64,000 bases of DNA from assembly GCF_902506375.1 (NCBI RefSeq), contig NZ_LR733284.1:2651092-2715091 (forward strand), given 5' to 3'. The stretch's first letter is position 1; each line of letters opens with the position of its first letter. The translations under genes were made by a program, and so were the position numbers. The stretch is from Microbacterium sp. 8M. Lineage in GTDB: Bacteria > Actinomycetota > Actinomycetes > Actinomycetales > Microbacteriaceae. The notes under the pieces are model-generated. The model was not told the DNA's origin. It was given only the letters and a program-made list of their open reading frames with translations, and searched no databases. Below, one piece after another: positions 1 through 64,000 of this stretch.

Positions 1-1432
1 GCCAGGCGATGACGTTCGCCTGCCCGAGCGCGGTCGGCGCCCCGCGGTCGTCGCGGGTGATCGCGAAGACCTCCACCCGGAACTGGCCGCCCGCGACCAG
101 GGCCATGGCGAGCCGCGCGCCGTCCCGACTGACCGCGAACGAGGTGACCTGGGACGCGTCCTGCGGGCCGGCGATCGGTCGCGGCGCCACCGACGTCGAC
201 CACGCATCGATCGATGCCGGCGCCTGCGCGGGGACGGTCCAGATGTAGCCGAACGGATCCAGGGTCGGGGCGATCAGTCCCCCGCGGCCATCGATCTGGT
301 CGGTCTTGCCGTCGGCGATGGCGTACACGACACCGTCCGCCCCCTGCACCGCCACCCGCTGCGCACCGGTGGCCGCGCTGATCGCCGTGATCGGCTGCGG
401 GAACCCCTCCACCTGGGCGGAGACGCCGCCGATCGGCGTGAGCGCCCCGCCGGCGAGGAAGCCGAAGCCCTTGTCGGTGAGCACGAGCGGTCGGGGATCG
501 ACGGCCGTGGACGCCGCCGTGGCGGATCCGGCGTTCGTGTCACGGCCGGCGATCGTGATCTTGACCTGCAGCACGCCCACGCCGACCAGGCTGCGCTCGA
601 GCTGAGTGCGCATGCGCGAGAGCGTCACGGGATCCACGTCGAGCGCCGCGTCGGTGAGCACGATCTCGGCGACCTGCGACTCGGGGGTCACCGTGTTGCG
701 CCCCAGCGCGACATCGCCGGTGAACGCCGTGCGCACGCCGTTCGCCAGCCAAGGGCTGGGCTTGCCGCCGACGAGGGACTGCACGATGCGGCTCGCGGTG
801 TTCTCCCGCTTCGGGAACCACCGCACATCGGGCACGAGGTACGTCCAGGTCGGGTCGAAGTACTGCAGCGAATAGGGCGCGAACACGTCGGCGGCGGCGA
901 ACGAGTCCGCGTCCAGCACGATGCCGTCCGGCGCCTGCGAGATCCGCCACTGGCCGTTCTTGTTCTTCTCCAGGACGAACGGCAGCTCGGCGGCACGACC
1001 GACGGGCTGCCCCGAGTAGGCACCGGTCTCGTCCACGGTCGCCGTCTGCTGCAGCCCCAGCCGCACGGTGGTGGAGGTCGATTCCTTCGTCACCTCGGGG
1101 GCGTCGTAGCGGCGCTCCGCAGAGCCCGTGTCGATAGTGACCCCGGCATCCGGCTTCCACTTCTGGGCCTCGCCGGAGGTGAGGAACTGCCGGGCGATGC
1201 CCCAGCTGTCCTTCGGACTGGACGCGGCATCGATGAAACCGCGCACGATCTCCTTGGGATCCATCCCGTCCGACGGCCCCTGGGGCACGAACGCGAGATC
1301 CGACCCGCCGTCGCTCTGATTCGCGGCAAGACCCGGGCGCACATCGCCGGTCACCGGAAGCGACGCGCAGGCCGTCAGCCCGAGCAGCGCCATCGCGATG
1401 ACGGCGGCGCGGGCGATCCGTGCGATCCTCAT
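1..1432 (-). CDS. lpqB: Lipoprotein LpqB, 3' end outside the window
   Basis: Exported lipoprotein of the MtrAB-LpqB system, which in other actinobacteria modulates MtrB signalling and cell-wall metabolism. The first 22 residues form a lipoprotein signal peptide (MRIARIARAAV..., hydrophobic core, lipobox LTAC with lipidated Cys22). A GerMN-like domain and the start of a beta-propeller-like region follow. About 477 residues are visible and the family usually has 550-600, so the C-terminus is lost at the window edge. Its ATG overlaps the mtrB stop by four bases (ATGA), showing translational coupling. Gene order mtrA-mtrB-lpqB supports the name strongly. Confidence 0.93.
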   Translation of the reverse strand, partial: MRIARIARAAVIAMALLGLTACASLPVTGDVRPGLAANQSDGGSDLAFVPQGPSDGMDPKEIVRGFIDAASSPKDSWGIARQFLTSGEAQKWKPDAGVTIDTGSAERRYDAPEVTKESTSTTVRLGLQQTATVDETGAYSGQPVGRAAELPFVLEKNKNGQWRISQAPDGIVLDADSFAAADVFAPYSLQYFDPTWTYLVPDVRWFPKRENTASRIVQSLVGGKPSPWLANGVRTAFTGDVALGRNTVTPESQVAEIVLTDAALDVDPVTLSRMRTQLERSLVGVGVLQVKITIAGRDTNAGSATAASTAVDPRPLVLTDKGFGFLAGGALTPIGGVSAQVEGFPQPITAISAATGAQRVAVQGADGVVYAIADGKTDQIDGRGGLIAPTLDPFGYIWTVPAQAPASIDAWSTSVAPRPIAGPQDASQVTSFAVSRDGARLAMALVAGGQFRVEVFAITRDDRGAPTALGQANVIAW

Positions 1433-3120
1433 GACTCCCCCTCGCCGTCCTCCGGCTGCCGGGCCGACGAGCGTGCCGCACCCGCCGGCGCGATGGTGAT
1501 CGGGTCGGTGCTCACGCCGATCTCGGCGATCGCGTCGACGGGCTCCAGCAGAACCGGCGACGCCCCGTCGAGCGGCCGGGATCCGCGCGGCAGGGTGAGC
1601 ACGAAGTTGGTGCCCTCCCCCGGACGGGACCACACCGCCAGGGTGCCGCGATGCAGCCGGGCGTCGCCCAGGGCGATCGAGAGCCCGAGCCCGGTGCCGC
1701 CGATCGTGCGCTGCCGCGACGGGTCCGCCCGCCAGAACCGGTCGAACACCCGCTCCGCGTCCTCGGGCGTCATCCCCATGCCCTGATCGCGCACGCCGAC
1801 GGCGACCGCGTTCTGGTTGCTGTCCACCGTGACCACGATCGGGCGGCCCTCCCCGTGCTCGATCGCGTTGCCGATGAGGTTGCGCAGGATGCGCCGGACC
1901 CGCCGCGGATCGAGGTCGACCGGGGTGTGCCCTCCGGGCGCGACGAAGCGGAGTTCGGTGTCGTGCGTCTGCGCGAGCGGGCGCATCTCGTCGACCAGGT
2001 CCTCCGCGAGATGGGCGAGGCTCGTCGCCTCGGTCTCCAGCTGCACGGAGCCGGCGTCGTAGCGGCTGATCTCCAGCAGATCGGCGAGCAGGGTGTCGAA
2101 GCGGTGCACCTGGGTCTGCAGCAGCTCCGCGGTGCGCGCGGTGGTCGGGTCGAACTCCTCGCGGCGGTCGTTGAGCATCTCGGCCGCCAGCCGGATGGTG
2201 GTCAGCGGGGTGCGCAGCTCGTGCGAGACGTCGGACACGAACCGCTGCTGCACGAGCGAGAGCTCGCCCAGCTCCTTGATCTGCGCCTCGATGCTGTCCG
2301 CCATGGCGTTGAAGGAGCGCCCGAGCGTGGCCAGCTCGTCCTGGCCGTGCACGGGCAGGCGCACGTCGAAGTCGCCGCCGGCGAAGCGGGCGCTCGTGTC
2401 GGCGGCCTCGGTGATCGGCTGCACCACGGTGCGCAGGGAGAACCAGGCGATGAGCCCGATCAGGGCGACGAGCACGATACCCGCGATCCACAGGCTCCCC
2501 TGGACCAGCACCAGCGTCTGCTCGGTGTCGGCGAGGTCGTACGCGATGTACAGGGCGTACGACCCGGATCCCGCCGCGGACAGCTGCTGACCGACCAGGA
2601 GGCCGGCATGCTCGGATCCGTCCGCGTCGCGCAGGGCGACCGGCTGCCACCACTGCTTGGCCTCGTCCTTGGCGACGCGCTGCTGCAGCTGGTCGGTGAC
2701 CAGCTCGTCCCGGTCGAAGCCGCCGAGGGTGAATCCCGCCGACGACGGACGCGAGTCCAGCGGGAAGACGCCGAGCACCCGCGACGACGAGACCGTCTGA
2801 ACCGTGTCGCTGACGTCGCGCATGAGCCCGATCACCGCTGTCTGCGTGCCCTGCGTGTTCGCCGAGCTCAGGACCGCCTGCGCCGAGTTCGCCGCGCGCT
2901 GGGCATCGTGCAGCGCCTGGTCCTTGCGCGCCTCCCAGAGGTTGTTCTGCACGGCGAGCGCCATCAGCACGCAGGTCACCAGCACGGCGACGCTCGTCAG
3001 CGCGAGCGCGATCACCAGCGTGCGGAAGCGCAGCGACTGGCGCCAGAGCCGTGCGATCCGCCGGCCGCTGCGCCGCGCGCCGCGCACCGCCGCGTTCGCG
3101 AGCGCCACGGTGTTCGTCAT
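1429..3120 (-). CDS. mtrB: Sensor histidine kinase MtrB
   Basis: Membrane sensor kinase of the essential actinobacterial MtrAB system, which links cell division and wall homeostasis to transcription. 563 residues: transmembrane helix about 34-57, extracytoplasmic sensor about 58-205, second helix about 208-229, HAMP linker about 230-282, dimerisation domain with the phospho-accepting His300 in SHELRTPLTT, then the ATPase domain with N-box Asn414/Asn418, G1 DQGMGM (445-450) and G2 GGTGLGL (474-480). All kinase boxes look intact. It lies 58 bases downstream of mtrA and overlaps lpqB by four bases, so the three genes form one operon. Confidence 0.96.
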   Translation of the reverse strand: MTNTVALANAAVRGARRSGRRIARLWRQSLRFRTLVIALALTSVAVLVTCVLMALAVQNNLWEARKDQALHDAQRAANSAQAVLSSANTQGTQTAVIGLMRDVSDTVQTVSSSRVLGVFPLDSRPSSAGFTLGGFDRDELVTDQLQQRVAKDEAKQWWQPVALRDADGSEHAGLLVGQQLSAAGSGSYALYIAYDLADTEQTLVLVQGSLWIAGIVLVALIGLIAWFSLRTVVQPITEAADTSARFAGGDFDVRLPVHGQDELATLGRSFNAMADSIEAQIKELGELSLVQQRFVSDVSHELRTPLTTIRLAAEMLNDRREEFDPTTARTAELLQTQVHRFDTLLADLLEISRYDAGSVQLETEATSLAHLAEDLVDEMRPLAQTHDTELRFVAPGGHTPVDLDPRRVRRILRNLIGNAIEHGEGRPIVVTVDSNQNAVAVGVRDQGMGMTPEDAERVFDRFWRADPSRQRTIGGTGLGLSIALGDARLHRGTLAVWSRPGEGTNFVLTLPRGSRPLDGASPVLLEPVDAIAEIGVSTDPITIAPAGAARSSARQPEDGEGES

Positions 3121-3178
3121 CGGCGGACCTTCATCGGCGGAAGTGCTCTGCAGCGGTGGTCGAGGCGGGCGGACCGGG

Positions 3179-3859
3179 TCAGACCACGCTCCCGGCGCGA
3201 TATCCGACGCCGCGCACCGTGGTCACGATCCGCGGGTTGTCCGGGTCGAGCTCGACCTTGGCGCGCAGGCGCTGCACGTGCACGTTGACCAGCCGGGTGT
3301 CGGCCTTGTAGTGGTAGCCCCAGACCTGTTCCAGCAGCATCTCGCGGGAGAACACCTGCTGCGGCTTCGACGCCAGCGCCACCAGCAGCTGGAACTCCAG
3401 CGGGGTCAGGGCGATCGGAGCACTGCCCCGCCGCACCTCGTGCGCGTCGACGTCGATCGTGAGATCGCCGATGCGCAGCACCTCGCTCGTGGACTGCGGG
3501 GTCGGGCGCAGGCGGGTGCGGATGCGTGCGACGAGCTCCTTCGGGTTGAACGGCTTGACCATGTAGTCGTCGGCGCCGACCTCGAGCCCTCGCACCACGT
3601 CGGCGGTGTCGCTGCGCGCCGTGAGCATGATCACGGGAACGCCGGATTCGGCCCGGATCCGGGTGCAGATCTCGATGCCGTCCATGCCGGGCAGCATGAG
3701 ATCCAGCAGCACGAGGTCGGGACGCTGGCTGCGCCATTCGTCCACAGCCTTGGCGCCGTCCGCGCAGAACACGGGCTCGAAGCCCTCCGTGCGCAGCACG
3801 ATGCCGATCATCTCGGCCAGGGCCGTGTCGTCATCGACCACGAGGATGCGTGAGGTCAT
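3179..3859 (-). CDS. mtrA: Response regulator MtrA
   Basis: OmpR/PhoB-type response regulator phosphorylated by MtrB; in relatives it controls wall hydrolase and division genes. 226 residues: receiver domain 1-115 with acidic pocket Asp9-Asp11, phosphoacceptor Asp53 (LLDLMLPG), Thr80 and Lys102 (VKPF), then a winged-helix domain (about 128-226) ending in TTVRGVGYRAG. The length is normal for MtrA. It is the first gene of the minus-strand operon, with an upstream region of about 200 bases shared with the divergent membrane-protein operon. Confidence 0.96.
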   Translation of the reverse strand: MTSRILVVDDDTALAEMIGIVLRTEGFEPVFCADGAKAVDEWRSQRPDLVLLDLMLPGMDGIEICTRIRAESGVPVIMLTARSDTADVVRGLEVGADDYMVKPFNPKELVARIRTRLRPTPQSTSEVLRIGDLTIDVDAHEVRRGSAPIALTPLEFQLLVALASKPQQVFSREMLLEQVWGYHYKADTRLVNVHVQRLRAKVELDPDNPRIVTTVRGVGYRAGSVV

Positions 3860-3944
3860 GGGCGGGCAGTCGTCTTTCGGATCTCGTTTGTTCGGATCGC
3901 TTCGGGCGTGTGCGGGGCGCGGGTCGGCGCCCCCACGTCGGACC

Positions 3945-3950
3945 AGCGTA
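3945..3950 (-). promoter_or_regulatory. Possible -10 box for mtrA
   Basis: On the minus strand TACGCT fits TANNNT and would place the transcript start about 80 bases before the mtrA ATG. I see no convincing -35 element, so this is weak evidence. Confidence 0.3.
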
Positions 3951-4056
3951 CTTCACCGCCCGACGAAGTCGGCGGATCCCGCCGCGGCGTTCATCGCAGC
4001 CGGATCCCCGTCCCGGTGGTGTGACACGATGGACCCACACGCGAACCGGAGGACTC

Positions 4057-5466
4057 GTGAGCCAGCAGAGTGTGAACGCGCAGGGCTGGACCCCTGCCCC
4101 CAGACCGGGCCTGATCCCGCTGCGCCCGCTGGGCTTCGGCACGATCCTCGGAAAGTCGTTCGCAGCGCTCCGGCACAACCCGAAGGTGCTGTTCGGCTTC
4201 GCGGTGGTGGTGCAGCTGGTCGTGACGATCGCCGTGCTGGCGGTGGTCGGAGCCGTCGCCTTCGCGACGCTGAGCCGGCTCCGCACGGTACAGACCGGCA
4301 GCGACGAGTGGCTCACCCTCTACCTCGGGTCGATGGCGTTCATCGGCGGCGCTCTGCTCCTCACGGGTCTGTTCTCCGTCGCGTTCACCGCGATCGTGCA
4401 GGGGGTCGTGGCGGCCGACGTGCGTGCCGCCGTGCTCGGCGAGAAGGCGTCGCTCGGCGCGCTCTGGACGCGCGTGCGCCCCGCGGTCTGGCGGCTGATC
4501 GGCTACACGCTGCTCTACGGCACGGCGGCGATGCTCGCGGCCGTGGTGATCCTGGGCGTGCCGTTCGTCGTGATCGGCCTGCCGACCGGGTTCGACACCG
4601 TGGGAACCGTGTTCACGGTGCTGGCGGTGCTGTTCGGGATCCTGTGTCTCGTCGTGCTCTCGGCGTGGATCGGCACCAAGCTCATGCTCGTGCCGTCCCT
4701 GCTGGTGCTCGAGGGCATCGGTGTGCGAGAGGCGATCGTCCGGTCCTGGCGACTCACCCGCGGCCGGTTCTGGTTCGCCTTCGGGATCGTGTTCGTGATC
4801 GGGGCGATCCTCTGGGTGGTGTCGCAGACGATCGGCATGGTCGGCGGCATCGTCACCTCGCTGTTCGGCCCGGTCTTCAACCCTGTGGGCATGACGGACG
4901 CCTCGATCGACGCCAGCGGGATCGTGGGGGCGGTGATCACCCAGCTCGTGGTCGTCGTCGTCCAGTCCATCGGCGCGGTCGTGCAGTCGACGGCGGGCGC
5001 GCTCGTCTACATCGACTGCCGGATGCGGTACGAGGGGCTGGATCAGGATCTGATGGCGGCGACCGAGCGGCGCGCCGCGGGCCTCGATGACGGCTCGGAT
5101 CCGTTCCGCACGGATCCGGCCCGCGTCGTCCGCGCCGGGTTCCGTCCGCCCAGGGTCGTGCCGTACCCGCTGCTTCCGGATCCTGCACAGGAGTACCCTG
5201 CGCCGACGGGATACGCGCCGTCTCAGGGCTACGCCCCGCCGCAGGGGTATCCGGCCCCGCAGGGCTACGCGGCACCGCAGAACTCACCGGCACCGCAGGG
5301 ACCTCCGGCGGCGCCGTCGCCGTATGCTGCTCCGGCGCCCGCCGCCCCGCCGCCGCCTCGCGTCGCCCCGATCCCGCCGGCACAGGCGATCCCGCCCGCA
5401 CAGGAGAGCCCGTGGGCGCCGGCGCAGGATGACGGCTGGGCCGCGCCCGGATCCGATCGGCCATGA
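4057..5466 (+). CDS. Multi-pass membrane protein, glycerophosphodiester phosphodiesterase membrane-domain type
   Basis: Integral membrane protein of unknown biochemical role, first gene of the MoxR/DUF58 operon. The GTG start at 4057 follows a good ribosome site (CCGGAGG, 4046-4052), giving 469 residues. The longer open frame from 3850 has no such site and would begin inside the mtrA leader. The central part contains about six hydrophobic helices (for example LFGFAVVVQLVVTIAVLAVV) typical of GDPD membrane-domain/DUF7847-like proteins. The C-terminal 90 residues are Pro/Gln/Ala-rich with repeated GYAPxQ units. No catalytic GDPD motif is seen. It overlaps the next gene by four bases. Confidence 0.82.
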   Translation: MSQQSVNAQGWTPAPRPGLIPLRPLGFGTILGKSFAALRHNPKVLFGFAVVVQLVVTIAVLAVVGAVAFATLSRLRTVQTGSDEWLTLYLGSMAFIGGALLLTGLFSVAFTAIVQGVVAADVRAAVLGEKASLGALWTRVRPAVWRLIGYTLLYGTAAMLAAVVILGVPFVVIGLPTGFDTVGTVFTVLAVLFGILCLVVLSAWIGTKLMLVPSLLVLEGIGVREAIVRSWRLTRGRFWFAFGIVFVIGAILWVVSQTIGMVGGIVTSLFGPVFNPVGMTDASIDASGIVGAVITQLVVVVVQSIGAVVQSTAGALVYIDCRMRYEGLDQDLMAATERRAAGLDDGSDPFRTDPARVVRAGFRPPRVVPYPLLPDPAQEYPAPTGYAPSQGYAPPQGYPAPQGYAAPQNSPAPQGPPAAPSPYAAPAPAAPPPPRVAPIPPAQAIPPAQESPWAPAQDDGWAAPGSDRP

Positions 5467-6161
5467 CCCGGATCTCCGTCCGTCTCGCACGGCTCGCCCG
5501 CCCCGGGGCAGGGGGTTTCGCGCTGGCCGCGATCCCGCTGATCCCGGATGGCGACGCGGCGCGCGAGCTCGCGGAGAAGGAGCTCGCCAAACCGGAGTAC
5601 CAGGCGGCGAAGCCGACCCTCATCGACGAGTGGGCACGCGGGGTGGTGGAGTTCCTGAGGGAGCTGCTCACGCCGCAGCACGCGACCGACCTCGGCCCGT
5701 GGGCGGCGGTCGTGCTCGGTGTCATCCTCGTCGGGGCGCTGATCGTGGTGCTTCTGATCTGGGGGCGCCCGCGGCGCTCCCAGTCCCGCCCGTCGCGCTC
5801 CGTGCTGCTCGGCTCGGCCGACGACCGCACCGCCGCCGAACTGCGCGCCGATGCCGACCGCGCCGCGCGGGACGAGGACTGGACGGAGGCGATCGTGCTG
5901 CGCTACCGGGCGATCGCGCGCGCGCTCATCGAGCGCGACCTCATCGCGCCGGCGCCGGGCGCGACCGCTCAGACCATCGCGCGCGAGGCCGCCGTGCCCT
6001 TCCCCTCCGAAAGGGACGCGCTGCACGACGCCGCGGTGGCCTTCGACGACGTCCGCTACCTCGGGCGTGCCGGCACCGCCGAGCTGTACCGGTCCCTCGC
6101 CCAGACGGACGACCGGCTCCGCGCCCTGCGCCCCGTGCTGCCCGAGGCGGTGCCGGCATGA
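5463..6161 (+). CDS. DUF4129 domain protein
   Basis: Membrane-anchored protein of unknown function, 232 residues. It has an extracytoplasmic segment with ELAKPEYQAAKPTLIDEW (about 38-57), one transmembrane helix about 79-100, and a cytoplasmic helical DUF4129 region (about 125-225) with the typical WTEAIVLRYRAIARALIERDLI and FDDVRYLGR signatures. DUF4129 proteins regularly lie with MoxR ATPases and DUF58 proteins, as here. ATGA overlaps on both sides indicate coupled translation within one operon. Confidence 0.88.
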   Translation: MTRISVRLARLARPGAGGFALAAIPLIPDGDAARELAEKELAKPEYQAAKPTLIDEWARGVVEFLRELLTPQHATDLGPWAAVVLGVILVGALIVVLLIWGRPRRSQSRPSRSVLLGSADDRTAAELRADADRAARDEDWTEAIVLRYRAIARALIERDLIAPAPGATAQTIAREAAVPFPSERDALHDAAVAFDDVRYLGRAGTAELYRSLAQTDDRLRALRPVLPEAVPA

Positions 6162-7383
6162 CGGCGGCGCCACCGACAGCGCCGGCGCGGGCGGAAGCCG
6201 ATGCGACGCAAGCCCCTCCGCCCCCGGGCACGCTCGTGCGCATCCCCGGCCGCGGGCGGCGCGCGCTGGGCTGGATCCTCGTGATCGGGCTCGTCGTGAT
6301 CGCCGCCACGGCAGGGCTGCTGCTCAGTGCGCCGTCGGTCGCCGAGCGGGACGGCCTGGATCCGGAACGCCCCGGTCCCGGCGGCATGCAGGCACTCGCC
6401 CAGATCCTGCGGCAGCAGGGCGTCACGGTCGACGTCGTCCGCAGCCGCGCCGACGCCGAGCACCGGCTCGACGACAGCACCACCCTCGTGATGAGCGATC
6501 CGTACCCGCTCACCGACACGGCCGCCAGGGAACTGATCGACGAGGCGAGCGACGTGGTGCTGGTCTCGCCGAGCGCCCGGATGCTGCGGATGCTGGATCT
6601 CGGCTCGTACGCGTTCCCGTCTTCCCCGCCGACCGTCCGCGTCGGCTGCTCCGTCGCCGCCTTCGCGCACGTGGGCACGATCGCGCCCGGGCAGCTGTTC
6701 ACGCCGGCGCCGGGGGTGACCGCCTGCTTCGGGGACGACGACGGCGCGGCCGTGCTGATCGCGGACGCCGACGGCGAGCGCCGGGCGATCGTCGACGGCG
6801 CCGCGCTGTTCACCAACGAGCGGCTCGCTGAACGCGGCAACGCGGCGCTCGGTCTCGCCCTGCTCGGGCACCGCCCGCACGTGATCTGGTACGTGCCGTC
6901 CCTCGACGACTCCGACCGCTCAGACATCGACGTGCCGAAGAGCCTCGCCGACCTCACCCCGGGGTGGGTGACCCCGGTCGTCGTGCTGGGCATGATCACG
7001 GCCCTGCTCGCCGCCGTGTGGCGCGGGCGCCGGTTCGGGCCTCTCGTCGCCGAGACGCTGCCGGTCACCGTGCGGGCCTCCGAGACGATGCTCGGCCGCG
7101 CCCGGCTCACGGCGAAGGCAGCCGACGCCGCACACGCGGCGGAGGCGCTGCGTGCGGGCACGCTGGCCCGCCTCGCCGCGCGCCTCGGCCTCGCTGCCCG
7201 TGCCGATCCCGGTGCCGTCGCCGACGCCGCAGCGGATCGGATCCGCGTCGATCGTGCCGCCTGCCGCGCCCTGCTCGCCGGTGACCTGCCCCGCTCCGAC
7301 GCCGAGCTGGTGCCCTACGCCCGCCGCCTCGCCGAGCTGGAGAACGCCGTCGAGAACGCCGTCCGCATCGAAAGGAGCAGCCC

Positions 7384-7387
<4 letters not shown>
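6158..7387 (+). CDS. DUF4350 domain protein
   Basis: Membrane protein of 409 residues. Start at the ATG that overlaps the DUF4129 stop by four bases; the open frame runs further upstream but that part is antiparallel-frame noise inside other genes. A transmembrane helix lies near 37-57 and a second near 268-287. Between them is the DUF4350 domain, which resembles a GATase-like/ThuA fold (NPGGMQALAQIL-type start, LVMSDPYPLT, VVLVSPSA). The C-terminus is an Arg/Ala-rich cytoplasmic helical region. Role unknown; the genomic partner is the downstream MoxR ATPase. Confidence 0.86.
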
Positions 7388-8487
<1,100 letters not shown>

Positions 8488-8505
8488 CCCCGGAGTCACC
8501 GCATC

Positions 8506-9816
8506 ATGTTCCTCACCGGCCGCCTGGTGATCGTCGCCGCGCTCGGCGTGGTGCCGATCGTGCTCCTCGGCGCGCTCGGAGCGCCGCCGTGGCTCGTGCT
8601 GCTCGGCTGGCTCGCGCTGTGCGCGGTGCTCGTCGGCGTCGACGTGCTGCGGGCCGCGCCGCTGGGTGCGCTGCGGATCACACGGGAGGTGCCGAACCGC
8701 GGCCGTCAGCTCGAGCCGGTGACCGTCGCGGTCATCGTGCAGAACCTGGGCGAGCGCCCGCTGCGCGGCTGGATCCGCGACGGCTGGCAGCCCACCGCCG
8801 GCGCCGCGGAGCGCGGCCGCGCGCGGCTGGACGTTCCTGCCGGCGAGCGCCGCCGGCTGCCGATCGCGCTCCTTCCCCGGCGCCGCGGGGAGCTGTCCAG
8901 CGAGTTCATCGCGGTGCGCTCGACCGGTCCGCTGGGGCTCGCCGGGCGCCAGGGCCGGCACCGGGTGCGCGGCGCGATCCGGATCCTCCCGCCGTTCACG
9001 TCGCGCCGGCATCTCCCGTCGCGGCTGGCGCGACTGCGCGAGCTGGACGGCAACACCAGCGTGCAGGTGCGCGGCCAGGGCACCGAGTTCGACTCGCTGC
9101 GCGAGTACGTGCGCGGCGACGACGTCCGCTCGATCGACTGGCGCGCCACGGCGCGCGCCGGAACGACCATGCTGCGCACCTGGCGGCCCGAGCGCGACCG
9201 GCACGTGGTGATCCTCATCGACACCGGCCGCACGGCGGCCGCCCGCGTCGGCGACGGCACGCGCCTCGATGCGGCGTACGAGTCGGCGCTGCTGCTGGCC
9301 GCGCTCGCCCAGCGCGCCGGCGATCACGTGCACCTGCTGCTGTTCGACCGCGCCGTGCGCGCCCGCGTCAGCGGCGTCGAGGGGCCGGCCCTGCTGCCCG
9401 CGCTGTCGGACGCGATGGCGCCGGTGCACGCGCGCCTCGTCGACACCGACTGGGGCGCGGCCTTCGCGGCGATCCGCACCGTCACCACCCGTCCCTCCCT
9501 GATCGTGGTGCTCACCGCGCAGGATGCGGTGGAGAGCGCGCGCTCCTTCCTCGGCGCATTCCCGAACGTCTCCCGTGCGACGACCATCCTCGTCGGATCC
9601 GCGACCGACGTCTCGATCGAGGACCTGGCGCGGGCCCGGGGCTCCAGGGAGGATGTCTACCTCGCCGCGGCGGCGGAGCGGACCCTCGCCGACGCCGGCC
9701 GCGTCGCCGACGCGATCCGCCGCGCAGGAGCCGAGCCGCTCGCCGCGGATCCCGACGACCTGCCGCCGCGCATCGCCGACCGCTATCTCGAGCTCAAGGC
9801 CGCCGGCCGTCTCTGA
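8506..9816 (+). CDS. DUF58 domain protein (vWA-like)
   Basis: Membrane-anchored partner of MoxR ATPases. 436 residues: two N-terminal hydrophobic helices (about 5-47), a beta-rich domain, then the DUF58 signature GTEFDSLREYVRGDDVRSID and WRATARAG (about 190-215). After that comes a von Willebrand-like fold with VVILIDTGR in place of a full DxSxS metal site, so MIDAS metal binding looks incomplete. It is the last gene of the five-gene operon, starting 18 bases after moxR with a GGAG site. A long palindrome follows the stop. Confidence 0.9.
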   Translation: MFLTGRLVIVAALGVVPIVLLGALGAPPWLVLLGWLALCAVLVGVDVLRAAPLGALRITREVPNRGRQLEPVTVAVIVQNLGERPLRGWIRDGWQPTAGAAERGRARLDVPAGERRRLPIALLPRRRGELSSEFIAVRSTGPLGLAGRQGRHRVRGAIRILPPFTSRRHLPSRLARLRELDGNTSVQVRGQGTEFDSLREYVRGDDVRSIDWRATARAGTTMLRTWRPERDRHVVILIDTGRTAAARVGDGTRLDAAYESALLLAALAQRAGDHVHLLLFDRAVRARVSGVEGPALLPALSDAMAPVHARLVDTDWGAAFAAIRTVTTRPSLIVVLTAQDAVESARSFLGAFPNVSRATTILVGSATDVSIEDLARARGSREDVYLAAAAERTLADAGRVADAIRRAGAEPLAADPDDLPPRIADRYLELKAAGRL

Positions 9817-9841
9817 CGCCGGGCCCACCGCGTTCCCCAGA

Positions 9842-9914
9842 CCGCGAGACTGCAACGGAGCGACGAGACTGCGACACTCTGCTGCAGTCTCGTCGCGTGG
9901 TTGCCGTCTCGCGG
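9842..9914. repeat. Nested palindrome, two stacked inverted repeats
   Basis: An outer pair of 15-base arms (9842-9856 and 9900-9914, one mismatch) encloses an inner perfect pair of 13-base arms (9860-9872 and 9884-9896). The loop is 11 bases and there are three unpaired bases on each side between the stems. The word CGAGACTGC occurs in both left arms, so the arms are also direct repeats of one another. It sits between the DUF58 stop and the furA promoter. It could end transcription of the MoxR operon but has no T-tract, and its architecture resembles intergenic REP/BIME-type elements. Confidence 0.8.
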
Positions 9915-9952
9915 ATCCAGCGGGCCGACACGCCCGCCTCGCGCACCTTTTC

Positions 9953-9965
9953 CTGAATCATTCAG
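9953..9965. promoter_or_regulatory. Fur-type operator, CTGAAT-C-ATTCAG
   Basis: Perfect 6-1-6 inverted repeat placed 8 bases upstream of the furA -10 box, so it covers the -35 position. Mycobacterial FurA represses its own furA-katG operon from an AT-rich palindrome at the equivalent site. By analogy this is the autoregulatory operator. Confidence 0.7.
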
Positions 9966-9973
9966 AAGAAGGG

Positions 9974-9979
9974 TACGGT
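9974..9979 (+). promoter_or_regulatory. -10 box for leaderless furA
   Basis: TACGGT lies six bases before the furA ATG, the spacing expected when transcription starts at the start codon itself. A GGAGG stands only one base from the ATG and is too close to act as a ribosome site. Mycobacterial furA is likewise leaderless. Confidence 0.65.
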
Positions 9980-9985
9980 GGAGGC

Positions 9986-10405
9986 ATGGACACCTCGGCG
10001 ATCATCCGCGGCGCAGGGCTGCGCGTCACGGTGCAGCGCATCGCCGTGCTGCAGGCGCTAGCGCTCGCGCCGCACAGTTCGGCGGATCGGATCCACAACG
10101 CGGTCGCCGGGGCCGACATCGCGCTGCCGACCGTGCACGCGATCCTCGGTGATCTCGCCGCAGCCGGGATCATCCGCCGGGTGAGCCTGCCCGACGCCGA
10201 CCGCGCGCTGTTCGAGGTGGAGCCGCACGACAACCACCACCACATGCAGTGCGTGCGCTGCGGTCGTCTGGAGGTCGTCGCGTGCGCCGTCGGCGCCTCC
10301 CCGTGCCTGCACCCGTCCGAGGACCACGGCATGCGTCTGCTGGAGGCGTCCGTCACGTACCGCGCGATCTGCGCCGCCTGCGACGAGGTGCCCACCGCCG
10401 CCTGA
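9986..10405 (+). CDS. furA: Fur-family repressor FurA
   Basis: Redox- and metal-responsive repressor that controls the adjacent catalase-peroxidase. 139 residues: winged helix about 1-75 (GLRVTVQRIAVLQAL, recognition region LPTVHAILGDL), then the dimer/metal domain with His-rich HDNHHHMQC and two CxxC pairs (Cys89/Cys92 and Cys129/Cys132). The ATG at 9986 has a correctly spaced -10 box and a Fur palindrome in front. Gene order furA-katG is diagnostic. Two other Fur-family members (zinc- or iron-type) are possible but less likely in this context. Confidence 0.93.
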   Translation: MDTSAIIRGAGLRVTVQRIAVLQALALAPHSSADRIHNAVAGADIALPTVHAILGDLAAAGIIRRVSLPDADRALFEVEPHDNHHHMQCVRCGRLEVVACAVGASPCLHPSEDHGMRLLEASVTYRAICAACDEVPTAA

Positions 10406-10487
10406 CCGAGACCCGCGTCGCCCGCTCCAGCCGCCTCCGGGCGCGGACCGGCGCTCTTGACCGACCCCAGAAGAGAAAGGACCTGCG

Positions 10488-12731
10488 ATGTCACTCGACA
10501 CTGCATCCGAGATCAGCACCGCATCCGCGAACGCCGCGGAGTGCCCGATCGATCACGCCGGAACGTCCCGCCCCGCCGGCCGTCGCACCGGCAACACCGA
10601 CTGGTGGCCTGAGCGCCTCAACCTGCGCCAGCTCGCGAAGAACCCCGCGGTCGGAGACCCCTACGACGCGGACTTCGACTACCGCGCCGCGTTCGAGGCG
10701 CTCGACCTCGACGCGGTGAAGAAGGACATCGCGGCCCTGCTCACCGAGTCCCAGCCGTGGTGGCCTGCGGACTTCGGTCACTACGGCCCGCTCATGATCC
10801 GGATGGCCTGGCACTCCGCGGGCACCTACCGCGTGTTCGACGGCCGCGGGGGCGGCGGCACCGGCCAGCAGCGCTTCGCGCCTCTGAACAGCTGGCCCGA
10901 CAACGTCGGCCTGGACAAGGCCCGCCGCCTGCTCTGGCCGGTCAAGAAGAAGTACGGCAAGGCCCTGAGCTGGGGCGACCTGATGATCCTCGCCGGCAAC
11001 GTCGCACACGAGGTGATGGGCATGCCCACCTTCGGCTTCGCGGGCGGCCGGCCCGACGTGTGGGAGCCCGACGACGACGTGTACTGGGGATCCGAGAAGA
11101 TCTGGCTCGACTCCAGCGCCCGCATCTCGACCGACGAGCAGGGCGAGCGCTCGCTCGAGAAGCCGCTCGCCGCCACGATGATGGGCCTCATCTACGTCAA
11201 CCCCGAGGGGCCTGAGGGCAACCCGGATCCGCTTCTCGCCGCGAAGGACATCCGCGAGACGTTCGGCCGCATGGCGATGAACGACGAGGAGACCGTCGCC
11301 CTCATCGCGGGCGGCCACACGTTCGGCAAGACCCACGGCGCCGCCCCCGAGGCCGGCAACGTGGGCGAGTCGCCCGAGGGCGCGCCGATGGAGCAGATGG
11401 GCCTGGGCTGGAAGAGCAGCCACGGCACCGGCCACGGCATCGATGCCATCGGATCCGGACTCGAGGTCACCTGGACCTATCACCCCACCCGCTGGGACAA
11501 CGAGTTCTTCCACATCCTGTTCGCCTACGACTGGGAGCTCACCACCGGCCCCGGCGGCGGCAAGCACTGGAAGCCGAAGGACGGCGCAGGCCTCGACATG
11601 GTCCCCGAGTCGCACGGCGAGGGCCGCCGTGAGCCGCGCATGCTCACCACCGACCTGGCGCTGCGCGAGGACCCGATCTACCGCGAGATCTCGCTGCGCT
11701 TCAAGGACGACCAGGCGGCGTTCACCGACGCGTACAGCCGCGCCTGGTTCAAGCTGACCCACCGCGACCTCGGCCCGAAGAGCCGCTACCTCGGCCCCGA
11801 GGTCCCCGCCGAGGACCTGCTCTGGCAGGACCCCGTGCCCGCGCACACCGGCGCGCTCATCGGGCCCGCCGAGATCGCCGATCTCGAGCAGCGCATCGCC
11901 GCCACGGGCCTGAGCGTCTCCGACCTCGTGTCCACCGCGTGGGCTGCGGCAGCCTCGTTCCGAGGCAGCGACAAGCGCGGCGGGGCGAACGGCGGTCGGA
12001 TCCGCCTCGAGCCGCAGCGCAGCTGGGAGGTCAACCGTCCCGCCGAGCTCGCCCGCATCATCCCGGTGCTCGAGGGCGTGCAGGAGGCGTTCAACGCCAC
12101 CGGCGGCGCCCAGGTCTCCTTCGCCGACCTCGTGGTGCTCGCCGGCAACGTCGGCGTGAAGCAGGCCGCCGCTGCGGCCGGACGCGCGGTCGAGATCCCG
12201 TTCACGCCGGGCCGCACCGACGCCACGCAGGAGCAGACCGACGTCGAGTCGTTCATGTACCTGAACCCGCAGGCCGACGGCTTCCGCAACTACGTCAGCG
12301 ACGTGGCGCGCGCGATCCCGGCCGAGCAGCTCCTGGTGGACCGCGCGAACCTGCTCACCCTGTCCGCGCCGGAGATGACGGTGCTCGTCGGCGGCCTGCG
12401 CGTGCTCGGCGCCAACTGGGACGGATCCGCCTACGGCGTGCTCACGAAGACGCCGGGTGCCCTCACGAACGACTTCTTCGTGAACCTGCTCGACCTGAAC
12501 ACGACGTGGAAGCCGCTGGATCCCGGATCCCACGCGTTCCAGGCGACCGACGACGTGACCGGCGAGAAGACCTGGGTGGGCACGCGCGCCGACCTCGTGT
12601 TCGGCTCGAACTCCGAGCTGCGGGCGCTGGCCGAGGTCTACGCCAGCGACGACGCCCAGGAGAAGTTCGTCGACGACTTCGTGAAGGCGTGGGTCAAGGT
12701 CGCCGAGCTCGACCGCTTCGACGTCCGCTGA
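10488..12731 (+). CDS. katG: Catalase-peroxidase KatG
   Basis: Bifunctional haem enzyme that removes hydrogen peroxide by catalase and peroxidase reactions. 747 residues, normal length, with the two repeated peroxidase domains. Distal haem pocket Arg105, Trp108 and His109 ([12 protein letters not shown]); the Tyr236 and Met262 that would form the Met-Tyr-Trp adduct with Trp108; proximal His277 in [10 protein letters not shown]. The start follows AAAGGA, 82 bases after furA, so the two may be co-transcribed and de-repressed by peroxide. The GGATCC hexamer occurs seven times in this gene in all three reading frames. Confidence 0.97.
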
Positions 12732-12754
12732 GCCCGGAGGATCGATCCGGATCC

Positions 12755-12778
12755 GGTCCCTGAGCCCGTCGAAGGGCC
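12755..12778 (-). repeat. Dispersed 24-base repeat, copy 1
   Basis: Read on the minus strand this copy differs by one base from 62081-62104 and by two from 62144-62167 (core CTTCGAC..GCTCAGGGACC). It is imperfectly palindromic (GGTCCCT/AAGGGCC ends) and is flanked by identical ten-base palindromes CCGGATCCGG at 12747-12756 and 12778-12787. It lies just after the katG stop. Confidence 0.85.
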
Positions 12779-12794
12779 CGGATCCGGAACCAAC

Positions 12795-12826
12795 GACGGC
12801 CCGTCCCGATCCCGGGGCGGGCCGTC
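12795..12826 (+). terminator. Hairpin terminator after katG
   Basis: Fourteen-base arms (12795-12808 and 12813-12826) pair with a single G-T wobble around the loop ATCC. The stem is very GC-rich and lacks a T-run, which is normal for terminators in high-GC actinobacteria. Confidence 0.65.
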
Positions 12827-12857
12827 GCCGCTGCCGGCCGCGTGGAGGCTTCGCCGG

Positions 12858-12863
12858 TAGTCT
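12858..12863 (+). promoter_or_regulatory. -10 box for the aquaporin gene
   Basis: TAGTCT fits TANNNT and would give a leader of about 40 bases ending in the good ribosome site AAGGAG (12900-12905). No clear -35 is seen. Confidence 0.45.
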
Positions 12864-12909
12864 CGCTCACGGACGGCGGCGCAGCCCGCGCCCGAGAGCA
12901 AGGAGCCCC

Positions 12910-13689
12910 ATGTCCTCCTCCCCCATCGACGCCCCGGCGGCGCCCGCGTCGCCTCTCGTGCCGCGCCTCGTCGCCGAGGGCCTCGGCACCTTCCTGCTCG
13001 TCGCCGCCGGAATGGGCACGGCCCTGTTCGCGTCGGGCCGGTTCACGGATCCGGGGGCGCAGGGGGCGGTCTACCTCGCCGTCGCGTTCGCCGTCGGCCT
13101 GTCGGTGCTGGTGGGCGTGTACGCGTTCGGCCCGATCTCGGGCGGTCATTTCAACCCGGCGGTGACGCTCGGCGCGGCTGCGGCGGGTCGCATCGCCTGG
13201 AAGGATGTCGGGCCGTACATCGTCGCGCAGTGCGTCGGCGGCCTCATCGCGTCCACGGTGCTCACCCTGATCGGCACGTTCGGACCCGACGGCTGGCTGC
13301 CCCGCGCGCAGGACGCGGGCTTCGCGAGCAACGGCTGGGGCACGCTCTCCCCCGGCGGCTTCGGCGCCTGGGCGGCGATCATCGCCGAGGTCGTCTTCAC
13401 CGCTCTGTTCCTGTTCGTGATCCTCGGGGTCACCCACCCGGTGCGCGGTACGCCCTTCGCGGGCATCGCGATCGGCCTCACCCTGTCCCTGGGCGTGCTG
13501 GCGACGCTGCCGATCGACAACGCCTCGCTGAACCCCGCCCGCTCGCTCGCCACCGCGATCTACGGCGGCGTCGGCCCGCTCGCGCAGCTGTGGGTGTTCC
13601 TCGTGTTCCCGAGCGTCGGTGCGCTGATCGCCGGCTTCGCCTACCGCGCCCTCTTCGACGGGCGCGGCCCCGGCGAGGCGAGGGGCTGA
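12910..13689 (+). CDS. MIP-family channel (aquaporin)
   Basis: Membrane channel for water or small neutral solutes. 259 residues with six hydrophobic segments and both NPA boxes: SGGHFNPAVTLG (Asn82-Ala84) and ASLNPARS (Asn208-Ala210, Arg211). Aligning by eye with E. coli AqpZ, the aromatic/arginine filter Phe43/His174/Thr183/Arg189 becomes Val62/Val196/Ala205/Arg211. The pore is therefore wider and more hydrophobic than a strict water channel. Position directly behind katG suggests, without proving, a link to peroxide or another small solute. The ATG follows AAGGAG. Confidence 0.9.
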   Translation: MSSSPIDAPAAPASPLVPRLVAEGLGTFLLVAAGMGTALFASGRFTDPGAQGAVYLAVAFAVGLSVLVGVYAFGPISGGHFNPAVTLGAAAAGRIAWKDVGPYIVAQCVGGLIASTVLTLIGTFGPDGWLPRAQDAGFASNGWGTLSPGGFGAWAAIIAEVVFTALFLFVILGVTHPVRGTPFAGIAIGLTLSLGVLATLPIDNASLNPARSLATAIYGGVGPLAQLWVFLVFPSVGALIAGFAYRALFDGRGPGEARG

Positions 13690-13728
13690 CGCGCCCGGCC
13701 CACCGCGCCCGGCCCGGCTGGTGCCCCC

Positions 13729-14739
13729 TCAGCCCGCGACGAGCGTCGGCGTGCCGGCCTCGAACTCGGTGAGGTCGCCCGTCTCTCCGAGGCGCTGCGC
13801 GCGGCGCCCCAGGATCAGCATGTAGGCGAGGAACACCGCCAGGGCGAGTGCGCCGATCCCGATCTTCACGGGCCAGGGCAGGCCCCAGCCGGTCACGAAA
13901 CCCTCGACGAGACCCGAGAGACCGAGCGCGAAGACGAGGCCCAGGGCCACCGTGCCGAGGGAGCGTCCGGCGGCGGCGAGCGCCTCGCCCCTGCCCCGCT
14001 CCCCCGGAACGAGCCAGGCCCAGAAGATGTGCAGGCCGGCCGCGGCGGCCACGAAGATGCAGGTCAGCTCGAGCATGCCGTGCGGCAGCAGGTACAGCAC
14101 GACGACGTCGCCGCGCCCGTAGGCGAACATGACGCCGACCGCCAGGCCGACGTTCACGGCGTTCTGCATGAGGACCATGACCGGCCAGATCCCGGTGATG
14201 CCGAGCAGTACGCACTGGGCGGCGATCCACGCGTTGTTCGTCCACACCATGCCGGCGAACTCGGCCGCGGGGTTCTCGGTGTAGTAGTCGGTGAAGGCGT
14301 GCTCGGTGTAGTGCTCCAGGTCGGCCTTGGATCCGAGAGCCGCGACGAGAGCCGGATCCGAGGTGATCCAGACGGCCACCAGGACGATCACACCCAGGCT
14401 GGCCAGGGCGATGACCAGGGTGGTCCAGCGCAGCCGGTACAGGGCAGCGGGGAGCTGGCGCGTGAAGAAGCGCCCGGTCTGGCGCAGCACGTTGTCGCTC
14501 TGCCCGGTGAGGCGCAGCCGCGCACGGGCGAGGATCGTCGACACGTGGGCGCTCTGCGGCGAGGAGCCGACCGAACTGCGCAGGTCCGCGAGATCGGCCG
14601 ACGCGGCGCGGTAGCGTGTGATCAGCTCGTCGACGCCCGCCCCGTCCAGGCGCTGCCTGCTGAGCTCGTCCAGGCGCGCCCACTCGCGGCTCCTGGCATC
14701 GGCGAGTGCATCGGCGTCCACCTGCTTTACTGTACTCAT
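13729..14739 (-). CDS. SpoIIM-family (stage II sporulation protein M) membrane protein
   Basis: Polytopic membrane protein of 336 residues. In non-sporulating actinobacteria SpoIIM-type proteins accompany RDD, DUF58 and MoxR genes and have no assigned function. A soluble N-terminal helical part (about 1-95, DADALADARSREWARLDELS) precedes five or six helices including ARTLVIALASLGVIV-type and MLELTCIFVAAAAGLHIFWA segments. The start MSTVKQVDAD at 14739 is chosen because the longer frame runs into the divergent RDD gene. Its start codon shares bases with the RDD start on the other strand. Confidence 0.88.
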   Translation of the reverse strand: MSTVKQVDADALADARSREWARLDELSRQRLDGAGVDELITRYRAASADLADLRSSVGSSPQSAHVSTILARARLRLTGQSDNVLRQTGRFFTRQLPAALYRLRWTTLVIALASLGVIVLVAVWITSDPALVAALGSKADLEHYTEHAFTDYYTENPAAEFAGMVWTNNAWIAAQCVLLGITGIWPVMVLMQNAVNVGLAVGVMFAYGRGDVVVLYLLPHGMLELTCIFVAAAAGLHIFWAWLVPGERGRGEALAAAGRSLGTVALGLVFALGLSGLVEGFVTGWGLPWPVKIGIGALALAVFLAYMLILGRRAQRLGETGDLTEFEAGTPTLVAG

Positions 14740-15583
14740 GTCGGATGCCCCGCTCCCGAGCACCGCCGTGAGCGCGCACTCGGCGGCCCTCGACCGTGAC
14801 GACGAGGTGCTCTCCGGCGAGGCGGTGGCGATCGAGGTGCAGCCGGTCGGGCTGTTCTTCCGGGCGCTCGGAGCGCTCATCGACGGCGCGCTGTGCTGGG
14901 CCGTGTTCATCGGCTACCTCGTGGTGCGGGTCTGGCTCATCGTCACCGTCGGCGATCCCGCTCTCGATCGGATCCTGAGCGTCCTGGCGCTGGTGACCGC
15001 GTTCGTCGTCCTGCCCTGCGCGATCGAGACCCTCACGCATGGACGCAGCCTCGGCCGGCTCGCCGTCGGCGGACGCATCGTGCGGGTCGACGGAGGCGCC
15101 GCGGGTTTCCGGCACGCCTTCATCCGCGCCCTCGTCGGCATGTTCGAGACCTATCTCACCTTCGGCGCGGTCGCGTTCCTCACCGCGGCGTTCACGGCGC
15201 GCTCGCAGCGTCTGGGCGACCTCGTCGCCGGGACGTACAGCCAGAAGGTCCGCACGCCGCGGCTGACCCCGCGTCCGATCGCGATGCCGGCCGGCCTGGA
15301 GTCATGGGCCGCGATCGCCGACGTCGCGCGCATGCCCGATCGCCTCGCCCGGCGCATCTCGCAGTTCCTCGACAACGCGCCGCAGCTGCTTCCCGCCGCG
15401 CGCGCCCGGATCGCCCACGAGCTGCTCACCGAGGCGTCGGCGTACATCTCGCCGGTCCCGGCGGCGCCGCCCGAGGTCGTGCTGGTCGCCGCGACCGTGC
15501 TGCGCCGGGAGCGCGAGGGGCGTGCGCTGCGCATCGCCGACGAGCGGGTGCAGAAGCTGAGCGGCGTGGACGTCGGCGCCTGA
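14738..15583 (+). CDS. RDD family membrane protein
   Basis: 281 residues. The RDD domain (about 25-170) has the classical Arg/Asp pattern in VGLFFRALGALIDGALCWAV and a C-terminal Arg-Leu-Gly-Asp (SQRLGDLVAGTY), with three hydrophobic helices. The remaining 110 residues are a cytoplasmic helical tail of unknown role. The ATG at 14738 overlaps the spoIIM ATG on the opposite strand (CATG, 14737-14740). An in-frame GTG at 14768 is the alternative. A TACTGT (14728-14733) stands four bases before the ATG. Confidence 0.88.
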   Translation: MSDAPLPSTAVSAHSAALDRDDEVLSGEAVAIEVQPVGLFFRALGALIDGALCWAVFIGYLVVRVWLIVTVGDPALDRILSVLALVTAFVVLPCAIETLTHGRSLGRLAVGGRIVRVDGGAAGFRHAFIRALVGMFETYLTFGAVAFLTAAFTARSQRLGDLVAGTYSQKVRTPRLTPRPIAMPAGLESWAAIADVARMPDRLARRISQFLDNAPQLLPAARARIAHELLTEASAYISPVPAAPPEVVLVAATVLRREREGRALRIADERVQKLSGVDVGA

Positions 15584-15634
15584 GGCCGGGCACCCAGGAC
15601 CGCCCCCGCGGACGCGCGCCCTCCGGCGGATCCG

Positions 15635-15841
15635 TCAGGCCCGCAGCGTCTCGTGCCGGACGACGATCCAGCCGGCCGGCACGGAGAGGCGCTCGGCGTG
15701 GATCGCGCACAGGTCGTGCGCATGCGGGTCGTTCTCGACACCGAGAGGACCGAGCGCGGCCATCTGGTCGCCATAGTCGTAGGTGAGGGTCGCCACGGCC
15801 TCGCGCGCGCAGCCCACCTTGGAGCAGAGTCGTCCGTACAT
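15635..15841 (-). CDS. DUF3499 family protein
   Basis: Small cytosolic protein of 68 residues conserved in actinobacteria, function unknown. It has two Cys in the N-terminal RLCSKVGCAREAVATLTYDY and a CxxH in DLCAIHAERL, suggesting a zinc-binding fold. The start MYGRLCSK at 15841 is preferred over a GTG at 15865 because TACCCT lies exactly seven bases before this ATG, the leaderless spacing. DUF3499 genes usually neighbour the zincin-like gene and DUF5719, as here. Confidence 0.88.
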   Translation of the reverse strand: MYGRLCSKVGCAREAVATLTYDYGDQMAALGPLGVENDPHAHDLCAIHAERLSVPAGWIVVRHETLRA

Positions 15842-15848
15842 CCCCTTC

Positions 15849-15854
15849 AGGGTA
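15849..15854 (-). promoter_or_regulatory. -10 box for leaderless DUF3499 gene
   Basis: TACCCT on the minus strand with seven bases to the ATG. It also decides the start codon of the gene. Confidence 0.6.
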
Positions 15855-15878
15855 GCGGCCGGCACCCGGCGTGCCGCT

Positions 15879-15884
15879 TAGACT
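15879..15884 (+). promoter_or_regulatory. -10 box for leaderless zincin-like gene
   Basis: TAGACT followed by six bases (TGCCGC) and the ATG at 15891. The divergent DUF3499 -10 box lies 24 bases away on the other strand, so both promoters share about 50 bases. Confidence 0.65.
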
Positions 15885-15890
15885 TGCCGC

Positions 15891-16337
15891 ATGCGCCGTG
15901 CCCGTGGAACCCGTCGTGCCGCCGTCACGCCGCGCCGCGGTGACCGCCACGGCCGGCACGGCCGTCTGGGCCGGAGCTCGGTCGTCCGCCCGCCGCTGCC
16001 GCCGCTGGACGGCCGCCTCGACACCTTCGACCTGCACGTCGGATCCGCGGTGGAGCTGCTGCGCTCGATGTGGCCCGAGCTTCGTCCGGTGCGCATCGAG
16101 ATCGCCGCGATGCCGGCCCACGCCGACCCCGACGGCCTGCCGCGCTGGCTCGTGGACACCGCCGCACAGCGCATCGTGCTGTTCCGGGTGCCGATCGAGC
16201 GCCTGCTCGAACCCGGGCACGACGACGCCGCGCACCGGCGGGTCGCCATCGAGGGCGCGGTCTTCCGTGCGGCCGCGCAGTACATCGGCCGCGAGCCGTG
16301 GGAGATGGATCCGCGCGGGTTCGACACGGACGAGTGA
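15891..16337 (+). CDS. Zincin-like (metallopeptidase-family) protein without HExxH
   Basis: 148 residues: a basic N-terminal tail (Arg-rich, 1-40) and a domain resembling the PF06262 zincin-like family (VELLRSMWPELRPVRIEIAAMP..., RRVAIEGAVFRAAAQYIG, EPWEMDP). The helix that carries HExxH in active members reads IEGAVFRAAAQ, so the zinc ligands and catalytic Glu are missing and protease activity is unlikely. Divergent from DUF3499, a conserved actinobacterial pairing. The start is set by the leaderless promoter. Confidence 0.8.
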   Translation: MRRARGTRRAAVTPRRGDRHGRHGRLGRSSVVRPPLPPLDGRLDTFDLHVGSAVELLRSMWPELRPVRIEIAAMPAHADPDGLPRWLVDTAAQRIVLFRVPIERLLEPGHDDAAHRRVAIEGAVFRAAAQYIGREPWEMDPRGFDTDE

Positions 16338-16388
16338 CGCCCCCGGCCAGAACGCGCTCCACGCGCCGGTCGGCTGCGCCCGGATCGG

Positions 16389-17789
16389 CTAGCGCTGATA
16401 CACGGTGATCGGCGCCGCGGCGGCGTCCGCCGCCCACACCGGATAGCCCGCGAGACGCCCGATGCCGGAATAGACGACCGCCGCGCGCACCGCCGTCGGC
16501 GACGTCAGCGTGTACACGGTCGACGCGCTCACCGCGACCGTGGCTGCGCCATCGGCCTTCAGCGCGATGCTCTGCGCCTTGCCGCCCCCGACCGGCGCGA
16601 TCTGCACGGTCGCGGGCTGGTCGGAGGCGTTCTGCAGATGGAGCTGCGGCGACGGGCCGTCCGCCACGGCGAACGCGGTCTCCCCCGTGACCACCGGGGC
16701 GGGTGTCATCCAGGCGAAGTCCGAGCCCTTGACGAACCCGGTCGTCTGCCAGGCCGCCGCGACGACCGGCGCGGTCGCGGTCACGTCGATGGCGTACAGT
16801 CCGGGCTTCAGCGCGGAGAAGTTCACGGATCCGACTTGGCCGGCGCTGAGCTTCACCGTCTTCGGATCCCCCACCCGGGAGCCGTCCGCAGCGCTGCGCG
16901 GCTGCAGCGTCACCACGGCATCGGCCTCCGGCGACAGCAGGCGCACGGCCGTGGACGCGTTGTCGTCATCGTCGGAGCCGACGACCGCGCGCACGCCGAG
17001 CAGCGAGAAGTTCTTCAGCGGCTGCGCGATCGCGTCCTGCACGTCCACCCCGACGGGATCCAGCGTGCGGATCAGGCTCGATTGCAGCGCCGCCCGCACG
17101 GGTGCTCCGCTGGAGGTCACCTTGACGACGGGGCTGCTCTCCCCCGCCGAACCCGCGACCAGGGGCACGGTCGACTGCGTGCCGGGGGGAACGACGAGCT
17201 CGGACGAGTGGGTGCCGCCCTGGGAGCCGTACTCGGTGAGCACGACGTTCGCGGTCACGGCGCCCGGGTTGGCGATCATCACGATGTCGCCGGAGCCGGT
17301 GGTGCCGGCGCCGCCCACGATCCAGGACTCCTGGCTGGGCGGCCGGCACGCCGACGCGGCGAAACCGGCGAGATCGTCGGCGTTGAGGGTCAGCGACTGC
17401 GCGGCCGCCGCGAGCGCGGGCTTGCGCCCGTCCGGCGGGGCGCTGAATCCGGGGGCGCCGCCCCCGTCCCGCACGTCGGACATGCTGAGCTGGATCGGGG
17501 ACAGCGCGGAGGATCCGGCCGCCCCGCTGACGAGCTGCGGCGTCGCGGCCGCGCTGAGCTGCGTCGCCTGCGTGGCGTCGCGCCCGAGGGCGAGGAAGGA
17601 CCCGGTGCAGCTGAGCAGCGTGTCGCCGGCGACGGGCGTGATCGTCGCGCGCGCCGGAGTGTGCGCGATAGTGGGCCAGGCGGTCGGGATGGCGACGGCG
17701 GCGCCCGCCACACATGCCGCGGAGACCACGGCGCCCGCGATGAGACGGGCACCCGTGGCGATGACGCGGGTGGAGGTCCTGGTGCTCAT
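16389..17789 (-). CDS. DUF5719 family secreted protein
   Basis: 466 residues. One N-terminal membrane helix or uncleaved signal (about 12-35, ARLIAGAVVSAACVAGAAVAI) leads into a long extracytoplasmic beta-rich region with FN3-like repeats (WIVGGAGTTGSGDIVMIANPGAVTAN-type strands). No catalytic motif is recognised. The ATG overlaps the stop of the upstream glycosyltransferase by four bases (ATGA), so the two are probably co-translated and may work together in surface glycan assembly. Confidence 0.85.
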   Translation of the reverse strand: MSTRTSTRVIATGARLIAGAVVSAACVAGAAVAIPTAWPTIAHTPARATITPVAGDTLLSCTGSFLALGRDATQATQLSAAATPQLVSGAAGSSALSPIQLSMSDVRDGGGAPGFSAPPDGRKPALAAAAQSLTLNADDLAGFAASACRPPSQESWIVGGAGTTGSGDIVMIANPGAVTANVVLTEYGSQGGTHSSELVVPPGTQSTVPLVAGSAGESSPVVKVTSSGAPVRAALQSSLIRTLDPVGVDVQDAIAQPLKNFSLLGVRAVVGSDDDDNASTAVRLLSPEADAVVTLQPRSAADGSRVGDPKTVKLSAGQVGSVNFSALKPGLYAIDVTATAPVVAAAWQTTGFVKGSDFAWMTPAPVVTGETAFAVADGPSPQLHLQNASDQPATVQIAPVGGGKAQSIALKADGAATVAVSASTVYTLTSPTAVRAAVVYSGIGRLAGYPVWAADAAAAPITVYQR

Positions 17790-20700
17790 TCGTCGCCCTC
17801 CTTCGCGGACGCGGATCCGGACTCGCGGTGGGCGCCGCGGGTCACCTCGGCCGGTTCACCATGCTCGGGCCCGGTTTCCGCCTCGGTGCCGTCCTCTGGG
17901 TCCGCAGCCGCGCTTTGCGGCTCCTCCGGCTGCGCCTCCGGGGCGCCGGGCTGCGGCTCCTCCGGTGCGGCGTCCGTCTGCGCGTCGGGTGCGGTCTCCG
18001 GCGGCTCCGCAGGCTGCGCTTCGGGTGCGGTCTCTGGCGGCTCCTCCGGGCGCGCTTCGGGTGCGGTCTCCTGCGGCTGCTCCGGCTGCGCTTCGGGTGC
18101 GCCGTCCTGCGGCTGCTCCGGTGCGACGGCCCCGGGGATCACGAGCGATGCCGCGGGGGCCTTGCGCTTGCGTGGCGCGCGCGCCGGCCGTTCGCGCTCC
18201 GGCTTCGCCTTCGCCGCCCGGGGTGCGCGCTCAGGGAGCACGCCGACCGCGCGCGGGACGCCGCGCGCCGCCCGGCGAGACGCCCGGGTCGGGATGGACA
18301 GCAGGAGCGCCGCGATCAGCACGACGAGCTCGACGGTGACGACCAGCTGCGCGGTGGCGCGCTGGCCCGTGCTGAGCTCCGCCCGGGCCGCGGGCTCGGC
18401 CTCCATGCGCCAGAGCACGCCACGGGGCGTCTCTCCGACGCGCACGAACCCGGTGCGCTGGTCCAGCGCGGTCGCCGACTGCAGCCGCAGCGATCGCGCG
18501 GCCGAGGACTCCTTCTCCGTGGCGGACTCCACGAGCACGAAGCGCACGCCGAGCGCGCCGAGCGCCTTGGGGGCGTCGAACTGCCTCGCCGACACCAGAT
18601 CCACGGACAGCTCGGAGACGTCCTGGCCCTGCACGGCGGTCGCGGTGCTGAGCATGGTCGCCTGCGCCCCGAGGGTCGCGCTCGCACCCCACACCACGGT
18701 GGTCGCGAGGGAGCCGTTCGGCTGCGCGCTCAGCACCAGAGTGCCCAGCTCGCGGTCGGCGCGGGCCTGCGCGTTTACGTAGGCGGGGAGGGTCGTCAGG
18801 GCGCCGCGGTGGATCGCCGCATCGCCGGTGACGAGCGCGACGCCGGTCGGAACCGCGCACAGCACGACTCCGGCAGCCGCGACCACCGCGGCGAGGCCGC
18901 GCCACGCCGGGCGGGTGATCGCGCAGTCCAGGGTGACGAGCGCGCCGCCGAGAGCGCCGATCCAGGCGAGGCTGAGCGCCGGACCGGGCCAGATCGCCAC
19001 GGGCTGGGACTGCGTGAAGGCGACGGCGATGCCCACGACGGCGAAGGCTGTGGCGAGCCCTGCGGCGGCGACGAGGAGGGATCCGATCCCGACGCTCCAG
19101 CGCCGCGTGATCGTGGAGACCAGAGCCAGCAGGCCGAGAGGCGCGGCGAGCCAGAGCACCCAGGGGGCACTGTGCACGTGGAGCAGTGCCGGCCACCCGG
19201 CCTGATCCATCGTCGGCAGCCCGCCCAGAAGCGCCAGCCGGCCGGCGGCATCCGGCGTCGCCTGCGGCGCGGCGACGATCGCGCCCGGATCCGACAGCAG
19301 GCTCCACAGCGTGCCGTGCGCCGCCTGCCAGATCGCCAGCGGCGCGAACACCACCGCCGCCGGGATCAGCACCCACACCATGCGCACCGCGCCACGCACC
19401 GAGCGACGGGCCAGCAACCACACGATCGCGATCAGCCACAGGAGCACGAACGCCGGGGCGAGCGATGGGGCGCAGGCGAGGCCGGCCGCGGTGAGCAGAG
19501 AGGCCGCGCCCGCGGCACCCCAGGAGCGGTGCGCGACGAGGGCGGTGTGGAAGACCCAGGGCAGCAGCAGATGCAGCAGCACGGCAGCAGGGCGTCCTTC
19601 GGACAGCGCCGCGAGGAACGTCGGCGCGAGCGCCCATACGGTGCCGGCGAGGATCCGCAGTCCCGGACGGTCGGTGATCCGGGTGGCGGCGAACCAGCCG
19701 CCGAGCATCGCGAGCGGGAACGCGGCGACCCACAGCAGGACCAGGGCGAACGAGGGCGACCCGGGCCACAGCGAGCCGAGCACCGCCACCACGCCGGCGA
19801 ACGGGTCGGCGGGGCCGACGACGTCGACGCCGAATCCGCGCAGGCCGTAGGCGGCGTCGCGCCAGAGCGCGGCGACGGTCTGCCGCAGGGGCAGCAGGGC
19901 GCCGCCCCCCAGCGCCGGCCACGCCAGCAGCGAGGCGAACAGCGCCACGCCGGCGACCAGCGCTGCGAGGACCGCCCACGCGCCGCCGCCGGAGAAGAAG
20001 CCGAGCTCCTCGTGCACGCCGGCCTCGGTGCCGTGGCCGTCGTCGAGGCGCTCGCGCAGCTGCGCCCGCGTCATCCGCAGCGGTGCGATGCTCGCCCACG
20101 TCGCGCTGCGATCGGCGCGGATCGCCCGGCGCGAGCGCGCCACGGCGGAGCCGGAGGCCATCGCGACCGCCGCCGCGCCCCACTCGGGCAGCACCGCGGC
20201 CGGGCGCTTGCCGGTGAGATGCGTGATCGAGCGCCAGAGCGCCAAGGGCAGCAGGGAGAGCCAGTGCAGCGGCACGGCCACGGCGGGCGCGTAGCTCAGC
20301 CGGCGGTGCAGCTGCGCACGGCGCCGGGCGAACGCGTCGGCAGCCGTGCCCTCCGTCGCCGCGGCGTCGTCGACCGCGATGCGGGCGCCGGCCGCCAGCA
20401 CCATGCGTCCGCCCGCGAGGCGTGCGCGGATGCCGAGGTCGAGGCCCTCGTCGCGTCCGCCCAGACCGGGGTCGGGGCGCAACCCGCGACCGGCGCGCAC
20501 CAGCATGCCGCGCACGTCCGCGCCGAGCGCGTCGTCCTGTCCGTCGTGCTGCCCCTGATCGAGTTCGCCGCGGGCGGGATCGACCGCGCGCCCGAACCGC
20601 GTCATGCTCTGACCGAAGGAGGCGATCCGGTGCTCGTCGACATCGCTGAGCAGCTTCGGCGCCGCGATCGCCGCGGCGGGCGAACGCTCCAGGGCGCCGG

Positions 20701-21016
20701 CGAGCTGCTCCAGGGCGGCGGGCGCGGGCGCGCAGTCCTCGGTGAGGATCCAGAGGGCCGCATCCTGCGGGACGCGAGGGAGGGCGAGCGCCACCGCCGC
20801 CGCGAGTGTCGTGGAGGCCTTGGTCTCGATGACGGCTTCCGCCGCCTGCGCGACGCGCGCGCTGCCGCGCAGCGCGGAGGAGGGCCCGCAGGCGACGATC
20901 GTCAGCGCGTCGGGCCGACGCGTCTGCGCGGCCAGCGCATCGAGGGCGCGCAGCAGGCGCGCGAGGGAGGTCGACCCCGAACGGGCGACGAGGACGGCGT
21001 GTACACGGGCAGACAT
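17786..21016 (-). CDS. Large GT2 glycosyltransferase/membrane protein
   Basis: 1076 residues with three parts. An N-terminal GT2-type domain (about 1-250) contains VHAVLVARSG, ALWILTEDCAPAPAAL and GLGGRDEGLDLGIRAR. It is followed by about 12 hydrophobic helices (about 335-960), probably a GT-C-like or polyprenyl-sugar handling membrane domain. The C-terminal tail is basic, then Pro/Glu/Ala-rich, with repeats of the type AQPEEPPETAPE. Orthologues in actinobacteria sit between whiB and DUF5719, as here. Substrate unknown; a role in cell-envelope polysaccharide synthesis is inferred from neighbours. Confidence 0.82.
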   Translation of the reverse strand: MSARVHAVLVARSGSTSLARLLRALDALAAQTRRPDALTIVACGPSSALRGSARVAQAAEAVIETKASTTLAAAVALALPRVPQDAALWILTEDCAPAPAALEQLAGALERSPAAAIAAPKLLSDVDEHRIASFGQSMTRFGRAVDPARGELDQGQHDGQDDALGADVRGMLVRAGRGLRPDPGLGGRDEGLDLGIRARLAGGRMVLAAGARIAVDDAAATEGTAADAFARRRAQLHRRLSYAPAVAVPLHWLSLLPLALWRSITHLTGKRPAAVLPEWGAAAVAMASGSAVARSRRAIRADRSATWASIAPLRMTRAQLRERLDDGHGTEAGVHEELGFFSGGGAWAVLAALVAGVALFASLLAWPALGGGALLPLRQTVAALWRDAAYGLRGFGVDVVGPADPFAGVVAVLGSLWPGSPSFALVLLWVAAFPLAMLGGWFAATRITDRPGLRILAGTVWALAPTFLAALSEGRPAAVLLHLLLPWVFHTALVAHRSWGAAGAASLLTAAGLACAPSLAPAFVLLWLIAIVWLLARRSVRGAVRMVWVLIPAAVVFAPLAIWQAAHGTLWSLLSDPGAIVAAPQATPDAAGRLALLGGLPTMDQAGWPALLHVHSAPWVLWLAAPLGLLALVSTITRRWSVGIGSLLVAAAGLATAFAVVGIAVAFTQSQPVAIWPGPALSLAWIGALGGALVTLDCAITRPAWRGLAAVVAAAGVVLCAVPTGVALVTGDAAIHRGALTTLPAYVNAQARADRELGTLVLSAQPNGSLATTVVWGASATLGAQATMLSTATAVQGQDVSELSVDLVSARQFDAPKALGALGVRFVLVESATEKESSAARSLRLQSATALDQRTGFVRVGETPRGVLWRMEAEPAARAELSTGQRATAQLVVTVELVVLIAALLLSIPTRASRRAARGVPRAVGVLPERAPRAAKAKPERERPARAPRKRKAPAASLVIPGAVAPEQPQDGAPEAQPEQPQETAPEARPEEPPETAPEAQPAEPPETAPDAQTDAAPEEPQPGAPEAQPEEPQSAAADPEDGTEAETGPEHGEPAEVTRGAHRESGSASAKEGDE

Positions 21017-21139
21017 GACGGGGTCAGCCTAAGCGGGCCGGCGTGGCGGGCCGGCTTCCGGCTGGGCGCGTCCCCGTTTTCTCGGCGGACGCATCGTCAC
21101 GGACCGGATGCCGTGCCGGTCTCCGAGGCGGTCGACGCG

Positions 21140-21454
21140 TCAGACCGCGCGGCGCTTGAGCTTGCGGCGCTCGCGCTCGGACAAGCCGCCCCAGATCCCG
21201 AAGCGCTCGTCGTTGTTCAGGGCGTACTCGAGGCATTCGCCTCGGACGTCGCAGGACGTGCAGATCCGCTTCGCGTCGCGGGTCGATCCGCCCTTCTCCG
21301 GGAAGAACGCCTCCGGGTCGGTCTGGGCGCACAGCGCCTCACTCTGCCAGGCGAGAGCGTTGTCATCCTCGGTCGGACGGCGGACGCCCGGCACCCCCAA
21401 GTGGACCGGATCGACGAACCAGTCGTCGGGAACGTCTGAACGGTAAGCCGTCAT
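21140..21454 (-). CDS. whiB: WhiB-family iron-sulfur regulator (WhiB2/WhmD type)
   Basis: 104 residues. The four cluster-binding Cys are Cys42, Cys65, Cys68 and Cys74 (ALCAQTDPEAFF, RICTSCDVRGEC), followed by the turn GIWGGLSERERRKLKRR that binds sigma factor or DNA. Binds a [4Fe-4S] cluster and partners the primary sigma factor; WhmD/WhiB2 controls septation and division. The start MTAYRSD is chosen for its ribosome site GGGGAGAGG; the upstream in-frame codons lack one. Assignment to the WhiB2 branch is from overall similarity and is less certain than the family. Confidence 0.93.
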   Translation of the reverse strand: MTAYRSDVPDDWFVDPVHLGVPGVRRPTEDDNALAWQSEALCAQTDPEAFFPEKGGSTRDAKRICTSCDVRGECLEYALNNDERFGIWGGLSERERRKLKRRAV

Positions 21455-21510
21455 GTCGCCCTCTCCCCTCGTTTCCCCCCGGGTGCCCCGCGGGCCGCGT
21501 CGCATAACTA

Positions 21511-21539
21511 ATTACACCCGTGTCATTCGCGTGGGTCAA
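21511..21539 (-). promoter_or_regulatory. Promoter of whiB
   Basis: On the minus strand TTGACC (21534-21539), 17-base spacer, TGTAAT (21511-21516), followed by an AT-rich stretch. This is the best vegetative-type promoter in the window. The transcript would start near 21505 with a leader of about 50 bases carrying the ribosome site. Confidence 0.7.
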
Positions 21540-21652
21540 GTCGCGGATCGTAAACCCTCAATCATCCGTTGAACGTTCTTCGACGCATCCGGCGTGTCGC
21601 ATCGGCGTGTCGGAGACCGGCCCGTGCTCCTGTCCGGCGAAGGCCCGCGGGG

Positions 21653-21658
21653 TACTCT
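21653..21658 (+). promoter_or_regulatory. -10 box before the O-antigen-ligase-like pair
   Basis: TACTCT with eight bases to the ATG at 21667, giving a leader of zero to two bases. No ribosome site is visible, which fits leaderless translation. Confidence 0.55.
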
Positions 21659-21666
21659 GAACCACG

Positions 21667-23073
21667 ATGGCGCAGCACTCCCGACTCTCCACGGCACCTC
21701 CGCCGAGCGCACCGGCACGCGAGTCCACCGGGCACCTGCTGCTGCGCGCGCACATCGTGCTGCTGCTGTTCGGCGTGTTCGCGCACACAGCCGTGTTCAA
21801 CCTGCTCGGCCTCGACGGCGCGGCGGTCGTGCTCGGCGTGCTGCTGCTGGGCACCCTCGGGCTCGCCGTGCCGCGGATCGTGCTGGCGCGGCCGGTGCGC
21901 TTCCCCTGGCGGCGCCTGCCGTGGACCGCGCTCGGCTACCTGGCGCTCGCCCTGCTGTCCGTGCTGTGGTCGGGCTGGCCGGCGGCGACGCTGCTCACCT
22001 GGGCGCTGAATGCGCCGATCACCGTGGTCGCGCTGTTCATCGCGTTCACCTTGAGCTGGCACGAGATCGCGCGCGCTCTCGCGAGCGCGATGAAGTGGGT
22101 GATCGGGCTGTCGCTGCTGCTCGAGCTCTGGGTCGCCCTGGTGCTGCGGCATCCGCTGCTGCCGTTCTTCTCCGACCTGCCGCCGGGCCGACCCGATCCG
22201 CACTGGTACTGGGTGCGCGGGGATCTGCTGGACGGCGGCCGCGTGCAGGGCATCGTCGGCAACTCGAACACCCTGGGCATCCTGTGCGCGATCGCGCTCG
22301 TGGTGTTCGCGCTCCTGTACGCGCAAGGGGCGCGGCGGCGCCCGGCCCTGCTCGTCTGGATCCTGCTCGCCGCGTTCCTGCTCGTGCGGGCCGGGTCCGC
22401 CACGGCGTACGCCTCGCTCGCCGTCGGCGTCCTGGTTCTCGGCGGCGCGCTCCTGATGCGCCGCGTGCAGGCGCCCGGCGGTCGAGGGCGGATGTACGCG
22501 CTGTTCCTCGCCGTCGCCGCCGTCGGGGCGGTGGTGATCTGGTTCGCCCGGAATGCCCTGTTCGGGGCTCTCGGCAAGTCCAGCGACCTCACCGGCCGGG
22601 TCGAGATCTGGCGCAAGGTGTGGGAGCGGGCCGTGCAGCACCCCGTGTTCGGCAGCGGCTACTCCTCCCCCTGGGTGCCGTGGGATCCGGCGTTCCACGA
22701 CTGGATCGTCGACCATCGCATCACCGTGTTCATGGCGCACAACATGTGGCTGGACGTCTTCCTGCAGCTCGGCGCCGTCGGCGTCGTGCTCATCGCGATC
22801 GTCTTCTTCGCCTTCGCGTGGCGGGCGTGGTTCTTCGCGGTCGACCGGCCGCGCTGGGACCTCGTCCGTGACCGCCCGTACGCCGCGCTGTCGCTGCTGC
22901 CGACGGTGCTCGTCGCCATGCTCCTCGTGCTCGGGCTCGCCGAGTCCACGCCGATCATGCTGTGGGGCTGGCTGCTGGTGATCCTGCTGTCGTTCAAGAT
23001 GAAGATCTCGCCGTTCGTGGGATCCGGTCCTGGCGAGGGCGCGCCGCCGCAATCGCGCCGGCGGACCGCATGA
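21667..23073 (+). CDS. O-antigen ligase/polymerase-like membrane protein (first of two)
   Basis: 468 residues, about 11 hydrophobic helices. It has the large periplasmic loop typical of the Wzy_C/WaaL superfamily (about 300-375) with GNSNTLGILCAIAL (helix before the loop), RVEIWRKVWERAVQHPVFGSGY and HNMWLDVFLQLGAVG. These families polymerise or ligate lipid-linked glycans outside the membrane. No Wzx is adjacent, so polymerase versus ligase cannot be settled. ATGA overlap with the next, related gene. Confidence 0.86.
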   Translation: MAQHSRLSTAPPPSAPARESTGHLLLRAHIVLLLFGVFAHTAVFNLLGLDGAAVVLGVLLLGTLGLAVPRIVLARPVRFPWRRLPWTALGYLALALLSVLWSGWPAATLLTWALNAPITVVALFIAFTLSWHEIARALASAMKWVIGLSLLLELWVALVLRHPLLPFFSDLPPGRPDPHWYWVRGDLLDGGRVQGIVGNSNTLGILCAIALVVFALLYAQGARRRPALLVWILLAAFLLVRAGSATAYASLAVGVLVLGGALLMRRVQAPGGRGRMYALFLAVAAVGAVVIWFARNALFGALGKSSDLTGRVEIWRKVWERAVQHPVFGSGYSSPWVPWDPAFHDWIVDHRITVFMAHNMWLDVFLQLGAVGVVLIAIVFFAFAWRAWFFAVDRPRWDLVRDRPYAALSLLPTVLVAMLLVLGLAESTPIMLWGWLLVILLSFKMKISPFVGSGPGEGAPPQSRRRTA

Positions 23074-24365
23074 CGACTCCCCGGCGGCGGTTGGCGAGGA
23101 CGCTCGCCTCGGTCGAGATGGCCCGCGCCTACACGACGTGCGCGCTGCTGTCGGTGTTCGGCTCGTTCGCCATCGGCGCGTTCACGTCAGCGGCCACCCG
23201 GAACACGATCATCGCCGTGCTCTGCGTGATCGGCGTCGGGATCCTGTGGGTGCGGCGCGAGGAGCTCAGCCCGCTGCGCATCGCGCCATCGACGCTGCTC
23301 GCCTTCCTCGTGTGGACGCTGACCAGCACGCTCTGGTCCACCGCGCCCACGGCGACCGTGAAGGCGTGGGCCGCCCTCGCCGGCTACGCGGTCATCGCCG
23401 TCGTCATCGGCCACATCAGGGACACGCTGCAGACGGTGCGGGCGCTCGGCGACGCACTGCGGACCCTGCTCGCCGCCTCGCTGATCGCCGAGATCATGAG
23501 CGGGATCCTGCTCGACATGCCGTTCCACTTCCTCGGCATCCAGGGCAGGCTGGCCGAGGGCGGGCCGATCCAGGGGCTGTTCGGCACGCGCAACATGCTC
23601 GGGCTCATCGCGGTGATCTCGATCATCACGTTCGTCGTGGAGTGGCGCTCGCAGTCGCTCGGCGCGGCCGTCGCGATCCCCTCGGTCGTCGTTGCCGGGT
23701 TCCTGGCGCTCTTCTCGGCCTCCCCCACCGTGCTCGTGCTGGCCACCGTCGTGGGCATCGCGAGCGTGGCGCTCGTGATGGTGCGTCAGGCTCCGCCCGC
23801 GAGGAGACGGCCGCTGCAGTGGACCATCGGCGCCGTGGTGCTGGTCGCCCTCATCGCGGCTGCGGTGCTGCGCCGGCGCATCATCGCCCTCCTCGACGCC
23901 GGGAGCGACTTCAACACCCGGGTGGAGCTGTGGACGACGCTGCTCGGCTACGTGCAGCAGCGCCCGGCGCAGGGATGGGGATGGTTCGGCCTGTGGAACG
24001 ACGACCTGTACCCGTTCAACAGCATCAACTACTTCACGAACGACCATCACGGCAGCGCCCTGAACGCGTTCTTCGACGCCCTGCTGCAGGTCGGCGGCGG
24101 AGGCCTGCTGCTGTTCAGCCTGCTCGGCGGCATCGCCCTGGTGCGGTCCTGGCTCGTCGCGAGCGTGCGACGCTCGGTCGTGTACGCGTGGGCTCCTCTC
24201 GTGCTCGTGGCGCTGGCGGTGGACTCGGCGTTCGAGAGCTTCACGCTCACCGGCCCCGGCTGGTTCCTGCTCGTGCTGTGCGCCCTGCGCGCCGGGCAGT
24301 CGCGATCCTGGCGGGAGAACATCGACGCGGTGCAGACGAGCTCTACGCCGCTGCCCGATCGCTGA
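23070..24365 (+). CDS. O-antigen ligase/polymerase-like membrane protein (second of two)
   Basis: 431 residues, same fold as its neighbour: about ten helices, GTRNMLGLIAVISIITFV before and NTRVELWTTLLGYVQQRPAQGWGWF plus HHGSALNAFFDALLQVGG within the large loop. The conserved Arg and His of the Wzy_C family are present (Arg in NTRVELW, His in the NDHHGS stretch). The ATG overlaps the previous stop by four bases; the longer frame from 22962 overlaps coding sequence. The tandem pair may polymerise two glycans or act as a heteromeric unit. Confidence 0.85.
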   Translation: MTTPRRRLARTLASVEMARAYTTCALLSVFGSFAIGAFTSAATRNTIIAVLCVIGVGILWVRREELSPLRIAPSTLLAFLVWTLTSTLWSTAPTATVKAWAALAGYAVIAVVIGHIRDTLQTVRALGDALRTLLAASLIAEIMSGILLDMPFHFLGIQGRLAEGGPIQGLFGTRNMLGLIAVISIITFVVEWRSQSLGAAVAIPSVVVAGFLALFSASPTVLVLATVVGIASVALVMVRQAPPARRRPLQWTIGAVVLVALIAAAVLRRRIIALLDAGSDFNTRVELWTTLLGYVQQRPAQGWGWFGLWNDDLYPFNSINYFTNDHHGSALNAFFDALLQVGGGGLLLFSLLGGIALVRSWLVASVRRSVVYAWAPLVLVALAVDSAFESFTLTGPGWFLLVLCALRAGQSRSWRENIDAVQTSSTPLPDR

Positions 24366-24420
24366 GCCCCGCCATCACCGGGACGGCACCGTGTGCGGCG
24401 GATTCGACGGAGGCTGACGG

Positions 24421-24426
24421 TATTCT
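24421..24426 (+). promoter_or_regulatory. -10 box for the galactofuranosyltransferase operon
   Basis: TATTCT lies 49 bases before the TTG start at 24475 and about 36 before the GGAG ribosome site. No clear -35. Confidence 0.4.
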
Positions 24427-24474
24427 TGAGGGCGGCTCGGTTCGAGTCCATCCACACCACCGGAGAGCTCCGTC

Positions 24475-26382
24475 TTGACCCACGTCCTGCAGCACGTCGT
24501 CTTCCCCCTCGAACGGGATCCCGATCTGCTCCCGCTGTACATGGACCCGGAGACGTGGGCGACGATCGGCGGCGCGTCGGTGCGGGTCAGCGCCCGGGCA
24601 CACATCGGCGATGTGCTGGACCGGCGTTCCGTGCGCGTCGGCCGAGGTCGCAGGGTGTCGTTCGCCTCGTACTTCAACGCCTTCCCCGCCTCGTACTGGC
24701 AGCACTGGACGACGGTGGAGGCCGTCCGGCTGACGGTGCGCACCCGGGGACGAGCGACGATCATCGTGTACCGGTCCAACGGCGACGGCATCCGCCAGCG
24801 CGTCGAGAGCCGGGCGGTCGACGCCGAGGCCGAAGAGTCCTTCGACATCCGTCTCGACCGCTTCAGCGACGGAGGCTGGATCTGGTTCGATCTGGTCGCC
24901 GATCGCGAGGACACGATCCTCGAGAGCGCGCACTGGTCCACCGATCACGAGCCCGTACGGACGGGACTCGCCTCCCTCGGCATCACCACGTACAACAAGC
25001 CGGAGTACTGCATCCGCACGCTCGAGGCGCTCGCCGATGCTCCGGAGGTCATGAAACTCGTCGATCGGATCTTCTTGATCGACCAGGGCGACCAGCGCGT
25101 CGAGTCGCGTTCCGAGTTCCCCGAGATCAGCAGCCGGCTCGGCGACGCGCTGCAGGTCATCGCACAACCGAACCTCGGCGGATCGGGCGGCTTCTCCCGA
25201 GCGATGCTGGAGACTCTGAAGCGACCGGACAGCGGGTTCGTCCAGCTTCTCGACGACGACGTGCGCATCGAGCCGGAAGCGCTGCGCCGCTCCATCACCT
25301 TCGGGCGCTATGCGTCCACCCCCACGCTCGTCGGGGCGCACATGTTCGACCTGCTCGACCGGACCTCGCTGCACGCGTGGGCCGAAGTCGTCGATGAGGG
25401 CCCCTTCATGTGGCGACGGCTCTTCGAGGACGACATGCCGCACGACTTCTCCGAGTCGAACCTGCGTCAGAACCCCACCCTGCACATGCGACTCGACGCC
25501 GGGTACAACGGGTGGTGGATGTGCCTGATCCCGGTCGAGGCGATCCGTGCGGTCGGACTGGCCATGCCGGCATTCATCAAATGGGATGACGCGGAGTTCT
25601 GCCTCCGCGCGGGCGAAGCCGGTTTCCCGACGGTCTCCCTGCCCGGAGTCGCGCTCTGGCATGTCGCGTGGGTCGGCAAGGACGACCAGATCGACTGGCA
25701 GGCCTACTTCCATGCCCGCAATCGCATCGTCGCCGCGCTCTTGCACTCGACGGCTCCGCGCGGAGGCGCGCTGCTGAAGTACAGCAGGCGGGTCGATCTC
25801 AAACACCTGATGTCGATGCAGTACTACCCCACGGCGCTGCGGATGCAGGCGCTGCGCGATGTGCTGTCAGGACCGGAGCACATGCGGCGCGACCTCGCGA
25901 CCGCGATGCCGACTGCGCGGGCCATCGCCGCCGACTATGCCGAGACCGTCGTGCACGTGTCCTCGGAGCGCCCGATCCGCACCGTGCGGGGCCGCCTGGA
26001 GCTGCGCCGCTCTCGCCGACGGGAGTCCGCACCGACCGGTCTGCGACTGCGCTGGATCACGGCATCGAGTCTCGTGTCGCACTGGTTCCGCGCTCCGCGT
26101 CCCCACCACCGGGATCGCCCCGAGGCCGAGTTCGGCAAGAGCGACGCCCAGTGGTGGCGTCTGGCGCGGTACGACAGCGCGCTGGTGAGCACGGCGGATG
26201 GAACCGGGCACACCGTGTACAGACGGGATCGTGCCACGCATCGCGCGCTGATGCGTGAGAGCGCTGAGCTGCATGCAGAGCTGCGGCGCCGCTGGCCGGA
26301 CCTGCAGAAGACCTACCGCGCCCATCTGTCCGAGCTCGTCTCGGCGGATGCCTGGCGCACGACTTTCGAAGGACGCTCATGA
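24475..26382 (+). CDS. glfT2: GlfT2-like galactofuranosyltransferase
   Basis: Processive UDP-Galf-using transferase homologous to mycobacterial GlfT2, which builds galactan on a polyprenyl carrier at the inner membrane face. 635 residues, close to the family length: N-terminal beta-barrel domain (about 1-165), GT2 GT-A domain (about 166-400) with the metal-binding Asp260-Asp261-Asp262 (VQLLDDDVR), the general-base region WDDAEFCLRAGE, the catalytic-site His in LWHVAWVGKDD, and a C-terminal helical domain. The TTG start has a GGAG site nine bases upstream. Overlaps the next GT by ATGA. Gene symbol by homology. Confidence 0.88.
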   Translation: MTHVLQHVVFPLERDPDLLPLYMDPETWATIGGASVRVSARAHIGDVLDRRSVRVGRGRRVSFASYFNAFPASYWQHWTTVEAVRLTVRTRGRATIIVYRSNGDGIRQRVESRAVDAEAEESFDIRLDRFSDGGWIWFDLVADREDTILESAHWSTDHEPVRTGLASLGITTYNKPEYCIRTLEALADAPEVMKLVDRIFLIDQGDQRVESRSEFPEISSRLGDALQVIAQPNLGGSGGFSRAMLETLKRPDSGFVQLLDDDVRIEPEALRRSITFGRYASTPTLVGAHMFDLLDRTSLHAWAEVVDEGPFMWRRLFEDDMPHDFSESNLRQNPTLHMRLDAGYNGWWMCLIPVEAIRAVGLAMPAFIKWDDAEFCLRAGEAGFPTVSLPGVALWHVAWVGKDDQIDWQAYFHARNRIVAALLHSTAPRGGALLKYSRRVDLKHLMSMQYYPTALRMQALRDVLSGPEHMRRDLATAMPTARAIAADYAETVVHVSSERPIRTVRGRLELRRSRRRESAPTGLRLRWITASSLVSHWFRAPRPHHRDRPEAEFGKSDAQWWRLARYDSALVSTADGTGHTVYRRDRATHRALMRESAELHAELRRRWPDLQKTYRAHLSELVSADAWRTTFEGRS

Positions 26383-27341
26383 CGGCACCGACCACCGGGT
26401 TCGATCCCGCCACTGCGACGATCGTCATCGTCACCTTCAACCGCTCGCACCTGCTGCAGGGGCTGCTCGACAGCATCGTGCAGATGGATCCGAAGCCCGG
26501 CAGGGTCGTCATCATCGACAACGCCTCCTCGGACGACACCACGGACGTCGTGGAGTCGTACCGCGACCGCCTCGGCGCGGAGATCGTGTACCGCCGGCTC
26601 GAGACGAACACCGGCGGCTCCGGGGGGTTCAGCGAGGGCATGCGGACCGCGTACGAGCTCGGGTCCGAGTGGATCTGGATGATGGACGACGACGTCGAGG
26701 TGCTCCCCGACGGCCTCGCCCGGATGGGCGCCTGGGCGCCGCGCTTCAAGAGCATCCAGGGCCGCCGCTACGACTACGACGGCAGCGCCTTCTACTGGCA
26801 GTACCGGATCGCCGAGCGGATGGGCATCCCGATCCCGTTCGCGCCGGCCGGCTTCGACGCCACCGGCTTCAAGCCGATGAACAGCGGCTGCTTCGAGGGC
26901 ATGTTCATCCACCGTTCGATCGTGAAGCAGATCGGTCTGCCCGACCCGCGGTTCTTCATCTACTGGGACGACCAGATGTACGGCTGGCTGGCCTCGCGCA
27001 AGACCCAGGCGGTGATCGTCGACGAATTCGTGCTGCGCCGCACGCGCGAGATCAAGCAGTGGGACATGGGCATCCGGCACATGAACGCCTCCAGCAACGC
27101 GTACCGGTACTACATCATGCGCAACCGCGCGTATCTGAAGCAGTACTACCGCGTGCACGGCGTCTACAACCCCGTGCTGTTCGGGCTCGGCACCGCGATG
27201 ACCTTCGCCAAGGAGCTCATCCGCCTCGTGTTCGTCGAGCGCACGGTGCGGGGCACGAGCAACCTGTTCCGCGGCCTGCGTGAGGGCGGCAAGATCGGCC
27301 GAGACCGCAGCTGGCGCCCCATGCCGGCCCTGGAGGACTGA
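26379..27341 (+). CDS. GT2 glycosyltransferase, GlfT1-like galactofuranosyltransferase
   Basis: 320 residues, GT-A fold: VIVTFNRSHLLQGLL at the N-terminus, IIDNASSDDTTD, NTGGSGGFSEGM, and the metal site Asp103-Asp105 (WMMDDDVEVLP). The acceptor half has YWDDQMYGWLASRK and the basic RRTREIKQWDMG. The NTGGSGGF and DDD motifs are shared with GlfT1/GlfT2 and rhamnosyl-primed galactan initiators. Placed directly after glfT2 (ATGA overlap), it would initiate the galactofuran on a rhamnose-bearing lipid. Substrate is inference. Confidence 0.82.
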   Translation: MTAPTTGFDPATATIVIVTFNRSHLLQGLLDSIVQMDPKPGRVVIIDNASSDDTTDVVESYRDRLGAEIVYRRLETNTGGSGGFSEGMRTAYELGSEWIWMMDDDVEVLPDGLARMGAWAPRFKSIQGRRYDYDGSAFYWQYRIAERMGIPIPFAPAGFDATGFKPMNSGCFEGMFIHRSIVKQIGLPDPRFFIYWDDQMYGWLASRKTQAVIVDEFVLRRTREIKQWDMGIRHMNASSNAYRYYIMRNRAYLKQYYRVHGVYNPVLFGLGTAMTFAKELIRLVFVERTVRGTSNLFRGLREGGKIGRDRSWRPMPALED

Positions 27342-27913
27342 TGAGCGAGCAGAAGCCGGAAGCGGTCTGGATCTTCCCCGAGGAGAAGAAGCGGCGCGGG
27401 GGCAGGATCGCCCTCGTCATCGGGCTCGTGGTGGCGGCGCTGATCGCCGCGGCGGTCGTGGCCCTGTTCCTGATCCCGCACGGCCCAGGACCCGTGGCGA
27501 CGCCGACCCCGTCGGCGTCGACGCCCGCAACCCTGGGGCCCACGGTCTCCCCCAGTGCGTCCGCAGAGCCGACCATCGCCCCGACCACCGGTCCGACGAC
27601 GCCGCCTCCCGTGCCCGATCCCTCGATCGATCAGTTCCGCGACCAGGTGGGCTTCCGGCTGACGACCGCGGATCAAGGGCTGGACATGATCGCCAGCGGA
27701 AACGACGCCGGTGCGACGGTCGCGAAGCTGCAAGGCGATGCTCAGCGTCTCCTGGACACGCCCGCGCCGTCATCGATCGAGCAGAAGTGGCGCGACGCGT
27801 TGCAGACGTACGCGGTGCACCTGAACGATCTGGCCGGCGACCCGTCGAATTCCGCGGCGCTGAGCGGAGCGCGGTCCGCACTCGCGACGATGAAGAGCAT
27901 CATCGGCCTCTGA
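27341..27913 (+). CDS. Single-pass membrane protein with Pro/Thr/Ser linker
   Basis: 190 residues, unrecognised family. Short cytoplasmic N-terminus with PEEKKRRGG, one helix about 22-45, a Pro/Thr/Ser-rich extracytoplasmic linker (about 50-92), then a helical domain of about 95 residues (FRDQVGFRLTTADQGLDMIA...ATMKSIIGL). The TGATG junction with the GlfT1-like gene shows it is the last gene of that operon. It could be a chaperone or scaffold for the galactan enzymes, but nothing in the sequence proves this. Confidence 0.75.
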   Translation: MSEQKPEAVWIFPEEKKRRGGRIALVIGLVVAALIAAAVVALFLIPHGPGPVATPTPSASTPATLGPTVSPSASAEPTIAPTTGPTTPPPVPDPSIDQFRDQVGFRLTTADQGLDMIASGNDAGATVAKLQGDAQRLLDTPAPSSIEQKWRDALQTYAVHLNDLAGDPSNSAALSGARSALATMKSIIGL

Positions 27914-27943
27914 CAGCCCGGCGGTCCTCAGCGAGCCGACGCG

Positions 27944-28333
27944 TCAGGTCCGGTCCGCCTCGAGCCGGCGCAGCCTCTCCTCGTAGTGCGCCGCCAGCTC
28001 GAGACGGAGACGCGCCCTTTCGTGCTCGAGCTGCGCTCGACTCAGCGCATCCTCCGGATCCATCCGGCTCGCGTCGAGCTGGAGCCGAAGCGCTTCGAAG
28101 CGCTGTTCCAGCGCGGCGAGCTGTGGCGCGATGCGGTCGAACTCGGAACGAAGGTAGGAGAAGTCGGCCTGATTCCCACCGAGTCGAGCCTCGTAGTCCC
28201 GCTGCGCACGGTCCCACTGCTCCAGAAGAGGAGCGATGCGCTCTTCGATGCGCTCCTCGATGCGCTCATCGGCACGAGCATCGACTCGGTGTCGGATCGC
28301 CGCGTCCAGGCGGCGGCGAAAGCGGTTGAGCAT
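27944..28333 (-). CDS. Small coiled-coil protein
   Basis: 129 residues, highly charged and almost wholly helical. It contains the four-residue repeat ERIEERIEERI (DNA repeat of 12 bases three times, 28235-28270) followed by heptad-like LEQRFEALRLQLDAS and ARLRLELAAHYEERLRRLEA. No signal or membrane segment. The GAGGA site is four bases before the ATG. It follows the GT29-like gene on the same strand with a 51-base gap, so the two may be one transcript. Coiled-coil partners of surface glycosyltransferases are known, but function here is unassigned. Confidence 0.68.
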   Translation of the reverse strand: MLNRFRRRLDAAIRHRVDARADERIEERIEERIAPLLEQWDRAQRDYEARLGGNQADFSYLRSEFDRIAPQLAALEQRFEALRLQLDASRMDPEDALSRAQLEHERARLRLELAAHYEERLRRLEADRT

Positions 28334-28384
28334 ACAGTCCTCACATCGTTCGGGTTCGACTCGGCGGTCTGACGAAGGTCGGGG

Positions 28385-29080
28385 TCAGGGATGATATGAG
28401 ACGAGGCCGTCGTCGATCCATCGCCTCACGAGTTCCGACTCCAGGGAGATGCGGTGCTCCGCGCCCACCGCGGAGGGATCACCGTAGGCGTGGTTCCATG
28501 ACGTCTGCGTCGCGTCGTGGACGAAGGACAGACCGGCGACATCGAACGCCGCCTCGGGGAAGAGCCGGGTGGCCATCCAGAGCATCACGGTTCCCGTGGT
28601 GGCCCACTGGCCGCTGTCTCTGGGGTCCGCGCCCATCGCTTCGCCCAGCGGCAGGATCACCTCGCGATTCGGCATCGTGATCATGCCCAGATCCTTGGGC
28701 CAGAACTCCGGCAGCTTCGGGTTCTCCCATAACAGCCGACCGGGCTCGATCATGAGGTAGAGCCGTTCGGTGTATCCCTGGAAGAACCATGGCGTGGGAC
28801 GCACTCCGCGGTTGAACACCACGATGTCCGTTCGCCGCCCCACCGAGGGCGGTTCGCCTTCGACATCGGTCCTGAAGCCGTTCACCCGGAAGACGAGATC
28901 GGCCGCGTCGATGACCTCTGCGCGTTCCGCCGACGGAGGCAGCGGCTGGTTCCCGACGACCGCGACCCGCTGCACGCGGCCGTCTCGGGCGTAGGTCTCG
29001 ACCAGCGGACGGAGCCGATCGTAGAACGCCGTCGTGGCAGCGTTCACGCCGTCTTCGACGGGCACCGTTACGCGTCTCAT
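28385..29080 (-). CDS. GT29-like (sialyltransferase-type) glycosyltransferase, putative pseudaminyltransferase
   Basis: 231 residues. Motifs in the order expected for GT29 sialyltransferases: L-like region 38-69 (VAVVGN at 39-44, VIDAADLVFRVN with Asp61, Arg65, Asn67), then VGRRTDIVVFNRG; S-like region 161-185 (TTGTVMLWMATRLFP); motif III-like NHAYGD (196-201); VS-like His209-x4-Glu214 (EHRISLE). No signal or membrane helix, so it would act in the cytoplasm on CMP-activated sugar. It is divergent from pseI with only 64 bases between, so the likely donor is CMP-pseudaminic acid. The motif match is by eye; a distant unrelated fold cannot be excluded. Confidence 0.68.
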   Translation of the reverse strand: MRRVTVPVEDGVNAATTAFYDRLRPLVETYARDGRVQRVAVVGNQPLPPSAERAEVIDAADLVFRVNGFRTDVEGEPPSVGRRTDIVVFNRGVRPTPWFFQGYTERLYLMIEPGRLLWENPKLPEFWPKDLGMITMPNREVILPLGEAMGADPRDSGQWATTGTVMLWMATRLFPEAAFDVAGLSFVHDATQTSWNHAYGDPSAVGAEHRISLESELVRRWIDDGLVSYHP

Positions 29081-29088
29081 ATCCTCAC

Positions 29089-29094
29089 AGCATA
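29089..29094 (-). promoter_or_regulatory. -10 box for the GT29-like gene
   Basis: TATGCT on the minus strand with eight bases to the ATG, giving a very short leader. It shares the 64-base intergenic space with the pseI promoter. Confidence 0.5.
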
Positions 29095-29132
29095 GGGGAA
29101 GCCGGGCGGCCGGCCGCGAACCCTCCGACGTC

Positions 29133-29138
29133 TAAAGT
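29133..29138 (+). promoter_or_regulatory. -10 box for leaderless pseI
   Basis: TAAAGT, six bases, then the GTG start at 29145, the exact leaderless spacing. No ribosome site is present. Confidence 0.6.
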
Positions 29139-29144
29139 GGTCGC

Positions 29145-30206
29145 GTGAGCTCAGATCAGACGGTATCCCTGCAGTCCGCGGAGATCGGCAGCGGAAAGCC
29201 GATCTTCACCATCGCCGAGATGTCCGGCAACCACAACGGCGACCTGGACCGCGCGCTCGCCATCGTGGACGCCGTGGCGGCGACGGGCGCGAGCGCGTTG
29301 AAGATCCAGACCTACACCGCCGACACCCTCACCATCGACTCTGACCTCCCTCCGTTCCGCGTCGCGGGCGATCACGATCTCTGGGGCGGACGCAATCTGT
29401 ACTCGCTCTATCAGGAGGCTCACACGCCGTGGGAGTGGCACGCGGAGATCTTCTCGCGGGCGCGTGCCCAGGGATTGATCCCCTTCTCGACGCCCTTCGA
29501 CCCGACATCGGTCGCGTTCCTGGAGGACCTCGGGGTCGAGCTCTACAAGACCGCGTCGGCTGAGATTGTGGACATTCCGCTCCTGCGCGAAGTCGGCCGC
29601 ACCGGTAAGCCGGTCATCGTGTCGACCGGAATGGCGACGCTCTCCGAGATCGACACCGCCGTCACCGCGCTGCGCGACGCGGGCTGCCCGCACGTGCTGC
29701 TGCTCGCGTGCACTGCTGCCTACCCTGCCGTTCCGGAGGAGGCTCGCCTGGGGAACATCCAGGTTCTGCGCGAGGCGTTCGACGTACCGGTCGGGCTGTC
29801 CGATCACACGCTCGGAATCGGGGTCGCCGTCGCAGCGGCCGCGCTCGGAGCCGTGGCGATCGAGAAGCACGTCACGCTGGACCGCGCCGACGGCGGAGTC
29901 GACGCCGACTTCTCGCTCACCCCGGAGGAGCTCGGAGCGCTTGTGACGGCTGCAGAGCAGGCGCGCGTGGCGGTGGCCAGCGGCACGGCGTTCGGACCGA
30001 CGCCCGAGGAGCGGGCGGTGCTGGCGCTGCGCCGCTCCCTCTACGTCGTCGCCGATGTTCGCGCAGGCGACCGGGTGACCGCGGAGAACGTCCGCTCGAT
30101 CCGCCCCTCGGGGGGCCTGCCCCCTGTGGAGTTCGAGCGCGTCGCGGGACGGACGTTCACGCGCGATGCCGGCCGCGGCACCCCGCTCACCTGGGATCTG
30201 CTCTGA
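29145..30206 (+). CDS. pseI: Pseudaminic acid synthase PseI
   Basis: Condenses 2,4-diacetamido-2,4,6-trideoxy-L-altrose with phosphoenolpyruvate to give pseudaminic acid. 353 residues: NeuB-type TIM barrel (about 15-285) with FTIAEMSGNHNGDLDRA, LKIQTYTADT, YKTASAEIVDIPLLR, STGMAT, GLSDHTLGIGV and EKHVTLDRADGGVD, then a C-terminal SAF antifreeze-like domain (about 295-353). The NLYSLYQEAHTPWEWH stretch and the EMSGNHNG form match PseI rather than NeuB or LegI. It ends 20 bases inside the convergent pseG-pseH gene. Confidence 0.92.
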   Translation: MSSDQTVSLQSAEIGSGKPIFTIAEMSGNHNGDLDRALAIVDAVAATGASALKIQTYTADTLTIDSDLPPFRVAGDHDLWGGRNLYSLYQEAHTPWEWHAEIFSRARAQGLIPFSTPFDPTSVAFLEDLGVELYKTASAEIVDIPLLREVGRTGKPVIVSTGMATLSEIDTAVTALRDAGCPHVLLLACTAAYPAVPEEARLGNIQVLREAFDVPVGLSDHTLGIGVAVAAAALGAVAIEKHVTLDRADGGVDADFSLTPEELGALVTAAEQARVAVASGTAFGPTPEERAVLALRRSLYVVADVRAGDRVTAENVRSIRPSGGLPPVEFERVAGRTFTRDAGRGTPLTWDLL

Positions 30207-31686
30207 GTCCTGGCCCGGCCAGGAACCGCCATTTGGCATAACGCGCGTAGCCGTGAGCATCGGCCGGAAGCTGCGGCAGGTAGCCGGCGCGCGCGAAGAG
30301 CCTTCGTGATGCGGAGTTGTCCTCGCGGATGTCGGCGAGGAACCGCATCGGCGCGGCGTCCGCGATCGCCTCCTCTCCGGCGGCGAGCACGGATGCCGCG
30401 ATGCCCCGGCCGCGCTGCTGCGGGGCCACGGTGATGGAGGCGATCCAGTCCGCCCGGCCATCGCGGTCCCAGCGGACGGTGCCCACGGGCTCGCCGTCGT
30501 CCTCCACGACCAGCAGCGTGCGATCAGGTGATCCCAGACTCGAGCGCAGCCATTCCACGTGAGCCGCGCGATCGATCTCCCCCTGCGTCCGCGAATAGGC
30601 CCGTGTGACGGCATCATTGCGCCATTCCCGCAAGAGGTCGGCGTCAGCCATGCGCGCGCGACGAGCGGTCAAGACCTTCCCGGGCATCTTCCTCACGGGC
30701 ACCTCCAGCAGCTGTTCCCAGGCGGAGACGATCCGCCAGGCGCCGAGGCCGTCGACGCTGCACCGCAGGCGTTCGCGCTGCCTCGCGCGTTCGTCAGGGT
30801 CACGGAGAATCGCCTCCAGCGCGCTCACCGCTGCCGGGGTCGCGATGTCCTTCGGCTCGCCCAGGCCGAGCGCCAGGCCGCCGGCCACGGCTTCGCGGTA
30901 GCCGTCACGCTGGTTGTCGACCACGCACACGAGCGCCATCGGCAGCCCCATGCACGCGTAGTCCCAGACCGAGGTTCCCGCCGCGGTGACGACGAAGTCG
31001 TGCTCGCCCGCCAGCGCCGGAAGATCGTCGACGAAGCCGCGGATCTCGATCCGATGCGGCGACGCGGCAGCAGCGGCCCGCACCTCGGGCCAGCTCGCGG
31101 TGTCCACGACCGTGACATCGATGGACGTTCCCACCGCGCTGAGTGCGGCGATCGCCGCTGCCGTCGCCCCCTGTGGATCCGTGCCGCCCATGACGACGAG
31201 GACGCGGGGTCGGTGCGACGTCACGGCAGCCCGATCGCGCTGACGCAGCACCTGCTGCCGGATCACGGCGGCGTCGATGCCGACGAGCCGAGCGGCCCCG
31301 TCCTCCGCTGTCACCCGGAAGGAGCGCTCCGCACCCAGCGTCCCGTCGATGACCAGGTCGGCAGAACGCGCGCCGAAAGCCCCGTCCTGCATGTTGCTCA
31401 GCAGGTGACGACCGCTGCGCAGATCGGGAAGATCAGCATATGTGTCGAGGTGCAGGACGTCGGCCGCGTCCGAAAGCTCGCCCGGACCGACCGGCCGCGA
31501 CCGCACCACCACGTCAGGCGCAACGCGAGCGGCCGCGGCGAGCGCGGACGGATCGATGTCGCCGACGACGTCCGCCTCCCACCCCCTCGCTCGCGCGACC
31601 TGCGCCAGCGCCAGGCAGCGCATGAGGTGTCCCAGCCCCACTCCTGGGGCGGCGTCGCAGTACAGCACTGCCTTCCGCTTCGCCAT
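30187..31686 (-). CDS. PseG-PseH fusion: UDP-sugar hydrolase and N-acetyltransferase
   Basis: 499 residues combining two pathway steps. Residues about 5-328 are PseG-like: GVGLGHLMRCLALA with His20 at the place of the catalytic His, VVMGGTDPQGATA (165-177), AAGTSVWDYACMGLPM and DNQRDGYREA. It would release UDP from the acetylated sugar. Residues about 338-490 are a GNAT domain with the acetyl-CoA loop QQRGRGIA (424-431) and a typical PseH pattern (ARMADADLLREWRNDAVTR). The start at 31686 has the ribosome site GAGGGGAG; longer frames upstream overlap pseB. Convergent with pseI. Confidence 0.88.
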   Translation of the reverse strand: MAKRKAVLYCDAAPGVGLGHLMRCLALAQVARARGWEADVVGDIDPSALAAAARVAPDVVVRSRPVGPGELSDAADVLHLDTYADLPDLRSGRHLLSNMQDGAFGARSADLVIDGTLGAERSFRVTAEDGAARLVGIDAAVIRQQVLRQRDRAAVTSHRPRVLVVMGGTDPQGATAAAIAALSAVGTSIDVTVVDTASWPEVRAAAAASPHRIEIRGFVDDLPALAGEHDFVVTAAGTSVWDYACMGLPMALVCVVDNQRDGYREAVAGGLALGLGEPKDIATPAAVSALEAILRDPDERARQRERLRCSVDGLGAWRIVSAWEQLLEVPVRKMPGKVLTARRARMADADLLREWRNDAVTRAYSRTQGEIDRAAHVEWLRSSLGSPDRTLLVVEDDGEPVGTVRWDRDGRADWIASITVAPQQRGRGIAASVLAAGEEAIADAAPMRFLADIREDNSASRRLFARAGYLPQLPADAHGYARYAKWRFLAGPGLRADPR

Positions 31687-31749
31687 CGGCTCCCCTCTCC
31701 GCGCGCCTCCCTGCACTCCGCGGACGCGAGCAGGCCGGGCGCCCATCGA

Positions 31750-31756
31750 TAGGATA
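31750..31756. promoter_or_regulatory. Overlapping divergent -10 boxes of pseB and pseG-pseH
   Basis: TAGGAT (31750-31755) reads as a plus-strand -10 for pseB. The same bases offset by one read TATCCT (31756-31751) on the minus strand for pseG-pseH. Each would give a leader of about 50-60 bases that contains the strong ribosome site. The two promoters could not be occupied together. Confidence 0.45.
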
Positions 31757-31812
31757 GGCGGATGGGTCGGCTCCCGCGTACCGACGCCGGATTCGATGAG
31801 GAGGATGTCGAC

Positions 31813-32802
31813 GTGTCGATTCTTGAGGGATCCAGCATCCTCATCACCGGTGGGACGGGATCGTTCGGCAAGGCGTTCATCCGGTATGCGCTGGATCGCC
31901 TGAACCCGCGTCGGCTCGTGATCTTCTCGCGGGACGAACTGAAGCAGTACGAGGTTCGTCAGCTCTTCGGCAACGACCCGCGCCTGCGGTGGTTCATCGG
32001 CGACATCCGTGACGAGCGGCGTCTGTCGCGGGCCCTGCACGGCGTCGACTACGTGGTGCACGCGGCGGCTCTGAAGCAGGTCGACACGGCCGAGTACAAC
32101 CCGTTCGAGTTCGTGAAGACGAACGTCCTCGGCAGTCAGAACGTGATCGAGGCGTCGATCGACGCGGGGGTGAAGAAGGTCGTCGCCCTCTCGACCGACA
32201 AAGCATCCAGCCCGATCAACCTGTACGGTGCCACGAAGCTCACCGCGGACAAGCTGTTCATTACCGGGAACCACTACGCCGCCGCGTACGAGACCCGCTT
32301 CGCGGTCGTCCGCTACGGGAACGTGATGGGTTCGCGGGGCTCGGTGATCCCGTTCTTCCGCCGGCTGGGCGAGGAGGGCAAGCCCCTGCCGATCACCGAT
32401 CTGCGCTGCACACGGTTCTTCATCACGCTGCCGGAGGCGGTGCAGATGGTCGTGGAGACGTTCGAGTTCATGCAGGGCGGCGAGCTGCTGGTGCCGCGCA
32501 TCCCGTCCATGAAGGTCACCGACCTCGCGCACGCCGTCGTCCCCGGCGCCGAGCTCGTCGACGTGGGTCTGCGTCCGGGCGAGAAGCTGCACGAGGAGAT
32601 GATCAGCCCGGAGGAGGGCCGCCGCGCGGTGACCATCCAGGACGGGAAGTACTACATCATCCAGCCCGACCTCGCATCGTGGGGGTACCAGACGCCGGCG
32701 GGATCCGTGCCCGTGCCGGAAGGGTTCGCGTATCGCTCGGACGGGAACGATCAGTGGTACACACGCGATGAGATCGCGGCGATCATCGACGCGGGTCTGT
32801 GA
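31813..32802 (+). CDS. pseB: UDP-GlcNAc 4,6-dehydratase (5-epimerising) PseB
   Basis: First step of the pathway: UDP-GlcNAc to UDP-2-acetamido-2,6-dideoxy-L-arabino-4-hexulose. 329 residues, cytosolic SDR enzyme of the short FlaA1/PseB class: NAD(P) motif GGTGSFG (13-19), Asp129-Lys130 in STDKASSP, Tyr138-x3-Lys142 (YGATK). The GTG at 31813 follows a strong GAGGAGG (31798-31804). An in-frame ATG at 31762 near the -10 box is the alternative and would add 17 residues. First gene of the coupled pseB-pseC-pseF operon. Confidence 0.93.
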   Translation: MSILEGSSILITGGTGSFGKAFIRYALDRLNPRRLVIFSRDELKQYEVRQLFGNDPRLRWFIGDIRDERRLSRALHGVDYVVHAAALKQVDTAEYNPFEFVKTNVLGSQNVIEASIDAGVKKVVALSTDKASSPINLYGATKLTADKLFITGNHYAAAYETRFAVVRYGNVMGSRGSVIPFFRRLGEEGKPLPITDLRCTRFFITLPEAVQMVVETFEFMQGGELLVPRIPSMKVTDLAHAVVPGAELVDVGLRPGEKLHEEMISPEEGRRAVTIQDGKYYIIQPDLASWGYQTPAGSVPVPEGFAYRSDGNDQWYTRDEIAAIIDAGL

Positions 32803-33929
32803 CGATGCTCCCCTACGGACGCCAGTCGATCTCCGAAGACGACATCGCGGCGGTCGCGGCGATCCTCCGCGGCGACTGGCTGACCACGGGACCGGCTGTC
32901 GCCGCGTTCGAAGCCGAGATCGGCCGGCTCGCGGGCGGGCACCGCGCGGTTTCCGCGACCTCGGGCACCGCAGCGCTGCACATGGCCTACGCCGCAGCAG
33001 GCGTCGGACCGGGCGACGAGGTGATCTCCACGCCCATGACGTTCGTGGCGACCACGGCGATGGCATCACTGCTCGGTGCGAAGATCGTGTTCGCCGATGT
33101 CGAGGAGGACACCGCCCTCATCGACCCCGCCGCGGTCGACACGCTGGCCTCCGACCGCACCAAGGTGATCGCCGCCGTCGACTACGCCGGCTCGCCCGCC
33201 GACTACGACGCCCTCGGAAGCATCGCAGGCAGGGTGGGCGCCCTGACCCTCGACGACGCGGCGCATTCGATCGGCAGCACATACAAAGGACGCCCGGTCG
33301 GCGACCTCGCCGACCTCACCACGTTCTCGTTCTTCCCCACGAAGAACCTGACCACCGGGGAGGGCGGCGCGGTCGTCGCCAAGGATCCGGCGCTGGCGCA
33401 GCGCGCGCACGAGTTCCACTTCATCGGCCTCGTCCGCGACCGGGAGCGGTTCCAGATCACCACCGAGGGGCCCTGGCACCAGGAGGTGCACGAGTTCGGC
33501 GTGAACTACCGCCTCACAGACATCGCCAGCGCCCTCGGCCTGGCGCAGCTGCAGCGACTCGAGCAGTTCAAATCCCGACGGGCGGAGATCACCCGGCGTT
33601 ACAACGAGGCGCTGGCAGGACTCGACGGCGTCCGCATCCCGGTGCAGCGGGACGACGTCGACCCGATCCGCCACCTCTATCCCGTGCGCATCCTCGACGG
33701 CCGGCGGCGCGAAGTGTTCGAGAAGATGCGGGCCGATGGCATCGGCGTGCAGGTCAACTACATGCCCGTGTACTGGCATCCCGTCTACGCGAACGCCGGT
33801 TATCAGCGCGGGCTGTGCCCGAACGCGGAGAGGTTCTACGCCGAGGAGCTCTCCCTGCCGATCTTCCCCGACCTCACCGACGCGCAGGTCGACCAGGTCG
33901 TCGAGGTGCTCGCCCGGGCCCTGCGATGA
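32799..33929 (+). CDS. pseC: UDP-4-amino-4,6-dideoxy-AltNAc transaminase PseC
   Basis: PLP-dependent aminotransferase of the DegT/DnrJ/EryC1 family that aminates the PseB product at C4. 376 residues, typical length: SATSGTAALHMAY (51-64), PMTFVATTAMAS, the Asp of LDDAAHSIGS, Schiff-base Lys182 in FFPTKNLTTGEGG, and NYRLTDIASALGLAQL. The start overlaps the pseB stop (GTGA), with an ATG two codons later as an equal option. Sits between pseB and pseF as in known pseudaminic acid clusters. Confidence 0.92.
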   Translation: MTMLPYGRQSISEDDIAAVAAILRGDWLTTGPAVAAFEAEIGRLAGGHRAVSATSGTAALHMAYAAAGVGPGDEVISTPMTFVATTAMASLLGAKIVFADVEEDTALIDPAAVDTLASDRTKVIAAVDYAGSPADYDALGSIAGRVGALTLDDAAHSIGSTYKGRPVGDLADLTTFSFFPTKNLTTGEGGAVVAKDPALAQRAHEFHFIGLVRDRERFQITTEGPWHQEVHEFGVNYRLTDIASALGLAQLQRLEQFKSRRAEITRRYNEALAGLDGVRIPVQRDDVDPIRHLYPVRILDGRRREVFEKMRADGIGVQVNYMPVYWHPVYANAGYQRGLCPNAERFYAEELSLPIFPDLTDAQVDQVVEVLARALR

Positions 33930-34657
33930 GCCGCGTCGGGATCATCACCCAAGCGCGGATGACGAGCACCCGCCTCCCCGGGAAGGTCCTCCTTCCCGCT
34001 GGCGGGAAGCCGATGCTCGCTCACCACCTCGAACGGCTCGCCGCTGTCGGCGCACCGCTCATCGTGGCGACCACGACCAACTCCGCCGACGACCCGCTCG
34101 TCGAGATCGCCGGCTCTCTCGACGCCGCCGTGTTCCGCGGGAGCGAGCATGACGTGCTCTCGCGCTACACCGGCGCCGCGACCGCCGCGAACATCGATGT
34201 CGTCGTGCGCGTCACCTCCGACTGCCCGCTCATCGACCCGTCTCTCATCCGCCGCGGGATCGACCGGTACCTGGCGCTGGACGACCCCTACGCACACGTG
34301 TCGAACGTGATCGAACGCAGTTACCCCCGCGGATTCGACTTCGAAGTGTTCTCCGCTGAAGCCCTGCGCGACGCCGACGCACACGCGACGGCAGACGCGG
34401 ACCGCGAACATGTGACGCCCTACCTCTACGCGAACCGATCAGGTCGAGCGCGACTCGAACCGATCATCCGCGACGAAGACGCATCCCGCTACCGCGTGAC
34501 CCTCGACACGCACGACGACCTGGACCTTCTCACCGCCCTCATCGAGCAGCACGACGCGGCCCACAAGGACGCCGAAGGAATCATCGCGATCCTCGACCGG
34601 CACCCCGCACTCGCCGCTATCAACGCACACGTCGAGCAGAAGAAACTCGACGAATAG
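33926..34657 (+). CDS. pseF: CMP-pseudaminic acid synthetase-like cytidylyltransferase (PseF/SpsF type)
   Basis: Activates pseudaminic acid with CTP. 243 residues, GT-A-like nucleotidyltransferase: N-terminal IITQARMTSTRLPGKVL, GSEHDVLSRY, VVVRVTSDCPLIDP (metal/nucleotide-binding Asp) and PRGFDFEVFSAEAL. This is the SpsF-like branch used as PseF in many clusters rather than the NeuA branch. Starts at an ATGA overlap with pseC, making three coupled genes. The substrate assignment rests on gene context. Confidence 0.86.
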   Translation: MSRVGIITQARMTSTRLPGKVLLPAGGKPMLAHHLERLAAVGAPLIVATTTNSADDPLVEIAGSLDAAVFRGSEHDVLSRYTGAATAANIDVVVRVTSDCPLIDPSLIRRGIDRYLALDDPYAHVSNVIERSYPRGFDFEVFSAEALRDADAHATADADREHVTPYLYANRSGRARLEPIIRDEDASRYRVTLDTHDDLDLLTALIEQHDAAHKDAEGIIAILDRHPALAAINAHVEQKKLDE

Positions 34658-34664
34658 CCGGGGT

Positions 34665-35405
34665 TCAGGAGTTGTCGGCGTTGTAGCGGTCCAGCACCTC
34701 GCCGATGCCGGCGTCGAGCACGAGCCCGCCCTTGTCCAGGTACAGACCGCGCGTGCAGAACCGGCGCAGATCCTTCTCGTTGTGCGACACGAAGAACAGC
34801 GTGCGCCCGTCGGCCAGCAGCTCGTCGATCCGCCGGTAGCACTTGTCGCGGAAGGCCTTGTCCCCCACGGCGAGCACCTCGTCCACGAGCAGGATCGGCT
34901 CCTCGAGCTGCGAAACCACCGAGAACGCCAGACGCACCTTCATGCCGTTGGAGAGGTGCTTGTAGGGAGTGTCCTGGAACTTCTCCAGCTCCGCGAACGC
35001 GATGATGTCGTCGTAGCGCGCCGAGACCTCCGCACGGCCCATGCCGTGCAGCCCCGCGGTCAGCCGCACGTTCTCGCGGACGGTGAGGTCGCCGACGAAT
35101 CCGCCGGTGAGCTCGATGAGCGGCGCCACGCCGCCGTGCACGCGGACGTGCCCCTCATCCGGCAGCAGGACTCCGGCGACGAGCTTGAGCAGGGTCGACT
35201 TGCCCTGGCCGTTGCGGCCGACGACGCCGATCGCCTCGCCGTGATGGACGCGGAACGACACCTTCCGCAGCGCCCAGAACTCCCCCGGGCGGTTGCGCCG
35301 GCTCTTGCCGCCGAAGAGGTCCTTGAAGCTGCGACGTCCGCGCCGTCCCAGCCGGAAACGCACGCCGAGTCCGTCGACCTCGATCGCAGGGTGCTCCTCG
35401 GCCAT
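34665..35405 (-). CDS. wzt: Polysaccharide ABC exporter, ATP-binding subunit (Wzt/RfbE-like)
   Basis: 246 residues: Walker A GVVGRNGQGKSTLL, signature LSNGMKVRLAFSVV, Walker B ILLVDEVLAVGD and the H-loop FVSHNEKDL. Energises export of a lipid-linked polymer with the partner permease next to it (TGATG junction). It lacks the C-terminal carbohydrate-binding domain seen in some O-antigen Wzt proteins, so there is no sign of chain-end recognition. Near glf and the Glf transferases, it is the likely galactan-type exporter (compare mycobacterial Rv3781). The start is set by the overlap; the long frame to 36143 is wrong. Confidence 0.9.
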   Translation of the reverse strand: MAEEHPAIEVDGLGVRFRLGRRGRRSFKDLFGGKSRRNRPGEFWALRKVSFRVHHGEAIGVVGRNGQGKSTLLKLVAGVLLPDEGHVRVHGGVAPLIELTGGFVGDLTVRENVRLTAGLHGMGRAEVSARYDDIIAFAELEKFQDTPYKHLSNGMKVRLAFSVVSQLEEPILLVDEVLAVGDKAFRDKCYRRIDELLADGRTLFFVSHNEKDLRRFCTRGLYLDKGGLVLDAGIGEVLDRYNADNS

Positions 35406-36199
35406 CACAGCTCCTTCAGCACATCGCGCTCGAGCGAGCGGAAGGTGAACAGTCCGAGAGCGAGGAACACCAGGGTGACGGCGGCGCCGATGATCACCGG
35501 CTCCGGCTGCCACTGCCCCGGGAACAGGCCGACGCGGTACAGCGTGAAGATGCCGGACAGCGGGTTGAGCGCGCCGAGGATGTGCAGCTGGTGCGGAAGG
35601 TCCTTGAAGCCGTAGATGACCGGCGAGACGTAGAACAGCGCACGCAGGATGAGCGCCGTGGTGCGCTCGAGATCCGTCCACAGCACGCACAGCGGCGCGA
35701 TCAGCAGACCGAGCCCGATCAGCAGCACGGTCTGCCAGAGCATCGCGACCGGGAACAGCAGCAGCGACCAGTTCGCCTGGGCGCCGGCGAAGACGGCGAA
35801 CAGGATCAGCACCGGGATCGCGAACGTGAACTCCAGCCCTTTGGTGAGGATGACGCGCACGACCCAGATCGACCGCGGGATCGCTGTGGAGCGGATCAGG
35901 CGGGCGTCCTTCTTGAAGGCGCGGGTGAAGTCGCCGACCGCCGTGTTGAACCACACCCAGGGCAGCAGCGCCGTGATGAGGAACACGATGTACGGCTGCT
36001 CGCCGACGTGCCCGCGGTGGAACACCTGAGTGAACACGAACCAGTAGATCGCGCTCATGACGAGCGGATCCAGCACCGACCACAGATAGCCGAGCACGCT
36101 CGTCGCGTAGCGGACCCGCAGGTCGCGGGCCGACAGCAGCCACAGCGAATGGAAGTAGCGCCGGGAGATCCCTCCGCCGCGCACCTCGGTCACCGTCAC
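35405..36199 (-). CDS. wzm: Polysaccharide ABC exporter, permease (Wzm/RfbD-like)
   Basis: 264 residues, six predicted helices in the ABC-2 (TagG/RfbD) arrangement: RDLRVRYATSVLGYLWSVLDPL coupling region at the N-terminus, then PYIVFLITALLPWVWFNTAVGDFTRAFK and further helices to the C-terminal LFTFRSLER. Moves a polyprenyl-linked glycan across the membrane with the Wzt subunit. The GTG start has TAGGAT exactly six bases upstream, a leaderless arrangement, so the pair has its own promoter and is not merely read through from glf. Confidence 0.9.
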   Translation of the reverse strand: MTVTEVRGGGISRRYFHSLWLLSARDLRVRYATSVLGYLWSVLDPLVMSAIYWFVFTQVFHRGHVGEQPYIVFLITALLPWVWFNTAVGDFTRAFKKDARLIRSTAIPRSIWVVRVILTKGLEFTFAIPVLILFAVFAGAQANWSLLLFPVAMLWQTVLLIGLGLLIAPLCVLWTDLERTTALILRALFYVSPVIYGFKDLPHQLHILGALNPLSGIFTLYRVGLFPGQWQPEPVIIGAAVTLVFLALGLFTFRSLERDVLKEL

Positions 36200-36205
36200 G
36201 ATGCG

Positions 36206-36211
36206 ATCCTA
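36206..36211 (-). promoter_or_regulatory. -10 box for leaderless wzm
   Basis: TAGGAT on the minus strand, six bases, then GTG at 36199. It lies between the glf stop and wzm. Confidence 0.6.
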
Positions 36212-36248
36212 TCGACGGGCCCCTGCGAACCCGCCTCGACGTGACCCG

Positions 36249-39547
<3,299 letters not shown>

Positions 39548-39598
39548 GGGGAGCGCGTCTCCTCACATGCGCCTTCGGGTGACGCAAACGAAGCAACA

Positions 39599-39604
39599 AG
39601 TTTA
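39599..39604 (-). promoter_or_regulatory. -10 box for the first acyltransferase/SGNH gene
   Basis: TAAACT on the minus strand, about 50 bases upstream of the ATG. The intervening leader carries GGAG. No obvious -35. Confidence 0.4.
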
Positions 39605-39647
39605 CACGGCGTCTGCGATTCCCTTTGAGTAGCTCCTTTGAGCCGCC

Positions 39648-41786
39648 TCAGGACGATGGAGGCAGTGCGGAATCCACGGCGCCACGGACGAGAGGATCGA
39701 GAAGACGGACGTACTCGAGGTTCAGGTGATCCGCGTCGAAATACACGGGGATACCTCCGACGGCCGCGTAACACAGGTTCGCGTCGCAGAACCGGTCTGT
39801 CAGGTCGAGCGCAGTGACGCCGCGGACGTCCCCTCGAGCAGCGGCGACAACCGGATCGGGAGGCTGCGCTGCGCTTCGCGGACGGGCGCATGACACCGGA
39901 TCCTCTTCGTTGAGGAGAAGACAGTCAGCGGGTCGAACCTCGACGTTGAGGGGTGGATCCGCCATCGCGAGCACGTGCGTGCCCCTCGCCGTCCACCGCT
40001 TCCAGTACGCCTGAAGCCCGGCGATGAACTGCTCATCGTGGCTGCGGCCGGAGCCGTCATCGACCAGCTGATGTCTGCTGGCCATCGCCGTGATCACCAG
40101 ATCAGGTCGTTCCTTCTCGATCTCGTCGGCCGCATCGTGAGACCAGGTCCGGCAGCGGTCTGTCTCGGCGGGACCCCATGCCGAGCGGAAGCCCTGGAAG
40201 GCGACATCGGCGATCGGGCAGCCGCCGAGATAGCTCGTCGTCAACCGCCAGTGGCGAGCCCGCGCGAGGTCGTAGATCGCGCCCTGCCACTGCTGCGCGT
40301 GGGAATCCCCGATCAGCCAGACCTCCTGAGGACTCTTCGCACCGCCGGAGAAATCGCACCTCATCGTCGTTCGGACATCGCCGTACTGCAGCGTCTTGTC
40401 CCAGTCGCACTCGGGAGGCGTGAAGAAGTACTCGTTCTTGTTGGTCATCACGGAGTAGTCGAGCGTGGTGAAGGCGCCCGCGCAGTGCGCCCCCGGCGCG
40501 AGCGCGGCCGGGCCTTTGCACGGTCCGCCGGTCACCGAGATCGGCGGACGATCCGCCTCCGCCCGCACGGCGTTGGCGATGACCATCGTCGCGGACAGCG
40601 CGCCGACGAGAGCCATCCCGAGCACCATGAAGAGCACGGGTCGGCGCACGGTGTCACGCCAGCCGGACCAGCGCTGCGCCGGCACCTCGATGAACCGGCG
40701 CGACAGGGCGGCAAGGACGAGTGCCCCGACGAAGACCAAGCATCGCGTGATGAAGGACAACTCCGAGCCGAGGACGAACGGCATGACGACCAAGAGGGGC
40801 CAGTGCCAGAGATACAGCGAATATGAGACGTCGCCGAGCCACTGCACAGGCCTCGACGCCGTGACCCTGTCGTGCCACTGACGATCGGCGCCCGTGCCGG
40901 CGGCGATCACGGCCGCCGTCCCGAGCGTCGGCAGGAGGGCGGCGAAGCCGGGAAAAGAAGTGGCACTGTTGTACGTGACGGCCGCGTAGACGATGGCGGC
41001 GAATCCCGCGGCTCCCAGGATGCCGCGAGCGACCGCGGACCACCGCCACCTCGACGCGAGGAGGGCGACGGCTCCACCCGCGGCGAACTCCCAGGCTCGA
41101 GTGAATGTGACGAAATAGGCCTGGTTGGGCGCGACCGCCGTGAACCACACGCTCGCGCCGAGGGACACGACGCCCACGACGGCGACCGCGAACAGCCAGC
41201 CCCTCGCCCGCGCGCGCCGATCGGCTCGGCCCGCAGGTCGACCACGAGCCGCTCGAGTCGCCGCCCACGTGGCAAGCAGCAGCAGCCACGGCCAGACCAG
41301 ATAGAACTGCTCCTCCACGGAGAGCGACCAGAAGTGCTGTGCCGCGCTGGCCGCGTCGTTCAGAGCGGAGTAGTTCACCGACATCGCAGACAGGAACCAG
41401 TTCTCGACGTAGGTGGCGCTCGCGAGGATCTCCCACCCGTTGCGCTCCCACCGCGGATAGGGCAGGAAGACGAAGACCAGAACCGCCGTCACCGCCAGGG
41501 CGAGGAATGCCGCAGGGAGCAGGCGCCGGATCCGACGGGCGTAGAACCTCGCCAGCCGCACTCTCCCCGTACGCGCGAGCTCGCCCGTCAGATGGCCGGT
41601 GATCAGGAATCCGGAGATCACGAAGAACACGTCGACGCCGACGTAACCGCCGCTCAGGCGGGTCGGCCAGACATGGTTGATGACGACCAGCAGGATCGCC
41701 AGCGCGCGCAGTGCCTGGATGTCGGTGCGGAACGCGGTGCGGGTGCGCGGCGCGCGCGCAGGTGCGGTCAACTGGTCGGTGCTCAT
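39648..41786 (-). CDS. Acyltransferase-3/SGNH fusion (OafA-like), second copy
   Basis: 712 residues with the same architecture as the neighbouring 687-residue protein but only moderate similarity: FRTDIQALRALAILLVVINHVW, GGYVGVDVFFVISGFLITGHL, SLSVEEQFYLVWPWLLL in the membrane half, and WLIGDSHAQQWQGAIYD plus FDADHLNLEYVRLLDPLV as the SGNH catalytic blocks. Starts with an ATGA overlap on rmlCD, so it belongs to the rmlA-rmlB-rmlCD operon. This suggests that it acylates a rhamnose-containing polymer. Substrate is inference. Confidence 0.9.
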   Translation of the reverse strand: MSTDQLTAPARAPRTRTAFRTDIQALRALAILLVVINHVWPTRLSGGYVGVDVFFVISGFLITGHLTGELARTGRVRLARFYARRIRRLLPAAFLALAVTAVLVFVFLPYPRWERNGWEILASATYVENWFLSAMSVNYSALNDAASAAQHFWSLSVEEQFYLVWPWLLLLATWAATRAARGRPAGRADRRARARGWLFAVAVVGVVSLGASVWFTAVAPNQAYFVTFTRAWEFAAGGAVALLASRWRWSAVARGILGAAGFAAIVYAAVTYNSATSFPGFAALLPTLGTAAVIAAGTGADRQWHDRVTASRPVQWLGDVSYSLYLWHWPLLVVMPFVLGSELSFITRCLVFVGALVLAALSRRFIEVPAQRWSGWRDTVRRPVLFMVLGMALVGALSATMVIANAVRAEADRPPISVTGGPCKGPAALAPGAHCAGAFTTLDYSVMTNKNEYFFTPPECDWDKTLQYGDVRTTMRCDFSGGAKSPQEVWLIGDSHAQQWQGAIYDLARARHWRLTTSYLGGCPIADVAFQGFRSAWGPAETDRCRTWSHDAADEIEKERPDLVITAMASRHQLVDDGSGRSHDEQFIAGLQAYWKRWTARGTHVLAMADPPLNVEVRPADCLLLNEEDPVSCARPRSAAQPPDPVVAAARGDVRGVTALDLTDRFCDANLCYAAVGGIPVYFDADHLNLEYVRLLDPLVRGAVDSALPPSS

Positions 41787-43194
41787 CCGCGGAGGTAGGT
41801 CAGCAGCATCGCGTCGGCGTCCCGGGGCGCGAATCCGGTCGCCTCGATCGACGCGGTGTCGAGCGCGCTGTAATGCGGGCGAGGCGCGACCGGACCCTGC
41901 GCCGATGCGAAGTAGTCTGCGGTCGCGACGTCGCGTATCCGGCCCTCGTCGTGTCCGAGCACGGAGAAGACCCGGCGGGCGATGTCAGCCCAGGACAGAA
42001 GCGGACCCGCATTCGAGATGTTGTAGGTGCCGTACGGCGCCTGGACGTTGAGGAGATGCGCGATCGCGCGAGCGATCTCCGAGGCGAACGTCAGGCGCCC
42101 GATCTGGTCTGACACGACAGCGGGATCCACGCCGCGCTCGGCGAGCGACGCCATGGTCCGCACGAAGTTCTTGCCCTCGCCGATCACCCACGACGTGCGC
42201 AGGATGTAGTGGCGTGGAGCGGTGGCCACCGCGATGTCGCCGGCGGCCTTGGACTGCCCGTAGACCCCGAGCGGTGCCAGGGCGTCGTCCTCCCGGTACG
42301 GGCGCTCGGCCGTGCCGTCGAACACGTAGTCGCTCGAGACATGCACGAGAGTGATGCCGTTCGCAGCGGCGATCCGCGCCAGGCGCGCCGGTCCCTCGGC
42401 GTTCGCAAGCCACGCGTCTCGACGGCCTTCCGGGGTCTCCGCGAGATCGACGGCTGTGTAGGCGGCAGCGTTGATGATGGTGCCGTAGTCGCGCCAGCGC
42501 CGGGCGTCGGCGAGGTCGGGCGCGCCGAGATCGAGGTCGGCACGGGAGGCGTATTCGATGTGTGCGGCGTCGCCGAGTTCGGCCCGCAGCGCCAGTCCCA
42601 GTTGGCCGTTGGCACCGACGACGAGGGTCTTGCGCGGCGCGATCGGGGTGACCTCCGCCAATCGCGGGTGGTTCTTGTCCTTCTCGGAGATCTCCACGTC
42701 GGCGAGCGGGATCGGCCAGTCGATCGCCGCGGTCTCATCGGCGAGGTTCAGGAACGAGTACGTCGCCTCGGGAGACCAGTGGTCGTTCACGAGATAGGTG
42801 TACGCGGTGTTCGGCTCGAGGGTCTGATACGAGTTGCCGACCCCGCGGGGCACGAAGATCGCGCGCGACGGATCCAGTTCCGTCGTGAAGACCGTCCCGA
42901 AGCTGTCGCCTTCGCGCAGGTCCACCCACGCGCCGAAGATCCGGCCCGTCGCCACGGAGACCCACTTGTCCCACGGCTCCGCGTGGATGCCGCGGGTGGT
43001 GCCGACGGCGTCGTTGAACGAGATGTTGTTCTGCACCGGCCCGAAGTCGGGAAGACCGAGCGTCGTCATCTTCTCGCGCTGCCAGTTCTCCTTGAACCAG
43101 CCGCGGGCATCGCCGTGCACCGGCAGCTCTAGGACGATCATCCCCGGGATCGGCGTCTCGACGACCTGGAGCTGCTTGCCGAACTCGACTGTCA

Positions 43195-43195
<1 letters not shown>
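41783..43195 (-). CDS. rmlCD: RmlC-RmlD fusion: dTDP-rhamnose 3,5-epimerase and reductase
   Basis: Last two steps of dTDP-L-rhamnose synthesis in one 470-residue polypeptide. RmlC cupin domain about 1-180 with the catalytic His71 (RGIHAEPWDKWV) and Tyr134 region (NTAYTYLVNDHWSP). RmlD SDR domain about 188-470 with VVGANGQLG (192-200), the catalytic Tyr in PLGVYGQSKAAGD and LRTSWVIGEGKNFV. RmlC-RmlD fusions are known in Corynebacteriales and Microbacteriaceae. The start at 43195 overlaps the rmlB stop by one base (TGATG); the 18 extra residues of the longer frame are not conserved in type. Confidence 0.93.
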
Positions 43196-45062
<1,867 letters not shown>

Positions 45063-45113
45063 CCGTCAATCGTGCCACAGCGCGGCTTCGGGCTTTCCGA
45101 GGCATCGCGGGGC

Positions 45114-45143
45114 ACTCTACAAAACAGTCGTCACCAGGCACAA
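45114..45143 (-). promoter_or_regulatory. Promoter of the rml operon
   Basis: Minus strand TTGTGC (45138-45143), 18 bases, TAGAGT (45114-45119). The leader would be about 45 bases. The -35 almost touches a plus-strand TAGACT (45144-45149) in front of the LGFP gene. Confidence 0.45.
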
Positions 45144-45150
45144 TAGACTC

Positions 45151-47850
45151 GTGCGCCCCATCCGACACTTCCGTTCGCGCTGGTTCGCCGCGCTCGCCGC
45201 AGCCCTCACCGTCGCCGGCCTGATCGCGGCCGTTCCGGTCGCCAGCTCCGCGGAGACGTCGACGTCGCACGCCGTTCTTCCGTCAGCGATCCGCCCCGCC
45301 GCGGACCTGTCACAGTTCCACGCGGGGAACATCATCTCCGACGCCGTGTTCACCAACTCGGCCACGATGACGGCCGCACAGGTGCAGTCGTTCCTGCAGA
45401 GCAAGGTGTCGTCATGCCGTTCCGGCTACACGTGCCTCAAGGACTTCCGCCAGGACACCCCGAACAAGGGCGCCGACCGATACTGCAACGGATACTCCGG
45501 CTCCGGCGGCGAGCTCGCCTCGACCATCATCGTCAAGGTCGCCCAATCCTGCGGGATCAACCCCCAGGTGCTCGTGGTGATGCTGCAGAAGGAGCAGGGC
45601 CTCGTCACCGACACCTGGCCCGTCGGGGGCCAGTACGCGGCGGCCATGGGCCAGGCCTGTCCGGACACGGCGCCTTGCGATCCGAGCTACGCGGGCTTCT
45701 TCGCCCAGGTCTACGGCGGCGCTCGGCAGATGAAGATCTACCTGGAGGGCGTGTACTTCACGTGGTACGCGCCCGGACGCACCTGGAACATCCTCTACAA
45801 CCCCAACACCGGGTGTGGCTCTTCCCCGGTGTACATCGAGAACGCGGCGACCTCTGCGCTGTACTACTACACGCCGTACCAGCCCAACGCCGCCGCGCTC
45901 GCCGCCGGCTACGGTATCGGCGACAGCTGCTCGGCGTACGGCAACCGCAACTTCTACAACTACTTCACCGACTGGTTCGGCAGCACTCAGGGGTTCGCCG
46001 TGGTCGGCTCGATCTACGACACCTGGGCCGCCAACGGCGGAGGATCGGGATGGATCGGGAACCCCACGTCGGCGATGCGAGGCTACGGGGGCGCAGGCTG
46101 GTCGCAGACGTTCACGAATGCGGACATCTACGTGCAGGCCGGCCAGCCGGGGTACATCGTGTCGGGGCCGATCCGCACCGAGTACACGTACGTCGCCGGC
46201 GTCGCCAGCGGCCTGGGCTGGCCGACCAGCAACCGGGTGCCGGTCAACGGCGGCGCCTACCAGAACTTCACCGGCGGCAGGATCTACGAGCGCTCCGACG
46301 GCCGGGCCTACGCGATCGCCGCGCCGATGTTCGCCCTGCACGAGTCGGTCGGGAACATCTTCGGCGCCTACGGGTGGCCATCGAGCCGGGCGTACGTGGT
46401 GACCGGAGGTGCTGCGCAGAACTTCGACGGCGGCACGTTCTATCAGTCCGGCAACAGCGCGGTTGCCCTGCCGAGCACGTGGGTGGGCTGGTACAACACC
46501 GTCGGCGGGCCGAACGCGGGCTACGGACTCCCGGTGTCCGGTGTGACTGCCGCGGGCAGCGGGCAGACGAAGGTCCTGCTCTCGAAGGCTGTCGCGTACC
46601 GCACGACGACTTCTGTGACGGTCGTGTCGGCTCCGATGTTCGCGCCGTATGCGGCGCAGAGCTACGAGTCGGGTCCGCTCGGCAGGCCCCTCGGTGCGGC
46701 GGCGTCGTTGAACGGCGGCTCCTCGCAGGCGTTCGAGCACGGGACGATCTTCGCGTCCGCGTTCGGGGCCTACGCCGTCAGTGCATTGTCTTCGGCGCTC
46801 ACCACCGCAGGTGGCGTGGGTGTCGTGGGCTTCCCGCGCGAGGACGCCAAGGGCAGCGGGACGACGTTCTCCCAGAGGTTCGACACGGTGACGCTCACCA
46901 CAGGGAAGGGCGGAGCGCAGATCGTACGAGGTGCGATCCGGAACGCGTACGACGGCGCGGGGGGTGCGGCCGGCTCGCTGGGCGCTGCCACGGGTCCGGA
47001 ACGCGCCGTCGGAAACGGCTTCGTCCAGGACTTCGACGGAGGGCGGATCATCTGCACGCCGTCGGTGCTCGCGGTCATCCCCGCATCGATGACGACCGTG
47101 TGGGACTCGTTGGGCGGACCCACCGGACGCCTCGGCTGGCCGATTTCGGCCCCCCTGACGACGAACGGCGTGCGCCAGCTTCCGTTCGCCTCTGGCATGA
47201 TCGCCTCGGGCACGTCGGGGACTGCCTATCCGATCATCGGTCTGACGTATTCCACGTTCCGTATCGCGGGCGGGACGGATGTGCTCGGCGCGCCCACGGC
47301 TGCTGAAGCAGAAAGTGCAGCCGGATTCCAGCAGACGTTCGAACGCGGCGCTGTATTCGTACCCCGGATCGGACAGGCTTCCGCTGTAGCCAATGCCGAG
47401 TACACGGAGTACATGCGGGTCGGCGGGCCCAGTGCGATGGGCTTCGCCATCGGACCGTCGGCCCCGCTCGGGTCGGGAAAGATGCAGCCCTTCCAATCCG
47501 GAACGATCGGCACCAAGAACGGTGCTGCTTTCGCAGTCCGCGGAACGACCGCGACCACGTTCGCCAACAATGGCGGCTACACCGGTCCCCTCGGCTACCC
47601 CGTCGGCGTGGAGACCAAGGTCTCCACCGGCTACGTGCAGGCCTTCGAAGGCGGGCAGACCTACGTCTCGCCCTACGCACTCGCCGTGACCCGCGGTGTG
47701 CTCGGCCGCGAGTACGCGATTCGGGGCGGCCCCACAGGGGCCCTGGGCTGGCCGCTCGCCAACGAGACGTCCGATGGCCTCACGTGGCAACAGCGGTTCC
47801 AGAACGGGACCATCGTGCTGTACAGGGATGGCACCGTCGTCGTGAGGTGA
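45151..47850 (+). CDS. Secreted LGFP-repeat cell-wall protein with lytic-enzyme-like N-domain
   Basis: 899 residues, exported. A signal peptide (FRSRWFAALAAALTVAGLIAAV..., cleavage near ASSAETS) is followed by a Cys-containing domain about 45-290 with GINPQVLVVMLQKEQGLV (a Glu placed as in lysozyme/transglycosylase-like glycosidases) and paired Cys. Then come roughly eleven LGFP repeats of about 50 residues (forms such as GLGWPTSNRV, GRLGWPISAPL, GALGWPLANETSDG with QxFxxGxIY). LGFP modules bind the cell-wall polysaccharide. The GTG at 45151 is the only start before the signal; TAGACT ends one base before it, so the real transcript start is uncertain. Confidence 0.82.
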   Translation: MRPIRHFRSRWFAALAAALTVAGLIAAVPVASSAETSTSHAVLPSAIRPAADLSQFHAGNIISDAVFTNSATMTAAQVQSFLQSKVSSCRSGYTCLKDFRQDTPNKGADRYCNGYSGSGGELASTIIVKVAQSCGINPQVLVVMLQKEQGLVTDTWPVGGQYAAAMGQACPDTAPCDPSYAGFFAQVYGGARQMKIYLEGVYFTWYAPGRTWNILYNPNTGCGSSPVYIENAATSALYYYTPYQPNAAALAAGYGIGDSCSAYGNRNFYNYFTDWFGSTQGFAVVGSIYDTWAANGGGSGWIGNPTSAMRGYGGAGWSQTFTNADIYVQAGQPGYIVSGPIRTEYTYVAGVASGLGWPTSNRVPVNGGAYQNFTGGRIYERSDGRAYAIAAPMFALHESVGNIFGAYGWPSSRAYVVTGGAAQNFDGGTFYQSGNSAVALPSTWVGWYNTVGGPNAGYGLPVSGVTAAGSGQTKVLLSKAVAYRTTTSVTVVSAPMFAPYAAQSYESGPLGRPLGAAASLNGGSSQAFEHGTIFASAFGAYAVSALSSALTTAGGVGVVGFPREDAKGSGTTFSQRFDTVTLTTGKGGAQIVRGAIRNAYDGAGGAAGSLGAATGPERAVGNGFVQDFDGGRIICTPSVLAVIPASMTTVWDSLGGPTGRLGWPISAPLTTNGVRQLPFASGMIASGTSGTAYPIIGLTYSTFRIAGGTDVLGAPTAAEAESAAGFQQTFERGAVFVPRIGQASAVANAEYTEYMRVGGPSAMGFAIGPSAPLGSGKMQPFQSGTIGTKNGAAFAVRGTTATTFANNGGYTGPLGYPVGVETKVSTGYVQAFEGGQTYVSPYALAVTRGVLGREYAIRGGPTGALGWPLANETSDGLTWQQRFQNGTIVLYRDGTVVVR

Positions 47851-47875
47851 CGCGGGGCGCCCTGAAGCTCCCGGA

Positions 47876-47881
47876 TAGACT
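47876..47881 (+). promoter_or_regulatory. -10 box for the GT2-DUF2304-flippase operon
   Basis: TAGACT nine bases before the ATG at 47891, giving a leader of two or three bases. No ribosome site. Confidence 0.5.
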
Positions 47882-47890
47882 GGGACCACT

Positions 47891-48628
47891 ATGACGCAGA
47901 CCCCCGACACGGTGCTCGTGATCGTGCCGGCCTGGAACGAGGAGCGCAACGTCGGCAACACCGTGCGCGAGATCCTCGGCACCGGCCGCGACTACCATGT
48001 TGCGGTGATCGACGACGGATCCGCCGACGACACCGCCAAGGTCGCCAGGGAGGCCGGAGCGACCGTGCTCACGCTTCCGTTCAACCTCGGCGTCGGCGGG
48101 GCGATGCGCACCGGCTTCACCTACGCGCAGCGCAAGGGCTACCGCCGCGCGATCCAGGTCGACGCGGACGGTCAGCACAACCCGGCCGACATCGAGAAGG
48201 TGCTTCGCGGCCTCGAGTCCGCGGACATCTCGATCGGCGCGCGCTTCAGCGACGTCGGAGACTACAAGGTGCGAGGACCGCGTCGCTGGGCGATGGTCGT
48301 GCTCGCGTCGATCGTCTCACGCGTGGCGCACACGCGTCTGACCGACGTGACCAGCGGATTCCGCGCTGCGAACGCCCGAGCCATCGATCAGTACGTGAGC
48401 TACTACCCCGCCGAGTATCTCGGTGACACGTTGGACTCGCTCGTCGTCGCCTGTCACGCCGGTCTCACCGTCACTCAGATTCCCGTGGCCATGCGGCCGC
48501 GCATGCACGGCACGCCGAGCCAAGGAGCGTTCGGCTCGACGGTCTACCTCGCCCGCTCCGTGCTGGCCCTGGGCCTCGCTCTTCTGCGTCGCCCGCGCGG
48601 AGCACGACCGACGGAGGGCGCCGCATGA
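47891..48628 (+). CDS. GT2 glycosyltransferase, dolichyl-phosphate-mannose-synthase-like
   Basis: 245 residues. GT-A fold with LVIVPAWNEERNVGNTVREIL, VIDDGSADDTAKVAREAG, NLGVGGAMRTGFTYA, metal site in QVDADGQHNPADI, and TSGFRAANARAI. This subfamily transfers a sugar to polyprenyl phosphate and has no membrane helices itself. The coupled DUF2304 membrane protein downstream (ATGA) is the usual partner in polysaccharide loci. Donor sugar not predictable. Confidence 0.87.
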   Translation: MTQTPDTVLVIVPAWNEERNVGNTVREILGTGRDYHVAVIDDGSADDTAKVAREAGATVLTLPFNLGVGGAMRTGFTYAQRKGYRRAIQVDADGQHNPADIEKVLRGLESADISIGARFSDVGDYKVRGPRRWAMVVLASIVSRVAHTRLTDVTSGFRAANARAIDQYVSYYPAEYLGDTLDSLVVACHAGLTVTQIPVAMRPRMHGTPSQGAFGSTVYLARSVLALGLALLRRPRGARPTEGAA

Positions 48629-49026
48629 TCGCCGTCACCGGGATCGTCCTCGCGATCGTCATGCTCATCGTCGTCGTGGCCATGCTCCTGACCCGGCGCC
48701 TGCGGGAGAAGTACGCCGCGCTGTGGATCGTGATCAGCCTTGCGATCCTCGTCTTGGGGATCTTCCCTCAGCTGCTGCAGGCGATGACCTCGCTGTTCGG
48801 CGTGGTGCTTCCGGCGAATCTGCTGTTCGCGCTCGCGATTCTGCTGCTGCTCGGCGTGGCGCTGCACCTGTCCTGGGAGCTCTCCCAGGCGGAGGAGGAG
48901 ATCCGCAGGACCGCGGAGGAGATCGCGATCCTGCGCGCAGATCACGACGAGCTGTCGCAGCGCATGACGCGGCTGGAGTCCGAGTCATCGCGCGGATCGG
49001 ATGCCGGCGTCGCCTCCGATGAGTGA
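48625..49026 (+). CDS. DUF2304 membrane protein
   Basis: 133 residues: three hydrophobic helices (about 1-22, 31-50, 58-85) with the family signature LREKYAALWIVISLAIL and a C-terminal coiled coil (about 88-122, LSQAEEEIRRTAEEIAILRADH). DUF2304 proteins accompany GT2 enzymes of the polyprenyl-phosphate type and are thought to anchor them at the membrane. ATGA overlap upstream; eight-base overlap with the flippase gene downstream. Confidence 0.88.
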   Translation: MIAVTGIVLAIVMLIVVVAMLLTRRLREKYAALWIVISLAILVLGIFPQLLQAMTSLFGVVLPANLLFALAILLLLGVALHLSWELSQAEEEIRRTAEEIAILRADHDELSQRMTRLESESSRGSDAGVASDE

Positions 49027-50275
49027 GCCAAGCCCGGCGCGGGTGCACTCGGGGAGCGGGTTGCGAGCCATCCTGCTCGCCACCGCAGTCGCGGGCGGGA
49101 TCGGCTATCTGATCCAGGCGGTCGTACCGCGCCTGGTCTCGCACGAGACCTACCTGACGTTCCAGACGTTCTGGTCCTCGACCTACCTCGTGGTCTCCTG
49201 CCTCGCCGGACTGCAGCAGGAGCTGACCCGCGCGTCACGCGCGGGGCCCGACGGTTCCGGCCATCGCACCTGGCGGGCTTTCGCGCTCATCGCGGCGGTC
49301 ACGTCAGCCGTCGTGGTCGCCGTCCTGTTCGGACTGATCGGGCCGCACGTGTTCCCTGCAGACACGGCGTCCCTCGTCGCCGCGATCGCCCTCGCCGCCT
49401 TGGGCTACGGCCTCATCGCCGCCGTCAGCGGCGCGATGTACGGGGTCCAGGACTGGACGGGTGTCGGCGGGATGACGATCGGCGATTCGGTGCTGCGCGC
49501 GATCGCGATCGCGCTGGCGCTGTGCGCGGGCGGAAGCGCGATCCTGCTGGCCTGGGCCGTGGCCGTCCCCTTCCTCGTGGCGGCCATCGCCATCTGGCTA
49601 TGGCGGGGGCGACGGATCGCCGCACACCTGCAACTCGACGTAGGGATGTCCGCGCTCTTCCGGAACACCGCAGCGACCCTGTTGGCGTCGCTGGCCACGG
49701 GCGCTCTGATCAGCGGCCTCCCCCTGCTGCTGCGCGCCTTCGCCGCCGATGCGGGCACGGGCCTGCTCGCTTCGGTCATCCTCGCGATCTCGCTCACGCG
49801 GGCGCCCCTGGTCGTCCCGCTGGTGGCACTCCAGGGCTATCTGCTCGTGCGGTTCCGCGACGCCCGCGGTCATGTCGGCATCGTCCTGCGGTGGGTCGTC
49901 GCGCTGCTGGCGCTCATCGCAGCGCTCGCCGGCCTCGCCGCCTGGCTGGGACCTCTCGTCCTCGCCTGGCTGTATCCCGACTACGTCGCACTCGACGGCG
50001 GCGTGCTCGCTGCGATCGTCGCCAGCGCCGGCCTGACCGGCATCCTGTGCCTGACCGGACCCGCAGTGCTCGCCGCACACCGGCATCGCTGGTACGTCGC
50101 GGGCTGGCTGGTCAGCGCCTGCCTGACGGTATTGATCCTGCTGGCCCCTTGGGAACCGCTCCCCCGGATCCTGTTGGCGTTGACGGTGGCGCCGGTCATC
50201 GGTGGCATCGTTCACGTCATCGAGCTGGCGCGCATCGGGACCGCTCAGGAAGCCGGCGTCACGAGCGAGAGGTGA
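49019..50275 (+). CDS. Polysaccharide flippase-like (MATE/Wzx fold) membrane protein
   Basis: 418 residues, about 12 hydrophobic helices arranged as in the PST/MOP flippase family (ILLATAVAGGIGYLIQAVVPRL first helix; LLASLATGALISGLPLLLRAF mid-protein). It would flip a lipid-linked oligosaccharide, the third gene of a GT2-DUF2304-flippase operon. The ATG at 49019 is used; the frame opens a little earlier at 49001 inside DUF2304. It overlaps the 3' end of the convergent GT4 gene by 17 bases. Sequence motifs for this family are weak, so the name rests on topology and context. Confidence 0.75.
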   Translation: MSEPSPARVHSGSGLRAILLATAVAGGIGYLIQAVVPRLVSHETYLTFQTFWSSTYLVVSCLAGLQQELTRASRAGPDGSGHRTWRAFALIAAVTSAVVVAVLFGLIGPHVFPADTASLVAAIALAALGYGLIAAVSGAMYGVQDWTGVGGMTIGDSVLRAIAIALALCAGGSAILLAWAVAVPFLVAAIAIWLWRGRRIAAHLQLDVGMSALFRNTAATLLASLATGALISGLPLLLRAFAADAGTGLLASVILAISLTRAPLVVPLVALQGYLLVRFRDARGHVGIVLRWVVALLALIAALAGLAAWLGPLVLAWLYPDYVALDGGVLAAIVASAGLTGILCLTGPAVLAAHRHRWYVAGWLVSACLTVLILLAPWEPLPRILLALTVAPVIGGIVHVIELARIGTAQEAGVTSER

Positions 50276-51362
50276 GCAGCGCCTCCTCGAAGACGGCACG
50301 CGTGTCCCGTGCCGTCCGCGCCCAAGTGAACTCCCGCGCACGGGCCAACCCTGCTTCGGTCATGTCCGCGACCAGGCCTGGATCCGTGCAGACCTCTGTC
50401 AACAGTCCGGCGAGGGCTTGGTCGTCCGACGGGTCGAAGTAGCGGGCGGCGTCACCGCCGACGTAGCGGTGCACCTCGATGTCGCTGAGGAGAGCGGGCA
50501 ACCCCGCCTCCATCGCCTCGAGCGTGGGCAGCGAGAACCCCTCGGCGAACGATGGGATCGCCAGAGCCGTGGCGACGGAGTACAGGCGGGCCACCTCCGC
50601 GTCGTCGATCCAGCCCTTCAGTTCGACCCACTCCCCCATGCCCAGGCTCTGAACAAGGGGCGCGAGCGGATCGTCCCCACGTCCGCCCGTGATGACGATG
50701 CGGGGCCGCTGCAGCGCAGGGATCAGTGCTGCAGCCCGGATGAGCGCCCCCCAGTTCTTGTGCGGGCGGCGGTTACCCATCGCCAGGATCAGGGGCCCTT
50801 CGGAGCCCGCCAGCCGACGATCGACGTTCTTCGGCGCTTCACCGGCGAGAGGGATCACATCGATCCGGTCGGATGGGACGCCGAGGTACTTATTGATCTC
50901 GCGCTGCGAGGTCGGACTGATCGTCACCACACGTGCGGCGTTCGCGGCGGCCTTGCGCTCCATCCACTTCACCGGGGCGGTGTAGAGCGGGGTGGTCATC
51001 AGCTCCGGATGACTCCAGTACAGCATGTCGTGCATCGTCACGACGGTGGGCATCGCCGTCCGACGCGGTCCGAGCGTCGCCGGAGAATGAACCAGGTCGA
51101 CCTTCTCGCGACGCGCTGCGCGGGCGACCTGGCTCAGTTCGCCCCACGCCCAGATGAAGCGGTTCTCGCCGCTGATGCCTGATTCGCCGATCCGCCCCGG
51201 AAACCACGAGAGATCGAGGTCTGCGCCCTCCTTGGAGACGTAGCCGATGTACTCCCAGTCGCCGGGCATCGCTCCCAAGGCGCGATAGAGCTCCCTGGTG
51301 TAGGTTTCCATGCCGCCCTTCGTGCCGGTGTACGAAAGGAGATCAACGAGAACGCGAGGCAC
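50259..51362 (-). CDS. GT4 glycosyltransferase
   Basis: 367 residues, GT-B fold: N-terminal RVLVDLLSYTGTKGGMETYTREL, middle HDMLYWSHPELM and RVVTISPTSQREINKYLGVP, C-terminal donor site ILAMGNRRPHKNWGALIRAA and the E-x7-E element in IPSFAEGFSLPTLEAMEAGLP. Retaining transferase, cytoplasmic, probably using a nucleotide-activated hexose. Has its own leaderless promoter. Confidence 0.9.
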   Translation of the reverse strand: MPRVLVDLLSYTGTKGGMETYTRELYRALGAMPGDWEYIGYVSKEGADLDLSWFPGRIGESGISGENRFIWAWGELSQVARAARREKVDLVHSPATLGPRRTAMPTVVTMHDMLYWSHPELMTTPLYTAPVKWMERKAAANAARVVTISPTSQREINKYLGVPSDRIDVIPLAGEAPKNVDRRLAGSEGPLILAMGNRRPHKNWGALIRAAALIPALQRPRIVITGGRGDDPLAPLVQSLGMGEWVELKGWIDDAEVARLYSVATALAIPSFAEGFSLPTLEAMEAGLPALLSDIEVHRYVGGDAARYFDPSDDQALAGLLTEVCTDPGLVADMTEAGLARAREFTWARTARDTRAVFEEALLTSRS

Positions 51363-51368
51363 CGATCC

Positions 51369-51374
51369 AGCCTA
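51369..51374 (-). promoter_or_regulatory. -10 box for leaderless GT4 gene
   Basis: TAGGCT on the minus strand, six bases, GTG at 51362. Confidence 0.58.
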
Positions 51375-51394
51375 CAAGGTCGGGCCGGAGCGCT

Positions 51395-52492
51395 TCAGGC
51401 GCCGGGTGCCAGGGCCGCCGCGCGCTGCGGCTTCCGGCGTACGCGCGCCATCGCCCTCCGCTCGATGAGCACCCAGCTGAGCCAGGCGAGCCCGAAGGTC
51501 ACGATCACGGCCACGACGTCATAGAGCACCATGCCCAGAACGCCTGCGCCGATGCCGACGCCCAGAAGGGCGAGCAGCTGCTGCACCGGCCACGCATAGA
51601 TGTAGAACCCGTAGCTGACGTCGTTGCGAGAGACCCAGGCCGGCTGCGGCACGATCGTCGACAGCCAGAGGATCCCGTACGCGAGGAAGGGCGCCGCGAT
51701 CTGTCCGCCCCAGCCGGGGATGAACGCACACAGCACGACAGCGACGATGAGCGAACTCACCCCGAGCCACGCGTTGACACCGTGTCGCTCGATGAAGAAG
51801 TAGACGCAGGCTCCACCGAGGAAGAACGGGGCGAGCTTGAGGAAGAGGAGGAAGCTCGGGTCGAGACCGAACCGGACGACCAGGGGTTCGACGGCATGGG
51901 CTGCCGTGACGAGAAGGAACGAGACGATCGCGATGATCGCGTTACGGCGGAACCACACGAACGCGCCCAGGATCCAGACGAGGATGTAGCACAGGAACTC
52001 ATAGAAGAGCGTCCAGAGCGAGCCGTTCCACGCAGTCGGATACGGCACAGAACTCAGCGAGCGCCCGATACCGTATTCGTTCATGTACAGGGTGATGTTG
52101 CTCCAGACGAACTGGGCCGGGGTCACCGGGGTCGTGGCGTAACCTGCGAGAGTGCCGTACTGGAGGAGCACGGCGATCGGCGCGAACACCACCGCGGTGA
52201 CCACGAGGCAGGCGAGGAACGCCGGATAGATCCGCATGACCCGATGGAGCAGATAGTCGCCGGCGCCGGTACGCAGCCGGGAACGCGTGATGAGGAAGCC
52301 GCTGACGACGAAGAAGCCGGCGACGGCCCACCCGCCGATGTTCTCGCCCTGCAGATGCGGTCCTGTCCCGTTGCCCGTCGTGTAGAAGGAGTGGGCGAAC
52401 AGCACCAGCGCCGCCAGGATCAACCGGAACAGGTTGAGGCTGTTGTCCCGGTAGGGAAAGGGGCGACCACGCAGGACGGCGGGAAGCGTCAC
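51395..52492 (-). CDS. Acyltransferase-3 family protein (no SGNH domain)
   Basis: 365 residues, about ten membrane helices: NSLNLFRLILAALVLFAHSFY (family His), GENIGGWAVAGFFVVSGFLITRSR, RVMRIYPAFLA, SLWTLFYEFLCYILVWI. O-acetyltransferase of surface glycans by family. The GTG at 52492 overlaps the epimerase stop by four bases, so it is co-expressed with that gene. Unlike the two larger acyltransferases here it has no periplasmic hydrolase domain. Confidence 0.89.
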   Translation of the reverse strand: MTLPAVLRGRPFPYRDNSLNLFRLILAALVLFAHSFYTTGNGTGPHLQGENIGGWAVAGFFVVSGFLITRSRLRTGAGDYLLHRVMRIYPAFLACLVVTAVVFAPIAVLLQYGTLAGYATTPVTPAQFVWSNITLYMNEYGIGRSLSSVPYPTAWNGSLWTLFYEFLCYILVWILGAFVWFRRNAIIAIVSFLLVTAAHAVEPLVVRFGLDPSFLLFLKLAPFFLGGACVYFFIERHGVNAWLGVSSLIVAVVLCAFIPGWGGQIAAPFLAYGILWLSTIVPQPAWVSRNDVSYGFYIYAWPVQQLLALLGVGIGAGVLGMVLYDVVAVIVTFGLAWLSWVLIERRAMARVRRKPQRAAALAPGA

Positions 52493-53625
52493 TTGAGCAG
52501 CTTCCGCTCCGCCATCTCCTTGAGCGAGCGCTCGTACCCGTCGGCCTCGATCGGCTCGGTCAGAACCCATTCGGCGAACCGCTTCACGCCGTCTTCGAAG
52601 GCGACGGCCGGCGTGTAGCCGAGCACCTCGCGCAGCGCCGTCGTGTCGGCCACGTTGTGGCGGATATCGCCGAGCCGGTAGTTGCCGGAGATGTGGGTGG
52701 GCACCTCGGTGCCATAGGCCGCGAACAGCGCGGCGACGACCTCGTTGACCGAGGTGGCGACACCGGATCCGACGTTGAAGATGCCGCCGGCCGCGGCGGG
52801 GACGGTCGCGGCGCGGAAGGTGGCCTCGACGACATCGTCGATGTAGACGAAGTCGCGGCTCTCCTCGCCGTCCTCGAAGATGTTGATGTCCTTCCCCTGG
52901 CGGATCAGCGTCGAGAAGATCGAGAGGATGCCGGTGTAGGGGTTCTTCAGCGACTGGCCGGGGCCGTAGACGTTCTGGTACCGCACCGAGACGGGCTCGA
53001 TGTCGATCGTCGGCGCGACCGTCATGATCAGCGACTCCTGCATCTGCTTCGTGATGCCGTACACCGATGACGGATGCACGAGCGCCGTCTCGTCCGTCGG
53101 GATGAGTCGGAGCGGCCCCTCACCCGGCATGTGCACGTCGAAGTCGCCAGACGCCATGTCGGCGTCGGAGCGGTGACCCGGGTACACCCGGCGACCGTCC
53201 TCGGTCTCGTATGCGCCTTCACCGTAGATCGAGCGGGACGACGCGATGACGATGCGCCGCACGGAGTTCTCCTCGTTCGTGAGGATGTCCAGCAGCTTGG
53301 CGGTTCCCCCCACGTTCGCGTCCACATACCGATCGATCTCGTACATCGACTGACCCGTGCCGGTCTCCGCGGCGAGGTGGATCACGATCGTCGCGCCCGA
53401 GAGCGCGCGACGCAGGTCGTCCTTCGAGGTCACGGTGCCGACGATCACCTCGGCGACTCCGTCGAGGGAGCGCAGCAGCGGGGACGTCGTGACCGGGTCA
53501 TCGCCGTGCACCTGCGGGATCAGCGAGTCCAGCACGGTCACGGTGTGTCCGTCGGCGGCGAACCGCGCTGCCAGGCGGGTTCCGATGAACCCGGCCCCTC
53601 CGGTGATCAGGACGTGTTCGGGCAT
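52489..53625 (-). CDS. NAD-dependent sugar epimerase/dehydratase (extended SDR)
   Basis: 378 residues: [50 protein letters not shown] and Tyr-x3-Lys in SVYGITKQMQE, plus VRYQNVYGPGQSLKNPY and RDFVYIDDVVEAT. It acts on a nucleotide-activated sugar. The TGTGQSMYEIDRY version of the motif resembles epimerase/dehydratase enzymes of capsule loci rather than GalE proper, so no name is given. The start has AGGAG seven bases upstream. Coupled with the downstream acyltransferase. Confidence 0.86.
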   Translation of the reverse strand: MPEHVLITGGAGFIGTRLAARFAADGHTVTVLDSLIPQVHGDDPVTTSPLLRSLDGVAEVIVGTVTSKDDLRRALSGATIVIHLAAETGTGQSMYEIDRYVDANVGGTAKLLDILTNEENSVRRIVIASSRSIYGEGAYETEDGRRVYPGHRSDADMASGDFDVHMPGEGPLRLIPTDETALVHPSSVYGITKQMQESLIMTVAPTIDIEPVSVRYQNVYGPGQSLKNPYTGILSIFSTLIRQGKDINIFEDGEESRDFVYIDDVVEATFRAATVPAAAGGIFNVGSGVATSVNEVVAALFAAYGTEVPTHISGNYRLGDIRHNVADTTALREVLGYTPAVAFEDGVKRFAEWVLTEPIEADGYERSLKEMAERKLLK

Positions 53626-53684
53626 GGGTGTTCTCCTCGGCGGTCAGGCGGTCCTCGGCAGCGTTCGACGCATCTGCGAAGGCC

Positions 53685-54575
53685 TCAACCCGCGAAAATG
53701 TGCGCCAGCGTCGATTTTAGCGCAGCGCCGTTGCCGTGCTGGATGACGCCTGGCAGCTCCGTCAGCGCGTGCAGCCGCGACATCAGTCGCACGGACGCCA
53801 CTCGCGCCGTCTTGCGCCACCCCTTGGCGAGAGCCAGCCCTCGGGCCGTGCGGTAATAGGCGCGCTCGTCCCGGAAGCGGCGCCCGTCCAGAATGGTCTT
53901 CTGCGAGGCGCTGGCACCGTGACGGCGGTAGGAGAACGCGATCTCGGGAGTGTAGGCCAGCGAACCGCCATCGAACGCGATGTCCATCAGCAGAGCCAGA
54001 TCCTGGATGATCGGCAGTCCCTCGCGGAAATCGATCCGCTTCAGAGTCTCCGTGCGGAACACGAGTGACGGCCAGTAGAGCCAATCGCCGCGGATGAGGC
54101 TCGTCGCCATGTCCGCCCCTGTGAGCACGACGCTGCGGCCGTCGCTCTTCGGTGCCAGGAGCCCCTGCTTGACGCGGTCGACGAGGGGCGTGACCCGTGT
54201 GCCGTGCTCATCGATGACGACCACGCCGGGCTGGATCACGTCGGCCTGCGGGGCGTCGGCGATGGTGCGCAGCACCACGTCGACGTAGTTCGGGTGCAGG
54301 AGGTCGTCGCAACCCAGGATCGCGATGTACGGCGTGGTGGCCCGACGGATGGCCTCGCGGTAGTTCTCGGTGATGCCGAGGTTCTTCTCGTTGCGGACGT
54401 AGGTGATCCGGTCGTCGTCGATGGCCGCGAATCGACCGGCCACCGTCTCGTCCGGGTAGCAGTCGTCGATTACGATCAGCCGCCAGTCCTGGTTGCGCTG
54501 CGCGCGCACGGACGCCACCGTCTCGAAAAGAAGGTCCGGGTCGCCCCAGAACGGGCAGAAGATCTCGAGTGTCAT
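53685..54575 (-). CDS. GT2 glycosyltransferase
   Basis: 296 residues. GT-A domain about 1-220: LEIFCPFWGDPDLLFETVASV, LIVIDDCYPDETVAGRF, NEKNLGITENYREAIRRA and the metal site LGCDDLLHPNYVDV. The C-terminal part is basic and helical (amphipathic membrane contact likely). It shares ATGA with the upstream DUF6541 gene. Donor and acceptor unknown; the rhamnosyltransferase-like shape fits the adjacent dTDP-rhamnose supply. Confidence 0.88.
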   Translation of the reverse strand: MTLEIFCPFWGDPDLLFETVASVRAQRNQDWRLIVIDDCYPDETVAGRFAAIDDDRITYVRNEKNLGITENYREAIRRATTPYIAILGCDDLLHPNYVDVVLRTIADAPQADVIQPGVVVIDEHGTRVTPLVDRVKQGLLAPKSDGRSVVLTGADMATSLIRGDWLYWPSLVFRTETLKRIDFREGLPIIQDLALLMDIAFDGGSLAYTPEIAFSYRRHGASASQKTILDGRRFRDERAYYRTARGLALAKGWRKTARVASVRLMSRLHALTELPGVIQHGNGAALKSTLAHIFAG

Positions 54576-56521
54576 TTCGCCAATCCGCAGGTAGTGATCT
54601 CGTAGAGACGGGCTCCCGGCTCCGACGCCAGCAGCTTCGCAAAGGGTGTTCCCTCGAGATCCTCGACCCCCTCGAACCCGCCTGGGTTCTTGGAGAAGGC
54701 CGGGCCGTCAAAGTCCAGGATGTAGCGCACCCCGGTCTTCTTCAAGGCGGCGCACATCTCCGGCGAGTCGCCCTCGGTCGCGAACCGACGGTTGATCTCC
54801 TCGGCTGCGGCGCTCTCGTCCATCAGCAGATGGGGCATCAGGACGCGGCGGTCGGCGATGGCGTACGCGAACGAAACGCCGCGCCATGGGTCGCCGGCGA
54901 TCACGGCTCCCTCCGGCACGTACTCGTCGACCTCTTCGATGAGCTTGTACTCGCCGGCGGAGAGGATCGGACCATCGGCACCGGGACCCTGCCCGTAGAC
55001 GAAGTGGAGATCCGCCGCCGCCTGCTTGAGCCCGCCGCTCTGCACGAGGAGGACCATGATCACCGCGAATCCCAGGAGCGCGAAGGCGCGCGGGCGCCGC
55101 CACGGCAGTCCCGCACGGTGACCGAGGCGTGCGATGACGCGCACGAGGAAGGAAGCTCCGAGTGCGGCGAGCGGGATCACCGACACCGCCCAGATGCTCG
55201 CCAGGCGCGGTGGATTGTTGTACCAGGGACCGGTCAGCCAATCGCGCAGCGCCTGCGAGGGAGAAGCCGCGACGACGACGTAGAGGACGGTGCCGATCAG
55301 GGCCATACCGAGGGCGATCGAGCGCGCATACGTGCGCCGCACGAGGGCGATGAACACCCCGAGACCGATGAGGACGGCGAGTCCCGGAGCGATCGGATAG
55401 CCGAAGACGGACGCAGTGACGACTTCGCCGATCGCACCGGCGAGGTTCGAGGTCACAGGCCAGTAGATCTGGTCTGCCGGCGGGCGCACGACTTTCAGGG
55501 TGAGGAGGGCCGCGCCGACGAAGAGGACGACTCCGACGACGACGACGGCGCGGTACCCGCGCGCACCATGCCGGCGCCAGAGCCAGGCGGCCAGCAGCAG
55601 CACCGCCGGGGATCCGAGTGCCAGCACGGCCAGGAACGCGCCGGGATGAGCGACCGCGATACCCGGCGTGAGCAGCACGAGCAGGAGGACGAGATCGTGG
55701 CGGCGCACGACGGGATGCGGATGCAGCGCCCGGATGACCGCGGCGATCGCGACCGGGGCGAGCGCGAGCCCCAGAAAGAGCGGATACAGCGGCCCGTAGT
55801 GCAGCGGGAGGAAAGGGAAGGCCGGGGACGCCGCGGACAGGGCCCCCGCAGCGATCGCGATGATCCGGCTGCGGCCGAACAGAGTCCGCACCAGGAGGAT
55901 CGACGAGAGCGGCCACACGAACGCGGCGACCACGAGGACCAGCGCGTTGCTGGCGAGCGGGACGGCGCTTCCCGACAGCTGCGCGACGAGCGCTCCGAGT
56001 GCGTGCCAGGCGGAGGGATAGATGAGATGGGGGCTCGTCATCGTGCCGACCCACAACGGCGAGGCGTTGCCCGTGTCGAGCACGTACTGGATCGCATTGA
56101 CGTGGAAGAAGTTGTCATACCGCTGGTTGACGAGGGCCGGATCCCCGAATCCACGGCACACGATGTAGGCGATCGGCACCGCCGCCACCGCGAAGGCCAG
56201 CGCCGACGCCCAGCCGCCGCCGTGGCGTGCGCGCCGCCGCGGCATCGGCCGTCCGACCCACTGCATCCATGCCCAGGCCACGACCGCTGCGACGACGGTC
56301 AGCACCAGCACGGGGAGGATGCCCCATCGCACGCCGGTCGCCCCCGCCAGCACAGAGGCGACGACGACCAAGGACACGGAGAGCGGCGCGGTCGCTGCCG
56401 CGAGCCACCAGCCCCGGAGCCGCAGCGCGAGCCCCAGCGTCAGGCCGGGGACGGTGAGGACGAGGATCGCCGCGAGCACAGGAGGGACGAAGGGGAGCCA
56501 GGTCCCCAGCAGCTGCGTCAT
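54572..56521 (-). CDS. DUF6541 family polytopic membrane protein
   Basis: 649 residues with 13 or more helices and a C-terminal extracytoplasmic domain (about 535-649, ending TTCGLAK). The first extracytoplasmic loop holds RGFGDPALVNQRYDNFFHVNAI with Asp and His suitable for a GT-C-type catalytic site, and HLIYPSAWHALGALVAQL follows. DUF6541 proteins recur in actinobacterial glycan loci and are suspected polyprenyl-sugar-using GT-C transferases. That function is inference. Confidence 0.8.
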   Translation of the reverse strand: MTQLLGTWLPFVPPVLAAILVLTVPGLTLGLALRLRGWWLAAATAPLSVSLVVVASVLAGATGVRWGILPVLVLTVVAAVVAWAWMQWVGRPMPRRRARHGGGWASALAFAVAAVPIAYIVCRGFGDPALVNQRYDNFFHVNAIQYVLDTGNASPLWVGTMTSPHLIYPSAWHALGALVAQLSGSAVPLASNALVLVVAAFVWPLSSILLVRTLFGRSRIIAIAAGALSAASPAFPFLPLHYGPLYPLFLGLALAPVAIAAVIRALHPHPVVRRHDLVLLLVLLTPGIAVAHPGAFLAVLALGSPAVLLLAAWLWRRHGARGYRAVVVVGVVLFVGAALLTLKVVRPPADQIYWPVTSNLAGAIGEVVTASVFGYPIAPGLAVLIGLGVFIALVRRTYARSIALGMALIGTVLYVVVAASPSQALRDWLTGPWYNNPPRLASIWAVSVIPLAALGASFLVRVIARLGHRAGLPWRRPRAFALLGFAVIMVLLVQSGGLKQAAADLHFVYGQGPGADGPILSAGEYKLIEEVDEYVPEGAVIAGDPWRGVSFAYAIADRRVLMPHLLMDESAAAEEINRRFATEGDSPEMCAALKKTGVRYILDFDGPAFSKNPGGFEGVEDLEGTPFAKLLASEPGARLYEITTCGLAK

Positions 56522-56531
56522 TCCGCCCGCC

Positions 56532-57455
56532 TCACGCGGCGTCGAGTGACGTCGTCGCTCGCTCGTCCACGTGAGCGACCTTCGGGTTGAAGGTGATCCC
56601 GCGCAGCCAGCGTCCCATGAGCTTGGCGCGCAGATCGAGAGGCACGCGACCGCGGTGCAGACTCACGAACAGGCGGGCACCGAACTCGAGGAAGTGCAGC
56701 ACTCCGCGATGGTGCAGCTGCCAGGAGGACTCGTTGCGCACACCGTACGAGAACTTCCAGAAGTTCTTGCGGTCGACCATCGAGAAGTTGACGCCCTTGT
56801 TGTCGCCCATGTCGTGCACGACGACGCTGTCGAGCACCTGCACGCCGGGGCATCGTGCCGTGACGCGCAGGGTGTACTCGCGATCGTCGAACCAGATGAA
56901 GTACTCGGAGTAAGGAAGCCCGTACTCCGCGATCGCCCAGCGCGGGATGAGGACGGAGACGAAGGAGCAGGCCGTCACCATGACGTTCTGCTGGCCCTGG
57001 ACGAGCAGACGTCCCCAGTCCCAGGTGGGAACCGGGTTGTTCATCTCGCAGATGTTCCCGTCGGTGAACTTCACCACGGAGCAGGAGAAGGGGACCTCGG
57101 GCCCGAGCTCTGCGACCGCCTCGTCGAGACCGCGCACGAGAGCCTCGACCGCGCCAGGCTCGGGATAGCAATCGTCGTCCATGATCCAGACGTGGTCAGC
57201 CCCGGATCCGTATCCACGGCGCATGCCCTCGGCGAAGCCACCCGCGCCGCCGAGGTTCTCCTGCATGGTCACGACGGAGAGCGGAACGGAGCTCTCGAGC
57301 GAGGCGAGGTACTCCTTCGTCCCGTCCGTGGAGGCGTTGTCGATGATGAACAGCGTCGAGACGGGATGCGTCTGCTTCTCGATCGCCGCGACGACGTTCT
57401 TCAGCTTCTCGAGCCGGTTGAACGTCACGACGACGGCGGCGACCGTCGCGCTCAC
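56532..57455 (-). CDS. GT2 glycosyltransferase (GlfT1-like/rhamnosyltransferase-like)
   Basis: 307 residues: VAAVVVTFNRLEKLKNVV, FIIDNASTDGTKEYL, NLGGAGGFAEGM and the metal site WIMDDDCYPEPGAVEAL. The NLGGAGGF and DDD pair is the same subfamily signature as in the GlfT1-like gene at 26379. YFIWFDDREYTLRV provides the second acidic site. The GTG at 57455 is chosen because it overlaps the preceding stop (GTGA); the ATG nine codons upstream lies inside the neighbouring gene. Confidence 0.87.
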   Translation of the reverse strand: MSATVAAVVVTFNRLEKLKNVVAAIEKQTHPVSTLFIIDNASTDGTKEYLASLESSVPLSVVTMQENLGGAGGFAEGMRRGYGSGADHVWIMDDDCYPEPGAVEALVRGLDEAVAELGPEVPFSCSVVKFTDGNICEMNNPVPTWDWGRLLVQGQQNVMVTACSFVSVLIPRWAIAEYGLPYSEYFIWFDDREYTLRVTARCPGVQVLDSVVVHDMGDNKGVNFSMVDRKNFWKFSYGVRNESSWQLHHRGVLHFLEFGARLFVSLHRGRVPLDLRAKLMGRWLRGITFNPKVAHVDERATTSLDAA

Positions 57456-59134
57456 CACGTTGCGATCTCTTCCGTGAACCACTGCGTCGCCGTCTTGTTC
57501 GCCAACAACTTCTTCTCCGCTTTCCGTTCACGGCGCCACAGATCCTCACGCGCCTTCTCGTCTGCGGCGAGTGCGAGCACCGCCGCGGTCATCTCGCGCA
57601 CCGCGCGGTGCACGTTACGTGATACCAGAGCCGACGCCGGGATGATGTCGGACTGCGCTCCGACGTCGGTCGACACGACCGGGACTCCATGCTGAATCGC
57701 CTCGAGCGTCGTCAGCGTGAGGCCCTCGTTGTGCGACGGGATGACGAGCACGTGCGCTTCGTCGAGCGTCTCCTTCACCGGGACGGCGGAGGTACGCCGG
57801 ACGATCACATCGGACAGCCCGTCGGCCGCGATGATGTCGTCGATCCACGAGGACTGCTCCCCGTCGCCATGCATGACGAATCGCATCTCGACGCCGTGGC
57901 GGCGCAGGTTGCGCACGAGCGTCACGAACACCTCGGGTGCCTTCTGACGTGCAAGCCGTCCGATGAACGCCACCGTAAGGGGCTCGCCCGCGCCACGAGG
58001 GCGGAAGCGCGCGTCGCGCGGCTTGATGGTGAGACCGCCCAGGGGCGCCATCCTGACCTTCTCCGGCGGGACGCCCTGAACCTGCGTCATCCACGCGGCG
58101 AGGCGCGGAGAGATCACGTGGTGCACGGAGATCGAGTCGGTCACGATCGCACTGCTGCGCGGATAGCCGCCCCCGCGGTACTCCACGATGTGCGTCGAAT
58201 CCAGGACCGGGATCTCGCGACGGTTGCGCCGGATCCACGCGAGCCTGTCGTACAGCCACTGATTGTGGTGGACGACGACACCGCGCACATCGTAGAGCCG
58301 CAGCAGCGTGCGCAATAGCGGTTCGACGCCGGGGGTCTGCGAGAGGTGCGTGGCCTCGGAGAACGGGATCAGCAGTGCCCCGTCGAGCTCTTCACGGCCG
58401 ATCCAGGCGTGATGGGAGTCCTTGTTGGTGAGCACGATCGGGAGGAAGCCCGCCTCGCGGACGAGGCGCACCGTCTCGAACGCCCACCTCTCGGCACCTC
58501 CGAGCTCGAACCAGTGCAGCCCCAGGATCACCGCCTTCGACGCTCCGGCTTCGTGCGGTGCGGCCGGGACGATCTCGTAGTCCTCATCCACGCCGCCGGC
58601 GTCGAACTGCGCTTCGTACTGCTGTCGCGGGGCGGCCTTCGTCGTGCTCCGACGGTGCCGCAGCAGCACGAGGTCACGGGCCTCGTCGTACCACAGCGGT
58701 GCGGCCGCCTTCACCCGACGGGCTACCTGGCCGATCAGGTCGGTGCGGGGCGGCCGCGCGGGATCCTCTGCGATCACAGCGTCCGACGAGATGTGCAGGT
58801 GCCGCACGGGGGAGCCGATCAGCTCGAGCGCGCGCGCCTCGCCCTTGGCCTTCTCGCGGCGCTCTGCATCGACCAGGCTGCGCATTCGCACGGTGCGCAG
58901 CCGTCGCCGGAACTGACGCGATCCGCCGTCGAACGTCGCGTCGTCGGTGAGACGCGGAAGCGTGGTGAGGTCGCCGTCGTAGAGATGGATCTCGAGCTCG
59001 CGCTCGGGCGCCATGATCGCGTGGAAGTTAAGTGCGCCGACCAGCAGGCGGATCTCACGCTCGGAGAGACCGTCCAGCGCCGTGTCGTCGAGCTCGAAGA
59101 GCGCGGGCAGATCGTGGACTCGATGATCGGTCAC
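57452..59134 (-). CDS. GT4-type glycosyltransferase with extra N-terminal domain
   Basis: 560 residues. About 190 N-terminal residues (LSEREIRLLVGALNFHAIMA, LEIHLYDGDLTTLPRL) match no family I recognise. Then comes a GT-B enzyme: HWFELGGAERWAFETVRLVREAG, HNQWLYDRLAWIRRNRR, VAFIGRLARQKAPEVFVTLV and E-x7-E in PSHNEGLTLTTLEAIQHGVP. The GTG start is supported by AGGAG ten bases upstream. First gene of a minus-strand run that continues through the GT2 and DUF6541 genes. Confidence 0.86.
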   Translation of the reverse strand: MTDHRVHDLPALFELDDTALDGLSEREIRLLVGALNFHAIMAPERELEIHLYDGDLTTLPRLTDDATFDGGSRQFRRRLRTVRMRSLVDAERREKAKGEARALELIGSPVRHLHISSDAVIAEDPARPPRTDLIGQVARRVKAAAPLWYDEARDLVLLRHRRSTTKAAPRQQYEAQFDAGGVDEDYEIVPAAPHEAGASKAVILGLHWFELGGAERWAFETVRLVREAGFLPIVLTNKDSHHAWIGREELDGALLIPFSEATHLSQTPGVEPLLRTLLRLYDVRGVVVHHNQWLYDRLAWIRRNRREIPVLDSTHIVEYRGGGYPRSSAIVTDSISVHHVISPRLAAWMTQVQGVPPEKVRMAPLGGLTIKPRDARFRPRGAGEPLTVAFIGRLARQKAPEVFVTLVRNLRRHGVEMRFVMHGDGEQSSWIDDIIAADGLSDVIVRRTSAVPVKETLDEAHVLVIPSHNEGLTLTTLEAIQHGVPVVSTDVGAQSDIIPASALVSRNVHRAVREMTAAVLALAADEKAREDLWRRERKAEKKLLANKTATQWFTEEIATW

Positions 59135-59281
59135 AGTCAGAAGACTCCTGGAGGCACGAAACGCGGGCAGACAACGACCGCCATCCTAGCCGTCCGCTCT
59201 CGACGGATCCTGAGCGCGCCGTCCGGAGCAGGGCAGGCCGTCCCGGCTCCGCCGCGCGGCGGATTCCCTGCTCCCTCCTTC

Positions 59282-59315
59282 TATGATGGCTAGGCGCCTG
59301 CGAACCCGCGCAGGC
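59282..59315 (+). promoter_or_regulatory. Promoter and leader hairpin of the second ABC exporter
   Basis: TATGAT (59282-59287) is a good -10. About eight bases downstream a perfect seven-base stem (59296-59302 with 59309-59315, loop AACCCG) falls at the start of the transcript. The GGAGG ribosome site follows at 59320-59324 before the GTG. Confidence 0.5.
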
Positions 59316-59334
59316 AGATGGAGGTGGTCGCGCG

Positions 59335-60204
59335 GTGTCAGATACCCGCTTGGACGGTGTGGCGCGCCTCACGCGGCCAGGAGCCAATGGAGGGCTGCTG
59401 GAAGTATTCCGGCACCGTTATCTGCTCTCGCTGATCGTGCGCAAGGAGGTGCAGATCCGCTATCGCGGATCTGTGCTGGGCTGGCTCTGGTCCTACGTCA
59501 AGCCGCTCGTCCAGTTCGCGGTCTTCTACTTCGCGATCGGCGTCTTCCTCGGCCAGAACGGCCGCGTCCCCTACTTCCCCATCTACCTGCTGTCGGGCAT
59601 CACCGCCATCACCTTCTTCAATGAGGCGTTCTCGAATGGGACGCGGTCCCTCATCGACAATGCCGCGCTGATCAAGAAGATCTATGTCCCCCGGGAGATG
59701 TTCCCGGTGGCCAGCATGCTCATCGCGGGGGTCAACATCCTTCCGCAGATCCTCGTGGTCGTCGTGATCGCGCTCTTCTTCGGCTGGACGCCGAGCTTCA
59801 TCGCCGTCGGAGCGATCCTCCTCGCGCTCCTCATCGTCGCCGTGCTGGCGAGCGGACTCGGCCTGCTGTTCGGATCCGTGAACGTCACCTTCCGCGACGC
59901 ACAGAGCTTCGTCGAGATCATCGTCATGGTCGCGGTGTGGGCTTCTCCCGTCATGTACGAGTGGCACGCGGTGGCTTCGGTCGTCCCCGAGTGGCTGTCG
60001 GTGCTCTACCGGTGCAACCCCCTCACGGCCGCGGTCGAGCTATTCCACTACGGCATCTGGTACCAGCTGCACCCCGCCGACGTGCAGCTCGCGCCGAACC
60101 TGTGGCTCTTCTCGGGGATCGGGCTCGCGATCTCCCTCGTCTTCCTCGCGATCGGCCAGATCGTGTTCCGCCGTCTGGAGGGTCGCTTTGCCCAGGATCT
60201 CTGA
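59335..60204 (+). CDS. Polysaccharide ABC exporter permease, second system (TagG/Wzm-like)
   Basis: 289 residues, six helices: coupling segment RHRYLLSLIVRKEVQIRYRGSVLGWLWSYVKPL, then FYFAIGVFLGQNGRVPYFPIYLL and SLIDNAALIKKIYVPREMFPV as in TagG-like permeases. It is clearly distinct from the wzm at 35405. GTG start with GGAGG ten bases upstream. Coupled to its ATPase by overlap. It likely exports the rhamnose-containing polymer, by position beside rhamnosyl-type GTs (inference). Confidence 0.9.
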   Translation: MSDTRLDGVARLTRPGANGGLLEVFRHRYLLSLIVRKEVQIRYRGSVLGWLWSYVKPLVQFAVFYFAIGVFLGQNGRVPYFPIYLLSGITAITFFNEAFSNGTRSLIDNAALIKKIYVPREMFPVASMLIAGVNILPQILVVVVIALFFGWTPSFIAVGAILLALLIVAVLASGLGLLFGSVNVTFRDAQSFVEIIVMVAVWASPVMYEWHAVASVVPEWLSVLYRCNPLTAAVELFHYGIWYQLHPADVQLAPNLWLFSGIGLAISLVFLAIGQIVFRRLEGRFAQDL

Positions 60205-60925
60205 CCCCCTCCCCCGCGTCGTCGTGGACGGCGTGCGCAAGGAGTTCCGTCTTCGCCACACTCACTCGATCAAGGAGACCGCGCTCGCGGCCGTACGCAG
60301 GAAGCCGCTCACCACGGCGTTCCGCGCCCTCGACGGCGTGTCCTTCTCGATCGGCGAGGGCGAATCGGTGGCGCTGCTCGGATTCAACGGATCGGGCAAG
60401 TCCACCCTGCTCAAGATGATCTCCGGGGTCCTCAGCCCCGACTCCGGCGAGGTGCTCACCCGCGGTCGGGTGGCCGGACTCATCGAGGTGGGAGCCGGCT
60501 TCCATCCGGATCTGTCCGGTCGTGAGAACATCTTCCTCAACGCCGCGATCCTCGGAATGAACAAGAAGGAGATCGAGGAGCGGTTCGACGACATCGTCGC
60601 GTTCAGCGAGATCGAGCAGTTCATCGACACCGAGGTCAAGCACTACTCCTCCGGAATGTTCCTTCGCCTGGCCTTCTCCGTCGCCATCCACACGGAGGTC
60701 GATGTGCTCCTGATCGACGAGATCCTCTCGGTCGGCGACGAGCCGTTCCAGAAGAAGTGCATCGCGCGCGTCCGCGAACTGCACGATCAGGGCAAGACCC
60801 TCGTCGTCGTCAGCCACGACCTGAACATGGTCTCCGACCTCTGCGAGCGCGGGGTCCTCCTCCGCGATGGCAAGGTGCACTTCGACGGTCCCAGCAAAGA
60901 GGCCGTCGAGATCATGCGCGCCTGA
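60188..60925 (+). CDS. Polysaccharide ABC exporter ATPase, second system (TagH/Wzt-like)
   Basis: 245 residues: Walker A LLGFNGSGKSTLLKMI, signature HYSSGMFLRLAFSVAI, Walker B VLLIDEILSVGDEPF, H-loop VVVSHDLNMVSDLCERG. No C-terminal carbohydrate-recognition extension. The TTG at 60188 is supported by GGAGGG (60177-60182) and overlaps the permease end by 17 bases. Pairs with the upstream permease. Confidence 0.92.
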   Translation: MPRISDPLPRVVVDGVRKEFRLRHTHSIKETALAAVRRKPLTTAFRALDGVSFSIGEGESVALLGFNGSGKSTLLKMISGVLSPDSGEVLTRGRVAGLIEVGAGFHPDLSGRENIFLNAAILGMNKKEIEERFDDIVAFSEIEQFIDTEVKHYSSGMFLRLAFSVAIHTEVDVLLIDEILSVGDEPFQKKCIARVRELHDQGKTLVVVSHDLNMVSDLCERGVLLRDGKVHFDGPSKEAVEIMRA

Positions 60926-60946
60926 CCCCCAGGGTCGTCGCGCCTC

Positions 60947-62017
60947 CTACAGCTCGGCGTGCAGCGTCCAGACGCGCTCGGCGGAGCCGTTCCAGGAGTA
61001 GGCCCGCGAGCGGTCCGCGGCCATCACCGAAAGACGCCGTGCGCCGTCGCCCGCCGCATCGCGCACCGCCTCGGCGAACCCTTCCGCCCCCACCAGCACG
61101 CCTCCCTCGGCGAGCACGTCCCGGTGCACACCGCCGTCGGCGGCGACCACGGGCACGCCGAGGGTCAGCGCCTCGATCATGCGCCACGGCCACGTCGCTG
61201 CCACGTCGGCGGCGGTGAACGCGAGCGCGCCGGCGAGCAGCGCCGCACGGTCGGGCGCATCGAGGCGCGCCGGGATGTGCACCCGCGGAGCGGGGAGCCC
61301 GGCGGATGCGGCGGTCTCGGCGATCGCTGCGGCGGCGCCCGCCGGTGCGTCCAGGACGAAGACGTCGGCATCGACGGCGACCGCGGCGCCGAACACCGGC
61401 TCGAGGGTGCCTGCGCCGCCCGTGGCGACGAGGTAGCGGGCCGGAGCCCCGAGGGCGGCCCGGCGCTCGGTCGCGTCGAGCGGGATGCCGAATCCGTCGG
61501 CCACGGCGCCGGGGATCACCCGGATGCGGTCCGCGAACCGGCCCAGGTCGGCGAGCCGCTCGGCCATGGCGTGCGTCGGCACCACGACGGCGTCGGCGTG
61601 CTTGACGGCGCGCTTCAGCATGCCCCGCTGCCAGAGCACGCTCGCGCGGGGCAGCTCCTCGGGCGCGGTCCACGCCCGCAGGTCCCACACCGTCACCACG
61701 GTCTGGTCGTAGTCGTTGACCCGGTCGTGCTTCACGAGCGGCGCGAACAGGGACGGCGCGTGGATCATGCCTCCGCCCACACCGGCGACCACGCCGAGCT
61801 GCCAGGCGGCTCCGAGCTCACGGCGAGCGAGCGCCAGACGGTGCACGGTGCGCGCACCGGGGACGATGCCCTCGCCTCCCGACGGCACGATCGCCTCGAC
61901 CTCGCATCGGGGCGGGGCGGTCTCGGCGAGCCCGAGGACCAGGGAACGTGCCGCGTCGGCCTGATCAGGGTCCACGATGTCGTTCGCCTGATCGAGGACC
62001 ACCCGCAGCACAGCCAT
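60947..62017 (-). CDS. GT-B glycosyltransferase (GT4-like)
   Basis: 356 residues. N-terminal half with LAVVVPT-type strand (KHADAVVVPTHAMAERLADLG) and a donor half with YLVATGGAGTLEPVFGAAVA and the late site LTLGVPVVAADGGVHRDVLAEGG. Typical E-x7-E is degenerate (WRMIEALTLGVP keeps one Glu). Compact for its family. Often found beside LCP genes in Microbacteriaceae-like loci, but I cannot name the substrate. Transcribed from its own leaderless promoter. Confidence 0.82.
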   Translation of the reverse strand: MAVLRVVLDQANDIVDPDQADAARSLVLGLAETAPPRCEVEAIVPSGGEGIVPGARTVHRLALARRELGAAWQLGVVAGVGGGMIHAPSLFAPLVKHDRVNDYDQTVVTVWDLRAWTAPEELPRASVLWQRGMLKRAVKHADAVVVPTHAMAERLADLGRFADRIRVIPGAVADGFGIPLDATERRAALGAPARYLVATGGAGTLEPVFGAAVAVDADVFVLDAPAGAAAAIAETAASAGLPAPRVHIPARLDAPDRAALLAGALAFTAADVAATWPWRMIEALTLGVPVVAADGGVHRDVLAEGGVLVGAEGFAEAVRDAAGDGARRLSVMAADRSRAYSWNGSAERVWTLHAEL

Positions 62018-62023
62018 GCTCCG

Positions 62024-62029
62024 AACGTA
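62024..62029 (-). promoter_or_regulatory. -10 box for leaderless glycosyltransferase gene
   Basis: TACGTT on the minus strand, six bases, ATG at 62017. It lies at the edge of the repeat-rich spacer. Confidence 0.58.
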
Positions 62030-62080
62030 CCCAGCGTCGCGCGCGCAGCCGCCGAGGCGCTCCGCCGGCCGCCGGATCCG

Positions 62081-62104
62081 GGCCCTTCGACAGGCTCAGG
62101 GACC
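62081..62104 (+). repeat. Dispersed 24-base repeat, copy 2
   Basis: Same element as 12755-12778 (other strand) and 62144-62167, differing by one base from each. Lies in the 223-base spacer between the LCP gene and the glycosyltransferase. Confidence 0.85.
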
Positions 62105-62228
62105 GGGTGGTGCAGGCTCAGGAGCCGGATGTACCCCGGATCGGGCCCTTCGAGAGGCTCAGGGACCGGGTGGTGCAGGCCCAGGACCGGTGGTGCCGGC
62201 TCAGGGGACCGGTGGTGCCGGCTCGGGC
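62102..62228 (+). repeat. Degenerate tandem units in the LCP-GT spacer
   Basis: The phrase ACCGGTGGTGC(A/C)GGCTCAGG recurs four times with small changes, starting near 62102, 62165, 62186 and 62208; the last two units are 22 bases apart. The first two units each follow directly on a copy of the 24-base repeat. No open frame is supported here. Confidence 0.7.
62144..62167 (+). repeat. Dispersed 24-base repeat, copy 3
   Basis: Third copy, same orientation as copy 2, 63 bases from it. Copies 2 and 3 are both followed by GGGTGGTGCAGG, so the pair looks like a local duplication of repeat plus flank. Confidence 0.85.
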
Positions 62229-62240
62229 CGGAGCCGCCGA

Positions 62241-63698
62241 TCAGTTCGTCGGCGTCGGCGTGGGCTCCGGGTGCAGTGCCTGCTTCACCATCGCGTGGAT
62301 CTGGTTCCAGTCGGGCTCGAACTCGTCCACGCCGTTCGCGGGGGTGAGGTCGATCGTGGTGAGCTTCTGCTTCTTCGCCTTCATCATGAGGTCGAAGAAC
62401 TCGGGCAGCTTGTCCTGCGGCAGGTCGGTGTCGACCGCTGAGGTGCCCGCCGCGGCGATCTCGTTGAAGTGCGTGAGCACGTTCTGCGGCGTGAACTGCT
62501 TCAGCAGCGCATCCTGCAGCTCGCGCTGACGGCGCATCCGGTCGAAGTCGCTCGTGGTGTAGCGCGAGCGCGCGTACCACTGCGCGGTGTCGCCGTTCAT
62601 GTGCTGCGGCCCCGGCTCGATCCACCCCGTCGCCCACTCGTCGGCGTTGTCCGGCCCGCCCCACTCCGGCACGTTGCCCTCGGGGAGCCGCTCCTTCACC
62701 GTGATGTCGACGCCGCCGAGCGCGTCGATGAGCTTCGCGAAGTCGTTCATGTCGAGGAACACGTAGTACGGGATCTTGATGCCCAGCACGCCCTCTGCCG
62801 CGTCCTTCGTGGCTTCCACGGCGGGACGGGATCCATGGTTCTTCGCGTCCGGATAGAGGGACGGTCCGGTGTGGCAGGTCTCCACGGCGTTGGTGAGCTG
62901 GTTGATGCCGCTCCCCCAGCCGCAGGTCTCGTCGTCGTGGCCCTGCAGCCCGTCGGGGTACAGGTCGTGCATCGGTCCCGGCGCGAACGGCACGTGCGGC
63001 ATGTCGCGCGGGATTCCGAAGATCGTCGTCTTCCCGGTCTCGGCGTTGACCGAGACGACGGAGATGCTGTCGTAGCGCATCGAGTCGCGCCCCAGGCCGC
63101 TGTCCGCGCCGAGCAGCAGCACGTTGTAGTAGCCGTCGCTGGGCGGCAGGCTCGGCCCGCCGGATCCGAACAGCGTGCTGATCGCGTTGCGGCTGGAGCC
63201 GACGATGTTCGCGGCGGAGGCGGTCGCGCTGCCGCAGAGGCCGAGCACCAGCACGGCCACGAGCGGGATGGCGATCTTCGCGTAGTCCCTGGTGCGCACG
63301 AGCCGCACCAGGCGCAGCGTGTCGAAGGTGAGCACCACCCACAGCACGATGTACCCGAAGCACAGCACCTGGATGAGGCTCAGCACGATCCAGCTCACCC
63401 AGCCGCCGCCGACGGTGAGCCACAGCAGCGCCTGGTGCCAGAGCAGCGCGGTCAGCGCCGCGACGATCACCAGCGCCCACATGAGCAGTGTCGCCCCGAG
63501 ACCGAACCGGCCGAGCCGGCGGTTGCCGGCCAGCACCTGCGCGGATCCGGGGATGAGCACGTTGAGCACCACGAGCCACCAGCCGCGGCGCGTCATCACC
63601 TGCGGCGAGCCGAAATCGGGGTCGCGCATCGGACGCGTGCGGATGAGCCCCGCGCTGGACGCGGAGACCACGCCGGGCCTGGTGAGCATCTGGGTCAC
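62241..63698 (-). CDS. LCP (LytR-CpsA-Psr) family glycan ligase
   Basis: 485 residues. LCP enzymes transfer polyprenyl-linked glycan to peptidoglycan outside the membrane. A cytoplasmic N-terminus leads to four hydrophobic segments (about 33-165) rather than the usual single one. The LCP domain (about 195-455) follows, with [24 protein letters not shown] (Asp/Arg site), [22 protein letters not shown] and [26 protein letters not shown]. The GTG overlaps the purE stop (GTGA). It is the plausible final step for the polymers made in this locus. Confidence 0.92.
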
Positions 63699-64000
63699 AG
63701 GCTGTCCTTCAGCCGCCGGTTCTTCTCCTCGACCTGCGCCTCGAGATCGCGCGCATAGGACTCGATCCGATCGGCCAGGGCGGTATCCGCGGTGCCGAGG
63801 ATCCGCGCGGCGAGGATGCCCGCGTTGCGTGCCCCGCCGATCGAGACCGTGGCGACGGGGATCCCCGCCGGCATCTGCACGATGGAGAGCAGCGAGTCCA
63901 TGCCGTCCAGATACGCGAGCGGCACGGGCACGCCGATCACCGGAAGCGCCGTGACGGAGGCGAGCATCCCCGGCAGATGCGCGGCGCCGCCGGCACCGGC
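63695..64000 (-). CDS. purE: N5-carboxyaminoimidazole ribonucleotide mutase PurE, 5' end outside the window
   Basis: Purine synthesis enzyme, class I PurE. Only the C-terminal 101 residues are visible: [12 protein letters not shown] (substrate-binding loop), [49 protein letters not shown]. The coupling to an LCP gene is common in these actinobacteria. Starts beyond the window edge. Confidence 0.93.

Follow-up and report, generated by a model that had tools for sequence, protein, structure and literature searches.

To our knowledge, few transferases of pseudaminic acid (Pse) are known. Pse transfer by promiscuous sialyltransferases is reportedly the subject of Flack et al. 2020, and GT118 is said to be that of Walklett et al. 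2024. The Pse transferases on record in extracts from two further papers are the retaining GT118 enzyme KpsS1 (PMC12887879) and the Maf transferases of flagellin (PMC13317340). A preliminary description of the locus treated here had called GT29 mostly eukaryotic, which understates its bacterial membership, given that 23 GT29-like sequences from alpha-, gamma- and epsilon-Proteobacteria had been described by sequence in 2018, according to extracts from PMC5811610. Among the matches listed in a search of open-access titles and abstracts, none connects GT29 either with the transfer of Pse or with actinobacterial carriers; the text of two metagenome papers contains 'GT29' as well as 'actinobacteria'. 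As far as this literature goes, the actinobacterial GT29 clade described below, with its links to Pse synthesis and to a coiled-coil partner, appears to be new.

The locus in the window

The window, by which we mean the whole stretch of 64,000 nucleotides analysed from Microbacterium sp. 8M, includes the following features around the GT29 gene.

24475 to 27341, plus strand: GlfT2-like galactofuranosyltransferase (24475-26382) and GlfT1-like GT2 (26379-27341); PF19320, PF17994
27944 to 28333, minus strand: coiled-coil partner (129 aa), the next gene downstream of GT29
28385 to 29080, minus strand: GT29 (sialyltransferase-family) glycosyltransferase, ATG start, 231 aa
29145 to 30206, plus strand: PseI, pseudaminic acid synthase (TIGR03586 417.7 bits, cut-off 340.25)
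30187 to 31701, minus strand: one ORF comprising a PseG-like hydrolase and a PseH-like GNAT acetyltransferase; start uncertain
31762 to 32802, plus strand: PseB (TIGR03589 464 bits, cut-off 407.75)
32799 to 33929, plus strand: PseC-like aminotransferase (TIGR03588 412.7 bits, just below the cut-off of 423.5)
33938 to 34657, plus strand: CMP-sugar synthase in the PseF position (CTP_transf_3; PF02348, E 5.3e-25), start approximate
34665 to 36199, minus strand: ABC exporter pair in the style of Wzt (34665-35456) and Wzm (35405-36199); PF00005 E 3.5e-20, PF01061 E 3.9e-13
36249 to 37382, minus strand: Glf, UDP-galactopyranose mutase, source of UDP-galactofuranose (PF03275, E 4.3e-84)

The PseI gene is divergent from the GT29 gene, and the 64-base gap between them given in the preliminary description is correct when measured from start codon to start codon. 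The top PDB match of PseI is 8h2c, 'Pseudaminic acid synthase' (E 4e-72), and PseI itself is the one match to a PseI/NeuB-type synthase in its own genome at E <= 0.001. Across the six-step Pse pathway (PseB, C, H, G, I, F), PseI and PseB score above their cut-offs and PseC just under, and PseG, PseH and a PseF-like protein are recognisable, each under its equivalog cut-off. The PseG part reaches 104.4 bits against TIGR03590 (cut-off 153.55), with its best stretch at residues 113-265, and the PseH part contains a GNAT domain (PF00583, residues 374-474) and reaches 29.7 bits against TIGR03585 (cut-off 93.1). The PseF-like protein matches PDB entry 6oew, 'Cytidylyltransferase' (E 6.4e-40), and scores 14.9 against the PseF model TIGR03584, whose cut-off is 205.7. 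Since PseC, PseG, PseH and the PseF-like protein all fall under curated cut-offs, the exact sugar may be a variant of Pse.

We refer to loci by L handles and to genomes by G handles; the two sets overlap, with L002/G433, L008/G305 and L005/G414 giving identical protein, and genes in unannotated loci are crude ORF picks. A side observation concerns the minus-strand ORF at 30187-31701, in which PseG and PseH are apparently fused, and which as a query aligns nearly end to end in L002 and L004-L007.

The preliminary description had also placed the gene in a Gram-positive surface-glycan locus, and this is supported by the ABC exporter, the UDP-galactopyranose mutase and the GlfT-like genes, the window neighbours of the GT29 gene being concerned with polymer export, Glf and Wzy-like functions. 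The longer ORF of Glf reaches 330.9 bits against TIGR00031 (cut-off 303.75), and the GlfT1-like protein scores 71.3 bits against the GlfT1 model NF050113, below its cut-off of 330. Glf, GT2, Wzm and Wzt occur near GT29 in L002, L004-L008 and the window, and the distant G241 locus has Glf, GlfT2, Wzm and Wzt. A GlfT2 match is found in L006 and L007 and in none of L002-L005 or L008; within 8 kb, L009 and L010 yield no Glf, Wzm or Wzt match. Because GlfT2 is inconstant and L009 and L010 lack Glf, Wzm and Wzt matches over that distance, the acceptor is weakly supported and forms the weakest step of the mechanism proposed below.

Family assignment and predicted fold

The ORF coordinates (28385-29080, minus strand) and the motif positions that had been read by eye are correct: VVGN lies at residue 41, IDAADLVFRVN at 57, TTGTVMLW at 161, NHAYGD at 196 and HRISLE at 209. 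In its own genome the ORF is matched by itself alone, and its Microbacterium relatives, L002-L009, are 64-76% identical to it. All four sialylmotif regions can be located computationally, with the help of an alignment of 13 GT29 homologs (A1). Sialylmotif L coincides with the PF00777 match (residues 31-91) and with the matches of the A1 profile to ST8Sia3 (38-93) and ST6Gal1 (36-124). Sialylmotif S, which lies outside the reach of any profile match on its own, is present as T161-T162-G163 plus G183 (pattern S/T-T-G ... G-F/L-S); these four residues are invariant in A1, as are N44 and N67. In the motif III region W195-x-H197 and Y199 are conserved, and the residue after H197 is alanine where the consensus H-Y-[YFWH]-x has tyrosine. 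Sialylmotif VS is H209-R-I-S-L-E214 (HxxxxE), of which H and E are retained in 12 of the 13 A1 rows, the thirteenth (L044) ending before the motif at a contig end, so that its aligned H is an artefact.

The Pfam family PF00777 (Glyco_transf_29) matches the 231-aa protein at 30.4 bits, above the curated cut-off of 23 (E 3.4e-7), over residues 31-91 only, which is the L-motif region; it also matches 13/13 A1 members at E <= 1 (best 2.6e-9). No NCBIfam family is among the matches listed at E <= 0.1. A PDB search with the single sequence has ST8Sia3 as its best match (E 0.051) and three sialyltransferase molecules among five listed chains, and a search with the A1 profile puts ST8Sia3 on top at E 0.0046, unrelated chains starting at E 0.14. 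These sequence matches to GT29 proteins in the PDB are weak, and the fold match is much clearer. An AlphaFold (AF2) model built from the 13 A1 homologs has a mean pLDDT of 83.4 and a pTM of 0.85, and all 30 Foldseek matches of this model in the PDB at E <= 0.001 are GT29 sialyltransferases. In VIA-align the best entry is 2wml (ST3Gal1; Z 16.0, rmsd 3.1, 194 residues aligned), and the 14 GT29 entries shown range from Z 12.1 to 16.0 and cover nearly the whole model; next come archaeal HPPK (Z 10.0 and 9.9) and the GT42 enzyme CstII (Z 9.8). GT42, which shares the fold, is not one of the two Pfam families listed at E <= 1, and neither GT52 nor GT80 appears among the structural matches shown by Foldseek or VIA-align. 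The protein is thus predicted, on this model, to have the GT-A variant 2 Rossmann-type fold of GT29. Both the profile search and the comparison of folds therefore uphold the assignment to GT29, and a chance resemblance of motifs is ruled out by the Pfam profile match together with the fold match.

The C-terminal ends pair in VIA-align (model residue 231 with residue 341 of 2wml), and counting back from them places H209 on position 319 of 2wml, which we take to be the catalytic base of porcine ST3Gal1. H209 is the presumed catalytic base. For the human counterparts, extracts from PMC6884586 give H316 as base (HxxxxE), H299 as acid and list W297, and also state that a change of the motif III tyrosine, Y300, to alanine inactivates the enzyme. 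The spacing of human W297-x-H299 and H316xxxxE321 is reproduced by W195-x-H197 and H209xxxxE214. The features of Golgi-type eukaryotic GT29 proteins, namely an N-terminal anchor and a disulphide between the L and S motifs, are absent: the protein has no cysteine and no predicted membrane span (maximum 19-residue Kyte-Doolittle value 0.97). Because it lacks both cysteines and a membrane anchor, we do not file it in the eukaryotic Golgi-type subgroup.

Linkage to pseudaminic acid genes, partner gene and distribution

In each of the 8 actinobacterial loci that include both flanks (L002 and L004-L010), ORFs for PseB, PseC, PseF-like, PseGH and PseI lie near the GT29 gene, those for PseF and PseGH being matched only in part in L008; gene order and orientation differ in L008, L009 and L010. 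PseB, PseC and PseI also adjoin GT29 in L056, and in L003 a contig end cuts the locus and leaves only part of PseI visible. In L011, a distant match in Rhizobium (37% over 79 residues), the 16 kb of the locus contain no pse gene.

Among 149 genomes of the genus, the GT29 gene is found in 10, and PseI over the cut-off in 11, plus one cut at a contig end. The curated PseI cut-off was applied because matches below it are common, PseI/NeuB-type matches of that kind being found at E <= 0.001 in 94/149 genus genomes and 8/14 control genomes; the 82 genus genomes that have only such matches include no GT29 gene. All ten genomes with GT29 carry PseI on the same contig (nine over the cut-off, with G318 cut by the contig end), as against 2/139 of those without GT29 (G296 and G341), giving a Fisher p-value of 6e-14, or 7e-12 if G318 is counted as negative, both values ignoring phylogeny. 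In the wider class, for which the A1 count and the PseI count are taken as one draw of 394 genomes, four have strong A1 matches, 20 have PseI over the cut-off and three have both: G000, G119 (on different contigs) and G532 (less than 1 kb apart). Two of these, G000 and G119, had supplied rows to A1, and both A1 and the partner alignment described below include rows from several genomes later counted as positive; the independent new finds of the class search are G532, G241 and, weakly, G494, whose 19.5 bits in a 663-aa frame were excluded from the strong count. PseI occurs without this GT29 in 17 of the 20 PseI-positive class genomes and in the two genus genomes named above, and the pathway therefore does not require the GT29 gene. 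Linkage of the gene to a Pse pathway, as proposed in the preliminary description, is supported, and is strong but genetic only.

One genome departs from this pattern. G241 has the pair formed by GT29 and its partner (238.8 bits), and its assembly contains no PseI/NeuB-type synthase at E <= 0.001. Just downstream, the pair is followed by a CMP-sugar synthase gene that the contig end truncates. Separately, we observe that two contigs of G241 each stop within the beginning of a CMP-sugar synthase gene (L057:11624-11922 and L066:7028-7376), and that these ends are 97% identical over 311 bases, which suggests that the gene is duplicated and so breaks the assembly.

The coiled-coil gene, which starts 51 bases beyond the GT29 gene, is a new observation that the preliminary description missed. 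A homolog lies directly downstream of GT29 on the same strand in 12/12 loci examined. In an alignment of these homologs (A2) they diverge to 32% identity, and a C-terminal [YF]EERLxRLE is conserved. AF2 predicts two long helices (2-88 and 93-128; pLDDT 89.5, pTM 0.38), which would have little fixed tertiary arrangement. The protein in the window matches no Pfam family at E <= 0.01 (best E 0.018), and the libraries tried gave scattered weak coiled-coil matches only and no convincing family. When 80 genomes were searched with the A2 profile, 12 gave strong matches (E <= 3e-32), every one of them with this GT29, and in a thirteenth GT29 genome, G119, the contig is cut inside the GT29 gene. The other 67 genomes, of which 19 have PseI but no such GT29 and six have other GT29-like matches, gave no strong match and two weak ones (E 4e-4 and 9e-4). 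The set of positives shares members with the rows of A2; the negatives are independent of it. The pairing of the two genes is thus constant by computation.

Genome-wide searches with PF00777 at E <= 0.001 find matches in at least 7/296 Actinobacteria and in at least 1/337 genomes of the class to which the L011 Rhizobium genome belongs. These counts are lower bounds, because the same search missed 3/3 of the genomes of L009-L011; the L009 and L010 proteins do match PF00777 when scanned singly at E <= 1. Apart from the window's genome, the six Actinobacteria found with PF00777 matches all carry a NeuB-family gene, itself common (9/14 controls), and in four of the six this gene shares a contig with the GT29 match, at distances of about 5, 9, 13 and 18 kb. 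A second type of GT29 protein was observed in the genus, in G138 (L038:9034-11484), as an 817-aa protein with GT29 and GT4-type domains; its gene is about 5 kb from a NeuB-family gene, and the alignment of its GT29 domain with A1 spans all four motif regions (E 5e-9, 179 columns).

As to origin, neither 72,556 plasmid records nor 50,697 phage records gave a tblastn match to the GT29 protein at E <= 0.001, and when viral contigs were scanned with A1, using two peptide patterns and 35 candidate stretches, no relative turned up. A recent origin from phages or plasmids is not supported by these empty searches. BFVD contains GT29-like folds in 16 viral or phage matches at E <= 0.001, one of them annotated as family 29 from a Caudovirales phage, and the gene may have an old viral link.

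Several other proteins near pse or NeuB-family genes were observed. In G341, which has PseI without GT29, a WbsX glycosyltransferase and a 434-aa protein adjoin the pse genes; the latter (L037:3377-4678) is a candidate for another Pse-handling enzyme and has no Pfam or NCBIfam match at E <= 0.01 and no PDB match at E <= 1. In G296, the other such genome, a DUF6541 protein, an ABC2 membrane protein and an LGFP-repeat protein surround PseI. Similar-looking proteins with a common VESP[VL]QLL start occur near NeuB-family genes in G123 (L039:2732-3793) and G248 (L042:13849-14874); they have no Pfam or NCBIfam match and are possibly another transferase of ulosonic acids.

Proposed mechanism, alternatives and comparison with known systems

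We consider it probable that the protein is a soluble, inverting CMP-Pse transferase that acts with its coiled-coil partner on an ABC-exported surface glycan. Because the GT29 gene adjoins the pse genes and the coiled-coil gene, attachment of Pse to a cell-surface polysaccharide is the probable outcome, and we infer the donor, acceptor, stereochemistry and role of the partner as follows. The donor would most likely be CMP-pseudaminic acid, or an N-acyl variant, supplied by the neighbouring pse genes, and transfer would proceed in one displacement step that inverts the anomeric centre, as in GT29, with H209 of HxxxxE as putative base and H197 as putative acid. Pse would pass in the cytoplasm from CMP-Pse to a lipid-linked glycan, prior to export; the acceptor is most likely a surface glycan that contains galactofuranose and is assembled on the inner face of the membrane, and the Wzm/Wzt-type pair would export this glycan with Pse as a side group or cap. 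As a dedicated partner, the coiled-coil protein may tether, oligomerise or position the GT29 enzyme on its acceptor. More tentatively, and with considerable doubt, we suggest that the actinobacterial GT29 is a dedicated inverting pseudaminyltransferase in an obligate pair with a coiled-coil rod, which would dock it at the membrane and set where, or at what chain length, Pse caps a galactofuranose-rich polymer before ABC export. WbdD is a coiled-coil ruler of O-antigen caps, and by analogy the logic of such a rod would resemble that of WbdD-type rulers, independently of retaining GT118 and of Maf.

An alternative that we regard as unlikely is that Pse is transferred from CMP-Pse to a protein acceptor (flagellin or another glycoprotein), the coiled-coil protein being an acceptor adaptor comparable to GlfM for Maf-2. 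A constant small coiled-coil gene would suit this role and, according to extracts from PMC13317340, flagellin receives nonulosonic acids from known Maf transferases, of which Maf-2 depends on the co-encoded GlfM; however, the approximately 19 window ORFs scanned around the GT29 gene include no flagellin or Maf, and those near it serve polymer export or are Glf and Wzy-like genes. It is also improbable, somewhat below the protein acceptor in our estimation, that the pse neighbourhood is incidental and that the enzyme uses another CMP-ulosonate (Kdo, legionaminic or sialic acid). PseI accompanies the GT29 gene in all ten genus genomes that have it, the association persists through several gene orders, and the window's own genome has no second PseI/NeuB-type synthase match at E <= 0.001, whereas the points in favour of another ulosonate are the G241 pair without detectable PseI, the PseF-like protein, whose scores are better with the models of Kdo cytidylyltransferase than with that of PseF (under all their cut-offs), and a proposal, in extracts from PMC5811610, that plant GT29 shifted to Kdo transfer. 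Finally, it is very improbable that the GT29 fold is kept without transferase activity (in a regulatory or binding role), or that the protein belongs to another Rossmann-type family such as MptE-like HPPK, for although archaeal HPPK chains reach Z 10.0 and alanine replaces the motif III tyrosine, the GT29 entries shown all exceed HPPK and GT42, and N44, N67, T161, T162 and G163 are invariant in A1, with H209 present in the 12 rows that reach it.

If the enzyme is indeed a CMP-Pse transferase of surface glycans, the family behind animal sialylation would also serve pseudaminic acid in Gram-positive bacteria, a compact soluble GT29 would be available as an inverting catalyst for Pse glycosides, and the GT29 gene would mark actinobacterial surface glycans that bear Pse. 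The coiled-coil partner renders the mechanism testable.

With the animal GT29 enzymes (ST3Gal1, ST6GalNAc2, ST8Sia3, ST6Gal1) it has in common the fold (Z 12.1-16.0), the motif order and the HxxxxE base, and it differs in being shorter, in having no cysteines or anchor, in its motif III (HAY rather than HY[YFWH]) and in its setting in a bacterial pse locus. The GT42 enzyme CstII has a related fold at a Z of 9.8, well below the GT29 entries. Maf belongs to a different protein family than GT29, and differs further from the window protein in that its acceptor is a protein, flagellin. Maf transferases also carry Pse and other nonulosonic acids, Maf-2 with the small co-encoded GlfM (extracts from PMC13317340). 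The proteobacterial GT29 proteins share with ours a bacterial host, sialylmotifs L, S and VS, a motif III region (in ours with alanine for the consensus tyrosine), and the absence of a transmembrane segment and of conserved cysteines; the extracts from PMC5811610 mention no Pse locus or coiled-coil partner, and its main text is without the words 'actinobacteria' or 'gram-positive'. KpsS1, the GT118 pseudaminyltransferase of Acinetobacter baumannii, transfers Pse in the synthesis of a surface polysaccharide (capsule), but is retaining and related to KpsC and WbbB rather than to GT29 (extracts from PMC12887879), and compared with it a GT29 Pse enzyme would amount to an independent and presumably inverting solution.
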